Position numbers and translations under genes: made by a program. From the NCBI GenBank assembly GCA_028289015.1, contig JAQGHC010000031.1:19605-83604 (forward strand): 64,000 bases of DNA. Reading direction: 5' to 3'. Numbering within the stretch: the stretch's first letter is position 1; every line of letters starts with the position of its first letter. This stretch comes from Candidatus Saccharimonadota bacterium (GTDB taxonomy: Bacteria > Patescibacteriota > Saccharimonadia > Saccharimonadales > Saccharimonadaceae). The notes under the pieces are model-generated. The model ran no database searches, was not told the origin of the DNA, and saw only the letters and a list, made by a program, of their open reading frames with translations. Below, one piece after another: positions 1 to 64,000 of this stretch.

Positions 1-2
1 AA

Positions 3-605
3 TTTGCCGAAATGCACGACCATATCTATGCCAGCATAGGTGTGCATCCACACGAGGCGAAGGACGGATATGGTAAGCTTGCCGAAATGAACAGTACAAA
101 AGTGATTGCCGTAGGTGAAATTGGCCTTGATTATTTTTATACCCACAGTTCGCGCGACGTACAGATAGCCGCTTTGAAAGATCAAATTGAATTAGCAATC
201 GACCGTGATTTGCCAATAATTTTTCATGTTCGCGACGCTTTTGATGATTTTTGGCCGATATATGACAGCTATTCATCGAAAATCAGGGGTGTCCTGCATA
301 GTTTTACTGATTCTCGTGACAATATGACAGCAGCAGTCGCACGGGGGTTATACATTGGCGTGAATGGCATAAGCACGTTCACTAAGGATAAAAAACAACA
401 GGAGATGTTCGCGGCGATTCCGACAGGTCATTTACTACTTGAAACTGACGCGCCTTTCTTGACACCTACGCCTTTACGTGGTACTGTGAATGAGCCAGCA
501 TTTGTAAGATATGTCGCCGAACATCATGCGAAAATCCGTGGATTATCGCTCGAAGAAATCGCGACACAAACGTCAACAAATGCGCATGCGTTATTCGCAC
601 TCTAA
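3..605 (+). CDS. tatD: TatD family metal-dependent DNase, 5' truncated by window edge
   Basis: IGVHPHEAK, GEIGLDYF, IIFHVRDAF, LLETDAPFLTP motifs; frame open to the window start. Confidence 0.9.
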   Translation, partial: FAEMHDHIYASIGVHPHEAKDGYGKLAEMNSTKVIAVGEIGLDYFYTHSSRDVQIAALKDQIELAIDRDLPIIFHVRDAFDDFWPIYDSYSSKIRGVLHSFTDSRDNMTAAVARGLYIGVNGISTFTKDKKQQEMFAAIPTGHLLLETDAPFLTPTPLRGTVNEPAFVRYVAEHHAKIRGLSLEEIATQTSTNAHALFAL

Positions 606-654
606 ACACAAACAGTAAAACATACCAACTTTAACAGTTAAGTGGGAGTTTACT

Positions 655-1068
655 ATGCAACAGGAACAATACACGCCACGTAATTTCGATCAGCCAAGCC
701 AGCACTCTGGCACTGTTTTTGAACATAACGATCAGATCGATTTGCATGCTAGCGAGCTTGAGGCTCAGCGTGCTCGCGCTGATATTGACGCTGCGACACA
801 GTCACACGAGGAAAAAGCGCAGCAGGGCTTAGAGCATGCACCGTTGTCTCCTCAGGAAGTCGTTAGGACGATTGGACTTAGGGTTGTTTTCGAATTACGA
901 AAAGGCTATCAGGATAGATCTCTAAACCTGGAGGATGAAGAATTGGCGCCGACGTCGGAATTATTCAATCCGGAAAATGGTCAACCTGATCAGTATTTGG
1001 CGAAATCACGGAACACTGCCGATCAGTCAAAAATTTCTTCAAAGGAAGATTTTGATCTAGCCGCATAG
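655..1068 (+). CDS. hypothetical protein
   Basis: Intact ORF in the gap between tatD and the downstream gene; no recognised domain. Confidence 0.6.
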   Translation: MQQEQYTPRNFDQPSQHSGTVFEHNDQIDLHASELEAQRARADIDAATQSHEEKAQQGLEHAPLSPQEVVRTIGLRVVFELRKGYQDRSLNLEDEELAPTSELFNPENGQPDQYLAKSRNTADQSKISSKEDFDLAA

Positions 1069-1077
1069 TGTAAAATT

Positions 1078-1515
1078 ATGAGTAGCCTATTTAAAAAAGC
1101 ACTTCAATTAATAACCGGCGAAAGCGATAGTGACGCCACTACGCTTCGCATGCCTAAAAAGCATCTATTCCGAAATTTCACCGAGCGAGAATTAATTCAG
1201 CTGGAAAGTGAAATCGGTGCAAAATTATTTGGCCCCGTTCCGCAAGGTTTTCGCCGTGAGTTTTTTTGCCTCGATGAAAACACCTGGATCTGGTACGAAG
1301 AGGGACCGAACACGAAAACGGGCGAAGTAGAGCAATCAACGACGCGTTATGAAGTCCACGATAACGGCATTTTAAAAGTGCAGGGTGGCTCGCGCTATAC
1401 CTTTATTGAAGGTGCCGAGCTCGATAACTTAGTTATGGCGACGCGTATGTATTACGAGCAAGTGGCTCGCGGAGTTTACAAACGCGACCCTCGTACGGGT
1501 AAAATGCTAGCGTGA
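1078..1515 (+). CDS. hypothetical protein
   Basis: Intact 145-aa ORF, tightly spaced after the upstream ORF; no recognised family. Confidence 0.65.
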   Translation: MSSLFKKALQLITGESDSDATTLRMPKKHLFRNFTERELIQLESEIGAKLFGPVPQGFRREFFCLDENTWIWYEEGPNTKTGEVEQSTTRYEVHDNGILKVQGGSRYTFIEGAELDNLVMATRMYYEQVARGVYKRDPRTGKMLA

Positions 1516-1537
1516 CTTTGCTATACTAGTAAAAGTG

Positions 1538-2692
1538 ATGATTAATGAATTACTCTACTTGGACCATGCTGCCGCGACGCCACTTGACGCACGCGTTCTT
1601 AAGGTAATGCAGCCGTATTATACCGACCAATTCTTCAACCCCTCTAGTCCGTATGTTTTGGCGCTTACGGTTCGGCATGATTACGAAGCAGCAAAGCAAA
1701 CCATAGCACAAACGATCGGCGCGAAAGGTGACGAATTAGTGATGACCGCCGGCGCAACGGAATCTATAAATCTTGCGTTCAATAGTATTGGTGGTCACGT
1801 TGTCACGGCTAATATTGAGCACCATGCGGTGCTAGCCGCCGCGAAACGATACGATCATACGATTATTTCCAGTGACGAAAAAGGTATAGTGTCGGCCGAC
1901 GCCGTACGACTAGCTATCCGTGCTGATACTCGCCTAGTAAGTATCGCCTTAGCCAACAATGAGCTTGGCACTATTCAGCCGCTTCGGGATATCGCGACTG
2001 TTATTCACGACGAACGTGAAAAGCGACGACAAGTCGGCGATACGACGCCAATATACTTACATTCTGACGCGTCGCAAGGTGCAGGTCAGCTTGATATCCA
2101 TGTTTCGCGCTTAGGTGTGGATCTGTTGACGCTGAATGCCGGCAAAGTGTACGGTCCAAAGCAAGTCGGTTTATTATGGGCATCAAGCCACGTCGTATTG
2201 AATGCACAAATTGTTGGTGGCGGGCAAGAGCGCGGCCTTCGGAGCGGTACTGAAAACGTCGCTGGCGTCGTGGGATTCGCCAAGGCGATGGAGCTTGCCG
2301 ATGTGCATAGAAAATATGAATCTGAGCGTTTACGTACATTGCGCGACGAGCTACAGCAAAAGCTAACAACGACCTTCGAGGATGCGGTTGTCTCCGGATC
2401 ACAAAAGCGTCGCTTGCCAAGTCATCTGCATATCTCTTTCCCCGGCCTCGATGCTGAGCGTCTTATATTCGCCTTAGAGATGCGCGGCGTTATGGTGGCA
2501 ACGGGTAGCGCCTGCGCTGCTAATAAGGGTACTCGTTCGCACGTCCTAACGGCAATTAATTTACCGCCAGAAGTAGCTGATGGCAGCTTGCGCTTAACGT
2601 TAGGGCATTTATCTACCGAGGAAACGATTGCTAAGGCCGGCGCTATTATCATTGAAGAAATAGTTCGCGAACGAGAGAGATTAACAAAATGA
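1538..2692 (+). CDS. cysteine desulfurase (NifS/IscS-like, class V aminotransferase)
   Basis: YLDHAAATPLD N-terminus, NAGKVYGPKQVG PLP-lysine region, GSACAANKG catalytic Cys; start at ATG 1538 or GTG 1535. Confidence 0.92.
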   Translation: MINELLYLDHAAATPLDARVLKVMQPYYTDQFFNPSSPYVLALTVRHDYEAAKQTIAQTIGAKGDELVMTAGATESINLAFNSIGGHVVTANIEHHAVLAAAKRYDHTIISSDEKGIVSADAVRLAIRADTRLVSIALANNELGTIQPLRDIATVIHDEREKRRQVGDTTPIYLHSDASQGAGQLDIHVSRLGVDLLTLNAGKVYGPKQVGLLWASSHVVLNAQIVGGGQERGLRSGTENVAGVVGFAKAMELADVHRKYESERLRTLRDELQQKLTTTFEDAVVSGSQKRRLPSHLHISFPGLDAERLIFALEMRGVMVATGSACAANKGTRSHVLTAINLPPEVADGSLRLTLGHLSTEETIAKAGAIIIEEIVRERERLTK

Positions 2693-3291
2693 AAGCAATT
2701 ATAACAATTTTCGTTGCCATTATTGTGATCACCGTAGGCTTAACTGTTTATCTGAGCCCTGATGATCTTGCGAAATGCCAAGATTCGCCAGACAATACCC
2801 CCTCATGTCAGCCAGTAGATGCGATCGTTGCGATTAGTGGCGGCGATACGTCATCACGTGCAAGAGAGGCGATTGAGTTGTATAAAAAAGGCTGGGCGCC
2901 AAAACTAATCTTCTCGGGTGCTGCTCAGGACAAATCTGGTCCGTCAAATGCAGAAGTAATGCGCGGTGCGGCTATTGATGCGGGCGTACCGGATAAGGAT
3001 ATTATTACCGAGGACGAGGGAGAGACAACTCGTCAGAATGCCGAGAATACCTTGGATATTTTTCAACAAAACGAAATTTCATCAGTGATATTGGTAACCT
3101 CTGGCTATCACCAACGCCGTTCAAGCCTGGAATTTAACAAACGGTCGGAAGGATTAGTAAATGTTCGAAACCATCCTGTTGCAATTGACAGGCAGTGGTC
3201 TAGCTTGTGGTGGTTAACGCCTACGGGTTGGTATTTGGCGACAGGGGAATTCGTTAAGATCATCTTATTTTACATAGGTGGTACCCGATGA
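2689..3291 (+). CDS. YdcF/DUF218-like membrane-anchored protein
   Basis: N-terminal TM; AIVAISGGD, ETTRQNAENT, VILVTSGYHQRR motifs; overlaps both neighbouring genes. Confidence 0.8.
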   Translation: MKAIITIFVAIIVITVGLTVYLSPDDLAKCQDSPDNTPSCQPVDAIVAISGGDTSSRAREAIELYKKGWAPKLIFSGAAQDKSGPSNAEVMRGAAIDAGVPDKDIITEDEGETTRQNAENTLDIFQQNEISSVILVTSGYHQRRSSLEFNKRSEGLVNVRNHPVAIDRQWSSLWWLTPTGWYLATGEFVKIILFYIGGTR

Positions 3292-4325
3292 CAAAAGTAT
3301 ACGTTGGAATGAGTGGTGGTGTTGACAGCAGTTTAACTGCGGCTTTGCTGAAAGAACAAGGTTATGATGTGACCGGTGTCTACATGAAGAACTGGACAAA
3401 GGACTTACCTGGCATGAAATGCCCATGGGCGGATGATTTGGCTGACGCGAAGCGTGTTGCCGTGCAGCTAGGGATTGATTTTAAAGTTTTTGACTTCGAG
3501 AATGAATACAAGCATAAAGTCGTTGATTATATGATTGATGAATACAAGGCCGGACGGACGCCAAACCCCGACATTATGTGTAACCAGGAAGTGAAGTTTA
3601 AGATTTTTCTTGAAACTGCCCTTGAAGACGGCGCAGATTTGATCGCAACCGGTCATTATGCGCGGGCTGAAGACGGCGTATTGAAAATGGCAACCGACAC
3701 CAACAAAGATCAGACGTATTTCCTCTACCGCGTGACAGGTGCCGCACTTAAAAAAACCTTATTCCCACTTGGTGAATACACAAAGCCGACTGTGCGCGAT
3801 ATGGCGAAAGCGCGTGGATTGTTTACTGCGGGTAAAAAGGATTCGCAAGGTATCTGTTTTGTTGGAAAAGTTGGCATCCGTGAATTTTTGTCGCAATACG
3901 TCGAACAAGTTCCTGGTGAAATTATCGATAAAAAATCTGGTAAAACATTAGGACATCACGACGGCGCAATTTTTTACACACTTGGCCAGCGTCACGGACT
4001 CGATCTGGGCGGGGGGTTGCCGTACTATGTCGTCGGGAAGGACATGGGTAAAAACGAAGTTTACGTCACGACGGATCTGAATGATGAAACGCTATGGAAA
4101 GACACAGTCCAGCTTAAGGCGGTTCATTGGATCAACGATGCGCCGGCTGCTGGCGTGTATACAATTCGCATTCGCCACCGTGCAACGCTAACGAACGCAG
4201 ACTTGTCGTTCGATGAATCACGCGCCAAACTAACGATCCATGATCAACAGCGGGCAATTGCTAGCGGTCAATCGGTTGTTATCTATCGCGACGACGTCTG
4301 TCTTGGTGGCGGAATCGTCCTGTAA
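3288..4325 (+). CDS. mnmA: tRNA-specific 2-thiouridylase MnmA
   Basis: MSGGVDSS PP-loop, NPDIMCNQEVKF and DSQGICFVG catalytic cysteines. Confidence 0.96.
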   Translation: MTKVYVGMSGGVDSSLTAALLKEQGYDVTGVYMKNWTKDLPGMKCPWADDLADAKRVAVQLGIDFKVFDFENEYKHKVVDYMIDEYKAGRTPNPDIMCNQEVKFKIFLETALEDGADLIATGHYARAEDGVLKMATDTNKDQTYFLYRVTGAALKKTLFPLGEYTKPTVRDMAKARGLFTAGKKDSQGICFVGKVGIREFLSQYVEQVPGEIIDKKSGKTLGHHDGAIFYTLGQRHGLDLGGGLPYYVVGKDMGKNEVYVTTDLNDETLWKDTVQLKAVHWINDAPAAGVYTIRIRHRATLTNADLSFDESRAKLTIHDQQRAIASGQSVVIYRDDVCLGGGIVL

Positions 4326-4395
4326 TTTAATTCACTGAATATTTTACTAAAGTCCGTCATAGTTAACTTACGCGAACTAATAAAAGGAGGTGTAC

Positions 4396-4581
4396 ATGGG
4401 TTTATTTGACGATACAAAAAAGAAAGCTGAAGATGCAAAAGATGGCCTCGACGAAAAGATGAATAATGTAGAGAACAAGTTACACGAAGAAAAGGGCAAA
4501 GCAGAGGGCGATCGAGAACAGTCTGAAGCAAACGGGCGAAATGATGAACCGGAGTATGAGAATGAGGAAAAAATAGTCTAG
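4396..4581 (+). CDS. small charged amphipathic protein (CsbD-like composition)
   Basis: Perfect SD (AAAGGAGGTG) 5 nt before ATG 4396; 61 aa Lys/Glu-rich. Confidence 0.7.
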   Translation: MGLFDDTKKKAEDAKDGLDEKMNNVENKLHEEKGKAEGDREQSEANGRNDEPEYENEEKIV

Positions 4582-4613
4582 CCTATAGCTATAAAAGCAG
4601 ATGAAAATTTATT

Positions 4614-4642
4614 GCGCAACCGGTATGGCGGTTGCGCTTTTT
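4614..4642 (+). terminator. rho-independent terminator
   Basis: GCGCAACCG-gtatgg-CGGTTGCGC followed by TTTTT. Confidence 0.9.
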
Positions 4643-4743
4643 ACCAACGCCAAATCAAAACTACTCGCGAGATCTATCAGCTAGACAACGGCGCATACTT
4701 TACTAAATGCTGACAGGCTTCTCATCTGTTATAATGGATGTAT

Positions 4744-6621
4744 ATGAACGCTCAACAAATTCGCAACGCTTACTTACAATTCTTTAAAGATCGTCAACAT
4801 GCGGTTATTCCTCGTGCGCCTTTAATGCTAAAGGATGATCCAACGACATTATTTACTGGTAGTGGAATGCAGCCATTGCTGCCGTATCTTTTAGGTAACG
4901 AGCACCCTGCCGGCGTTCGTTTGACCGACAGTCAGACATGTCTTCGCGCACAGGATATCGAAGACGTCGGCGACAATCGTCATACGACTTTCTTTGAGAT
5001 GTTGGGCAACTGGTCTATGGGTGATTATTTTAAGGAGCAGCAGATTCGTTGGTTTTTTGAATTTCTTACTGATGTTGTCGGTTTGGATCCAAACAAGATT
5101 TACGTAACCTGTTTTATCGGCGATGAAGCGCACGGCATTCCGCGTGACGACGAAGCAGCGAGTATCTGGCAACAAGTGTTTGCCGAAAAAGGTATCGATA
5201 ATAAAATTGTCGAACTTGGTAGCGCTGAAAACGGCGACAAGCTAGGCACGCAAGGCGGGCGTATTTTCTTTTACGATGACGGCGAAAACTGGTGGTCTCG
5301 TGGTGGCGGTCTAGATAAAACACCGATCGGTGACCCATGCGGTCCTGATAGCGAAGTGTTTTACGACTTTGGTCCGCAAAATCATGCCCCAGGATATGGC
5401 TTGGCGCATCCTGCCAGTGATAGCGGCCAGTTTATGGAAATCGGCAACCAAGTCTTTATGCAGTACCGTCGATTAGATGACGGCAGCTTCGAACCGCTTG
5501 CTCGCAAGAACGTTGACTTTGGCGGTGGCATGGAGCGTATTGCGGCGGCACAAATTGATAGTCCTGACGTATTCCGCATTAGCGTACTATGGCCAATTGT
5601 TGAAAAGCTCCAGACGCTTAGTGGTAAAAAGTACGAAAGCCATACCAAAAGTATGCGCGTGATTGCCGACCACCTTCGTGCGGCGACCTTCCTTGCTGTC
5701 GATGGTGTTGTGCCAGCAAATAAAGAGCAGGGCTATGTCATGCGCCGTTTGTTGCGACGCGCGATTCGTTTTGCATTCGATCTGGGTATCCAGCAGAATT
5801 TTTTTGAATCAATTGTTCCGGTGATTACTGATCTATATCATGATGACTACCCAGAAGTTGCCGCCAAACGCGACGAAGTCGTGACAATCCTCGCCAAGGA
5901 AGAGAAAGTCTTCCGCCAGACACTCCGTAAGGGCCTAAAACAACTAGAAAAATATGCGGTGGACGGTTTGACCGGCAGTGAACTATTTACGTTGTACGAC
6001 ACCTACGGTTTTCCTGTCGAGTTATCAACTGAAGAGGCGTACAAGCAAGAGATAACTCTTTCAATGAACTGGCGTCAAGAATTTGACGACAAAATGTTAG
6101 AGCAGCGTACCCGTTCGCAAACTGCCGCAAAAGGTACCTTCAAGGGTGGTCTTGGTGGACAGACAATGCAACACATGAAATATCATACCGCGACACACCT
6201 GATGTATGCGGCATTAAAGCAAGTTGTAGGTGATCACGTTACTCAGCACGGTAGTAATATTACCGAAGAACGGCTTCGTTTCGACTTTAACAATGATGAA
6301 AAGGTTACCCGTGAACAGTTGGACGAAGTGGAGCGAATCGTCAACGAGCAAATTGCCGCCGACCTGCCAGTTTCTTTCCATGAGTATCCAACCGACGAAG
6401 CGTTTAATATGGGCGCAATCGGCGCATTCGGTGACAAATACGGCGACACGGTAAAAGTCTATCAAATGGGCGAAGGCGACCAGCGCTTCAGTTTTGAAAT
6501 TTGTGGCGGTCCCCACGTTGATCATACGGCGCAATTAGCCGAAGGTGGTAAAACGTTTAAAATCACTAAAGAAGAATCAAGCTCGGCTGGCATTCGCCGC
6601 GTCAAAGCAATTTTAGCGTAA
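4744..6621 (+). CDS. alaS: alanyl-tRNA synthetase, short form
   Basis: Class II catalytic motifs (FTGSGMQPLLPYLLG, RHTTFFEMLGNWSMGDYF), editing-domain HTATHL and CGGPH; ATG 4744 is 8 nt after TATAAT. Confidence 0.95.
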   Translation: MNAQQIRNAYLQFFKDRQHAVIPRAPLMLKDDPTTLFTGSGMQPLLPYLLGNEHPAGVRLTDSQTCLRAQDIEDVGDNRHTTFFEMLGNWSMGDYFKEQQIRWFFEFLTDVVGLDPNKIYVTCFIGDEAHGIPRDDEAASIWQQVFAEKGIDNKIVELGSAENGDKLGTQGGRIFFYDDGENWWSRGGGLDKTPIGDPCGPDSEVFYDFGPQNHAPGYGLAHPASDSGQFMEIGNQVFMQYRRLDDGSFEPLARKNVDFGGGMERIAAAQIDSPDVFRISVLWPIVEKLQTLSGKKYESHTKSMRVIADHLRAATFLAVDGVVPANKEQGYVMRRLLRRAIRFAFDLGIQQNFFESIVPVITDLYHDDYPEVAAKRDEVVTILAKEEKVFRQTLRKGLKQLEKYAVDGLTGSELFTLYDTYGFPVELSTEEAYKQEITLSMNWRQEFDDKMLEQRTRSQTAAKGTFKGGLGGQTMQHMKYHTATHLMYAALKQVVGDHVTQHGSNITEERLRFDFNNDEKVTREQLDEVERIVNEQIAADLPVSFHEYPTDEAFNMGAIGAFGDKYGDTVKVYQMGEGDQRFSFEICGGPHVDHTAQLAEGGKTFKITKEESSSAGIRRVKAILA

Positions 6622-6745
6622 GCAAACTGTCTACATTTTGCAGTGTCGTCATCGGATGTGTCTGCTATTTGTAGCGAAATGCGGTAAATAATACCTGCGA
6701 TACTTTGGTAGCATAAGGGTCTTTGAGGTATAATGAGTATTAATC

Positions 6746-8011
6746 ATGGTATTTGAAAATATTCTTCGCAAGTCAAACAAACAACCAGACAGTGACTACG
6801 TTGTTGCTCTCGACATAGGAACTGAATTTGTTAAGGCGCTCATTGCTAAAATAAATGACGATAACTTAGAAATTATTGGTGTTGGACGCGCCCGTCAAGA
6901 TGTCAGCGATATGCATAGCGGGGCGATCGCGGATATCTCGGGGGTTGTTCGTAATTGCGAAGAGGCGTTGTCTGCAGCCGAAGAGCAGGCGGGATTGCAA
7001 GCAAAGCGCGTCGTTATCGGTATTGCCGGTGAACTTGTAAAGGGTGTAACAAACACGATCCGCTACCGCCGACCTCAGCCGGATCGACCTTTGGATGTTG
7101 CTGAAATGGAATTTATCATTGAAAAGGTCCAAGAACGTGCCCAAGCCAAAGCGCAAAAACAAATCGCGCTTGAAACGGGCAATGAGGACGTCGAGGTTAA
7201 GCTAGTGAATAGCGCGCTTGTGACTATTCATATTGACGGATACAAAGTCAGTAACCCAATTGGATTTCAGGGCAAGGACATTGCGGTGCAGATATATACC
7301 GCATTCGCCCCTATGGTGCACATCGGTGCTCTTGAGCGCGTCGCAGACGAATTGGCGCTTGAATTAGTCGCTGTTGCCGCTGAACCGTTCGCCGTTAGCC
7401 GTGCTGTCCTCGGCACTGACACCAGTAGTAATATTACCGCTATTCTCGTCGATGTCGGTGGTGGCACGACAGATATTGCTGTCGTTAATGATGGTGGCGT
7501 TGAAGGCACGAAGATGTTTGGCATTGGTGGCCGTAGCTTTACACGGACGATCGCCAGTGAAATGGACCTTAATTACAGCGACGCCGAAAAACTTAAAGTC
7601 AATATAGATAGTCCACAAGTTAAAGTCAGCGTAGCTAAAGATGCAAATGCTGCTATCGAGAAGACTTTAAATGTGTGGATTGCTGGCGTAGAGTTAGCGC
7701 TCGATGACTTTGAATCCGTCGATCACTTGCCAAATCGTATTTTATTATGCGGCGGTGGTGCCAGCCTGACAAAGCTAGTTGATGCGCTATCAAAGCGCGA
7801 ATGGTATAAAGAATTACCGTTCACTAAGCGACCAACAGTTCAACATATCGCTCCATCAGAAGTGGCGGGTATCACTGATACGACAGGGGACGTTAACGAC
7901 CATACCTTTATCACTGCCATGGGATTGCTACGTGTCGGCTATGATACAATTGTAGGCAGTAGTGACGCTGATACGATCAAAGATAAACTAAATCGGATCT
8001 TACGAATATAA
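6746..8011 (+). CDS. FtsA/PilM-like actin-fold ATPase
   Basis: VVALDIGTEFVKALIA, VDVGGGTTDIAVV, LCGGGA phosphate/adenosine motifs. Confidence 0.85.
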   Translation: MVFENILRKSNKQPDSDYVVALDIGTEFVKALIAKINDDNLEIIGVGRARQDVSDMHSGAIADISGVVRNCEEALSAAEEQAGLQAKRVVIGIAGELVKGVTNTIRYRRPQPDRPLDVAEMEFIIEKVQERAQAKAQKQIALETGNEDVEVKLVNSALVTIHIDGYKVSNPIGFQGKDIAVQIYTAFAPMVHIGALERVADELALELVAVAAEPFAVSRAVLGTDTSSNITAILVDVGGGTTDIAVVNDGGVEGTKMFGIGGRSFTRTIASEMDLNYSDAEKLKVNIDSPQVKVSVAKDANAAIEKTLNVWIAGVELALDDFESVDHLPNRILLCGGGASLTKLVDALSKREWYKELPFTKRPTVQHIAPSEVAGITDTTGDVNDHTFITAMGLLRVGYDTIVGSSDADTIKDKLNRILRI

Positions 8012-8013
8012 AC

Positions 8014-9666
8014 ATGAATAAAGACGTTATATACATAGATGTAGAAGATGACATCACCGCAATAATCGGTAAAGTTAAAGATGCCAAGCAAAAAGTTGTT
8101 GCTTTGGTGCCGCCGAAACGCATCGGCATACTACAAAGCACGGTAAATCTTCGCCTGTTGGCGCGTGCGGCTAGCCAGGCTGACAAGCATTTAGTTATTA
8201 TCAGCAATAATCCGGCTCTTATCGCCCTTTCGGCCGCAGCAAAGCTGCCCGTTGCGAAAAATCTTCAAAGTAAGCCTGAAATGGCTGAAATTGCAGCGTT
8301 AGATATCGACGATGGTGAAGACGTTATTGACGGTGCACAGTTGCCCGTGGGCGAACTTGCACGAACCGCGGATGCAAAGCCGCCACAAGTTGTAGCCGTA
8401 AACAATCCTGCTATCGACAATGCGATTGATGAGAACGTGGCCGAAGATATGCCAGGACGCGCACTGCCACCTGCGCCAGGTCAACTGCCAGGAAAAGCAC
8501 GGACAAAGAGTGGTATCAAGGTGCCTAATTTTAATGATTTCCGTAAAAAATTGTTACTCATTATCGCTGCCGGTGTCTTACTGATCGCATTCTTAGTCTG
8601 GAGCGTCTTTTTTGCTCCACGTGCGACTGTGCAAATTACCGCACGTACGTCCGATTCGTCGGTTAACAACAATGTGACGCTGGGCGATAATCTAAAAACC
8701 GACCTGACTGCCAATACGGTAAGGGTTGCCACGCAACAGGTTAAAAAAGCAACGTCAGTAGAGTTTGATGCGACGGGGTCTAAAGATATTGGCGAAAAAG
8801 CAACCGGAACCGTTGTTTTCTCGACAGAGTCAATTAGCGCGCTAGGTAAAACAATCCCTGCCGGTACAGTCCTGGCATCAACGAGCGGCATGACATATGT
8901 CACTAATGCTAGCGTTACTATGACTATCGAAAACTACAAAGGTGCGACGACTGTCGTTACTGCAGAAGCACGCGGCGCGAAAGCGAACGGTGCGAGCGGA
9001 GTGGTTACCGGTGCGCCATCTGGCATTAATGCTTCTTTACAAGGCGCCACAACTGGTGGTACTGACAAGACTATTACTATAGTAACGGCCGAAGATATCC
9101 AAAAAGCGACAGAGCAATTAAAAGCTCAAGACGTGGAAGCGATTAAGAAAGAGCTTAGCACTACGCTTGGTAAAGATGTCATTATCGTCGAACAGACATT
9201 CAAGGCATCTGACGGCGCGCCTGTGTCCGTGCCAGGTGTTGATCAGGAAGTGGCTACTAATATTAAACCAAAGCTAACGAGTGAAGTAACGTACAGCCTT
9301 AGTGCTGTAGATAAAAATGAATTAAACGACTATCTGGATGCTCATTTTACAAAGCAGCTAGAAGGTATCAAGGATCAGCGTACTTATGATAACGGCGCCG
9401 ATAAAGTCACTTTTACGAACGTTAACGCTGTCGAATCTGGGTTTACGGCAAGTATCGTTGCAACAGCAAAAATTGGACCAAAGGTTGAGGATTCTGTCAT
9501 CAAAAACATATCTAAGGGCAAGCGTTATGGTGAGATTCAATCAAGTATCGAAGCGATTCAAGGTGTCGACACAGTCGACGTTAAATTCTGGCCATTCTGG
9601 GTAAATGCTGCACCTAGTGACATTAAAAAGATTAATGTAGAGTTTAGATTGCATGAGTCAAAATAA
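8014..9666 (+). CDS. membrane protein with baseplate J-like domain
   Basis: TM LLLIIAAGVLLIAFLVWSVFF; ATGTVVFST...IPAGTVLAS...TVVTAEARGAKANGA resembles baseplate J-like regions. Confidence 0.65.
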   Translation: MNKDVIYIDVEDDITAIIGKVKDAKQKVVALVPPKRIGILQSTVNLRLLARAASQADKHLVIISNNPALIALSAAAKLPVAKNLQSKPEMAEIAALDIDDGEDVIDGAQLPVGELARTADAKPPQVVAVNNPAIDNAIDENVAEDMPGRALPPAPGQLPGKARTKSGIKVPNFNDFRKKLLLIIAAGVLLIAFLVWSVFFAPRATVQITARTSDSSVNNNVTLGDNLKTDLTANTVRVATQQVKKATSVEFDATGSKDIGEKATGTVVFSTESISALGKTIPAGTVLASTSGMTYVTNASVTMTIENYKGATTVVTAEARGAKANGASGVVTGAPSGINASLQGATTGGTDKTITIVTAEDIQKATEQLKAQDVEAIKKELSTTLGKDVIIVEQTFKASDGAPVSVPGVDQEVATNIKPKLTSEVTYSLSAVDKNELNDYLDAHFTKQLEGIKDQRTYDNGADKVTFTNVNAVESGFTASIVATAKIGPKVEDSVIKNISKGKRYGEIQSSIEAIQGVDTVDVKFWPFWVNAAPSDIKKINVEFRLHESK

Positions 9667-10060
9667 ATCATATATCGCTTTGGATGTAGGTGAAAAAAGG
9701 ATCGGTGTCGCGGTCGGTGACAGCGGAGTGCGTATTGCGATTCCATTTGATACGATCGAAACGGATGGCACTGAAATTGAGCGCATAGCTCATGTTATTA
9801 TTGAGGAAAAGGTTGATGTTGTCGTTGTGGGGTATCCACGCAATCAATCAGGAGAACCGACTGCTCAAACCGCCTACGTTGAAACTTTTGCTAAACAGTT
9901 AACAAATATTGCTCCCAACTTGGTATTTCAAGACGAATCGTTAACGAGCATTTTAGCCGAACAGCGACTTCAATCGCATAAAAAACCCTACGTAAAAGGC
10001 GATATCGACGCATTAGCTGCGGCGATGATTCTCCAAGATTATATGGAGCAACGCTTATGA
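9653..10060 (+). CDS. ruvX: Holliday junction resolvase-like RuvX/YqgF
   Basis: ALDVGEKRIGVAVGD, VVGYPRNQSGEPTAQT, DESLTS..AE motifs. Confidence 0.92.
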   Translation: MSQNKSYIALDVGEKRIGVAVGDSGVRIAIPFDTIETDGTEIERIAHVIIEEKVDVVVVGYPRNQSGEPTAQTAYVETFAKQLTNIAPNLVFQDESLTSILAEQRLQSHKKPYVKGDIDALAAAMILQDYMEQRL

Positions 10061-11310
10061 AAAATGATATCATTCCTCCGCGTCCGCCGTTAGGAATTCC
10101 GCCGCGGCCTTCACGAAATCCTCACAATCCCAATGATTCGCAGCCAATTCCCACCCCGACACTATCGGCGCCCGAAGCTTTTTCACTACCCCTACGTGAT
10201 GAGTCGCAGACCGTTGCTTCTAGTGTCGAAGAAGTAGTCGATTCGACAGTTCATCCGCGCAAGCCATATGTTAGATGGGTAGTAATTGGTACTATTGGCA
10301 TTATTCTGTTATTCGGCGGGTTACTCGCATGGTATATTATGGCGTTACGTCCAGCCGCATCCGCTGATGCTGCTCGAATCAACGTCGCAATTGAAAGTGG
10401 CAGCGCCCCATCGCAGATTAGCGAAATGTTGCAAAACGAAAAGGTTATTCGTAGTAAGATGGCTTTTGATGTCTACGTGCGCATTCACGGCCTACGTAAT
10501 AAACTCCAGGCCGGAACCTTTAGCTTGTCGCCAGCTGATTCTACTGCGCAAATCGTAGATAATCTGACGTCAGGCAAGGCTGAGCAATTTGATATTACGT
10601 TTTATCCAGGCGCGACGCTTGATATCGCGTCCACCTCTGCCGACAAAACGCCATCACATAGGCAGGTCCTAGAAAAGCTGGGTTATTCGAGCAATGAGAT
10701 TACTGAAGCATTTAATGCTTCATATGTGGCGGAATATCCACTACTGTTTAGCGATAAGCCTAATTCTGCAAACATAGAGGGATATATTTACGGTCAAACG
10801 TACAAAATAGCTAGCGGGTCGTCTGTGAAGCAGATATTATCGCGCACGTTTGCTGAATACGAGACTCAAATCAAAGAAAATAACATTGTTAAGGCATACA
10901 GCGATCAAGGTCTTAATTTGTATCAAGGGATTACGCTTGCATCTATTATTCAGCGTGAAGTGCCGACAGCTGCCGACCAAAAACAGGTTGCACAAGTCTT
11001 TCTAAAACGCTACCGCGAAGGAGGTCTATTAGGCTCTGACGTTACCTACCACTATGCAGCCGACAAAACGGGGGTCGCGCGTGATTTCAACCTGAATTCA
11101 CCGTACAATACGCGTAAAGTTGTAGGACTACCCCCCGGTCCGATCGCATCACCAGGCATTAGTGCGCTGCTAGCAGTTGCCTCGCCAGCGCCAGGTGATT
11201 ATGTGTATTTCTTGAGCGGTGATGACAATAAGACTTATTTTGCACATACGAACGAAGAGCATGAAGCTAACATTGTGAACCACTGCGCGTATAAGTGCTC
11301 GTTACCGTAA
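10057..11310 (+). CDS. mltG: endolytic transglycosylase MltG (YceG-like)
   Basis: N-terminal TM, LEGYIYGQTYKI-like, ASIIQREV, LGSDVTYHY, SPYNTRKVVGLPPGPIASPG motifs. Confidence 0.92.
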   Translation: MKNDIIPPRPPLGIPPRPSRNPHNPNDSQPIPTPTLSAPEAFSLPLRDESQTVASSVEEVVDSTVHPRKPYVRWVVIGTIGIILLFGGLLAWYIMALRPAASADAARINVAIESGSAPSQISEMLQNEKVIRSKMAFDVYVRIHGLRNKLQAGTFSLSPADSTAQIVDNLTSGKAEQFDITFYPGATLDIASTSADKTPSHRQVLEKLGYSSNEITEAFNASYVAEYPLLFSDKPNSANIEGYIYGQTYKIASGSSVKQILSRTFAEYETQIKENNIVKAYSDQGLNLYQGITLASIIQREVPTAADQKQVAQVFLKRYREGGLLGSDVTYHYAADKTGVARDFNLNSPYNTRKVVGLPPGPIASPGISALLAVASPAPGDYVYFLSGDDNKTYFAHTNEEHEANIVNHCAYKCSLP

Positions 11311-11341
11311 GCTTGACAAATTTATGTAATTATAAAATAAA

Positions 11342-11370
11342 TTGACATTTAATACAAGAATTGTTAATAT
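11342..11370 (+). promoter_or_regulatory. sigma70-type promoter upstream of the LysM/CHAP gene
   Basis: TTGACA (11342-11347) - 17 nt - TAATAT (11365-11370). Confidence 0.75.
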
Positions 11371-11621
11371 TATTACAGCGCATTTGTGAATTAACTTACT
11401 ACGTATCGGCAGTAGTCGAATCCACGGAAAAGTCTGATACATAAATGAGCCTACCGACAAATGTCGCACGGATACCGAAACAACTTTTTATCTAATATCA
11501 ATTAATTCTAAGGTCGACAGTGTATCCCGTTCTATTTGCGAGAAGTAAGACAGAGTAAGGTAGACGCCTTTGCAGTAATGCAGACGGCAGGAGAACGATT
11601 ATTCGTAATCATCAATCCGCT

Positions 11622-12824
11622 ATGGCTTTGGCCCAAGCGAAAACTGCTCAGTTGAAGCAAACAGTGTTTGCAGGTGATACTTTTAATACTAAACGAATTA
11701 AAGGCGGTCCGAAATCAACTGCTATTGCAGCGTATTCTGGTGTATTCTTGCTAGTCATGTCGATGGTCGCCATCGGCTATCAGCCCCCACAAAAAGTAGA
11801 TAGCGTTGCTAGCGCCGTCAATACTGTCGCAGCGACTAGTGCTATATCTGCAGACCAGCCGTCAGTCGATGAGATTGTTGCGACAAATGTCGCTGCAGGT
11901 ATCGCATCGCGCGCTAATTTGCCTATCGCAAATGAGATTGCCAACCAGTCAGTGTCACTATCAATTCAAAGTCAATTAGCACAAAATGACACCAATACCA
12001 TCACAAAACCTCAGATTGTTGAATTATCTGCCGGTAATCGAACTATCAAAGAGTACGTCGTCAAGGAAGGCGAGACTGTTGAGAGTATCGCCGCACAAAA
12101 GAGCATCACGCCTGATACTATCAAGTGGGCGAACGGCTTGTCTGGCAGTGCGATCCCTGCGGGCAAGGTGTTAACTATCCTTCCTGTCGACGGCGTCTAC
12201 TACACCGTAAAAGCAGGCGATACGGTTGAAAGTATCGCGGCAAAATACAATGTTTCACCCCAGAGTATTACGACTCATAACGATCTTGAGCTAACTGGCC
12301 TCGCTAACGGCGTCAAAATAGTCCTACCAGGCGGTACGATGCCTGCGAATGAACGTCCAGGATATCAGGCTCCACAGGTGGCACGCGTCTTTACGAGCAA
12401 CGCTTATAGTAATAATAGCTTTCGTTATGCTGGTGGGTTTGCTGGCGGTGATGTCTTTAATATTCGTCGCAATGTCAAAAGTACAACCCCCGGTAATACG
12501 AATGCATGGGGTAACTGTACGTGGTATGCGTGGGAGCGTCGATCTGAAATGGGCCGACCACTACCATCTGGCGCTTTAGGCAATGCTGCGCAGTGGAATA
12601 CGTCGCTAGGTGCAATGGGTTATCGTGTCGACTCAGTGCCTCAAGTCGGGGCTATCTTCCAAAATGGTGGCGGCTACGGCCACGTCGGTATCGTAGAAGG
12701 TTTCCAGGCTGATGGATCAGTGATCGTGAGTGAGATGAATAACTACTCAGGCGGCGGGTACAATGGTATTAATGACCGTATCATTCCTGTCAATCAAATT
12801 GGTATGTTTAACTACATCCATTAA
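11622..12824 (+). CDS. secreted/anchored LysM + CHAP-domain cell-wall protein
   Basis: Two LysM-like repeats (KEYVVKEGETVESIA, VYYTVKAGDTVESIAAKYNV); CHAP (NAWGNCTWYAW, GHVGIVEGF); N-terminal TM. Confidence 0.88.
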   Translation: MALAQAKTAQLKQTVFAGDTFNTKRIKGGPKSTAIAAYSGVFLLVMSMVAIGYQPPQKVDSVASAVNTVAATSAISADQPSVDEIVATNVAAGIASRANLPIANEIANQSVSLSIQSQLAQNDTNTITKPQIVELSAGNRTIKEYVVKEGETVESIAAQKSITPDTIKWANGLSGSAIPAGKVLTILPVDGVYYTVKAGDTVESIAAKYNVSPQSITTHNDLELTGLANGVKIVLPGGTMPANERPGYQAPQVARVFTSNAYSNNSFRYAGGFAGGDVFNIRRNVKSTTPGNTNAWGNCTWYAWERRSEMGRPLPSGALGNAAQWNTSLGAMGYRVDSVPQVGAIFQNGGGYGHVGIVEGFQADGSVIVSEMNNYSGGGYNGINDRIIPVNQIGMFNYIH

Positions 12825-12854
12825 TCAGTAATAAAACGATTATCACACAATTAC

Positions 12855-12882
12855 ATTCGCCTCTGTCAATACAGAGGCGAAT
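12855..12882 (+). terminator. terminator hairpin overlapping the obgE promoter region
   Basis: ATTCGCCTCTGT-caat-ACAGAGGCGAAT perfect 12-bp stem. Confidence 0.75.
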
Positions 12883-12894
12883 TTGCTATAATAG

Positions 12895-14187
<1,293 letters not shown>

Positions 14188-14231
14188 AACAGTATAATAC
14201 TGTTGACATTGATGCACTAATGTGATAATAT
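14188..14231 (+). promoter_or_regulatory. promoter with overlapping palindromic operator
   Basis: AACAGTAT-A-ATACTGTT palindrome (14188-14204) overlapping TTGACA (14203-14208) - 17 nt - TAATAT (14226-14231). Confidence 0.7.
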
Positions 14232-14237
14232 GTGAAA

Positions 14238-15008
14238 TACCATCAAATGCCCATTAGTTTTTTGATCGGTTCATTGACAAGTTGGATATTATTTTTGCTA
14301 CAGCATTTTGTGTATTATTTTAGTGCTCAATATGCTGTAGCAAACCCCGAATACCGAAATTCGGACTAGGTTGACAGCATTTCATTTTGCGAAGTCGCGC
14401 CATGGGCCAAGTACCCACACGGTGGCTATGCCACTATTGCCCCATAGATTCGCACTCGAGAGCCATAACGATGGCATAATCTGAAAGAAGGTGATTTGAA
14501 TGACCCGAGCATCCCCGATGCCCAGCATCAACCTCAAACTCAATCTGATGAACTGAATCGCCGGCGCCTCGAGCATCTGATATAAAGGAGCGAACATAAT
14601 GGTTCGATCTGGCTTTACTTAGTGGTTTTTTACTCCCATACTGGGTGAGTTCCGGTAGTTCAAAAAACAATACATCTGAAAGGATGTGTCATGTTGAGAC
14701 AATTGTCCGTCTAGCACTCTCGCAAGGAGTGCGCCCCGGTTTTGGCCTGCCTTTCATTACGTAAGTGTGACAGGAGGCTTGTCCGCCTAGAGGTTGTGAT
14801 CATCAGAATAGTCATTTCGTGGACAGATTCAGTGTCGCTTTCTATTCATCAGATCCAAGCGTTCTTACGCCCTCAGTGTTATGTATTATCATAACGGACA
14901 TCCCCGAGAAGGGTAGCCACTGCAGCATTGCCGCGCTACCCTTCTCGGACCCCCCATTTATCCAACTTGTTCAATTTATACCACGCCAACTTCGTTTGGC
15001 GTGCTTTT
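14238..15008 (+). ncRNA. candidate long structured/dual-function RNA with mini-ORFs
   Basis: Own promoter, multiple stem-loops, terminator at 14982-15008, no long ORF of its own. Confidence 0.5.
14982..15008 (+). terminator. rho-independent terminator
   Basis: CACGCCAA-cttcgt-TTGGCGTG then CTTTT. Confidence 0.8.
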
Positions 15009-15041
15009 CATTGTCAAAAAATAGCTGCTATAATACAAGTA

Positions 15042-16478
15042 ATGGCAAAAACATTCTTTTTTTATGATCTCGAAACCAGTGGATTAAACCCTCGTGATGA
15101 TCGGATTATGCAGTTTGCGGGTATTCGTACTGATATGGATTTACAGCCGATCGGTGAGCCGTATAATGTTTTGGTAAAATTAAATGACGATACGCTGCCA
15201 ACACCCGAAGCATTGATGGTGACGGGAATTACGCCGCAACAGACACAAGCCGACGGATACACCGAGTCGGAATTTGCGAAATTATTGATGGATGAGGTGT
15301 TTACCCCAGATACGATTGCAACTGGATTTAACAGCATACGATTTGACGATGAGTTCGTCAGACATTTATTGTGGCGAAATTTTTACGATCCCTATGAATG
15401 GGCTTGGAAAGATGGCCGTTCGCGCTGGGATCTGCTGGATGTAACGCGCATGACTCGTGCCTTGCGGCCAGAGGGTATTGAGTGGCCAGTTGTCGATGGT
15501 AAGGCCGTTAACAAATTAGAACTCATCACCAAAATAAATGGCATTGATCATTTCAAGGCCCATGACGCGCTGAGTGATGTTGAAGCGCTCATTGCAGTTA
15601 CAGGACTCATTAAAGCCCGCCAGCCGCAATTATTCGAATATTTATTAAAGATGCGTGACAAGAACGAACTTAAGAAGCTTATCAACCTGGATGATAAGCA
15701 ACCGTTTGTCTATGTGAGTGGACGCTATGATGCTGAGTTTCATAAAGCGACGGTTGCATTCCCGTTGACCTCTGGCAAAAATGGTAATATTGTCGTGTAT
15801 GACCTTCGTTATGATCCGACACCGTTTCTTGGTATGTCAGCAGACGAGCTAAAGAAAAAAATGTACGCCACCTGGGAAGAGCGTCAAGAAGACGGCTTTA
15901 TGCAAATACCCGTCAAAGAGTTGCAGTACAATAAACTACCAGCTGTTGCGCCATTAGGGGTGCTGAACCAGGCTGAAGGGTGGCAAAAGGTACAATTGGA
16001 TATTGCGACAGTCGAAAAGAATCGCACTACTCTAATCGGAGCGCCACATTTTGCTGAAAATATTCGCAGCGTGTTCGAACAGCGAGCTGAATTTAAAAAG
16101 TCACCCGATCCAGAGGCACAATTGTATGACGGATTCGTACAAGATAGAGATCGTCTGCGAATCGAAACGGTTCGAAATGCCAGACCACGCGAACTGGCGG
16201 ATTTTCATCCTGAATTTACCGACGAAAGATTAAACCCGTTACTTTTGCATTACAAAGCCCGTAACTTTCCACAAAGCTTAAGCGAGGATGAATCGCGAGC
16301 ATGGGAGATGTGGCGAGCCGATCATATTAATGAACGCCTCCCTCAATTTATGAAGTCATTGCAATCGATTGCCGCAAAAGAGCAGGATGAGCAGAAACAG
16401 TTCGTTCTGCAAGAATTGCAGCTATGGGCCGAAAGTATTATTCCAAGCGATATGTCAGACCAGGATAGCGAAAACTAG
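15042..16478 (+). CDS. sbcB: exodeoxyribonuclease I (SbcB-like)
   Basis: FFFYDLETSGLNPRDDRIMQFAGIRTD DEDDh exonuclease; ATG 15042 preferred over the longer ORF because TATAAT is at 15029-15034. Confidence 0.92.
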   Translation: MAKTFFFYDLETSGLNPRDDRIMQFAGIRTDMDLQPIGEPYNVLVKLNDDTLPTPEALMVTGITPQQTQADGYTESEFAKLLMDEVFTPDTIATGFNSIRFDDEFVRHLLWRNFYDPYEWAWKDGRSRWDLLDVTRMTRALRPEGIEWPVVDGKAVNKLELITKINGIDHFKAHDALSDVEALIAVTGLIKARQPQLFEYLLKMRDKNELKKLINLDDKQPFVYVSGRYDAEFHKATVAFPLTSGKNGNIVVYDLRYDPTPFLGMSADELKKKMYATWEERQEDGFMQIPVKELQYNKLPAVAPLGVLNQAEGWQKVQLDIATVEKNRTTLIGAPHFAENIRSVFEQRAEFKKSPDPEAQLYDGFVQDRDRLRIETVRNARPRELADFHPEFTDERLNPLLLHYKARNFPQSLSEDESRAWEMWRADHINERLPQFMKSLQSIAAKEQDEQKQFVLQELQLWAESIIPSDMSDQDSEN

Positions 16479-16765
16479 ATTTCGCTGAAGCGTTGCTTAG
16501 GTAGGTGTGCTTTTGTTGCCGGTTTTTGCAGCGAAGTGTGACGACTAAGCATAAGATGTAGAATCTCACGTCCGGTGGAGTAAAATAGTATTGCACAAAT
16601 TACCGTGCAGATCATCAGAAGCATCACGTTTGCCGGTACGACAATTTCCGTCCCAGGGATGATACCCAATAGTAAAAACATGAATAACGCGTTCAAAAAG
16701 CCCGTTTCGACGGCGATTACGCTTAAAAATGTTACGATACTTACTATAAAAATTATTTTTTTCAT
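16475..16765 (-). CDS. small membrane protein
   Basis: 2-3 hydrophobic segments; start at the ATG with a GGTG-type SD upstream. Confidence 0.55.
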   Translation of the reverse strand: MKKIIFIVSIVTFLSVIAVETGFLNALFMFLLLGIIPGTEIVVPANVMLLMICTVICAILFYSTGREILHLMLSRHTSLQKPATKAHLPKQRFSEI

Positions 16766-17271
16766 TTTCCACACCTTTTTGCTATCTTTACTTCAACTAA
16801 TAGTAACAATGCGAATTCAGACATGCAACGATAAGCAGTATTTATTGATTAAAATAAATAAAGTGTTAATGCTGTTATGTAAATTTCATCATGCGAGTGA
16901 CGTTACTGTAATCAAATTTAACATTGTACGAGGCTTGACGGTGTCATTGCCTCGTGGTGTATACAGCAAGTTGACGCAAGGACTTCCAGAAAGGTACGCA
17001 ACGGTAGGCCTAATTATTCCTGTAAGCCAGGCCACGATTGAAGGATCGATGCAGCGGAACAAAAGTTCGAGGGGGTAATTCGACAATCAGCAGCGTCTCC
17101 TATTTTCATGAATTCTTCTTGACTAGTTGTCAGTGTCTGCCTGTAAAAGGTAGGCAGTGGTCGTAGATGGAGGTGTACCCCGGCCATTGTTACATTCGCT
17201 GCAAAGACCGGGGGTGTTTTCATAGATGGCGACTGGAAGAAGAGGTTTAAAAAATGCTATAATAAGTAAAT

Positions 17272-20088
17272 ATGCCAGAGTTTATACGAGTTACTGGAGC
17301 GAGAGAGCACAACCTAAAGAATATCGACGTAGAAATTCCACGCGATAAGTTGGTTGTTATCACTGGTTTATCGGGGAGCGGTAAATCCAGCCTGGCCTTT
17401 GATACGATTTACGCTGAAGGACAGCGACGGTATGTCGAGAGTCTTTCTAGCTACGCCCGCCAATTCTTGGGTATCATGAACAAACCCGACGTCGATTCAA
17501 TTGATGGTTTGTCACCGGCTATTTCTATTGATCAAAAATCGACCAGTCGTAATCCGCGCAGTACGGTAGCAACTGTCACTGAAATCTATGATTACCTGCG
17601 CTTGCTGTTTGCGCGCATTGGCGTGCCGCACTGTCCCGTGTGTGGCAAAGAGGTGTCTCGTCGTACGCCGCAGGCGATTATTGATGAAGTCATGAAAATT
17701 GAAAACGGCACTAAATTAATGATTTTAGCGCCAATCGTCAAAGCGAAAAAAGGCGAGTTCGCGCATGTGCCAGAGCAATATCGACGTTTAGGGTTTGCCC
17801 GAGCGCGCGTCGACGGTGTCGTCTATTCGCTAGATGAATTTCCCGATCTTGCAAAAACTTATAAGCACGACATTGAAATTGTCGTTGATCGTATTGTGAT
17901 GAATGATGACATGCAAGGACGAGTCACGCAGTCTGTTGAACAGGCGTTGGAAATTGCAGAAGGTGTCGTCGAGCTGTTGAATGCTGAAACGGACACTGTA
18001 ACGGCATTCAGTCAGCGCTACGCATGTATCGACCATCCCAACGAGGATATTCCGGAGTTGGAGCCCCGACTATTTAGCTTTAATGCACCACAGGGCGCTT
18101 GTCCGGTGTGTACTGGTCTTGGTAGTCGCTTAGAAGTGGATCCTGAGCTAGTCTTTAACCCCAATCTGACTATTATCGAGGGGGCAATTCGCCCTTATAA
18201 TCGCGTCAATAGTGATGCTTGGTATATGAAACGACTGGGCGTTGTAGCAGAACAACATAAGTTTAGTCTGAATGTCCCAGTTAGTGAACTAAACGCAAAG
18301 GATTTGGAGAAAATTCTTTATGGCACTGGCGACACTAAATACAAGGTTCGCATCGGGGCTGGTCGCAGCTATGAATCAACCTACGAAGGGGTTATTCCGA
18401 ACCTTGAACGACGACATAAAGAAACCGACAGTGAATTTATGCGTAAAGACATCGAAAGATTTATGCGCGAACGACGTTGTCATGTGTGTAAGGGTGCTCG
18501 TCTAAAACCGGTTGTATTAGCCATCACCGTTCATGGCCTCAGTATTATGGATATTTGTAACCTGGGCGTCGATGATGCGTTGGATCTGTTTACGAACACG
18601 CTGCAATTAACAGAGCAGGAATTATTCATTGCTCGTCAAATCATGAAAGAGATTAATTCGCGGCTTGGGTTTATGAGTAATGTCGGGCTAAATTATCTTG
18701 AGTTAGCGCGTGCCGCAAACACACTATCTGGTGGCGAGGCGCAGCGTATTCGTTTGGCGACGCAAATTGGGTCAGGATTACAGGGTGTATTGTATGTTTT
18801 AGACGAGCCTTCAATTGGCTTGCACCAACGCGACAATGACCGCCTGATTATGACGTTGAAACATCTGCGCGATCTGGGGAATACCGTTCTTGTGGTAGAG
18901 CATGATGAGGATACGATTCGTCAGGCAGATTATCTGCTAGATATCGGGCCTGGTGCGGGTATCGCTGGCGGCCAAGTCGTTGCGGCAGGGACGCCGGAAG
19001 AGGTCGCGAATAATCCAGCAAGCATGACTGGTCGTTATCTTTCTGGCAAAGAGAAAATTGACGTGCCAAAAAAGCGCAGAGCAATTATGAAAGATCGCCA
19101 GCTGGTGATTCGGGGTGCGAAAGAAAACAATCTTAAAAATATTGACGTATCATTTCCGTTGGGTGTGTTGACAGTAGTAAGCGGTGTGAGTGGCAGTGGT
19201 AAATCAACACTTGTCAATGATATCCTTGCCAAGGAATTGTCTGCGCGTCTACACCGTTCGCATGTAGTTCCTGGTGCGCACGAAAACATCGAGGGTATCA
19301 AACACCTGGATAAAGCGATAGTCATCGATCAGTCGGCAATCGGTCGCACGCCTCGATCCAACCCTGCAACCTACACTGGTGTCTTTACGCCAATCCGCGA
19401 ACTATTCGCGGGCACCCCTGAGGCAAATATTCGTGGCTATAAAGCTGGTCGCTTTAGCTTTAACGTCAAGGGTGGCCGCTGCGAAAACTGTCAGGGCGAC
19501 GGGGTAATTAAGATTGAAATGCACTTTTTGCCAGATGTCTACGTTGTCTGTGATGTATGTAAAGGCAAGCGCTATAATCGGGAAGCACTCGAAATTAAAT
19601 TCAAAGACAAAACGATTAGCGACATACTTGATATGACCGTCGAACAGGCCGCGGATTTCTTTGAAAACATTCCAACGATTGCGCGTAAACTTACGACGCT
19701 TGTTGAAGTAGGGCTAGGATACATCCGCCTTGGGCAGCCGGCAACAACCTTTAGCGGTGGCGAAGCTCAGCGCATTAAACTCGCGACAGAGTTATCACGC
19801 CGTCCGACGGGAAAGACGCTATATATTCTTGACGAGCCTACTACTGGTTTGCATAGCGCAGACGTAAAACGATTACTTGGCATTTTGCAAAAGTTAGTCG
19901 AGACTGGTAACAGTATGGTTATCATTGAACATAATCTCGATGTCATTAAAGCTGCCGATCATATCATCGATATGGGTCCTGAGGGTGGGCTAGGCGGTGG
20001 TACGGTTGTTGCTGAGGGTACACCTGAAGCGATTACGAAAGTAAAAGCATCGTTTACAGGAAAGTATCTTAAGCCTCTTTTGAAATAA
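17272..20088 (+). CDS. uvrA: excinuclease ABC subunit A
   Basis: [39 protein letters not shown], duplicated ABC domains. Confidence 0.98.
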
Positions 20089-20779
20089 ATTTACGGCGCA
20101 GACGTGATGATGCGTACGTGTCAATTGCGATTGTAATCGCCAATATCGCAAATGCCAAGCCGACCGATGCGGTTACGTCAGTGAGCCAATGGTAGCCAAG
20201 ATAGATGCGACTAAATGCAACGAGTGTAATGCCCGCTACTGTCGCCATTCCCCAAAATACTACACGACGTACTGTTGGTGCGGCGACGCAGAAGAAATAA
20301 GCTAGCACTAATAATAGTACAGCGATGCCAAGTGTATGACCTGACGGAAACGAGTATGATATTGCGGCATGTGACTCTAGCAAATCGGTCACTGTTGGTC
20401 GTTCTCGTGCTGTGAACACTTTGATGGCTGCAGATACGATATATGCCAATGTCATTGAAAAGACGAGCAGCGTAGGTCGCCAAAAATCTTTTTTGCGCCA
20501 CGCCCATAGGGCCGCTCCTATGAGCGAAAAAATGCTTAGCGCAACAGGCGATGATAGATCGGTAACGACCCGCATGATTGCTGCTAACGTCGGATCATAG
20601 CTGGATATTGTCCAGGCCAATAAAGGTGCGTCATATGTCGCTAAATCTTCCTGTTCTTTCACCCCGTCATAAATAGACAGAAATAGCGCTAGTCCGATTG
20701 CGAACAAGGTAGCTATCAGAACGTTCCGGCGAGAGAAGATATTTTGTCGGGATTTGATGAATTGTATTATAGGTTTCAT
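20069..20779 (-). CDS. PAP2 family phosphatase
   Basis: KVFTARERP, SYSFPSGHT, SRIYLGYHWLTD PAP2 motifs; multi-TM. Confidence 0.92.
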   Translation of the reverse strand: MKPIIQFIKSRQNIFSRRNVLIATLFAIGLALFLSIYDGVKEQEDLATYDAPLLAWTISSYDPTLAAIMRVVTDLSSPVALSIFSLIGAALWAWRKKDFWRPTLLVFSMTLAYIVSAAIKVFTARERPTVTDLLESHAAISYSFPSGHTLGIAVLLLVLAYFFCVAAPTVRRVVFWGMATVAGITLVAFSRIYLGYHWLTDVTASVGLAFAILAITIAIDTYASSRLRRKFISKEA

Positions 20780-20788
20780 GTGTAGAAA

Positions 20789-21463
20789 TTAGTTCTTTCT
20801 GGTCAGGACCGATTTAATTTGTTGTTGAGTCGCATTCCAAATAATAGTCCGTTGTTTTTTATCTTTTAGAATGTGAATTACTGGTGGTAGCACCGAAAGA
20901 AGAATGATGACAATGATAATCGGCAGTAAGACAGTGTCGATTTCTATGCCAGCTTTTTCAAACTGTACACCGACAAAGTAACCAAGATAAGTTACGCCTG
21001 CTGCCCATAGTATTCCACCGATAAGGTTAAAGCCAAGGAAGCGTTTGTATTCCATTTTTCCAACGCCTGCAACGACGGGCGCGAACGTACGAACGATAGG
21101 AATAAAGCGGGCGATGATGATTGTTTTGCCGCCATGTTTTTCATAGAAGTGTTGGGCTTTGAGGATATTTTCCTGTCGGAAGAATAACGAATTTGGCCGC
21201 TTAAAGACTGAGGGGCCAAATTTGCGCCCAAATGAATAACCCACGCTGTCTCCGACGACGGCGGCGACGAATAAAATAGCGACCAGTACATGGATGTTAA
21301 CATCCAAGAAGCCGCTGTATACTAAAAAGCCAGCAGTAAATAACAGGCTGTCACCGGGAAGAAAGAAGCCAATTAGCAGCCCTGATTCGGCAAATATCAC
21401 TAAAGCAATACCGAGAACCCCAGCCCATTTGATAAAGTCGATTAAGTCTACACCAGGAATCAT
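20789..21463 (-). CDS. DedA family membrane protein
   Basis: FAESGLLIGFFLPGDSLLF, GDSVGYSFGRKFG, ARFIPIVRTFAPVVAG motifs. Confidence 0.93.
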   Translation of the reverse strand: MIPGVDLIDFIKWAGVLGIALVIFAESGLLIGFFLPGDSLLFTAGFLVYSGFLDVNIHVLVAILFVAAVVGDSVGYSFGRKFGPSVFKRPNSLFFRQENILKAQHFYEKHGGKTIIIARFIPIVRTFAPVVAGVGKMEYKRFLGFNLIGGILWAAGVTYLGYFVGVQFEKAGIEIDTVLLPIIIVIILLSVLPPVIHILKDKKQRTIIWNATQQQIKSVLTRKN

Positions 21464-21530
21464 ATACTCTTATTTTAGCACAACAGAGTAAAAATGGTAT
21501 AATAGACTACAGACCGAATTTAGGAGGACT

Positions 21531-22217
21531 ATGAACGACATTACATTAAACTTAGAAGAACGAACAGCAGAAGGAAAGCGCGTACATCAATTACGTCACG
21601 ATGGATTTGTTCCAAGTGTGGTGTATGGTGGCAAAGCCGCACCTATTTCTACTCAATCACAAGCGGTTGAGACATTAAAGGCAGTCAAAGCTGCTGGCAA
21701 ACACTCACCGGTACATTTAACTATTTCTGGTAAAAAACAGCTTGCTATTATCAAAACAATTGATTTTGATCCAGTGAAGCACACACTTCGCCACGTCGCA
21801 TTCCATGCTATCAATCAGAACGAAAAGATCGTCACCGAAGTACCAATCGTACTTATTGGTGAAGGCGAAAGCGTTGCGGAAAAAGCTGGCTTGATTATCC
21901 TTCAAGCGATTGAAAAAATGGAAATACGCGCATTGCCAAATAACCTGCCTGAATCTCTTGAGATTTCAATTATCGATCTTGCGACAGCTGACGACAAGCT
22001 AACGATTGGTGATATTAAACTACCTAAGGGCGTTGAATTTGCCGACGTCGAGCAAGATACTGATCTTGTGATTGCGAATGTTTACGAACCAAGCGCATTA
22101 CAGGCTGCAAATGACGCTGCCGGCGGTGAAGCGGAAGACGAATCATCCGTTGAATCCGAAAAGGGGACCGATACAACTGCAGCTAGTGATGATGCTGCAA
22201 AAGCTGACGCTAAATAG
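21531..22217 (+). CDS. rplY: 50S ribosomal protein L25/Ctc
   Basis: N-terminal TAEGKRVHQLRHDGFVPSVVYGG, TL5 C-terminal domain, SD AGGAGG. Confidence 0.93.
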   Translation: MNDITLNLEERTAEGKRVHQLRHDGFVPSVVYGGKAAPISTQSQAVETLKAVKAAGKHSPVHLTISGKKQLAIIKTIDFDPVKHTLRHVAFHAINQNEKIVTEVPIVLIGEGESVAEKAGLIILQAIEKMEIRALPNNLPESLEISIIDLATADDKLTIGDIKLPKGVEFADVEQDTDLVIANVYEPSALQAANDAAGGEAEDESSVESEKGTDTTAASDDAAKADAK

Positions 22218-22246
22218 TTAACGGCTCGTGTCCATCTCATGCTAAT

Positions 22247-22279
22247 AAAAATCGCTGCGTATGATCGCAGCGATTTTTA
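22247..22279 (+). terminator. rho-independent terminator
   Basis: AAAAATCGCTGCG-tatgat-CGCAGCGATTTTT. Confidence 0.92.
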
Positions 22280-22398
22280 TATGGACTGCGGTGTAGTAAT
22301 TTATGACATAGTATCTTGCTATTCTTTGTAATGATTGTATATTTAAGACAAGTCAACGTGTCAAGATATGCCGTACATCCGAAACAGCGAAAGGTTAT

Positions 22399-25176
22399 AT
22401 GCAGAGAGAATTTGGTCCGAAAAATTTCAACCGTGCACCAGTAAAGGGGTATAGCACCCAACCGCGCACGAATATTCAAAACAATTTATATGTTAGTCCC
22501 GCAGAACAAGGCCAGCAATGGGCGCGCCGCGAACGAAGAGACTATCAGGCTGCGTACGGTGAACTAGACCCTTCCTGGAACGCGACGCTAACACTCGAAC
22601 GGTCGCCACTCGGCAATGAAGATCTGCCGATTGCTGATAAAAAAGGTGAAATTTCTGAGTCAATTAGAAATAATCCAGTCACCATTATCATCGGCGAGAC
22701 GGGTAGCGGTAAAAGTACGCAGGTTGTGCAAATGGGACTCGAGCTGAATTTTGAACGAGTCATTCAAACTCAACCCCGGCGCATTGCCGCAGTAACTCTT
22801 GCTGATCGAATTGGCGATGAAATTACTCGTCGCTGGCCGGATGTACCGCGCGATATTTCAGCGTACCATACCGGTGAGCGTAGCACGGCAACTGACAATA
22901 CGCGTATTATTAATGTCACGGCTGGTGTCATGTTCGCGCAGGATATTCACAATAGGCCACGCGTCGATAGCGAACTGATTATTCTCGACGAAGTGCACGA
23001 GCGTGAGATGGTCACGAACATTAATATGGCTATTGCTCGGCAGGCATTACTCGACAATCCTGGCATGCGACTAGTTATCCAAAGCGCCACAATGGATCCA
23101 GGTCCAATTCAAGAGTACTTTGGCAAAGCTTTGGGTGTGGACATCCCCGTTATTGAAGTCGAGGGTCGGACATTTGGTGTTGATATTCAAGAATTTCCGC
23201 AAGATACATCAGTGCAACGAGCGGTGGCGCGTGCAACTGAAATGTTTGAACTAGATAAACGTCAAAAAGAAATGGTCGCTGATGGCTACGAAGGGCCGCT
23301 ACTGCCAACTGACTTTCTTGTCGTGTGTCCTGGACGACGCGAGATTAGCGATTGGACTGATGAGATACTTGAGGCGCTGCCGGATGAGATCGCCCAGTCG
23401 TCAGTCATTTTACCGCTCCATAGTAAAATGTCACCAAAGGATCAGCAAAAGGCACTCAAAACTGGCTATCCAGGTCTGAAGATTATTATGGCGACAAATA
23501 CTGCCAAGACGAGCTTAACTATTGATGGCTTGGCGGGAATTATTGATTGTGGGTATGCTCGTCACCAAGTTGTCGACGAGAATGGTGTTGTCAGTCTCGC
23601 CCTATATGAAACATCCTACGCTGATCGTATGCAATGGGCTGGGCGAAGTGGGCGCACTGCTCCAGGCTGGTGTGATCAGACGCGTATGAATGAAGATATG
23701 CCGTTTACGCCGTTACTGAAAGCGGAGGCATATGAAACGCCTGAAGCACAGCGTATTAATCCTGATAGTTATGTTTTAGGGTTAGCAGCAATTGGCATTG
23801 ATCTTGCGACATTAGAGACGCCGGATTGGATTAATCCAGCGGCGATTTCCCGTGCTAAAGAGAATTTACGGGTACTGGGTGCCTTTGATGATAACTACGA
23901 GATCACATCAATGGGGCGACGCATGACCGAGTTTCCAATTGATCAGCCAACATCAGCCCGTATGTTGGCTGAAGCGGATCAGTATTCTCCGCAAGTGCGT
24001 GCTTACACGGCGGCAATTGTTGCCTCGCATGAAGCTGGCGGCTTGCAATTATTTACCCACGAGGCTGGCCGTCGCTGGAAAGGTGAGAATGGGCTGACTG
24101 AGGAAGAAAGTTCGGACTTACTGGCGCAACTCGACATTTTTATTGCTATTCAAGATATGAATTCATATAAGCAACAAAAGTATGATTTAGATATTAAAAA
24201 CATCGAACGAGCTAAGGAGACCTTTTGGAAGATCCTTCGCAGAAATGACGGACAGACCGACTCGCTTGTTCCACCAACCCAAGAACAGCGAGAAGAGATT
24301 TTAAATTGTATCTATGCCGGTATGCCTGATTTCATTTATCGCTATAGCGGTGCTAATAAAGCTATTGGACTCCATACCTATACTGGCGTCAGTAAAGATA
24401 TGGTCACTCCACGATCACTCAGTAATCGTAGTGTTGTTATGGGAAAGCATCCGTTTGTCGTCGGGACGCCTCGTTTGACGGAGCGATATGTCGCGGGTCA
24501 GCGCGTTGAAAAGCCAATCATTGAAACGATCACGAGAGTTGATGACATAGGTGTACTCGGACGGGTGGCGCTAAGTCAGTGCGAATGGAAGCAGGAAGGT
24601 AATGTAAAATGGCGCGACGGCCGACCAACGTTAAACGTGCGTCAATTCTTTAAGGGGATCGATCTTGGTCGGACTGAAGAGCGGGAGGCTGAGCCTTCAG
24701 AGCTAACACGTAATGCAGTCATTGCCTACGCTCTGGCTCATCCTGGAGAGGCGCAGCAAAGCCTCCGTACGATTAAGGCGCAACTCGAACACTTAGCGCA
24801 TTTAACGACCGAGCCGGTAGCTCAATTAACACAAGATGAACTTGTTGGGCGAGTGCGACAAGCTGCGCCTGATGACATTCTCGATCCGTTTATGATCGAT
24901 GTTAATCTGCATCAGATGGGCATTACAATTGATACCTATATATCTGCGGAAAGGCGAGAGCAGATTATAACTAATGCGCCTGCGCAGGTCCCAGCTGGTG
25001 GTGTGACATTCCCTGTTACCTATCAGAGTGGGCGGCCGTTAATTCGTCGTTATGATAATGCAAATTTGGTGCACCTGCCAGATAGCGTCCAGCTTCCGGA
25101 CGGCAGGGAAGTGAAATTTGTCTATGAACGCAAAGAATATACGGCAGGTGAGATAAAAAGCATCACGGGCTATTAA
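22399..25176 (+). CDS. DEAH-box helicase, HrpA-like
   Basis: IIGETGSGKSTQV, DEVHERE, QSATMDP, MATNTAKTSLTIDG, QWAGRSGRTAPG. Confidence 0.92.
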   Translation: MQREFGPKNFNRAPVKGYSTQPRTNIQNNLYVSPAEQGQQWARRERRDYQAAYGELDPSWNATLTLERSPLGNEDLPIADKKGEISESIRNNPVTIIIGETGSGKSTQVVQMGLELNFERVIQTQPRRIAAVTLADRIGDEITRRWPDVPRDISAYHTGERSTATDNTRIINVTAGVMFAQDIHNRPRVDSELIILDEVHEREMVTNINMAIARQALLDNPGMRLVIQSATMDPGPIQEYFGKALGVDIPVIEVEGRTFGVDIQEFPQDTSVQRAVARATEMFELDKRQKEMVADGYEGPLLPTDFLVVCPGRREISDWTDEILEALPDEIAQSSVILPLHSKMSPKDQQKALKTGYPGLKIIMATNTAKTSLTIDGLAGIIDCGYARHQVVDENGVVSLALYETSYADRMQWAGRSGRTAPGWCDQTRMNEDMPFTPLLKAEAYETPEAQRINPDSYVLGLAAIGIDLATLETPDWINPAAISRAKENLRVLGAFDDNYEITSMGRRMTEFPIDQPTSARMLAEADQYSPQVRAYTAAIVASHEAGGLQLFTHEAGRRWKGENGLTEEESSDLLAQLDIFIAIQDMNSYKQQKYDLDIKNIERAKETFWKILRRNDGQTDSLVPPTQEQREEILNCIYAGMPDFIYRYSGANKAIGLHTYTGVSKDMVTPRSLSNRSVVMGKHPFVVGTPRLTERYVAGQRVEKPIIETITRVDDIGVLGRVALSQCEWKQEGNVKWRDGRPTLNVRQFFKGIDLGRTEEREAEPSELTRNAVIAYALAHPGEAQQSLRTIKAQLEHLAHLTTEPVAQLTQDELVGRVRQAAPDDILDPFMIDVNLHQMGITIDTYISAERREQIITNAPAQVPAGGVTFPVTYQSGRPLIRRYDNANLVHLPDSVQLPDGREVKFVYERKEYTAGEIKSITGY

Positions 25177-25196
25177 AAGCCGATTTGGCATGAAAA

Positions 25197-25236
25197 AGTC
25201 GGGGTTTCCAGGCTACTGCCTGTACTAACCCCGACT
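25197..25236. terminator. bidirectional terminator between convergent genes
   Basis: AGTCGGGGTT ... AACCCCGACT 10-bp stem with inner AGGC-tact-GCCT. Confidence 0.85.
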
Positions 25237-25249
25237 CGTTCATTTATAG

Positions 25250-25930
25250 TCAGTGCGAAATTTGCTCGCCCCAGCTTTTCAGTCGGGCAAGCTCGCGTCC
25301 GGTCGGAATATACTGCCTTTCCTGGTCGAGGGGATAAGATCCACTAAAAGGAAGATCGTATTCTAGTGCCTGCGCCGGCGGGATGTAGTTGACGACAACT
25401 CGACCCGTTTCAGCAAAAAACACTGTCCACTTGGTCTGAGTCCATTCGGATGCTTGGCCAGTAGGAAGATGAAGTGCAACTCTGCTGCCGTCCGGGTCAA
25501 CGTATTTGCACACGCTCCCTTCCGCGATTGCCAACACAATGGCTTCATGCATCAGGGTTTGACTGTCCCCCTGGGCTAACTTTTTCCGGCCAATGCGCGA
25601 ATCCTCTTTGCCTGCGTGGAAGTCGTGGTAGTCCTGCATGTGCTGAACTGACGATTTTGATCCCGGGCCGTGATTGATGTCCAATGCAACCTTCACGAGG
25701 AGCAGGTGATAGCTGTCGGCATAAATCACACCGTAATCCCTGCTTTTTTTCAGCGCTCTGATGATGGCCCCAGCCATGTCGGAGAGCTTCATGTTGCGAT
25801 TTTGATTTTGCTTGGCGAGATCACGAGTGAATCGCTGTTCGGCTTTTGGCCGTTTCCATTCCCTGATATGCTGAGACACTACAACAGCCCCCAGTACTAT
25901 AAATGAACGTATCAGCACTATTACGGTCAT
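25250..25930 (-). CDS. hypothetical protein, one N-terminal hydrophobic segment
   Basis: 226-aa ORF; no recognised domain; base composition looks more GC-rich than neighbours. Confidence 0.6.
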   Translation of the reverse strand: MTVIVLIRSFIVLGAVVVSQHIREWKRPKAEQRFTRDLAKQNQNRNMKLSDMAGAIIRALKKSRDYGVIYADSYHLLLVKVALDINHGPGSKSSVQHMQDYHDFHAGKEDSRIGRKKLAQGDSQTLMHEAIVLAIAEGSVCKYVDPDGSRVALHLPTGQASEWTQTKWTVFFAETGRVVVNYIPPAQALEYDLPFSGSYPLDQERQYIPTGRELARLKSWGEQISH

Positions 25931-26041
25931 GAAAAATGACGTAAGTAAGCCCTGTTGATGGCAACAGGTATGCGCTTAAGGGGATTATCTCGCTTTGATT
26001 AGTGAATGTCAATACAAAACTGTGACTTAGGTCACAATAGG

Positions 26042-27823
26042 CTACTTTTCGATAAAGCCGCCACTTTGATGCGACCAGAGATTGGCGTAGATGCCTTTTT
26101 GCTCCAACAGTTCAGCATGTGTGCCATTCTCAGTAATCGTACCTTGCTCCAGAACAATAATACGATCCAGCTTTGCGATCGTAGAAAGCCGGTGTGCGAT
26201 AACGATTGAGGTTCGGTTCTTCATCAATTTTTCTAAGGCATCTTGAATTAATTTTTCACTCTCACTATCGAGTGCGCTCGTGGCTTCGTCTAGGATAAGA
26301 ATCGGCGCATCTTTCAGGATTGCTCGAGCGATAGCAATACGCTGGCGCTGGCCGCCTGATAATTTGACGCCCCGTTCTCCAACGATTGTATCTAGTCCTT
26401 CAGGTAATGTTTCGATAAACTGCAGTGCATTCGCCTGTTTGACTGCTATCATGATTTCACCATCGCTTGCATCGGGCTTGCCGTAGGCAATGTTATCGCG
26501 GAGACTCCTATGGAATAGATATGGTTCTTGTGGGACGTAAGCAATGTTTGCACGCAGTGATTGCTGAGATATGTCTCGGATGTCTTTCCCGTCGATAGTG
26601 ACTGTACCTTTGCTAACGTCAGCAAATCGTAGAATTAATTTCGTCAGTGTTGTTTTTCCGCCGCCACTATAACCAGCTAGGCCAATGCGCTCACCAGCTT
26701 GAATCTCCACAGATAGATCATTGATGACGGCCTGTGTGTTACCTGGATATTCAAAGGACACGTTCTCTAGCCGAACAGCACCCTCATGAATAGCGAGCGT
26801 TTGCGCATGCTTTTTGTCTTTTACTTCTGGTGTGATACTTAAGACTTCTGTAATATCGGCAGCGTCGAGGAATGCCTGTTCGACGCCGCGAATGATTGGT
26901 GAAATGTCAAAGAGGGAACCAGTAAGGCGACCAAAGTATGTGACGGCAAAAATCAGCCCAGCAATGGATATACCATCGGTTGTATAGAGCCATATACAAA
27001 AAGCCATTGTAATAATCTGAAAAGCAAACAATGTACTTTGACGAAGCTGACCTTCCTTCTCGATGACGTCGATTTCCTGCTGGACAACTTTTTCAATGTC
27101 ATGCCGACCTTGGGTGACGTGGTGAATTTCACGCTGCTCAGTCGCAAAAGCTCGGACGATCTGCTGATTGCCGATAATATCAGCAATAAGACCATTAAGC
27201 TTTGAAGTCATTAGTTTACGTCGGTGACGAATTGGTCCGCGTTTGCCAGTGCCTACGACGCTCCTCCATATTAATACGCCAGTCACCAGCGTGAGGGGAA
27301 GAAGGAGAATCGGTGAAAGAATGGCTATGACGATGAGGCTCGTAACATAGTTCACGATCAAGCCACTCGCCTGCAGATACACTACATCCATAATTGAAAT
27401 GATAGAATGTGCAAACTTTGATACATCGCCCGCAAGTGAGCCAACTTTGTGATTGGCGAAGAACTGTTCGCTATGACTAGATAGGGATAGCATTGCGCGT
27501 TCAAGTAATGTCGTCTGGATATGCTCTTCATGATAGAAGAGTCGACGGAAGCCGATTGTCGAAGTAATGACGGAGGCGACGGAAATGATAGCGGCAATCA
27601 ACAGGAGGGTTGAGGCGTGCTGCCAATTATGAGGCTCTGTTATGAGCGACTGGATGATAAGGCTAAATAGCAGCGGCAGGGCGACGATGTACAGGAAGCG
27701 GTTGAGCAGAATGAGAATAGTGTATAAAAAAAATAATTTTTTATTTTTGCGAATCTCTTGCCAATAGATAGCAAGTGTTTTTCGCGCGATCTTAGGGTCG
27801 GTTCGGTTTAGTAGTTTTGGCAT
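26042..27823 (-). CDS. ABC transporter, fused permease/ATPase (MsbA/MdlB type)
   Basis: GYSGGGKTTL Walker A, LSGGQRQRIAIARA signature, ILDEATSALD Walker B, N-terminal TMD. Confidence 0.96.
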   Translation of the reverse strand: MPKLLNRTDPKIARKTLAIYWQEIRKNKKLFFLYTILILLNRFLYIVALPLLFSLIIQSLITEPHNWQHASTLLLIAAIISVASVITSTIGFRRLFYHEEHIQTTLLERAMLSLSSHSEQFFANHKVGSLAGDVSKFAHSIISIMDVVYLQASGLIVNYVTSLIVIAILSPILLLPLTLVTGVLIWRSVVGTGKRGPIRHRRKLMTSKLNGLIADIIGNQQIVRAFATEQREIHHVTQGRHDIEKVVQQEIDVIEKEGQLRQSTLFAFQIITMAFCIWLYTTDGISIAGLIFAVTYFGRLTGSLFDISPIIRGVEQAFLDAADITEVLSITPEVKDKKHAQTLAIHEGAVRLENVSFEYPGNTQAVINDLSVEIQAGERIGLAGYSGGGKTTLTKLILRFADVSKGTVTIDGKDIRDISQQSLRANIAYVPQEPYLFHRSLRDNIAYGKPDASDGEIMIAVKQANALQFIETLPEGLDTIVGERGVKLSGGQRQRIAIARAILKDAPILILDEATSALDSESEKLIQDALEKLMKNRTSIVIAHRLSTIAKLDRIIVLEQGTITENGTHAELLEQKGIYANLWSHQSGGFIEK

Positions 27824-27963
27824 CGGGGCGTTGATCTTTCCTGTGTTAGTTTAGATGGGTGATAGATAATATCGCTATAGGTTTGGTCGTCCAAATAATT
27901 GCGCATAGTGGATTACACATAAGTAATCATAGTAAAAGTAATTATATAGTATAATATATAGCG

Positions 27964-28875
27964 ATGCAAAAGATTTTACTTTATTACAAATTCACTCCGA
28001 TCAGCGATCCTGCGACGATGAAACTATGGCAAAAGACCCTTTGCGATAGTCTTAATTTAAAAGGTCGTATTTTGATTTCACCTCATGGTATTAATGGTAC
28101 GGTCGGCGGTAATATGGATGATCTAAAAGCCTATATTAAGGCAACGAAAGAGTTTGCTGGATTCAAAAAAATTGTCTTCAAATGGAGCGATGGTGGGCGC
28201 GAAAACTTCCCTCGCATGAGTGTCAAAGCGCGCCGCGAGCTTGTTGGGTTTCAGAATAGCGAAAATGAGTTTGACGTTGACGAGAGCGGCGTAATTGGCG
28301 GCGGCATTCATCTTAAGCCGCGTCAGGTGCATGAACTTATTGAAAAGTATGGTGATGATGTCGTATTTTTTGATGGACGTAACGAGCACGAAGCGAAAAT
28401 TGGCAAGTTCAAAGATGCGGTTGTGCCAAATACGAATACGTCGCGTGATTTTATTGCCGAACTTGAGAGTGATAAGTATGATGACATCAAAAATAAAAAA
28501 GTCATTACTTATTGTACTGGCGGTATTCGCTGCGAAGTTATTAGCGCTATGATGAAAAAGCGTGGATTTAAGGATGTCTACCAGATCGATGGTGGAATCG
28601 TAAAATACGGCGAAACATACGGTGACGACGGCCTTTGGGAAGGCAGTTTGCGCGTGTTTGACGACCGCATGACCGTTGATTTTAGTGATCACGCTAAGGT
28701 AATAGGTGAATGTACTCACTGTGGTGGTCCGACGAATAACTATGAGAACTGCGCGTGGGCGAACTGTAACGACCTAGTATTGATCTGCCTGCACTGCAAG
28801 CAGAATCCGGATCTGTTATTTCATACCGAAGCTTGCCGAGAAAAAGCTAAGATCACGGCAATGGCAAACGCATAA
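27964..28875 (+). CDS. trhO: tRNA uridine(34) hydroxylase / rhodanese-related sulfurtransferase
   Basis: YYKFTPI, SPHGINGTVGG, YCTGGIRCE rhodanese loop, C-terminal Cys cluster (CTHCGG..NCAWANCNDL). Confidence 0.94.
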   Translation: MQKILLYYKFTPISDPATMKLWQKTLCDSLNLKGRILISPHGINGTVGGNMDDLKAYIKATKEFAGFKKIVFKWSDGGRENFPRMSVKARRELVGFQNSENEFDVDESGVIGGGIHLKPRQVHELIEKYGDDVVFFDGRNEHEAKIGKFKDAVVPNTNTSRDFIAELESDKYDDIKNKKVITYCTGGIRCEVISAMMKKRGFKDVYQIDGGIVKYGETYGDDGLWEGSLRVFDDRMTVDFSDHAKVIGECTHCGGPTNNYENCAWANCNDLVLICLHCKQNPDLLFHTEACREKAKITAMANA

Positions 28876-28901
28876 ATCTCAATTTTGTAATCTAGTTTAC
28901 T

Positions 28902-28930
28902 GAAAAAGCGCTAAATGTAGTGCTTTTTTT
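28902..28930 (+). terminator. rho-independent terminator for trhO
   Basis: AAAAAGCGCT-aaatgt-AGTGCTTTTTTT. Confidence 0.85.
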
Positions 28931-28950
28931 GTTAAAAATGCGCTATCTTG

Positions 28951-28979
28951 TTGACATCTAGCGTTAATGAGTATATTAT
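28951..28979 (+). promoter_or_regulatory. sigma70-type promoter for the orphan envelope gene cluster
   Basis: TTGACA (28951-28956) - 17 nt - TATTAT (28974-28979). Confidence 0.75.
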
Positions 28980-29012
28980 CACTACAAATGTAAGTTGGTT
29001 GGGTGTTGTTGA

Positions 29013-29049
29013 ACGGGTGGATGCGCGAATAGTGCGCCCACTCGTTTTT
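29013..29049 (+). promoter_or_regulatory. terminator/attenuator-like hairpin in the leader
   Basis: ACGGGTGGATGCGC-gaata-GTGCGCCCACTCGT (one mismatch plus G:U pairs) then TTTTT. Confidence 0.6.
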
Positions 29050-29134
29050 GTTATCCCTGAATAACCACTAGGATGACGGCTCGTTTACGGGCAAATTCCA
29101 CAACTCCGACCTTCTTTCAATATAAGGAGACAAC

Positions 29135-29185
29135 ATGTTGCCGATGATAGCTGGAGCGATAGTAAATAAAGGTGTGCGAGTATGA
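29135..29185 (+). CDS. 16-aa leader/small peptide MLPMIAGAIVNKGVRV
   Basis: SD AAGGAG upstream; stop TGA overlaps the next ATG (ATGA coupling). Confidence 0.5.
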   Translation: MLPMIAGAIVNKGVRV

Positions 29186-30207
29186 AAAATCATAATGAAC
29201 GATCTTTCAATTCATCAACTGAATACGTAGAAAAACGAAGGCTGAGTACGTTGACTAAGAGAGTTGGCTTGGTGGCGCTAGCTGGCACACTTGCTACTAG
29301 TGGCGCTCTAGGTGCAGTAAGTGCATTCAACAGCTATAACGTAGTAGAGACTAAAAGCACAGCCCAAAGCGGTAAGGCTGAAATTATTGAATTCGATGCT
29401 GATTATGAGGCGCATTGCTGGACGGCAACCAAGATTCAAGTCACTGGGTCGGGCACTAAAGATGAGACTATGGCTGTGGGTGTCAGCTTGGGCTGGCAAA
29501 CTTCGATGGTAGATGCGTTGTATAAACAGACACTTTGCGTAGATTCCACCAAGGTCAATTACGAAGTTAATCAAGCGACCGGTGAAGTTGGTATAAATAT
29601 TCCCAATAAAGACGTCATTAGTACCCAGACTGATATTATTTTAGCACTAAAGGAAGGTCAGGGTATTAGGCCTTATGGGGATCAAACACCGGGATATGTA
29701 ATCGGTGAAAGTTTGACGAAAATGAGTGAAGCTCTCCCGATCATCGAATATTTCCCTAATACTCTTAAGAATGTAGACGAACAAGACAAAAACGCTAGTT
29801 TACGGCTAAATATGGGCCTAATTCTCGGTGCAAAAGCGGCTAAAGAGCAGTGTCAGAAAGAAACATGGGCATTAGCTGCAAAGCCGTTTGAGAATGGCGT
29901 CAAGCGGATGGTTAGTGTGGGGTTGTCAGTGGCACAAGCGATGCGTCCCGATGCTAATATTGATCCAACGAAAGTGAGTGTCACAGTCGAAGGAAAGCCG
30001 ATTGACAAGCTTGATGCTCCGGGTGATAAATCCAACATTGATGACGCAATCAAGCAGATAGAAGAATATGCTAGCTCAAACAAGAACTTTACGCTATTAC
30101 CTCCAGAAATGAGTGGATGCGAAGTTTCTGAAGAGGTCAAGAAGCTACCTACCCAGAGTGAGTCGAAGACGAAAATTGTTAATCAAGAGTATGCACGACA
30201 TGAATAA
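29182..30207 (+). CDS. orphan single-TM envelope protein (cluster gene 1)
   Basis: KRRLSTLTKRVGLVALAGTLATSGALGAVSAF TM; extracytoplasmic region with beta-rich segment and late helical segment. Confidence 0.75.
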   Translation: MKNHNERSFNSSTEYVEKRRLSTLTKRVGLVALAGTLATSGALGAVSAFNSYNVVETKSTAQSGKAEIIEFDADYEAHCWTATKIQVTGSGTKDETMAVGVSLGWQTSMVDALYKQTLCVDSTKVNYEVNQATGEVGINIPNKDVISTQTDIILALKEGQGIRPYGDQTPGYVIGESLTKMSEALPIIEYFPNTLKNVDEQDKNASLRLNMGLILGAKAAKEQCQKETWALAAKPFENGVKRMVSVGLSVAQAMRPDANIDPTKVSVTVEGKPIDKLDAPGDKSNIDDAIKQIEEYASSNKNFTLLPPEMSGCEVSEEVKKLPTQSESKTKIVNQEYARHE

Positions 30208-30604
30208 TTACAATCTACCTCCACAGTGGCAGACATTCGAAAAGGTAACGATTGGTGACAGGGATTACGTACGTGATCTTACGACGGAAATATCAGTTCC
30301 TTTTGATATTTCAAATCCATCTCACGCGGCACTTCTCGCTCCAGCAGCCGAGCCTGAGTCAGGGACATGGCAAGATGTGCACTCCAGCAAGGGAAATAAG
30401 CGTTCGTATACGCTCGGTTCTCGTGTTGCAATGGGCAGCTTCGCAATAGGAATGCTATTGACACCTTTTGCTTATAAGGCTGCTGGAAAATCGGCATACG
30501 ATGTAATGAATGCGATTAATCCATTAGAAGATAAAGTATTAGAGCAGACTACAGTTTGGGAGGATGTTATGAGTACCTTTAATGGCAGTGAGGAGAAGAA
30601 ATAA
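30191..30604 (+). CDS. orphan single-TM protein (cluster gene 2)
   Basis: Start chosen at MHDMNNYNLPP; TM VAMGSFAIGMLLTPFAYKAAG; overlaps gene 1 and gene 3. Confidence 0.7.
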   Translation: MHDMNNYNLPPQWQTFEKVTIGDRDYVRDLTTEISVPFDISNPSHAALLAPAAEPESGTWQDVHSSKGNKRSYTLGSRVAMGSFAIGMLLTPFAYKAAGKSAYDVMNAINPLEDKVLEQTTVWEDVMSTFNGSEEKK

Positions 30605-32193
30605 TGAATATTCGACGAAATAAATACAATCCTGAGAATCGAAATGGTGATCGAATGCCACCCGCAGATGCGCGGGCATTTAAGGAAGAGAACGGACAAA
30701 TATATAAAAGAGTGGGTGTCGACTTCGGTCCGGGCTATACATATGTTCCAGTAGATACTCCTGTAGCAGATGCGCCCGTACAGCTGCCTTCAGCGGCCCT
30801 ACGAATGGAAGATCGTTTCCGCGCTGCCCTTGCCGCTTCGCAAATCACAACAGAGCGTACAGCTGATATTCAGCCTTCGAGCGCTGATAAAGCAGAAACA
30901 TTACAGCGAGCATTGCGGGCGCAGGAAGGTCTTCGTCAACATATCGTACAGGAGCTTGCCGATATACAAGAAGCGAATGCAAGAGAAGAAATGGATAGGG
31001 TAAGAGAAGAAATGGACACGCAAAATGCACTTGATCAAGAAGCATTAAAATACGTTGTGACTACGGGTGGCGTAGTAGGTATACCGAAGATGCCGTTACC
31101 TGCACATAACTCGCAGATAAATACTTCCACGGTTGCTCATAGTTCGGAGCGTAAAAGCGTGGAAGCGCAAGATAAACCGACGCGCGCACGAATGAATCGT
31201 AAAGTAAGCGCACGGGTTCTCGTAGCTTCCGGTGTTCTTGTTGTTGGAGCAGGTGCGGCCGCTGCTGTCGTCGTACCTAATGACTTAACTGCGGCATTTT
31301 TGGGAAAGAATGATACGCAAGGTAATGACGAAGCGAAAGAAATGCTCCCTTTGCCAACAGCGGCATTGGTTGATTCTTTTGCTGGATGTTTAGATGATAA
31401 TGGCGCAGGCCCATCGTTAATCGACCTACCCGTTACTTCGCAAATCGAGGTAGGATATTCGTATACTGGATCTAAAAATACTCCAAAAATACTTGAAACA
31501 AGTTTTTACGATGATAATAATAAGCTGATTAAAGCAAACGCCAAGCCGGTTATTGTTACCTCCAACGCACCCGCAAAAGTCGCTGCATGTATACCAGAAG
31601 CGGATCGTGTGACTGCTGTCACTGCCGAAGGTAGCAAGGTGACAGTTGATTTGTCGAAAATTTCAACTCAGTTATATCAGGATGTCAATGTCGGTGAAAT
31701 TGCACGTGGCTTTGCTGTTTCTAATACGGTGGCGAATCCATTGACTGACCTTTACCCATTAGCTGAAGTGATCAACGGCATCGTAGAGGAAAGTAAAGCA
31801 CGGCCAGATACCGATGAAAAAATGACCCCTGAAATTGCAGCCGGTATACAGCGAAATTATGACGACAAGAGTAATGTCGTCGCCGAAATACGCCAGGCTC
31901 AAGTCAAAACTGTACAGGCTCTCATTCGTCCTGGTGGTGGATATGCGGAAAAAATCAAAGCGTTTGTTAAAGAGCGTATAGTGGAAAAAATCAAAGCGAG
32001 GGCCGCGGAATTAAAACAGCAAGGTTTGACGGATGTTGAGTCGCCAAGTGTTGTCTTTGTGTCTGAGGCAGAAAACCTTGAAGAAAAAAATCCTGAACCC
32101 CCACAAGTGGACAGCTTTAAATTAGCTGATGCGGTGAAAATTACTAGCTTTCCTAATACATTAAATTCTGCCATACCAGAGGCGAAAAAATAA
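30604..32193 (+). CDS. orphan single-TM envelope protein (cluster gene 3), possible paralogue of gene 1
   Basis: TM KVSARVLVASGVLVVGAGAAAAVVV; TAATG overlap with gene 2. Confidence 0.75.
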   Translation: MNIRRNKYNPENRNGDRMPPADARAFKEENGQIYKRVGVDFGPGYTYVPVDTPVADAPVQLPSAALRMEDRFRAALAASQITTERTADIQPSSADKAETLQRALRAQEGLRQHIVQELADIQEANAREEMDRVREEMDTQNALDQEALKYVVTTGGVVGIPKMPLPAHNSQINTSTVAHSSERKSVEAQDKPTRARMNRKVSARVLVASGVLVVGAGAAAAVVVPNDLTAAFLGKNDTQGNDEAKEMLPLPTAALVDSFAGCLDDNGAGPSLIDLPVTSQIEVGYSYTGSKNTPKILETSFYDDNNKLIKANAKPVIVTSNAPAKVAACIPEADRVTAVTAEGSKVTVDLSKISTQLYQDVNVGEIARGFAVSNTVANPLTDLYPLAEVINGIVEESKARPDTDEKMTPEIAAGIQRNYDDKSNVVAEIRQAQVKTVQALIRPGGGYAEKIKAFVKERIVEKIKARAAELKQQGLTDVESPSVVFVSEAENLEEKNPEPPQVDSFKLADAVKITSFPNTLNSAIPEAKK

Positions 32194-32207
32194 GACTTGA
32201 GATCAAT

Positions 32208-33026
32208 ATGTCTGAACAATCACCTAGCACTCCTTTCGAATCCTTCGTCGTCCCCACGCCTGAAGAGTTGTCTGAATTTGGCGTGCGTTTAGAACAAGCG
32301 GTGGCGGCCCATCAGCCAGAGGGGGGTGTAGAGGGGGATCGCAATGAGTTGAAGGAGGATTATGAGGCTGCAAGCGCGGACCATGCAAAAAAACGGGCAG
32401 AGATAGTGGCTGCGCAGGCTAGTATCAATGAGGTGCAAGAAGAAATAGTAGACATCATAGACAGTATGAGTAACGATGATGCAATGATCCCCGAAGATGA
32501 ACCATCGGCAGCTGAAATGATTCGCACTCGGACGGATATACTGTATGGTCGTTTACGTAAAAGTAAACAAAAAAAAGCGCATCTAGTACAGACTATCAAA
32601 ATCCTGCAGCAGGAAATGGACGCCATAAGTGCATACAAAGACCGTAATCGACAAGCTGAGCAACATTTAGTGGACAGGGGGGTGACACTAAGACAAGAGT
32701 TGAGTCGTCTTGCTTTAGTGATGAGCGCCATAGGCAATCTTGGAGAGCTGAAGCCTACCTTACCTCGTTATGCTGATAGGTATCATTACTTCCCGGCAGA
32801 GAGCGATAATGGTTTGGATGATTTTATCAATATAGGAGCAGAACCTGGAGAACGGTATACGACGGTATCGCTTCCTGTGCCCTTTGTCGTGCCAGTTATG
32901 GCGGCCGACGAATTAGCCGTTGTGCCACAAGAGGCCCCTATTAGACCCGTCCTCCCTCCCGTGCAAATTTCACCCAAGACGCAAAAAAAGTTTTTAAAGC
33001 CAATAACGAATATGAACAGAAGATAA
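32208..33026 (+). CDS. coiled-coil cytoplasmic protein (cluster gene 4)
   Basis: Heptad-rich Glu/Lys/Gln region, no TM; 14-nt gap from gene 3. Confidence 0.7.
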   Translation: MSEQSPSTPFESFVVPTPEELSEFGVRLEQAVAAHQPEGGVEGDRNELKEDYEAASADHAKKRAEIVAAQASINEVQEEIVDIIDSMSNDDAMIPEDEPSAAEMIRTRTDILYGRLRKSKQKKAHLVQTIKILQQEMDAISAYKDRNRQAEQHLVDRGVTLRQELSRLALVMSAIGNLGELKPTLPRYADRYHYFPAESDNGLDDFINIGAEPGERYTTVSLPVPFVVPVMAADELAVVPQEAPIRPVLPPVQISPKTQKKFLKPITNMNRR

Positions 33027-33039
33027 GGTAGAGTATATT

Positions 33040-35802
33040 ATGGAACGAGCAGTAAAAAGACAGTCACCATTCGATATCAATCTGACACCGGAGAATATTG
33101 ATGGTTATGTGGATACATTTTTGAGTCAGGTTACTCCAGAGTGTCTTATTGGTACGGCGGATGAGCGTACCGCGTTCACTGCAATATTATCGGGTTTTAA
33201 GGGTAATATCCGTAATCAGGTTTCTAGGTTTCAGGCGGATACGACGCTAAGAAAAATAGATGAAGCGGTTGCCGCAAAGCATTACGAACAAGTGCAACAC
33301 GTCCTTGATTCTGGCGCAGTGACGGAGGATTTTATCGCTACCATTCGCGAAGTTCCAGTACTTTTTAGCCCGGTGCAAAAAAACATCGACATGCTTCGCG
33401 CAAAAGCGCTCGAGGATCAATGTCAGGCGCGCACTGCAAACACAAAATCATCCGCCACACTCCGCGAGACAGCGAAACATTCGGCACAAGTAGCGGCGGC
33501 TTACGCAGCTGATACCCCGGTATTAAAGCGTGGCCCAAAAACATTGATTGGCGAGCAGTACAATCTTTTAAAGCTTAGTGAGGCACGACAAAGTATGCCT
33601 AAAAATGATCCAGCACGAAAAGACATTGACGGCATCGTCAGTGATGCATATGGAGAAAACTATGCCTTAAAAGAGACGAGCGCCACGGCTGAGCGCGTTC
33701 GTCAGGTGTTCGCTACATTCGCTACAGCGGCGGTGTTAACTACCGTCGCCAATCCCGCAGCGTATGCAAGCGAGACCAAAACTTCCCAAGTAATTCCTAA
33801 CGAGACGAAGCCTGATGAGCGTGTCATCACCATTAATGACAAAGTTCGCATACCCGTTCCTGTAAATCAAATAGTAAGTATTGAAGAAAAAAACGTAAAC
33901 ACCTCTTCACTGGACGATAGTAGAAGTAGTTCGAGTCAAATAGCCCAGGAAAAGCAAGAAAAATCTCAGGTGGTACCAAAGAAACCTGAAAAAAATCCTC
34001 TAAGCGCAAATGAACAAGTTGATGAAGTCAAAACAAAGTCGCAGGAATCACCTAATAAGAGTGAAGAGAAAACCAGTGATCGTAAGGCCGATGCGTTAGT
34101 CTTCCGGATACCACGCTCCGCCGCTAGTGACAAGCAGGCCAACAAGGTGAGCGACGATCTTGATTTACGTTTACCAGATACTTCACTTGAGGAAGATAAA
34201 TTACACGAAACTCCACTCCACGATACACTGGTCGGTAGGACAACTAATGCAGAGGGCGAAAAAGCGTATATAAATACAGATAATGAGAAGCGGTCGACTG
34301 AAAGACGCGAGGCTGAAGAAGGAGAAAATAAACCAGCCGTCAATAAGGCCGGAGAAAAAAATCGTGACGCATCAGCATCAAACGATCGTGCAGAGAGTGT
34401 TTTAGCGTCTCGTGATAAAAAAGCGGCCATACCTCAAGCGCAAATTGAAGGTATATTGGACGAACCTAAGCTTATTTTTAAAATACCACGCGAAAAGAAG
34501 TCTCTGAGTGAAGAGAAGCCTATCCAAATCACACTTGACGAGACTGACGAGAGTTTCCGTTTTTCGTTGAAAAAAGGTCAAAAAAGTACCGGTGTAAAAC
34601 CAATTGAACTACCTGACGGGTTAGAGATCGTTCCAATCCCTACTGTTCCTATTCCTGCACCAGAAGCACCTGCGCCTGCAATCGAACAGGCGCCTGTGAG
34701 CGAAACTGACTTCGTTCAAGCAGCACAAAAAATGATAGAGCGCGGCGGCGTTTGGGAGCGACGCGGGATAGCCATGAAGTTCTTTATTGAAGATCCCGAA
34801 CTTGCCTGCACGCCATCTCAAGCGGCAGGAATCGTCGGCAACTTACTGGGCGAGTCTGGTCCTGAAATGAATCCAGGACAGAATCAATTCGGTGGCCCAG
34901 CATTTGGTATTGTGCAGTGGGAGGCTTCACGCCTTCAAGACCTTAAGGAATTTGCAAAAGAGAACCTAACAGATTTCAAGACCCAACTTAATTTCATGAA
35001 GCATGAGTTACTCGGAAAGGAGCGCAGCGCATTTGCCGCTATCAAGACCGCAACAAATCGCAAAGACGCTGCGCTGATTGTGCGTGAACGATACGAGCGA
35101 CCAAGGGTGCACCGTGATCAAGAGCGAATAGACTATGCCAATGAAGTAGGTGACGCATTCAACAAAGAATACCAGGCTGTACAGGCAGCTAAATTACCTG
35201 CAAAATCTGAAACAACAAGCCCGGATAACATCCTTGTCGGATGGCCAACAACGGGCGAAGAAGCCATGGAGCTATTTAATCAGTGCGACTCACGCTGGGG
35301 GAATATCCTTAGTCCGAATGGACTCAAGGCGTGCTTGAATGCGTGTGGTCCGACGAATATCGCCATGGCGGTGCAGCTATTAAAGCCCGATCTTGATGTT
35401 ACGCCAAAAGAAACGATTGAATATGCGAATGCAAACAAACTGTGGTTTACGCCAGAAAGAGGTGCGCCAGATTCTGGCGGAGTTACGTATGACGGAATGC
35501 TTCAACTTGCAAAGAATTGGGGTGTGAATGGCAATAAGATGGGCCCGAACTCATTGAAAGATTTCGAGGCCTACAAGAAGATACTTGAAGATGGTGGGGT
35601 AATTATTGCGGCAGGCACTGGCCCGGCACCGTTTGTGATGCCAAAAGATGGTGCGCATTTCGTCACGATTCGTGGAATTACGAAGGATGGAAAATTCTTG
35701 GTTGCAGATCCGTATCCAAAGACGCCTGATACAAATACTGTCGCGTGGGATGCGCAACAAATTATGAATAGCACATTCGGCGCAGTTGTTTTATACAAGT
35801 AG
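33040..35802 (+). CDS. membrane-anchored phage-tail-lysozyme-like + C39-like peptidase protein (cluster gene 5)
   Basis: TM near aa 220-240; charged ~300-aa linker; AAGIVGNLLGESGPEMNPGQ...FGIVQWEASR (Phage_lysozyme2-like); ACGPTNIAMA...DGAHFVTIRGI...VADPYP (C39-like Cys/His/Asp). Confidence 0.8.
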   Translation: MERAVKRQSPFDINLTPENIDGYVDTFLSQVTPECLIGTADERTAFTAILSGFKGNIRNQVSRFQADTTLRKIDEAVAAKHYEQVQHVLDSGAVTEDFIATIREVPVLFSPVQKNIDMLRAKALEDQCQARTANTKSSATLRETAKHSAQVAAAYAADTPVLKRGPKTLIGEQYNLLKLSEARQSMPKNDPARKDIDGIVSDAYGENYALKETSATAERVRQVFATFATAAVLTTVANPAAYASETKTSQVIPNETKPDERVITINDKVRIPVPVNQIVSIEEKNVNTSSLDDSRSSSSQIAQEKQEKSQVVPKKPEKNPLSANEQVDEVKTKSQESPNKSEEKTSDRKADALVFRIPRSAASDKQANKVSDDLDLRLPDTSLEEDKLHETPLHDTLVGRTTNAEGEKAYINTDNEKRSTERREAEEGENKPAVNKAGEKNRDASASNDRAESVLASRDKKAAIPQAQIEGILDEPKLIFKIPREKKSLSEEKPIQITLDETDESFRFSLKKGQKSTGVKPIELPDGLEIVPIPTVPIPAPEAPAPAIEQAPVSETDFVQAAQKMIERGGVWERRGIAMKFFIEDPELACTPSQAAGIVGNLLGESGPEMNPGQNQFGGPAFGIVQWEASRLQDLKEFAKENLTDFKTQLNFMKHELLGKERSAFAAIKTATNRKDAALIVRERYERPRVHRDQERIDYANEVGDAFNKEYQAVQAAKLPAKSETTSPDNILVGWPTTGEEAMELFNQCDSRWGNILSPNGLKACLNACGPTNIAMAVQLLKPDLDVTPKETIEYANANKLWFTPERGAPDSGGVTYDGMLQLAKNWGVNGNKMGPNSLKDFEAYKKILEDGGVIIAAGTGPAPFVMPKDGAHFVTIRGITKDGKFLVADPYPKTPDTNTVAWDAQQIMNSTFGAVVLYK

Positions 35803-35856
35803 AAATCTAACTAATACTTCAATTTCAGATTCTGGTAATTAAAATCTCAGGTAGAT

Positions 35857-35907
35857 GCTGGCGCTCCACTCAACGTTTCGTTGAATAGAGCGCCAGCTTT
35901 GTTTTCG
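35857..35907. terminator. strong bidirectional terminator between convergent units
   Basis: GCTGGCGCTC-cact-CAACG-ttt-CGTTG-aata-GAGCGCCAGC then TTTGTTTT. Confidence 0.85.
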
Positions 35908-35917
35908 GTGTAAAAGG

Positions 35918-37441
35918 TTACGAAGCGGGGTTCAGCATTTCTCTGAGCTCCCGTTTCGCTACCGTTGAAGCAACCTCTTCGATCTGCGCTTGTAGGCCTG
36001 GTGTCGTATCTGCGCCTTCAAGGGCGCGGATGAGCCGCTTGATGAGTAGATTTTCTGCGGTAGCAGGCGTCGCCTTTACCAGGGTAGATGGCTCGTCACG
36101 TTCTCTCAACCGACGGTTGACGTGATATTTTTTCTGCTCCAGAGTCGGAACTTCTTGCTTGAAGCAATCCACCAAAATGCGTGCATATGCGACAAGTGTC
36201 TCAAGGCCCGTTTCTTCCGGTAGAACAGATGCCGGCTTGCCATCACGAATCCATTGACTGAATGGAACCATGTAGATTTTTTTGCCGGTAAATTCCTTTC
36301 GCTCCTCGTCGTAGTCGAATCCAAGGTCACGCAACAGCTGGGTGGGGTCATCCGTCCAGTATGGCGGCTTCTTTTCTTTAGTTTTGTGGTCAATCTGTGC
36401 TGCAACCAGTTCGGTTGCGACTGAATGGAATCTTTGAAGAAATTTTCCTACTGTATTGCCTTCATGGGTTCCATTGATGACGACGAATGAGTGTTTTTGA
36501 AGCTTGTCGATGTGATTAAGTTGGTAAAGATTGATCATTGTCGACAATAGCGTATTGAACGTGGCCATGTCGTCTGCAACTGCAGGGAACAGCACGACAT
36601 CAGCTTCAAGGAACAGCCCCTCGTTAGCTGCGTGGCTATTGCCATTACCGGTATCACCAAAGCAGTTGCGGTATTTTGGCCGCAACGTTTGATGCATCGA
36701 CAAGAACTCCTCCATCGTGAACTTGTTGTTTGTCGTATTCGGATCAGAAAGTAGCGCGTAGACGCTCGTCTGCTTGTGCTTGCCGAGGTTTTCGCATGCC
36801 GTCTCATGATCGATGATCAGGTCATGATCAGCAAGAACGTCGTTTAGGAGCGATTGCTCGCTTCTGCGCAAATCCAGCCGCAAATTAACCGTTCCGTCAT
36901 TCTCATTACCTTCGAGTAAGAGATTGGCGACCGTTGCAAGCCATGAATGCAAGACGGCCAAGTTTGTGATGAGCGGTGTTTTGCCGGCACCACCCTTGGA
37001 CGCCATGACGACAATCGTGCGTTTCATTCCTTTCAAAAGTTGCAGAATGTACGCGAGCTCCGCGTATGCCACTTCCAGCTCGATTTGCCTTTGTAGCTTC
37101 GCTTGCTCAGGCCTGAAAAGGACATCGTTAGCGCTAGTTGGATTGAACAGGTGTACTATTCTTTGAGCCACGCTCTTAACGGTTGCCGCAACGTCTTCAG
37201 GTCCTTCGTCCCGACTTTCGTCAAAACTATATAGTTCTAAGCTATCGTTGCGGAGCGCCTTAAGTGCATCCTCAACACCATTAACTAGCCGCAGGACATG
37301 TGCCCGCTCAGACACCACTTTCGCAGTCTGGTCAACTTCACCATCACCCAGTGATGGTGCCCTGCTTGGCTTTTCCGGAGGAGAAAATGCCTGTTTTTCG
37401 GGGTATTCACGCTGGGTGAGTTCAACCACATTTTGCGACAT
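35918..37441 (-). CDS. MinD/ParA-like P-loop ATPase, orphan
   Basis: IVVMASKGGAGKTPLITNLA deviant Walker A; SD GAAAGG before ATG 37441. Confidence 0.75.
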   Translation of the reverse strand: MSQNVVELTQREYPEKQAFSPPEKPSRAPSLGDGEVDQTAKVVSERAHVLRLVNGVEDALKALRNDSLELYSFDESRDEGPEDVAATVKSVAQRIVHLFNPTSANDVLFRPEQAKLQRQIELEVAYAELAYILQLLKGMKRTIVVMASKGGAGKTPLITNLAVLHSWLATVANLLLEGNENDGTVNLRLDLRRSEQSLLNDVLADHDLIIDHETACENLGKHKQTSVYALLSDPNTTNNKFTMEEFLSMHQTLRPKYRNCFGDTGNGNSHAANEGLFLEADVVLFPAVADDMATFNTLLSTMINLYQLNHIDKLQKHSFVVINGTHEGNTVGKFLQRFHSVATELVAAQIDHKTKEKKPPYWTDDPTQLLRDLGFDYDEERKEFTGKKIYMVPFSQWIRDGKPASVLPEETGLETLVAYARILVDCFKQEVPTLEQKKYHVNRRLRERDEPSTLVKATPATAENLLIKRLIRALEGADTTPGLQAQIEEVASTVAKRELREMLNPAS

Positions 37442-37700
37442 TTTGAAGCCTTTCATGTGTATGGACGATGGGAATCTTATTCATTACACCGAATTGTTAA
37501 TGTGCGTCTCACCTGACGCTCAAACTCGGTTCTAGAATGAAGCGAGCGAATGACAGGGAGTCTGTTTTCGCTGTTTGTTTGATGCTGATTATAGCATTTT
37601 AATGCATATTTAACAATAGATTTGCCTAATTGTATAGCAAATTGCCTTGCGTAAATATTGTGATGATAAAACAGACATAACCACGTATAATATAGAGTGA

Positions 37701-39179
37701 ATGAATGCGAAACTCGAAACAAAATTAAAAACACTGCCACGGTCCTCCGGAGTGTACTTTCATAAGTCGGTGAGCGGTGAAATTATATATGTCGGCAAAG
37801 CGGCGGTTTTGAAAAATCGGGTTCGTCAGTATTTTCAAAGTACGCGTGATATGGATGTGAAAACCAGAGCACTCGTTGCTGAAATTGATGATACGGACTG
37901 GATAGAAACAGAAAGTGAAATCGACGCGCTCTTTCTGGAATCTGAAATGGTCAAGCGCTATATGCCGCGCTATAACATTCTACTGCGAGACGACAAGTCG
38001 CAGACATTTGTGCGCATCGATATGAAGAGCGAGTGGCCGTATGTCTGTTTTACGCGTAATCCGGCCGATGACGATGCGGAATATTTCGGACCGTACTATA
38101 ACGGGTTTGCCGTCAAGAAGGCCCTGCGGTACCTGCGTAAGACGTTTCCGTACTACACCAAGCCGCGTACGACAGGTAGACCGGATTTGGATGCCCACTT
38201 GGGACTGAGTCCGTCGGCGACGACGACATCTGAGCAGTATCGTAATAGTCTGCGCAATCTTATTCGCTATCTCAAAGGCGAACGGGTGGCATTGGTGAGA
38301 GAAATCGAGCGTGATATGAAAACGGCCGCAGGGCTGCAGGATTTTGAAATGGCGGTACTGTACCGCAACCGGCTCAATAACCTCCGTGAATTACAGCGTA
38401 GGATTATGTTCGGCGACAAAGAATTTTTAGATATCAGCAAAGACAAAGCGCTTAGTGACCTACGCGACTTGTTAGGTCTGAAAAAGTTACCAGCACGCAT
38501 CGAGGGTTACGATATTTCGCATATGAGCGGAACGAATGTGGTTGCTAGTATGGTCGTGTTCAGTAACGGGGCGAGCGATAGAGCAAACTACCGCAAATTC
38601 AAGACGCGCATTGAACATAACAATGATTTTTATAACATGCACGAAACACTGACACGGCGGTTGAGCGAAAAAAACATTAAAGCCTGGGGGTGTCCAGATT
38701 TGATGTTGATTGACGGTGGTAAAGGGCAATTAGATGCAGCGCTACAGGCGCGTGACGAACGTGAGCAGACCAAAATTCCATTTATCGGCCTTGCAAAACG
38801 CGAAGAGCAGATCGTTATCCATCATCAAAAATCGGGTGTTATTTTAAACAAAGATAAATTAAGAGAATTAGACGGCTACGTGACGGTAACAGAAGATTTC
38901 ACACTCGTAAACCTACCGCATAGTACACATATAATCAAGTTGTTGCAGCGCATCCGTGACGAATCACATCGCTTTGCCGTTAGCTATCATACGGTATTAA
39001 AGCGTCAAAAACAGACGGCAAGCGCCCTTGAAGACATACCTGGTATCGGCCCAACTACCCGAAAAAAGCTGATCAAGACTTTTGGTAGTTTGCGCGGCGT
39101 ACAGGCCGCGACACCAGAGCAGCTAATTGTCGCGATCGGACCCGCTAAAGCGAAGATTTTAACGCAGTACCTGCCTTAG
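37701..39179 (+). CDS. uvrC: excinuclease ABC subunit C
   Basis: GIY-YIG (GVYFHKSVSGEIIYVGKA), UVR motif, EGYDISHMSG, C-terminal HhH. Confidence 0.96.
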   Translation: MNAKLETKLKTLPRSSGVYFHKSVSGEIIYVGKAAVLKNRVRQYFQSTRDMDVKTRALVAEIDDTDWIETESEIDALFLESEMVKRYMPRYNILLRDDKSQTFVRIDMKSEWPYVCFTRNPADDDAEYFGPYYNGFAVKKALRYLRKTFPYYTKPRTTGRPDLDAHLGLSPSATTTSEQYRNSLRNLIRYLKGERVALVREIERDMKTAAGLQDFEMAVLYRNRLNNLRELQRRIMFGDKEFLDISKDKALSDLRDLLGLKKLPARIEGYDISHMSGTNVVASMVVFSNGASDRANYRKFKTRIEHNNDFYNMHETLTRRLSEKNIKAWGCPDLMLIDGGKGQLDAALQARDEREQTKIPFIGLAKREEQIVIHHQKSGVILNKDKLRELDGYVTVTEDFTLVNLPHSTHIIKLLQRIRDESHRFAVSYHTVLKRQKQTASALEDIPGIGPTTRKKLIKTFGSLRGVQAATPEQLIVAIGPAKAKILTQYLP

Positions 39180-39347
39180 TTGACTTGCTACGTCGTAACT
39201 CGTATTGAAAAAACGAAAAGAGCCAACCTTCGACGTATGTCATGGACAACGGAGGGTGCTGAATTTTGACGATTGTTGTCTATATAGTACTTATGTTATA
39301 TTTAGACCAACATCTAGTACAGTATAAAATAAAAAGGACAATATCAT

Positions 39348-40883
39348 ATGAGCCACGGTGGCAAGTTGCGTTCCAGTCTAGGATTTACGCTTGTAGAGCT
39401 TAGCGCGGTTATTTTTATTATTAGCATTTTGGCAACTATTGTTATTTTTAGTATTGGCTCTTGGCGAGAAAAGGTCGCTACTAGTGAAGTACTTAGTGAT
39501 TTGAACGGCGTAAAAGCAGCTATGGAGAATGCGCGTAACTTCGGTGATGCGTATCCTAGTACCTTGCCTTCTGGATTTTCTAAAAGTAAGAATGTTGACG
39601 TGACGCTATATGCTAGCAGCCCTACGTATTATTGTGTCGATGCATCCAGTAAGGTAAAAACATCAATAAAATATTTCATCGATGTTGATGTAAATGGAAA
39701 AGTCAGAGAGCCAATGCGGGGTGGATGTGCGACTGGCGAAGCAATTGCAGGTGGGGCCGTTGCTGGCTGGAGTGATATTTCGCTTTCGTCAGGCAATGTT
39801 TGCGGCGTTATTGATAGCCGTGCTTACTGTGACGGCGTTAATACGTATGGCGAGGTAGGTGATAACACAACCACAGACCGTAATAGTCTGACTCCTGTTA
39901 ACGTGACGGGCGTACTAAGTGGTAAAAAAGTGACAGATATCGCTGTCGGTCTGGATCATGGGTGCGCACTAAGTGAAGGTAAAGTTTATTGTTGGGGGCG
40001 AAACACATACGGCGAACTGGGTAATGGGAATAATACGAATAGCTTATATCCGGTTGCGGTTAGTGCGACTGGTGTTTTAGCGGGCAAGACGGTCACGGCA
40101 ATTTCTGCCGGTGGTCACCATACTTGTGCGATTGCAACTAGCCTTATCTATTGCTGGGGGCTTAACGCAAGCGGCCAATTAGGTGATAGTACGACGACCC
40201 ACTCGAACATCCCTGTTGCAGTGATTGCATCCGGCGCGCTCTCAGGTAAAACGATTACAGCGGTCAGTGGCGGTGATTTACACACCTGCGCTATTGGATC
40301 TGGGGCTGCTTATTGTTGGGGTTCAAATTCTGGCGGTCAGGTTGGTGACGATACGGTTGTTCAAAAAACTGCACCAACCGCAGTTACCGCAACTGGCGTC
40401 CTGTCGGGTAAAAATATTGATACGATCAGTGCGGGGGGCGCTCATACCTGCGCTGCAGCAACGGGCCTTGCTTATTGTTGGGGTGATAATACGTATGGTC
40501 AATTGGGTGATAATACGGTTGTTCAAAAGCTAGTACCGACTGCCGTTCACACGGCAAGTGGACTTAGTGGCAAAACCGTGACGAAAATTGACACGAACTT
40601 GTATCACACCTGCGCGCTTGCTAGCGGTGTTGCCTATTGTTGGGGGCGGAACCATTATGGTCAGATGGGCGATAATACGGTTGTTCAAAAATCAGTCCCA
40701 ACAGAGGTATATGCCGGGGGTGCGTTAAGCGGTAAAGCGATGACGGACATTAAAGTCGGCGCACTTACGTCTTGTGCGATAACCACCACGAATGCATATT
40801 GTTGGGGATATGGCGGCTACGGGCAGTTGAATAATGGTGGAACGGCAAATAGTAGTGTGCCCGTTGTGTCGACAAATCCATAA
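39348..40883 (+). CDS. type IV pseudopilin N-terminus fused to seven RCC1-like repeats
   Basis: GFTLVELSAVIFIISILATIVIF prepilin motif; seven xCAxxxxxxYCWG/GxxGD repeats. Confidence 0.9.
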   Translation: MSHGGKLRSSLGFTLVELSAVIFIISILATIVIFSIGSWREKVATSEVLSDLNGVKAAMENARNFGDAYPSTLPSGFSKSKNVDVTLYASSPTYYCVDASSKVKTSIKYFIDVDVNGKVREPMRGGCATGEAIAGGAVAGWSDISLSSGNVCGVIDSRAYCDGVNTYGEVGDNTTTDRNSLTPVNVTGVLSGKKVTDIAVGLDHGCALSEGKVYCWGRNTYGELGNGNNTNSLYPVAVSATGVLAGKTVTAISAGGHHTCAIATSLIYCWGLNASGQLGDSTTTHSNIPVAVIASGALSGKTITAVSGGDLHTCAIGSGAAYCWGSNSGGQVGDDTVVQKTAPTAVTATGVLSGKNIDTISAGGAHTCAAATGLAYCWGDNTYGQLGDNTVVQKLVPTAVHTASGLSGKTVTKIDTNLYHTCALASGVAYCWGRNHYGQMGDNTVVQKSVPTEVYAGGALSGKAMTDIKVGALTSCAITTTNAYCWGYGGYGQLNNGGTANSSVPVVSTNP

Positions 40884-40914
40884 TTTGGTATAGGTAAGGA
40901 AAACTGATAATTTA

Positions 40915-42123
40915 ATGAAAAATGATTTTTTTAAGAGTAATCGTCGTCGACTAATAGAAAGGTTGAATGGCGGAATTATCGTGATGTCTGCGTATGCGCA
41001 AATGCAGCGTAGTAACGACATGGCGTTTAACTTCGAGCAGGAAGCGAATTTTTGGTGGCTAACCGGTATTGATTTTCCTGATTGGTGGATGATTATTGAC
41101 GGGACTCGAAACAAAAGCTGGCTGGTTGCCCCGCGAATTAGCGCATCTCATGAAATATTTGACGGAAGCCTTTCAGCTGATAGCGCTAAGGAGATTAGCG
41201 GCGTAGATGCAATATTGACACAGGATGAGGCCCAAAGTATGCTTCGTGATTTAAGCAAGAAGCATAGTGTTGTGTACGTATTGGGCGAGCAGCCGCATGC
41301 CGAGCATCTGGATTTTATACTCAACCCAGCTATAAAGTCATTACGCGAACATGTCAGCAGAATCTTTGCAACTGTCCAAGATTGCCGAATAGAGCTAGCG
41401 GCCCTACGAGCCATAAAGCAGCCTGAAGAGATTGTCGCTATGAAGTCGGCAATCGATATTACTATTGACGGTTTTGAAACAGTTAAGCGGAAGTTGACAA
41501 CGGCAAGTTACGAATATGAAATTGAAGCAGAATTTAATTATTATTTTCGTATGCACGGCGCAAGTGGGCATGCATATGATCCGATAGTCGCCGGTGGCCA
41601 ACATGCATGTACATTGCACTACATTGCAAATAGCCAAAAGTTAAAGAAACGCCAGCTGTTGCTGTTAGATGTCGGTGCGCGCGTTGGTGGTTACGCAGCC
41701 GACATTACAAGAACATACGCTTATGGCGAGCCGACTAAGCGTCAAATTGATATCCACGGGGCCGTGCAGGCGGCGCAGCGTGAAATCATTGCTATGATTC
41801 AGCCAAATCTTTCCGTCGAGCAATACCAAACGAATGTTGATAAGGTAATGTCCGACGCGTTAATCGGTCTTGGGTTGATGGCGAATTATAATGACATGGA
41901 TAGTTATCGTAAGTATTTTCCACATGCAGTCAGTCACGGCCTGGGGATTGATGTGCACGATAGCCTTGGGGCGCCAAAATTTCTACAAAAGGGGATGGTA
42001 GTAACTGTCGAACCAGGTATTTACATCCCTGAAGAAGGAATAGGTGTCAGGATCGAGGATGACATCCTGATAACAGCATCCGGAAATCTTAATATGAGCC
42101 AGCGGCTCTCGACAGATCTGTAA
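40915..42123 (+). CDS. pepP: Xaa-Pro aminopeptidase (M24B)
   Basis: LLDVGARVGGYAADITRTY, HAVSHGLGIDVHD, VTVEPGIYIPEEGIGVRIEDD. Confidence 0.94.
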   Translation: MKNDFFKSNRRRLIERLNGGIIVMSAYAQMQRSNDMAFNFEQEANFWWLTGIDFPDWWMIIDGTRNKSWLVAPRISASHEIFDGSLSADSAKEISGVDAILTQDEAQSMLRDLSKKHSVVYVLGEQPHAEHLDFILNPAIKSLREHVSRIFATVQDCRIELAALRAIKQPEEIVAMKSAIDITIDGFETVKRKLTTASYEYEIEAEFNYYFRMHGASGHAYDPIVAGGQHACTLHYIANSQKLKKRQLLLLDVGARVGGYAADITRTYAYGEPTKRQIDIHGAVQAAQREIIAMIQPNLSVEQYQTNVDKVMSDALIGLGLMANYNDMDSYRKYFPHAVSHGLGIDVHDSLGAPKFLQKGMVVTVEPGIYIPEEGIGVRIEDDILITASGNLNMSQRLSTDL

Positions 42124-42149
42124 AAAATGATTACAATAGATGATAGTTT

Positions 42150-42542
42150 ATGAAAAAACAATTTTACTTGTTTATCCTGCGATGGATGCTAAATTCATTT
42201 GGACTGTGGGTAGCAGTTCGTATCTTTGGTACGGGATATAGCGACGCGGAGCTTAACTCTAGTACCTGGGTATTTTTAGTCGCAGGATTGATCTTCTCGA
42301 TTATTAATGCAATTTTACGTCCCATAGTAATTATCTTGTCATTACCGGCAATACTAGTTACATTGGGACTATTTATGATCGTAGTGAACGGCTTGATGGT
42401 GTATATATCATTAAAACTTGCACCGGGCCTGCACATGACGTTCATGTACTCGATGATTACGGGAATAGTCTTAAGTCTGGTAAACTATATAGTTAGTGGT
42501 GCACTGGAATTGCAATATATGCGTCAACGGGAGAGAGAATAA
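42150..42542 (+). CDS. phage holin family 4-like membrane protein
   Basis: Four TM segments; NAILRPIVIILSLPAILVTLGLFMIVVNGLMVY. Confidence 0.8.
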   Translation: MKKQFYLFILRWMLNSFGLWVAVRIFGTGYSDAELNSSTWVFLVAGLIFSIINAILRPIVIILSLPAILVTLGLFMIVVNGLMVYISLKLAPGLHMTFMYSMITGIVLSLVNYIVSGALELQYMRQRERE

Positions 42543-42778
42543 TGAATATTGATAATATCTTACAAATTGTAACAATCGGATCATCTTTACTGATGATTCT
42601 GGCAATCTTGCTCCAGCAGCGTGGCGCTAGTCTCGGTGCCGGGTTTGGTAGCTCAGGCGAACTATATACGACACGTCGTGGTTTGGATAAAAACCTATTT
42701 GAAGCATCGATTGTTTTAGCAGTCGTCTTTGTCTTATCTATCCTAGTTGGCCTGCTCTTACCAGTTTTTGGTGCGTAG
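42542..42778 (+). CDS. secG: preprotein translocase subunit SecG
   Basis: ILLQQRGASLGAGFGSSGELYTTRRGLDK. Confidence 0.88.
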   Translation: MNIDNILQIVTIGSSLLMILAILLQQRGASLGAGFGSSGELYTTRRGLDKNLFEASIVLAVVFVLSILVGLLLPVFGA

Positions 42779-42787
42779 GAGGTATCT

Positions 42788-44632
42788 ATGGCAGATGATA
42801 AACGAGGGTGGCAACAACTGCAAAAGCTAAAATTTGACCGAAAAAAAATCTCTAAGCGGGTCAAAAAAGCCGAAGGTGCGACCATGCGCCATGCTCATAA
42901 ATTTATCGTAGGCAGACTTGATAATATGCGCGACGTTCGCCGTCATATTCTTGGTTGGTTGATGCTTGTCGGTGTTTTGATCGCTATCGTAGCTATTCAG
43001 TTGATGTGGTTTCAGCAAAGTTACAAGATGACGGCCGCAGCGACTGGCGGGACATACGCTGAAGCATCGCTAGGTCCTATCGAGACCTTAAATCCGCTTT
43101 ACGCCGCGTCGAATGCCGAAATAGCGTCAAGTCATCTTTTATTTTCATCGTTATATACGTATGACGAATCCGGCAATTTGCGCGGCGATCTTGCAGAAAG
43201 TATAGAGATGGATGATTCTGGTACGCTATACACGGTTAAGATACGATCCGATGCGCAGTGGCATGACGGGCGTAAGCTTAATGCCAATGACATTGCCTTT
43301 ACTGTTAACCTTATAAAAAATCCGTCAGCACGCACTCCACTTCGTAATAGTTGGCGTGATGTTATGGTGAAGGCAATTGACGATACGACCCTGCAGTTCC
43401 AGCTGCCGGCATCGTATGCTGCCTTTTCACACGCATTAACATTTGCTGTATTGCCTGAGCATGTTTTAGGTAACATAGAACCAAGCACGATTCGTGAGAA
43501 TGTCTTTAGTCGTGCACCTGTAGGTAGCGGTCCATTCAGTTTCAGACTGTTGCAAACGGTTAGTGTGAAGCATCGTGTGGCGCAGATGACTGCATTCGAA
43601 AATTACTATCGTGGCATACCGCGTATTAATCGATTCGAAGTCCATGCTTATAGTGATCGAGAGGAGATTGTCAAGGCCGTGAAAACAGGGCAGGTTAACG
43701 CTGCGGCTGACTTGTCGACTGGTAATTTAACACAGATAGATACAAAGAATTACAAGGTTGTTTCTCGACCGGTCAATGCAGGGGTATATGCGCTGCTGAA
43801 TGTAGACTCCCCGGTGTTAAAAGACAAGGCTGTACGTCAGGCGCTGCAGCTTGCGACCGATTCCGCAGTCATTCGTAAGGGTCTGGAAGTGAAGTTGCCG
43901 CACTCTGACCACCCTAACGCACAATCGGGTATCCGCACATTAAAAAAACCCGCTCTGGATCTTCCATTTGTAAATGGGCAGTTGTCCGGTACGGATATTC
44001 CTGTTCGCCCCAATTTTGATATAGTGCGCGCAGGTGAATTACTTGACTCTACTGGGTGGAGATTAGCCGGTGGTATCCGAAAAAATGACGCTGGTCAAGT
44101 CTTAACGCTAAATGTCGCAACGACGAAAAATGCTGATTACGAAAAGTCGCTTGAGATCCTCGTTGGTCAGTGGCGTCAATTGGGTATCACGATTAATACG
44201 AACGTTGTCGATACAAATGACCCGTCCAGTAATTTTGCTCAATACGTTCTTCGACCCCGGAGTTACGACGTGCTGCTCTATGAACTAGAGATCGGTGCAG
44301 ATCCTGATGTGTATGCTTATTGGTATTCTTCACAAGCGAATGAAAATGGAAAAAACTTTTCAAATTACAAAAGTGCAACCGCTGATGCTGCGCTTGCAAG
44401 TGCAAGGTCGCGTATCGAGACGGATTTACGAAATGTAAAATATAAGGCATTTGCAAAGCAGTGGATCGATGACGTACCTGCGATCGGCCTGTATCAATCC
44501 GTCGCGGAATATGTTGCCAGTAAAAAAGCGCAGGGAGTTGACGAAAATACGAACCTTATCTCTTCAAATGATCGCTATGCCAATGTTCTTTATTGGAGCG
44601 TAAACCAAGAGTCGGTTTACAAAACCCCATAG
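42788..44632 (+). CDS. TM-anchored peptide-type solute-binding protein (SBP_bac_5)
   Basis: ETLNPLYA..., YTVKIRSDAQWHDGRKLNANDIAFT, RQALQLATDSAVI; N-in TM anchor instead of lipobox. Confidence 0.85.
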   Translation: MADDKRGWQQLQKLKFDRKKISKRVKKAEGATMRHAHKFIVGRLDNMRDVRRHILGWLMLVGVLIAIVAIQLMWFQQSYKMTAAATGGTYAEASLGPIETLNPLYAASNAEIASSHLLFSSLYTYDESGNLRGDLAESIEMDDSGTLYTVKIRSDAQWHDGRKLNANDIAFTVNLIKNPSARTPLRNSWRDVMVKAIDDTTLQFQLPASYAAFSHALTFAVLPEHVLGNIEPSTIRENVFSRAPVGSGPFSFRLLQTVSVKHRVAQMTAFENYYRGIPRINRFEVHAYSDREEIVKAVKTGQVNAAADLSTGNLTQIDTKNYKVVSRPVNAGVYALLNVDSPVLKDKAVRQALQLATDSAVIRKGLEVKLPHSDHPNAQSGIRTLKKPALDLPFVNGQLSGTDIPVRPNFDIVRAGELLDSTGWRLAGGIRKNDAGQVLTLNVATTKNADYEKSLEILVGQWRQLGITINTNVVDTNDPSSNFAQYVLRPRSYDVLLYELEIGADPDVYAYWYSSQANENGKNFSNYKSATADAALASARSRIETDLRNVKYKAFAKQWIDDVPAIGLYQSVAEYVASKKAQGVDENTNLISSNDRYANVLYWSVNQESVYKTP

Positions 44633-44683
44633 ATTGGCTATAATCATCAAGGTTAAACCCTCATGTATTTTCAAATATAGTGC

Positions 44684-44770
44684 GCGCGGATGGCGGAATT
44701 GGTAGACGCGTCAGCTTGAGGGGCTGGTGTCCTTCGGGACGTGGAGGTTCAAGTCCTCTTTCGCGCACCA
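44684..44770 (+). tRNA. tRNA-Leu(GAG), CCA encoded
   Basis: Cloverleaf with long variable arm; anticodon GAG in cagcttgaggggctgg. Confidence 0.93.
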
Positions 44771-44856
44771 AATAAAACAGAGATTTTCGGATCTCTTTTT
44801 TATTTGTTCGAAGCCCTACGAAAACACTTCTCATCTGCTATAATATCTAAACAGAT

Positions 44857-44930
44857 GGCGCGTTGACGGAACGGTTACGTGGAGGTCTGCAAAACCTTTT
44901 AAATGGGTTCGACTCCCATACGTGCCTCCA
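44857..44930 (+). tRNA. tRNA-Cys(GCA), CCA encoded
   Basis: GGCGCGT/ACGTGCC acceptor, anticodon GCA, discriminator U73. Confidence 0.93.
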
Positions 44931-44949
44931 TATGTTATATTAAATATAC

Positions 44950-44995
44950 GCGTGGATGGCGGACTATTGTGAAGTAGATACGCATCGTGCGTCGG
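44950..44995 (+). pseudogene. tRNA-Leu 5'-half-like remnant
   Basis: GCGTGGATGGCGGA matches 13/14 of the tRNA-Leu 5' end; no matching 3' half. Confidence 0.4.
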
Positions 44996-45003
44996 TAAAA
45001 TAT

Positions 45004-45091
45004 GCGCGGATGGTGGAATTTGGTAGACACGAGAGACTTAAAATCTCTTGACCAATAGGTCGTGCGGGTTCAAGTCCCGCTCTGCGCACCA
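45004..45091 (+). tRNA. tRNA-Leu(TAA), CCA encoded
   Basis: GCGCGGA/TCTGCGC acceptor, anticodon TAA, long variable arm. Confidence 0.93.
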
Positions 45092-45190
45092 GAATTGATC
45101 AAACTCGGTCCAATTGGATCGAGTTTTTTCTTTAGAAATGGTATAATAGAAGCACTAATTAAATAGAAATTCATAAGGGGAAAACAAGAG

Positions 45191-45748
45191 ATGATAGCAG
45201 TTTGGATCGTATTGGGAATTATTGTAGTACTAGGCATATTCCTATGGGCAACGTATAACGGCTTGGTCACGCTAAAAATTCGTGTTGACGAAGCCTGGAG
45301 TGATATTACTGTCCAGCTAAAGCGACGTTTGGACTTGATCCCAAATCTGATCAATAGCGTTAAGGGCTACGCCGCACACGAGTCTGGTGTTTTCCAGGCA
45401 GTAACTGAAGCTCGCGCTAACGCGCTTAATGCCCAAGGAGTCAAAGAGACTGCCGCTGCCGAAAATCAGTTTGAAGGCGCACTTAAAAGCTTGTTTGCCG
45501 TTGCCGAAGCGTACCCTGACCTGAAGGCTAACCAAAACTTCCTTCAGTTGCAACAAGAGCTTGTGGATACTGAAGATAAGATTCAGGCATCTCGCCGCTT
45601 CTATAACGGTGGCGTGCGTGACTTAAACACAAAGATTCAAGTATTTCCAAACAATATGTTTGCAGGTATGCTGGGCTTTACGCAGCGTGAGTTTTTTGAA
45701 GTTGAAGATATGGCATCTATTGAAAAGCCAGTCGAAGTTAAATTTTAA
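45191..45748 (+). CDS. lemA: LemA family protein
   Basis: N-terminal TM, VDEAWSDITVQLKRRLDLIPNLINSVKGYAAHE. Confidence 0.95.
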   Translation: MIAVWIVLGIIVVLGIFLWATYNGLVTLKIRVDEAWSDITVQLKRRLDLIPNLINSVKGYAAHESGVFQAVTEARANALNAQGVKETAAAENQFEGALKSLFAVAEAYPDLKANQNFLQLQQELVDTEDKIQASRRFYNGGVRDLNTKIQVFPNNMFAGMLGFTQREFFEVEDMASIEKPVEVKF

Positions 45749-45766
45749 TTAGGTTGATCTAAGTCT

Positions 45767-46639
45767 ATGTATAATGCAGTCGCCGCCAATAAACGTAACA
45801 CAGTCCTTATTATGGCTGTGTTCATTGGCTTGATTAGTGCGATTGGCTGGGCTATAAGCTATACGAATGGCAACCCATCGATTGCGTATTGGGTAATTGG
45901 CGGGGCCGCGGCTTACGCACTGATACAGTATTTTATTGCAGCAAAATTAGCCGTTGCGATGACTGGTGCACAAGAGATAGAGAAAAAGGATAACCCTCGA
46001 CTATATCGTATTGTTGAGAACCTTTCTATTACTAACGGCATGCAAACGCCTAAGGTGTATATTATTGATGATCCAGCTCCAAACGCCTTTGCAACTGGTC
46101 GTGATCCTAAGCATGCGATCGTCGCTGCTACTACGGGTATTTTAGAGGTAATGGATGATCGTGAGCTTGAAGCGGTCATGGCGCACGAAATGAGTCATGT
46201 TCGTAATTACGATATTCGCGTGAGTATGATTGCCTTTGGTCTGGTTAGTGCAATTGGCATTTTGTCCGATATCGCCATTCGCATGTTCTTTTTTAGTGAT
46301 CGACGCGAGAACGTGAATCCGATTGTTCTAGTGATTGGCGTTATTTTGATCATTCTTGCTCCAATTATTGCCGCCATGGTGCAGATGGCGATTAGTCGAC
46401 AGCGCGAATATCTCGCTGACGCGTCTGGTGTATTAGCGACGCGTGACTCTGAGGGGCTTGCGATGGCCTTGGAGAAACTTGGTCAGTATGGACGACCTAT
46501 GCAAAAGCAAAATACCGCATCAGCGCACCTCTTCTTTAATAATCCGCTAAAGCCAAGCTTCTTTAGTAAAATGTTTAGTACGCATCCTCCACTAGAAGAT
46601 CGTATTGCCCGGTTGCGCAATAATGCGGATAAATTTTAA
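45767..46639 (+). CDS. htpX: HtpX-like M48 metalloprotease
   Basis: VMAHEMSHVRNYD zinc site, REYLADASG. Confidence 0.95.
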   Translation: MYNAVAANKRNTVLIMAVFIGLISAIGWAISYTNGNPSIAYWVIGGAAAYALIQYFIAAKLAVAMTGAQEIEKKDNPRLYRIVENLSITNGMQTPKVYIIDDPAPNAFATGRDPKHAIVAATTGILEVMDDRELEAVMAHEMSHVRNYDIRVSMIAFGLVSAIGILSDIAIRMFFFSDRRENVNPIVLVIGVILIILAPIIAAMVQMAISRQREYLADASGVLATRDSEGLAMALEKLGQYGRPMQKQNTASAHLFFNNPLKPSFFSKMFSTHPPLEDRIARLRNNADKF

Positions 46640-46651
46640 TCAGAGATCATC

Positions 46652-49784
<3,133 letters not shown>

Positions 49785-49867
49785 GTGTCGAAAAAGATTG
49801 CACGCCAATTCTCGGCAATCTTAATTTTATCATCGTCGTCAAAGTAAGGGTATTAACAGGACTAACC

Positions 49868-49903
49868 CTGTTATGTTAAAGCCCAACATAACAGTGGTAT
49901 AAT
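49868..49903 (+). promoter_or_regulatory. 10-bp inverted repeat abutting the -10 of the DUF1653-like gene
   Basis: CTGTTATGTT-aaagccc-AACATAACAG then TATAAT at 49898-49903. Confidence 0.55.
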
Positions 49904-49909
49904 TTTTCT

Positions 49910-50143
49910 ATGAGTGGAACGTCTTTAATTACGCCAGGAGTATATCGTCACTATAAGGGCGGTGAATATAAGGTTATTGGAATTGGTAGAAATACCGAGA
50001 CGGAAGAAGATGTTGTGATATACCAGCCGTTATACAAAAGTGACGTTGCTTACTGGGTACGTCCATATGAAATGTTTTTCGATACAGTCGAAGCTGACGG
50101 CGTGAAGGTGTCTAGATTTAAGAAGGTGCGTGACGATAGGTGA
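49910..50143 (+). CDS. DUF1653-like protein
   Basis: GVYRHYKGGEYKVIGIGRNTETEEDVVIYQPLY...WVRPYEMFFDTVE. Confidence 0.85.
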   Translation: MSGTSLITPGVYRHYKGGEYKVIGIGRNTETEEDVVIYQPLYKSDVAYWVRPYEMFFDTVEADGVKVSRFKKVRDDR

Positions 50144-50322
50144 TAGTCTTCCTCTTGCTATAGTGGGTACTCTGAGAAAGTAAGAGTATAGAAATACTCG
50201 TAGGGATGTACGATCGTGGCGCTGATGCTGATGAGTGTGGTATTGGCGGGTCTACGCCAAATAATAGCGCGTAGAATAACTGATGATGTAACTTAAATAA
50301 AAGTGGCATATAATAGCTGTAT

Positions 50323-50682
50323 ATGAATAAAGCGATGAGACAAGCGAAAAAAGCGAGCATCGGCATTGCCGGTAGTGTCGTTGTGCTGATCGGTATTGTC
50401 GCTATTCCGTATCCAGGGCCCGGGTGGCTGATCGTATTTGCCGGCTTGGCAATTCTTGCGACTGAGTTTGAATGGGCGCAGCGTCTACTGGATAAAGCTC
50501 GTGGAAAATATGACGCATGGACTGATTGGATTAAGGGTCAGTCGCTATACATCAAGGCCGTCTTCGTCATACTAACGAGCATTGTTGTTGTGACGACTAT
50601 CTGGCTGATGAATGGTTATGGGATTATAAATGACCTTCTAAGCCTCGGCTGGGATTGGCTTAGATCGCCGCTCCTCCGCTAA
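50323..50682 (+). CDS. PGPGW-motif transmembrane protein
   Basis: IPYPGPGWLIVFAGLAILATEFEWA. Confidence 0.85.
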   Translation: MNKAMRQAKKASIGIAGSVVVLIGIVAIPYPGPGWLIVFAGLAILATEFEWAQRLLDKARGKYDAWTDWIKGQSLYIKAVFVILTSIVVVTTIWLMNGYGIINDLLSLGWDWLRSPLLR

Positions 50683-50734
50683 GACTTGACTAAGTTTACG
50701 GTTCGTAAAAAATAAATCTGGCTGCACATAAAAA

Positions 50735-50766
50735 ATACCTCGCTGGTTAAAGCGAGGTATTTTTGT
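50735..50766. terminator. bidirectional terminator
   Basis: AAAAATACCTCGCT-ggttaa-AGCGAGGTATTTTT. Confidence 0.88.
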
Positions 50767-50782
50767 AAGTGTGGGTAATAAA

Positions 50783-51133
50783 TTACCAGCTACGCTGACG
50801 GAATGAACCGCCGCCGTTGCCACCACGGTCACCACCGCGGTCGCCGCCACCACCACCGTTGAAGTCGCGTTTAGGGCGATCTTCTTTAGGTCGTGCAAGA
50901 CCAACGCTGATAGTACGACCGTCAAGGTCCTTACCGTCAAGTTGATCAACAGCTTTTTGGTTGTCTTCGTCGTTTACGTATTCAACAAAGCCGAAGCCTT
51001 TTGAACGGCCGCTATCACGGTCAGTGATGACGCGTGCGCTTGAAACTTCGCCGATTTGTTCGAAATGTGCTTTTAATGTGTCGTCAGTAGTTGCGTATGC
51101 AAGGCTACCGATGAATAGATTTTGTTGTGCCAT
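50783..51133 (-). CDS. RRM-domain RNA-binding protein with Gly-rich tail
   Basis: NLFIGSLAYAT RNP2, SKGFGFVEYV RNP1, GGGGDRGGDRGG tail. Confidence 0.95.
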   Translation of the reverse strand: MAQQNLFIGSLAYATTDDTLKAHFEQIGEVSSARVITDRDSGRSKGFGFVEYVNDEDNQKAVDQLDGKDLDGRTISVGLARPKEDRPKRDFNGGGGGDRGGDRGGNGGGSFRQRSW

Positions 51134-51321
51134 AATGTAGGTACTCTTTTCTTCTTAACTGATTCTGATTATCGTCCGATCGACCGCTTCTGCGATGTGT
51201 GCCAAGAAGAGAGGTTACCTTAAGAGGTAAGCGCCCGCCTTTTGCCTTAATACGCGTGTGCTTCTGAACGTACCTATTTAATCATGTTTTTTATATTAAT
51301 ACTACCATTAGCGCAAAAAGC

Positions 51322-51350
51322 TTGCATCTATTTGAAAATTAAAGCATAAT
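51322..51350 (+). promoter_or_regulatory. putative promoter of candidate ncRNA
   Basis: TTGCAT (51322-51327) - 17 nt - CATAAT (51345-51350). Confidence 0.5.
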
Positions 51351-51356
51351 AAAGCA

Positions 51357-51480
51357 TAAGCTGGTACGCCAATGGGGTGCCATTGAGCGTTAAAACAAAA
51401 ATGTCAAAACAAACACTAGCGCCCTGGGTGGGCGCGTAACAGCTTAGAAGGCTCGTCTCTGTCAAAAGAGGCGAGTTTTT
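51357..51480 (+). ncRNA. candidate structured small RNA (three-way junction + terminator)
   Basis: TAAGCTG/CAGCTTA closing stem, two internal hairpins, CTCGTCTCT-gtcaaa-AGAGGCGAG-TTTTT terminator. Confidence 0.6.
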
Positions 51481-51498
51481 GCTAAAATAATCAAGCAC

Positions 51499-51575
51499 GG
51501 GGCATTGGCGCAGTTGGCTAGCGCGCTTCCATGGCATGGAAGAGGTCATCGGTTCGAATCCGATATGCTCCACCA
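51499..51575 (+). tRNA. tRNA-Ala(GGC), CCA encoded
   Basis: G3:U70 acceptor, anticodon GGC, T-loop TTCGAAT. Confidence 0.95.
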
Positions 51576-51703
51576 CGTAGATTTTATATAGTAACTACAA
51601 AATATATATGCCAAAATTAGAATCTTATGTCGAGCAGTTGAAAAATACTCGGAATTTGCTATACTAACTGTAGAGGAGCCCATCAATAAGTGGGCGTATT
51701 TTT

Positions 51704-53524
51704 ATGAAAGACCCAAAATTCATTCGCAACATTGCGATTATCGCGCACGTTGACCATGGCAAGACAACTATGGTTGATGGGCTATTAAAACAAAGTAATA
51801 CTTTCCGTGACAATCAGGCTGAAATGAGTCAGGACTTGATCATGGATAGCGGTGATCAAGAGCACGAACGTGGTATCACTATCACGGCAAAGCAGACGTC
51901 TATCTATCACGGCGATTACAAGATCAACATTATTGATACGCCGGGTCACGCTGACTTTAGTGGTGAAGTTGAGCGAACACTTAATATGGCTGACGGCGTT
52001 TTGTTGGTTGTTGACGCCCAAGAAGGCCCAATGCCACAGACGAAATTCGTTTTATCAAAAGCACTTGAGCTTGGTTTAAAGCCAGTTGTTATCGTCAACA
52101 AAATCGATAAGCCATCACGCCGTATCGACGAAGTAATTGACGAAGTTTCTGATCTCTTTTTGGAATTAGCTGTTGATGACAGTCAATTGCATTATCCTGT
52201 CTATTATGCGATTGGTCGCGAAGGTAAGGCGTGGAATGAGTTGCCTGATAATCTTTCAGAGCACGCGGACTTAACACCTATCTTTGACGCAATTATCAAT
52301 GATATACCTGCGCCAACTGTCGAAGCTGACAAGCCATTCCAACTGCTTGTGACGTCACTTCAGTATGATAACTTCCTTGGTAAGTACGCCATTGGTCGTA
52401 TTACGCGCGGTAGTATTAAAAAAGCTCAGCAAGTTGTTCTTATTAAACGTGACGGTGTGGTTATTAACGGTAAAATCGATAAAGTCTTTGGCTACCGCGG
52501 CTTAAACCGTGAAGAAATTGACGAAGCATTTGCTGGTGATATCGTAGCATTAACTGGTATCTCAGAAGCACATATTGGTGAGACGCTTTGTGATAAAGAA
52601 TTTCCAGAGGCATTACCTGTAATTGACGTCGAAGCACCGACGCTAAGTATGTACCTAGGTCCAAATACTAGTCCAATGAAGGGTAAAGAAGCCGAATTTA
52701 ACACCAGTCGCCAAATCGGTGACCGTCTTAAAAAAGAGCTTGAAACTAACGTTTCACTGCGCGTGACTGACGAAGGTATCGGCTTTGTCGTTAGTGGTCG
52801 TGGGGAGCTTCACCTTTCTGTCTTGATTGAAACTCTTCGCCGCGAAGGTTTTGAGTTTGAAGTTGGTCGTCCACAAGTTGTCACGATTGAAGAAGACGGT
52901 GTCGTTAAAGAGCCTGTCGAAGAGCTGCTTGTTGAAGTTGGACCAGAATTCCTTGGTGCGGTCAGCCAAGAGCTTGGTACGCGCCGCGCAGCGTTGACGA
53001 AGCAAGAGTCAACTAGCAGCGGCACGACTCGTACGACTTACATCTTGCCAACTCGTGCGATGATTGGTCTTCGTAACCTCCTTCTTACTGCGACAAAGGG
53101 TACAATCATCATGAACAGCTTGCCGCATGGCTATCAGCCACTTGGCGCTAAATTGCAGCAAAACCGCAACGGTGCATTGATTGCTACCGAAGCTGGTTCG
53201 ACAACGGCTTATGCGCTCGACACTGCATCAGCCCGTGGTGAATTGTTTGTTGGTCCTGGTACAGTTGTGTATCAAGGCATGATTGTTGGGGTTTATAACC
53301 GCCAAGGCGATCTAGATGTTAATGTTTGCCGCGGTAAACAACTAACGAACATGCGGACCTCATCAAGCGACGGTACTGTCCAGTTAACGCCATTTACTGA
53401 TCTTAGCCTTGAGCAATCTATCGACTTTATCGAAGATGACGAGCTACTTGAAGTAACACCGAAGTCATTGCGTCTTCGTAAGCGTTTCCTAGATCCAAAC
53501 CTTCGTAAGCGCAATAAGAAGTAG
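51704..53524 (+). CDS. typA: translational GTPase TypA/BipA
   Basis: [32 protein letters not shown], BipA C-terminal domain. Confidence 0.97.
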
Positions 53525-53543
53525 TACTCTTACTAACCCTCAG

Positions 53544-53578
53544 AAGTGTCCATCATTCCTACTGTTTGATGGACACTT
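53544..53578 (+). terminator. terminator for typA
   Basis: AAGTGTCCATCA ... TGATGGACACTT 12-bp stem. Confidence 0.8.
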
Positions 53579-53660
53579 TACTTTGAAGAAATTATATAAA
53601 TCTGACGTTGTCACTAAGTAACGTTAGCACTATACTAGGTAGAGTAATCACTCTTATACT

Positions 53661-55253
53661 ATGAAAATACTTAAAATCCCCAAATTGCCAGGTGAAAGCC
53701 AAATAAAATCAGCCGTCGTAAAAACCACGGGCGGTTTAGTGCCGACAAGAAAAAGTCCGGAAGATGCTTTAGGTGTTTTGTTTGACGATGTTCAGACAAA
53801 GCGAGTATATGGTGATGGCAAGATTTTTGTCGATCTTATTCCTCGTCGACGCATGAAACAAATTCAACAAGAGTATATTCTTCTCAAGGATGACCCGCGC
53901 TTTGACTTGCGCGATTTTGTTTCTCGACATTTTTACAAATACGGCGCGTACGATTCTGCCTATCATACTGACACAAGCATGACGCCACGCGAGCACATTG
54001 CCGAGCTTTGGCACGTCCTTGAGCGTAAAAACCGACGTGATCGCGGATCGTTGATTGCGCTGCCGTATGCATATATTGTGCCAGGCGGCAGATTTAGCGA
54101 GCAGTTCTATTGGGACAGCTACTTTATTATGCTTGGTCTTGCCGCGGATAATCGCTGGGATACAATTGAAGGTATGATGAAAAATTACGCGTACATGATA
54201 CGCAAGTTTGGCTTTATCCCTACTGCAAATCGTACGTATTTTCTCAGTCGTTCACAACCACCATTCTTTGCGCATATGGTGAAGTTACTTGCACGCCATA
54301 AGGGGCGTCGCCGTACTTTGATCGAATACCTTCCGTATCTGTTAATAGAATATCGTTTTTGGATGAAGGGTCGAGGGTCTGTTAAGGAGGTCTCTGAACA
54401 TCAGGCATTGGCGCGTGTCGTACAGATGCCTAACGGTGTCATATTAAACCGCTATTATGATAACAAGACGACACCGCGGCCTGAATCGCACAAAGAAGAT
54501 GTCGAGACTGCGCATGGAAAGAATGGTCAAGAGACTGAAGCGTTGTACCTACATCTTCGCGCCGGTGCGGAATCAGGCTGGGATTTTAGCTCCCGCTGGT
54601 TTGAGGATCCGAATGACATTACAACTATCCATACAACGGATATTATTCCTGTTGATTTAAATAGCTTGCTGTATCAATTAGAAATCAGCATTGCCGAGGC
54701 GTACCGATATATGCTGCAGCCGATCTTGGCTAAAAAATATCTCCTTGCTGCCGAGCGGCGCGAGTATGCGATTCAGCACTATTGCTGGAGTGAAGAAGAG
54801 CAGTTTTTTGTCGATTACGATTTTAAGAAAAGTGCCCCAACTCAGCATTTAACCTTGGCAGCCGTGTTTCCTCTCTATGCGAAGATCGCCACGTCAAAAC
54901 AAGCGGCCGCAGTTGCTGTGCGTATCGAAAAGGACTTTTTGAAAGAGGGCGGTCTGATGACGACCCTCGAAAATACCGGACAGCAGTGGGATGCACCAAA
55001 CGGATGGGCGCCGTTGCAATGGGTTGCGATCGAAGGGTTGCGACACTATGGCTATCATCACCTTGCCGACAAAATTAAACACAATTGGGTAAAGACGAAC
55101 GAGAAGGTTTTTAAGGAACAAGGTAAAATGATTGAAAAATACGATGTCCAAAGTCACAGTGGCGTTGGCGGCGGCGGCGAGTATCCATTGCAAGATGGGT
55201 TTGGTTGGACGAATGGTGTCCTCGCAGCTTTATTAGAAGAATCAAAAGACTAA
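53661..55253 (+). CDS. GH37 trehalase
   Basis: PGGRFSEQFYWDSYF, QWDAPNGWAPLQW, ESGWDFSSRW, GGGGEYPLQDGFGWTNGV signatures. Confidence 0.93.
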   Translation: MKILKIPKLPGESQIKSAVVKTTGGLVPTRKSPEDALGVLFDDVQTKRVYGDGKIFVDLIPRRRMKQIQQEYILLKDDPRFDLRDFVSRHFYKYGAYDSAYHTDTSMTPREHIAELWHVLERKNRRDRGSLIALPYAYIVPGGRFSEQFYWDSYFIMLGLAADNRWDTIEGMMKNYAYMIRKFGFIPTANRTYFLSRSQPPFFAHMVKLLARHKGRRRTLIEYLPYLLIEYRFWMKGRGSVKEVSEHQALARVVQMPNGVILNRYYDNKTTPRPESHKEDVETAHGKNGQETEALYLHLRAGAESGWDFSSRWFEDPNDITTIHTTDIIPVDLNSLLYQLEISIAEAYRYMLQPILAKKYLLAAERREYAIQHYCWSEEEQFFVDYDFKKSAPTQHLTLAAVFPLYAKIATSKQAAAVAVRIEKDFLKEGGLMTTLENTGQQWDAPNGWAPLQWVAIEGLRHYGYHHLADKIKHNWVKTNEKVFKEQGKMIEKYDVQSHSGVGGGGEYPLQDGFGWTNGVLAALLEESKD

Positions 55254-55277
55254 TTAAACAAACGGTACTTACGCCGT

Positions 55278-56801
55278 TTATTTAATGCTGACATCGTAGG
55301 TATCTAAGTCAACGCCACGGCGTTCCAGACGTTTTTTTGTTGCCAAGATAACTGCCACTGACCACGCTTGTACTTCTTGTGGCGGTTGGTCTACTTTGTT
55401 TTCGCGCTGGTTAATCTCATCCCATACAATGATTGTTTGCTGGTTGACGCTTGGTGTGTCGCTAGCGTCACCTCGAACGTATTCAGGGAACATTCTAGTA
55501 ACGTTAACTACATTTAGGATGCGACGGTCTAATTCATCCGCTTCTTCGTGATACCCATGACGACGCATACCCTTGGCGATATGATGCGTATCCCATAACC
55601 AAACGCTGCCGTTATGGTATGATCCTGGACGGAAGCGGAATTCATCACTTGCCAGAGTGCGAATGCCACTAACATTCAACATCTCTGGGGACATTATGTG
55701 AGAAGCGACCGATTCTCGCATGCGAACATCCTCTGCGTTATCACCATCTAGCAGGCGAGAGTTTAAGACATGCCCCATGTTAGAGGTGCGGATCTTCATT
55801 TGACGCAACTGTCCATGTTCGTCCCGATCGGTGCCTAGAACAAAGTAGCCACCTTTATCTTCTGTCCAGAATATAGAAATGATTGTTTGCTTTAATCGTT
55901 CGGCTTGAAAGCGAAGTTCCCGTCCTTGTTCGGTCTGATCAAATACGTCTTCAAATAGTTCTGCTGCATCAATAAGCGCATCATATGTAGTCACCTGGAC
56001 TTCGAGTGAGGCTATGCCTTTTTCATGATTAGCGATAGTGCCGTCAGCATGATGGTAGGCGTCCCACGAATCTTTCCAAACCTGGTTTTCTATGCCTTTT
56101 GGTATGGCGGCTTTGTATTCGAGTAAGCCCTCAGGATTGCTACTAAGGCGGCGATTGATCCAGGCAAGCGCCATTTCAATCGCATGCGTCATCGTCTGCG
56201 TGTTGCCTTGACGATCGACGTATTCCTGCGATAAGAATGCACGGTTCTCTTCTGTGCGCTTGCAATAGGCGGTCAAGGTGCGAATGAATTCTGGTGTCGC
56301 ATCTACTGACCCGTAGTATGGCCAGTCCCAACCTAATCGTTCAGTCAGGTCAACGGCGATCGGGTCATTCTTGTCTCTGAATTCATGAAGAATACGGCCC
56401 AGCTCTTCTTCGCGGTTAGCGTTATCCTCGACGCCTTGCAACTCAGCTAACTTGAGAGTCGTTGCGCGGGCAAGTTCGGGAAAGCTGGAGATTAAGTCGA
56501 TAGCGACGCGAAGCCCGTCGCGGCCAAAGAAAATTTCATATAAACGAAGATGGTCAGGTGTCTCGACGATTTCATTCGCAAGTGTCGTCGTTTCAAACGC
56601 TAGCGCGGCAATGCTTGGGCCATATTTGCCGATTTCATCAGGATGGCCAGCTCCTGTCAGTCGAAGAATTTGTTTGAGGCTAGATGGCCGATCATTAAAC
56701 TCGCGTTTTTCGTGGGTAATAACAGGGAGGAGGAGGTGCTCACCCGGCAGAAGCTTGAAGCCCATAGGAGGCTGTAGTGGGTTACGTTCTACGTTGTCCA
56801 T
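55278..56801 (-). CDS. six-hairpin glycosidase, glycogen-debranching/amylo-alpha-1,6-glucosidase-like
   Basis: FFGRDGLRVAIDLI, RPGSYHNGSVWLWDTHHIAKG; start MDNVERNP 7 nt after TATACT. Confidence 0.75.
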   Translation of the reverse strand: MDNVERNPLQPPMGFKLLPGEHLLLPVITHEKREFNDRPSSLKQILRLTGAGHPDEIGKYGPSIAALAFETTTLANEIVETPDHLRLYEIFFGRDGLRVAIDLISSFPELARATTLKLAELQGVEDNANREEELGRILHEFRDKNDPIAVDLTERLGWDWPYYGSVDATPEFIRTLTAYCKRTEENRAFLSQEYVDRQGNTQTMTHAIEMALAWINRRLSSNPEGLLEYKAAIPKGIENQVWKDSWDAYHHADGTIANHEKGIASLEVQVTTYDALIDAAELFEDVFDQTEQGRELRFQAERLKQTIISIFWTEDKGGYFVLGTDRDEHGQLRQMKIRTSNMGHVLNSRLLDGDNAEDVRMRESVASHIMSPEMLNVSGIRTLASDEFRFRPGSYHNGSVWLWDTHHIAKGMRRHGYHEEADELDRRILNVVNVTRMFPEYVRGDASDTPSVNQQTIIVWDEINQRENKVDQPPQEVQAWSVAVILATKKRLERRGVDLDTYDVSIK

Positions 56802-56890
56802 ATCATCTAGTATACAACCACATGTTATAATAAGACTATTATGTTGATACAATTTCGGTTTATGCAATCCGTAGAAAGCGTACGATAACT

Positions 56891-58126
56891 ATGAGTCGAT
56901 TACGAGTTGCAGTCATCGCTCCGCCATGGCTCGCACTACCTATCAAAGGATATGGCGGTATCGAACTCGTCCTTGACGGCCTTATTCATGGATTAAAAAA
57001 ACTTGATGTTGAAGTAGTTGTGTTTGCTAACGGCGAACACAAAACGAGGGGCATAAAAACGTACTCGTTATATGACACCGAGCAATTTAAAGAAATTCAT
57101 CGGCCGGTTTACGAGACGTTGCCAATTATTGCTGCGCATCTACAATTTGCATTAAATAAAATTAAAGAAGATGGCAAATTTGATGTTATCCATGATCATA
57201 ATGGATATCTTGGCCCACAGCTACTTGCATGGGCGTCGGCTGATCCTGATATTCCGCCAATCGTACACACACATCACGGACCTCCTTTTAGTACGAAAGA
57301 GATGCTATCGCAAGGTTTGCCGGATAATAACCCGTTTTGGGAGCAGCTTGCGCGGCACATGGGGCGTTGTTATATTATTGGCATATCGGATGCATTGATG
57401 CGCTCTGCTCCCAAAGCCCTCCACCCGCACATTCTTCCGTCTGTCTATAATGCTATTGATGTTAGTCATTTTCCGTTTGTAGAAAAGAAAAAAGACTATT
57501 TCATGACGCTCGCTCGTTTTTCTAGGGATAAGGGACAGCATCTGGCGGTTAAGCTAGCTGCTAAAACAAAATCACGACTGCGCATGGCCGGCACTGTAGC
57601 GGGTATTGAGTCGAGTCGCAAGTTATTGTTCGAGCTAGCCAACCCAATGAGTCATTACCGTAACATGGCTGAATTTCGTTACTATAGCGACCATATACTG
57701 TCGTATACACTGCGCTATCCCAAAATTACGTTTTCAGGTAATTTGAAGGGACAGCGAAAAACTAAGTTTATCAGCGAAGCAAGGGCACTGCTATTTCCTA
57801 TTGACTGGGAAGAACCGTTTGGTATGGCAGTGATTGAAGCGCTTGCGTGTGGCACACCCGTGATCGCGATGAATCGCGGTGCGATGCCAGAAATTATTCA
57901 GCATGGCGTGAACGGATTTTTAGCCAACAGTGAACAAGAGTTTTTGGAGTACATGGGGCGTTTAGACGAGATTGATCCAGCCGCATGCCGACAATCGGTT
58001 ATTGATAAATTTTCCGAAGACGTCATGGCGCAAAGCTATCTCGATCGCTATATGCAGGCGATCAAATTAAGTAAGGATGTGAGTGTGTCGCGTACGAAAA
58101 AAGCTGCCAAGAAAACTAAAAAATAA
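56891..58126 (+). CDS. GT4-family glycosyltransferase
   Basis: GYGGIELVLDGLIHGLKKL, EPFGMAVIEALACGTPVIAMNRGAMPEII. Confidence 0.92.
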   Translation: MSRLRVAVIAPPWLALPIKGYGGIELVLDGLIHGLKKLDVEVVVFANGEHKTRGIKTYSLYDTEQFKEIHRPVYETLPIIAAHLQFALNKIKEDGKFDVIHDHNGYLGPQLLAWASADPDIPPIVHTHHGPPFSTKEMLSQGLPDNNPFWEQLARHMGRCYIIGISDALMRSAPKALHPHILPSVYNAIDVSHFPFVEKKKDYFMTLARFSRDKGQHLAVKLAAKTKSRLRMAGTVAGIESSRKLLFELANPMSHYRNMAEFRYYSDHILSYTLRYPKITFSGNLKGQRKTKFISEARALLFPIDWEEPFGMAVIEALACGTPVIAMNRGAMPEIIQHGVNGFLANSEQEFLEYMGRLDEIDPAACRQSVIDKFSEDVMAQSYLDRYMQAIKLSKDVSVSRTKKAAKKTKK

Positions 58127-59288
58127 TCTCATTTTTTAGTTCGTCGGGTAAAAAACCTTGCCCGTGCTTAAAACCCGCTTCCCATTTGTAATCCTTGGCG
58201 TATCCAAGATCTGTCATTAATTTTGTCGGCGCATTACGAAGATGAAGCGGCACCGAGCTGTCGGGATATTGCTTAGCTAGCGCTTGCGCACGGTGCATCG
58301 CATCAGTTGTTTGTCGCGATTTTTGTGATTTTGCGAGCGCTGTTGCGACGTGGAAAAGAATATAGCTGCTTTCTGGCATGCCAACTCGTTCGACGGCCTG
58401 AAATGCCTGCAGCGCTAATCCGAGCGCACCGTTACCAGCTAAACCAATATCCTCACTAGCGAAAATAACCATTCGTCTGGCGATAAATTTTGGATCTTCG
58501 CCAGCGTCTATCATTCGCGCAAGATAATACAATGTCGCATCGACATTACTGCCACGCATGCTTTTGATGAATGCACTGATGACGTTATAATGCATATCAC
58601 CTTTTTTGTCGTACCCTGGGACGCGTTTTTGCGCCGCAACCTTGACGATTTCTGGGGTGACTTTTTCATCCATCGAAAGGGCTAGCTCAAGATTACCAAG
58701 AGCTACCCGAGCGTCTCCGCCAGCCAGTTCTGCCAAATAATCTAACGCTTTAGGGGTAACGTTTTTCGTAGCCTTCGCGTCCTTGAGTGCACGTTTTAAG
58801 ATCTTGATGATTTCATCTTTCGATAGCGCTTCAAGCACTAGAACGCGACTACGTGAGAGTAAAGGGTTGATGATTTCAAAGCTAGGGTTCTCTGTCGTAG
58901 CACCAATCAGAGTAATCAGTCCCGACTCAACGTGCGGCAAAAACGCATCTTGCTGAGCCTTATTAAATCGGTGAATTTCGTCAACGAACAAAATTGTGCG
59001 CAGCTGCAAGTTCCAATTTTGCCTCGCATGTTCAACGACTTTTTCAACATCTTTCTTGCCGCTAGTAACCGCGGAAAGTTCGATAAACTCCGCTTTGACT
59101 TCGTTGGCGATAATACGAGCCAATGTCGTTTTGCCGCTTCCGGGCGGCCCCCATAGGATTAGGCTAACAGGTTCTTTCTTGCGAACGATCTGTCGTAAAA
59201 TCTCCCCATCACCTAACAGATGTGTCTGGCCGATAACGTCATCTAACGTTGTGGGGCGCATTCGTTCGGCAAGGGGTATTCGTTGCAT
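58116..59288 (-). CDS. rarA: replication-associated recombination protein A (MgsA/RarA AAA+ ATPase)
   Basis: LILWGPPGSGKTTLARIIA, FVDEIHRFNKAQQDAFLPHVE, IGATTENPSFE. Confidence 0.95.
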   Translation of the reverse strand: MQRIPLAERMRPTTLDDVIGQTHLLGDGEILRQIVRKKEPVSLILWGPPGSGKTTLARIIANEVKAEFIELSAVTSGKKDVEKVVEHARQNWNLQLRTILFVDEIHRFNKAQQDAFLPHVESGLITLIGATTENPSFEIINPLLSRSRVLVLEALSKDEIIKILKRALKDAKATKNVTPKALDYLAELAGGDARVALGNLELALSMDEKVTPEIVKVAAQKRVPGYDKKGDMHYNVISAFIKSMRGSNVDATLYYLARMIDAGEDPKFIARRMVIFASEDIGLAGNGALGLALQAFQAVERVGMPESSYILFHVATALAKSQKSRQTTDAMHRAQALAKQYPDSSVPLHLRNAPTKLMTDLGYAKDYKWEAGFKHGQGFLPDELKNEIIF

Positions 59289-59398
59289 GTACTAATTATA
59301 CCCTGCAGATATGGAAGTAGCGTAATATTGCAGCCCTCGTCCCTGTACCAACCTGCATTATTTTACATCTGTCTTTGTTGTCGGTATACTACACGCAT

Positions 59399-60433
59399 AT
59401 GCAACGCACGACTGTATTATTACTATTCGGCGGCGAATCATCCGAGCATGATGTTTCTCTTTCTTCGGCGCGCAATGTCTACGCGGCAATCGATGATATA
59501 AAATTCGACGTTCAACTGGGTTTCATCGACCGACAAGGCAAGTGGTGGTTGTTGGATTCTTTTGATAGTGAAGTGTCGGATGATGATGCAGTACAGCTGG
59601 TGCCAGCGTTAGGTCAGGCAAGCCTAATGATGATTCCAGAGATGACACTTATTACGCCAGACGTTATTTTGCCAATATTACATGGCAAGAATGGGGAAGA
59701 CGGCAGCGTTCAGGGCTTGGCGCAGTTGCTTCATATCCCAATCGTCGGCTGCGATATGACGTCAAGCGCTATTTGCATGGACAAGTTGGCAACTAAGCAA
59801 ATCCTTAACGCCCACTCCCTAGCAGCTGTTCCGTATGAAGTGCATCATATCTATGATCCAAAGCCAGATTTTAGTTATTTGAGTATGCGACTTGGTACGC
59901 CAATGTTTATCAAGCCCGCTCGATCAGGAAGTTCGGTAGGTGTAAGTAAAATATATAGTGAAGATGAGTTAGCCGCGGCAATCGATCTCGCACACCGGCA
60001 TGACGACGTCGCCTTAATAGAACGGGGTATTGCCGGTCGGGAGCTAGAAGTGGCCGTTCTCGGAAACCCTCCGCATCACATGACAAGCCAAGTGGGGGAG
60101 ATCAAACCTGGTAGTGACTTTTATAGCTACGAGGCTAAGTACGCGGTTACCAATGTATCACAAACGATACTGACTGCCGATCTGTCAGTTGAGACCTCTA
60201 AGTTTATACGTAGACAAGCCGCGAAAGTGTATGCAATTTTAGGCTGCAAAGGACTGGCACGAATTGACTTCTTTTTGGATGATAGTAATACTTTATATGT
60301 CAACGAAGTTAACACGCTTCCTGGTTTTACAAACACAAGTATGTACCCGAAATTATTCCACGAGCAAGGCATAAGCTATTCTGAATTAATATCCAGGCTA
60401 ATATACGCGGCCATCAACTCGGTAGAAGTGTAG
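59399..60433 (+). CDS. ddl: D-alanine--D-alanine ligase
   Basis: LLFGGESSEHDVSLSSA, PILHGKNGEDGSVQGL, KPARSGSSVGVSK, NEVNTLPGFT; ATG 59399 is 8 nt after TATACT. Confidence 0.95.
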   Translation: MQRTTVLLLFGGESSEHDVSLSSARNVYAAIDDIKFDVQLGFIDRQGKWWLLDSFDSEVSDDDAVQLVPALGQASLMMIPEMTLITPDVILPILHGKNGEDGSVQGLAQLLHIPIVGCDMTSSAICMDKLATKQILNAHSLAAVPYEVHHIYDPKPDFSYLSMRLGTPMFIKPARSGSSVGVSKIYSEDELAAAIDLAHRHDDVALIERGIAGRELEVAVLGNPPHHMTSQVGEIKPGSDFYSYEAKYAVTNVSQTILTADLSVETSKFIRRQAAKVYAILGCKGLARIDFFLDDSNTLYVNEVNTLPGFTNTSMYPKLFHEQGISYSELISRLIYAAINSVEV

Positions 60434-60595
60434 ATTTATAATCTACAAGTACTAGCATCAGTTATGGTGGCGTTCAAAGAGTGTCCGCGTTTATGAACAG
60501 GCACGATTCCCTGATCTAGACGTTGGCGGGGTGAGTATTAGTTTACGAAGCTGAGTTGCAGGTGATACACTAATGAAAAGAGAAGGGGGAGGCGC

Positions 60596-61345
60596 ATGGA
60601 CGTATTTATCATCTTTATCTTAGTCTGTATCGCTATTTTTATTCTTAGCGGGTTAAAAATTATCAATCAATATGAGCGCGGTGTCGTGCTTACACTTGGT
60701 CGTTATACTGGGTTGCGCCAGCCTGGACTGCGCGTTGTCGTGCCTGTCATTCAGAACCTCATAAAAGTAGACATTCGTTCGACGCCGATTGACGTACCAA
60801 AGCAAGAGATTATCACGAAAGATAATGTGACGGTTGGCGTTGACGCGGTCGTTTATCTACGGGTTATCGAAGCCAGTCGTGCAGTGCTCGAAACAACCAA
60901 TTACATATATGCCACCAGCCAATTTGCACAGGCTGCGCTTCGTGACGTGACCGGAAATGCTGATTTGGATGAACTGCTTAGTAAACGGGAAGAGATCAGC
61001 CAACGTATCAAAGAGATTGTTGATGCTGAAACTGACAAATGGGGGATTGATGTAGAGAACGTCAAGATTCAGAATATTGAACTGCCCCAAGATATGAAAC
61101 GTGCGATGGCGAAGCAAGCCGAGGCTGAACGTGAGCGCCGTGCGGTTATTATCACCGCAGAAGGCGAAAAGTCGGCATCGGTTGCCGTTGCCGAAGCAGC
61201 TGAAATACTAAGTAAGGCGCCAGGTGGCATTACAGTTCGTACGTTGCAAACGCTTGAGAAGATTGCGGTTGAATCAAGCCAAAAAACGCTCGTTGTTTTA
61301 CCGACTGAGCTCACTGGCGCCGTCGCTCGCTTGATGAAGGAGTGA
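60596..61345 (+). CDS. SPFH/band-7 (slipin-like) membrane protein
   Basis: QYERGVVLTLGRY, DVPKQEIITKDNVTVGVDAVVY, QAEAERERRAVIITAEGEK. Confidence 0.94.
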   Translation: MDVFIIFILVCIAIFILSGLKIINQYERGVVLTLGRYTGLRQPGLRVVVPVIQNLIKVDIRSTPIDVPKQEIITKDNVTVGVDAVVYLRVIEASRAVLETTNYIYATSQFAQAALRDVTGNADLDELLSKREEISQRIKEIVDAETDKWGIDVENVKIQNIELPQDMKRAMAKQAEAERERRAVIITAEGEKSASVAVAEAAEILSKAPGGITVRTLQTLEKIAVESSQKTLVVLPTELTGAVARLMKE

Positions 61346-61409
61346 AGACCTTGTGAAAAATGTTCAACTCTAGTAAAATAACTAGTGTTGCACACGTTGT
61401 AGCCAACGT

Positions 61410-61485
61410 GGCTCTTTAGCTCAGTTGGTAGAGCAGGGGCTTGAAGAGCCCTGTGTCCCCAGTTCGAGTCTGGGAGGAGCCACCA
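61410..61485 (+). tRNA. tRNA-Phe(GAA), CCA encoded
   Basis: Cloverleaf, anticodon GAA, canonical GG/TTCGA loops. Confidence 0.95.
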
Positions 61486-61522
61486 AAGAAAAAGTCTGAC
61501 CCTCGTGTCGGACTTTTTCTTT
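61485..61522 (+). terminator. terminator after tRNA-Phe
   Basis: AAAGAAAAAGTCTGAC-cctcgt-GTCGGACTTTTTCTTT. Confidence 0.85.
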
Positions 61523-61760
61523 GGTCTGGCATCCGCCAGATCCGAACCGGGGACTTGGCGCAAGGCGATAATAGTCCCCGGTTCGCGTAGCGACGGAAAA
61601 TAAAAACGTGTTTACGTGTTTTTATGTCCAATCGGAAATAGGAAGCGTAGCGACCGCCTTTTGGGATGATCCACAATAACCAAAGTTATCTATACGTAAA
61701 TAACTTTAGTTATTGCCCGAAAAGTTACGCCTTCGGGCGGGAGCGTGTCATTGCTGTTAA

Positions 61761-62174
61761 TTAACCGTTGTCGTGCGTAATGATTATGTATTCATGAACG
61801 TCGACTCGATCAGGCCTTTCCTTGAATAAATACGGTATGCTGATCTTGATAAAATCACCAAGAATGTCAACGACGACCGGGTGATGTTCTCCATTCCATA
61901 CAAGGGGCTCAGTTCGAATATTAATCCTGAGATCAAGCGGTATATGTAGAAAATGCGCATCACTCTGGGTAATTATGCTAACTCGCTCGTCACTACGCAT
62001 ATCTGCATGCGCGGCACTCGTGATAGATCGCGGCATTTTCCATGTATTCACTTCGATGACCTGTACATGTGCGCCTGGTGGCAGTAGTGTATTGAGTCGG
62101 TCAATCAGTCCAGTTAGGTCCTGGTTGCTATTCCCAAGTACCCAAGGGCCATTTTGCTTTGCGGCTTTTTTCAT
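61761..62174 (-). CDS. hypothetical protein
   Basis: ATG 62174 preceded by SD TTAGGAGC; no recognised family. Confidence 0.6.
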   Translation of the reverse strand: MKKAAKQNGPWVLGNSNQDLTGLIDRLNTLLPPGAHVQVIEVNTWKMPRSITSAAHADMRSDERVSIITQSDAHFLHIPLDLRINIRTEPLVWNGEHHPVVVDILGDFIKISIPYLFKERPDRVDVHEYIIITHDNG

Positions 62175-62319
62175 CCTAGCTCCTAACAATGGGACAGGCA
62201 AAGACAAAGATTATTATTGTATAGAAAAAATGAAATGTCAATATAGGCGGTTTGTCTATTATAATTAAGCGTCACCTCTTGCATTATTCTGCTCTGTTCT
62301 CTATAATCTTTGAGAGTAT

Positions 62320-62395
62320 GCGGGTGTAGCTCAGTTGATAGAGCGCTTCCTTGCCAAGGAAGAGGTCGAGAGTTTGAGTCTCTTCACCCGCACCA
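62320..62395 (+). tRNA. tRNA-Gly(GCC), CCA encoded, with A19/U56
   Basis: Perfect GCGGGTG/CACCCGC acceptor, anticodon GCC, D-loop AGTTGATA, T-loop TTTGAGT. Confidence 0.93.
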
Positions 62396-62464
62396 TAGAA
62401 AGAACCGGTCCTAGCGATCGGTTTTTTCTATGGTATTGTAATGTTCTAACTCTCGGCCTCTTCA
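62390..62464 (+). repeat. 75-bp direct repeat copy 1 (contains terminator)
   Basis: Matches 63410-63484 with about 4 mismatches, offset exactly 1020 bp. Confidence 0.9.
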
Positions 62465-62521
62465 AAAATAATAAAAGTCGAGAGCAAGGCTCTCTTCCGC
62501 ACCCGACAGGGTCGGGGAGTC

Positions 62522-62544
62522 TTTGAGTCTCTTCACCCGCACCA
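62522..62544 (+). repeat. tRNA-Gly 3'-end duplicate (att-like)
   Basis: tttgagtctcttcacccgcacca identical to 62373-62395. Confidence 0.9.
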
Positions 62545-62686
62545 AGATATTATCACAATATGACCCCTATAAAACGTCGAGTAAATCGGCGTTTTATAAT
62601 TCAACCCTAAGCGGCCTCAAACAATAGTGTTTAATATAGTTTGTGCGGTTGTCGCATGTAAGCTACTCGCATATAATACTGTTAGC

Positions 62687-63313
62687 ATGACAAGGGCAAA
62701 ACAAAAAACACCGTACCTTCCATTATTTTGTGTTGTAACCATATTTTGTGTCGGGACATTGCTAGACATTGCCTTAATGAGATACTTTGGATGGGCAATT
62801 GGTGGCTTAGGGTCTGTTGCTGCCGCAGCGATGGCGGTCTTTTGCATGTACAGATACATACAGAAGCGCATATCTTTTGTGTCATTGATACACCTCTTGC
62901 GCCTAGTGAAGCCACGACTGCCAACTGTGTGGGATAAGGTCTTTGTCATTTTAGTACTAGTAACGGCCATCGTCGTTCCGCTCGTTGTGTCATCGGGTAT
63001 TCGAAATGATATTACTGCTGGTATTTTTCTGTATGCTATATCTGCTGCAATTATTCCACCTGCATTAGAGGAGCTGATTAACCGAGGATTTATTCAGTCA
63101 TCGCTAGAACGTCTCCGTTACGCACAGTGGCTAGTCGTTATAGTATCATCACTAATTTTTTCTATATCGCACTATCCTGTAAACCCAGAAGCTGTGCCGG
63201 TCACACTCGTCGCTGGTATTTTATTCGGAATCATGACAATACGAACGAAAAGTGTGATGTTGCCTTTTCTAATTCACGGCGTATGGAACTTCATAGTGAC
63301 CCTAGCTCCTTAA
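62687..63313 (+). CDS. CPBP family intramembrane metalloprotease
   Basis: PPALEELINRGFIQSSLER (EExxxR), SISHYPVNPEAV, LIHGVWNF; ATG 62687 is 9 nt after TATAAT. Confidence 0.85.
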   Translation: MTRAKQKTPYLPLFCVVTIFCVGTLLDIALMRYFGWAIGGLGSVAAAAMAVFCMYRYIQKRISFVSLIHLLRLVKPRLPTVWDKVFVILVLVTAIVVPLVVSSGIRNDITAGIFLYAISAAIIPPALEELINRGFIQSSLERLRYAQWLVVIVSSLIFSISHYPVNPEAVPVTLVAGILFGIMTIRTKSVMLPFLIHGVWNFIVTLAP

Positions 63314-63409
63314 TATATTTGCGGATAGGTTAAGCTGTGTTGCAAGTTCACTAAGCTTGTGAACATCACAATTGTCATAATTGACGGTTAGAAATACGTC
63401 TGCTATCCG

Positions 63410-63484
63410 GCACCAAAGAAAGAACCGGTCCTAGAGATCGGTTTTTTCTATAGTATTGTAAGGTTCTAACTCTCGGCCTCTTCA
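63410..63484 (+). repeat. 75-bp direct repeat copy 2
   Basis: See copy 1 at 62390-62464. Confidence 0.9.
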
Positions 63485-63620
63485 TTATGAATATTAACCG
63501 AGAGTTGCGCCCAACATACAGACTGCGGATGTTCTTGCAGCTCACTACTCACACCAGTGTCGATTCGCTACAATGATATACTTATAGAAGAATAGTACTA
63601 ATTTAGAAAGGGTGTTTAAT

Positions 63621-64000
63621 ATGTCTAAATACGTTGATGGTTCTGTACTAGTTGTACCAAAAGGAAAAGCAGAAGAGTATAAAAAATTGTCGGAATAAGG
63701 GCTAACTTCGTGGATGAAACACGGAGCGCTAGAATACTTTGAATGCAAGAGTGATGATCTGAAACAGCAAGAAATGGGAGAAGACAAATCCCGGTCTTTT
63801 AGTGAGATGGCTGGCGCAGAGAGCGATGAAGATGTCTGGTTTTCATTCATTGTTTTTGAATCCAAGGAGCATCGCGATGAGGTAAACAAGAAGGTGATGG
63901 ATGAAATGGATGAAGTATACCAGGAACAAAGTGACTTTAAGATGCCATTCGACATGAACAAAATGGCATACGGTGGATTCGATGTTACGGTTGAAGGGCG
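63621..64000 (+). pseudogene. DUF1428-like protein interrupted by in-frame TAA, runs off window
   Basis: MSKYVDGSVLVVPKGKAEEYKKLSE*GLTSWMKHGALEYFECKSDD...DVWFSFIVFESKEHRDEVNKKVMDEM...MPFDMNKMAYGGF. Confidence 0.75.

Follow-up and report, generated by a model that had tools for sequence, protein, structure and literature searches.

Positions 51357-51480 (+) of the window, by which we mean the whole stretch of 64,000 nucleotides analysed here, are on comparative evidence occupied by a free-standing, single-copy non-coding RNA gene of ~124 nt, the expression of which is predicted. The unit consists of a structured RNA followed by a terminator and lies between an RRM gene and tRNA-Ala. Judging from its homologues it is almost certainly a real and new RNA family of one order (Saccharibacteria), and a structured RNA family is thus added for these tiny parasitic bacteria. 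While free-standing structured small RNAs are already known, this one falls outside every described family tested. No description of it was found in the open-access papers searched, supplements aside, nor did any study of small RNAs in Saccharibacteria turn up in the open-access literature searched.

Locus and transcription signals

The first-pass annotation had proposed that a structured RNA, as yet unannotated, starts here from a promoter of its own and ends at its own terminator. This proposal is strongly supported by homologues across the order with plentiful compensatory changes, and a sequence check found all of the elements it had named in place. The sigma-70-like promoter (51322..51350, +) is composed of a -35 box TTGCAT (51322-51327) and a -10 box CATAAT (51345-51350) separated by a spacer of 17 nt, a position and spacing found in most homologues; TTGACA occurs in the promoter of several distant ones. 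TTGCAT-17-CATAAT was not among the promoters listed by a consensus scan and would not stand out alone. It is convincing because 52 of the 82 homologues in our alignment A5 share its placement relative to the closing stem, their best-scoring -35/-10 pair having at least 8/12 matches and a -10 box which ends 4-7 nt upstream of that stem.

The intrinsic terminator (51452..51480, +) has an 8-bp stem, CTCGTCTC/GAGGCGAG (51452-51475), followed by U5 to 51480, and a simple script detected a downstream hairpin with a T-run in 64/82 homologues. That no coding sequence on the + strand accounts for this terminator was borne out, as it is used by no + strand ORF of at least 60 aa. Folding of 51350-51485 gave -54.9 kcal/mol against -34.8 +/- 3.7 in dinucleotide shuffles (z = -5.45; 0/200 shuffles as good). 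As regards a conserved short reading frame, alignment A5 when judged by eye shows gaps of any length and lacks a common start or stop.

The RRM gene (50783-51133, -) is divergent and lies ~220 nt upstream of the RNA, an arrangement which is usual in the family of the window. The RNA is often found downstream of ligA, and in the other families often without an RRM gene. Even within the window's family the RRM domain occurs unevenly and is absent from several genera. The genes downstream of the RNA vary (typA, a mur ligase-like gene, tRNAs, and others), which indicates that the RNA is not the leader of one gene; a cis-regulatory leader or riboswitch was ruled out by these variable downstream genes together with the RNA's own terminator.

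Distribution

A first nucleotide search of 41 related genomes returned clear relatives, each with the -10 box, the closing stem, and the 3' motif, and most with the terminator. A covariance model of the closing stem only (R1) matched 217 of the 295 genomes of the class, and a model built from all lineages (R3) matched 233/295, nearly all of them in one order. Among the genomes sampled from the window's family R3 misses only eight, and it also matches many other families of the order. Nearly every matching genome has a single match, genome G120 having two, and beyond the order one member of the class, G052, has a match (E = 1.3e-5). When a further model (R2) was run against 382 genomes of the phylum, matches were confined to the same order besides one partial weak hit outside the class, in G575 (24.5 bits), which covers model positions 18-71 only and was taken as chance. 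Since it was members of the order that went into the covariance models, diverged relatives elsewhere could be missed by these searches. Similar DNA was not found in phage and plasmid records. Even Saccharibacteria with small genomes (0.6-0.9 Mb) retain the RNA, which suggests a basic role; the assembly of the window comprises 846 kb in 37 contigs and is 93.55% complete. Assignment of the window to Saccharibacteria is based on its lysM-TM7 RNA together with the size and gene content of the genome.

Conserved core and competing folds

The best-supported fold over the 82 aligned homologues is a single long hairpin composed of two helices, P1 and P2, and from the pattern of sequence change we are highly confident that these form the conserved core of the RNA. 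P1 pairs AAGCUG-g-UACGC with GCGUA-a-CAGCUU; its 5' strand (51357..51369, +) reads UAAGCUG, a G mismatch, and UACGC, and its 3' strand (51434..51446, +) reads GCGUA, an A mismatch, and CAGCUUA. It corresponds to the closing stem of the first-pass annotation, extended past the G-A mismatch by UACGC/GCGUA. Two-sided changes are present at 7/9 modelled pairs of P1, and 98.1% of cells are paired across the 82 homologues. P2 is formed by GGGGUGC (51374..51380, +) and GCGCCCU (51419..51425, +), and has two-sided changes between lineages at all 7/7 pairs. The lineage types GGGGUGC/GCGCCCC, GGCUCUU/AAGAGCC, and GCGGCG/CGCCGC show that the helix is kept while its sequence is wholly replaced. The covariation of P1 and P2 together was 0.397 compared with 0.137 +/- 0.009 when partners were shuffled and no more than 0.081 when they were slid, kinship of the sequences being ignored in this comparison. 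As A5 was fitted to the P1-P2 structure it leans towards it. In an independent helix swap test, which scores the strongest helix that the two regions can form with each other, native pairs gave 16.6, pairs between lineage types 11.7, and shuffled sequence 9.8, again with kinship ignored.

This core differs from the three-way junction originally drawn for the RNA. The closing stem of the junction (TAAGCTG, 51357-51363, with CAGCTTA, 51440-51446) is present and covaries, but the junction as the structure did not stand. P2, which compensatory changes maintain in every lineage, had not been seen; it is mutually exclusive with the proposed 3' hairpin, the 5' strand of which lies within the 3' strand of P2, and with the inner part of the proposed 5' hairpin. 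When the stems were checked for compensatory changes, the closing stem had them, the 5' hairpin was supported in some lineages, and the 3' hairpin had none. The sequence of the latter (GCGCCC-tgggt-GGGCGC, 51419-51435) is there and is 93.5% paired in alignment A4, yet it shows zero two-sided change.

The 5' local hairpin (ACGC-CAATGG-ggtg-CCATTG-a-GCGU, 51366..51390, +), whose arms draw on the inner strand of P1 and on some of P2, holds up as an alternative fold for some lineages, not as an order-wide structure. The window's family and some others show it clearly; in several genera it has been replaced, and in the GCGGCG lineages it is weak or missing. Counting over fixed columns of A4 gave no significant signal. 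Because the arms of the hairpin shift, we turned to a free helix test, in which the native score was 11.99 compared with 10.19 +/- 0.24 for re-paired arms (maximum of 10.95 in 500). The 5' half of the RNA also folds better than its shuffles, with a mean z of -1.84 over the 82 homologues.

The minimum-energy fold of the isolated window RNA is the junction (-33.8), and the P2 fold of this RNA is 5.8 kcal/mol less stable. Over the 82 homologues, P2 is part of the minimum-energy fold in 36 and lies within 3 kcal/mol of it in 67, with a median gap of 0.45 kcal/mol. The keeping of two competing folds side by side suggests a bistable RNA, which on balance we consider probable. The 5' hairpin may instead be a folding by-product or intermediate rather than a switch state, or its outer part may to some extent form alongside P2, giving a pseudoknot, an arrangement beyond the scoring of nested folding.

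The core also carries conserved sequence elements. Element GGGUGGGCGCG (51426..51436, +) forms the 3' side of the internal loop and leads into P1. On this 3' side between the helices GGUGGGCGCG is retained in nearly all of the 82 homologues, part of it being unpaired in the P1-P2 fold. The motif GGGTGGGCGCG occurs once in the window, where 0.02 occurrences are expected, and once in 850 kb of the window's assembly. The end loop (51381..51418, +) is A-rich with repeated AAAACAAA boxes, here AAAACAAAAA (51392-51401) and AAAACAAACA (51406-51415). By motif counts AA[CT]AAA is found at least once per loop in 80/82 homologues and at least twice in 54/82, the corresponding figures for shuffled loops being 25.6 and 4.1. 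Such conservation of unpaired sequence may point to contacts in trans.

Comparison with known RNA classes

The search against Rfam that had been suggested as a check was run, and the RNA matches no Rfam family: at the locus nothing was found at E <= 0.1 save the neighbouring tRNA, and a relaxed threshold added only chance hits. Neither tmRNA (RF00023) nor RNase P RNA (RF00010) has a match there. For SRP RNA, both an RF00169 match and the domain IV motif were absent from the locus. The RNA is similar in length to the bacterial small SRP RNA and likewise carries AGCAGC on the 3' arm of a hairpin; unlike it, it has no GNRA-capped domain IV. SRP RNA was above cut-off in 0/41 related genomes and a search of the window's assembly gave no SRP54 M domain, the latter result being provisional as that assembly is 93.55% complete. 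These bacteria may be without the usual signal recognition particle. With bistable RNAs and riboswitches in general the RNA shares mutually exclusive helices of similar stability, but it differs from riboswitches in having no fixed downstream gene and no aptamer match.

For 6S RNA (RF00013) there was no hit at E <= 10 in 51250-51600 or anywhere in the window's assembly, and 0/39 genomes of the order had one above cut-off. The 6S hairpin is 160-200 nt long with a large central bubble; the core described here is ~90 nt and the 5' side of its internal loop ~0-7 nt. Similarity and motif searches over nearly all of the window's assembly detected neither rnpB nor rplT, probably because of an assembly gap. 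The complete genome G090, of which 800/845 kb were examined, has RNase P RNA and tmRNA genes, which are separate, true genes, and in that portion 6S was not found beside rnpB. In a genome from another family of the order (G026, L126:1501-1654, -) a full-length sub-threshold 6S match of 32.4 bits is located ~400 nt upstream of rnpB.

Discussion

Our preferred reading, to which we assign a probability of roughly 40%, is that the Saccharibacteria RNA is the RNA component of a ribonucleoprotein, works in trans, and uses its two folds as a switch. Its protein-binding surfaces would be the A boxes together with the conserved G-rich element, and the two folds would represent open and closed states: the local hairpins would form first, during transcription or on the partner's departure, and P1-P2 would form once the RNA is bound. 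The closest functional analogue may be 6S RNA, which as a small RNA binds to a core machine and controls it; the binding partner is putative. None was found, and the RRM protein was rejected as an obligatory partner given that many RNA-carrying genomes, including several of the window's family, have no match to it, the neighbouring RRM gene itself being absent. The wider picture, of an order-wide, probably housekeeping, two-state RNA of a ribonucleoprotein belonging to no described class, in bacteria seemingly without Hfq, SRP RNA, and mostly a recognisable 6S RNA, is put forward tentatively and as a whole is rather doubtful.

That the locus holds only a chance fold or terminator debris and no gene could be argued when a single sequence was known, as it was for the first-pass annotation; on comparative grounds, homologues with compensatory changes across the order refute it, and its probability is now negligible. 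An antisense regulatory small RNA, in which the G-rich element or the A-rich boxes are a seed for mRNAs that the two folds hide or expose, would also be free-standing with its own promoter, terminator, and conserved unpaired sequence. An Hfq-dependent small RNA was rejected as Hfq was above cut-off in 0/41 genomes, which counts against antisense action, though Hfq-independent sRNAs exist. An antisense seed usually lies in the least structured part of the RNA; here the conserved G-rich element extends into P1, and GGGUGGGCGCG has no notable complementarity to rRNA, tmRNA, or RNase P RNA. We regard this explanation as possible but unlikely.

A counterpart of 6S RNA, functional or even true, that binds RNA polymerase through an internal loop mimicking an open promoter seems to us improbable. 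Like 6S RNA, the molecule is free-standing and single-copy, and one of its folds is a long hairpin with an internal loop; also in favour are the lack of a 6S match above cut-off in the 39 genomes and that of a 6S beside rnpB in the portion of G090 examined. On the other hand, with ~90 nt plus a terminator it is half the size of 6S RNA, its internal loop is small and asymmetric, its end loop is large and A-rich, and RF00013 does not match it. The full-length but sub-threshold match in G026 indicates that a divergent 6S may exist separately, and since searches of the window's assembly did not recover the rplT-rnpB region, a 6S RNA encoded there could be missing from it. Very unlikely, finally, is that the RNA partners the upstream, divergently encoded RRM protein or serves as its sponge, the two A-rich boxes being putative RRM sites. 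The divergent gene pair recurs at many loci of the window's family, but an inherited order of the map may account for this adjacency, other families often have the RNA behind ligA with no RRM gene, and G005, G067, G088, G098, and G099 carry the RNA without any RRM match.

Saccharibacteria are genetically manipulable and have been profiled by Tn-seq (PMC10633639), which makes deletion, tagging, and probing of the RNA feasible, and what replaces the usual small-RNA machinery in these bacteria becomes a testable question.

The same window contains another structured RNA named for this phylum, the lysM-TM7 RNA (RF03005; 112 bits, 11449-11593, +), which is listed as cis-regulatory and is a separate locus, its model having no match at 51357-51480. 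In the complete genome G090 the 23S rRNA match (L204:10057-13369) spans 3313 nt compared with the 2925 positions of the model, and tRNAs lie between the 16S and 23S genes.
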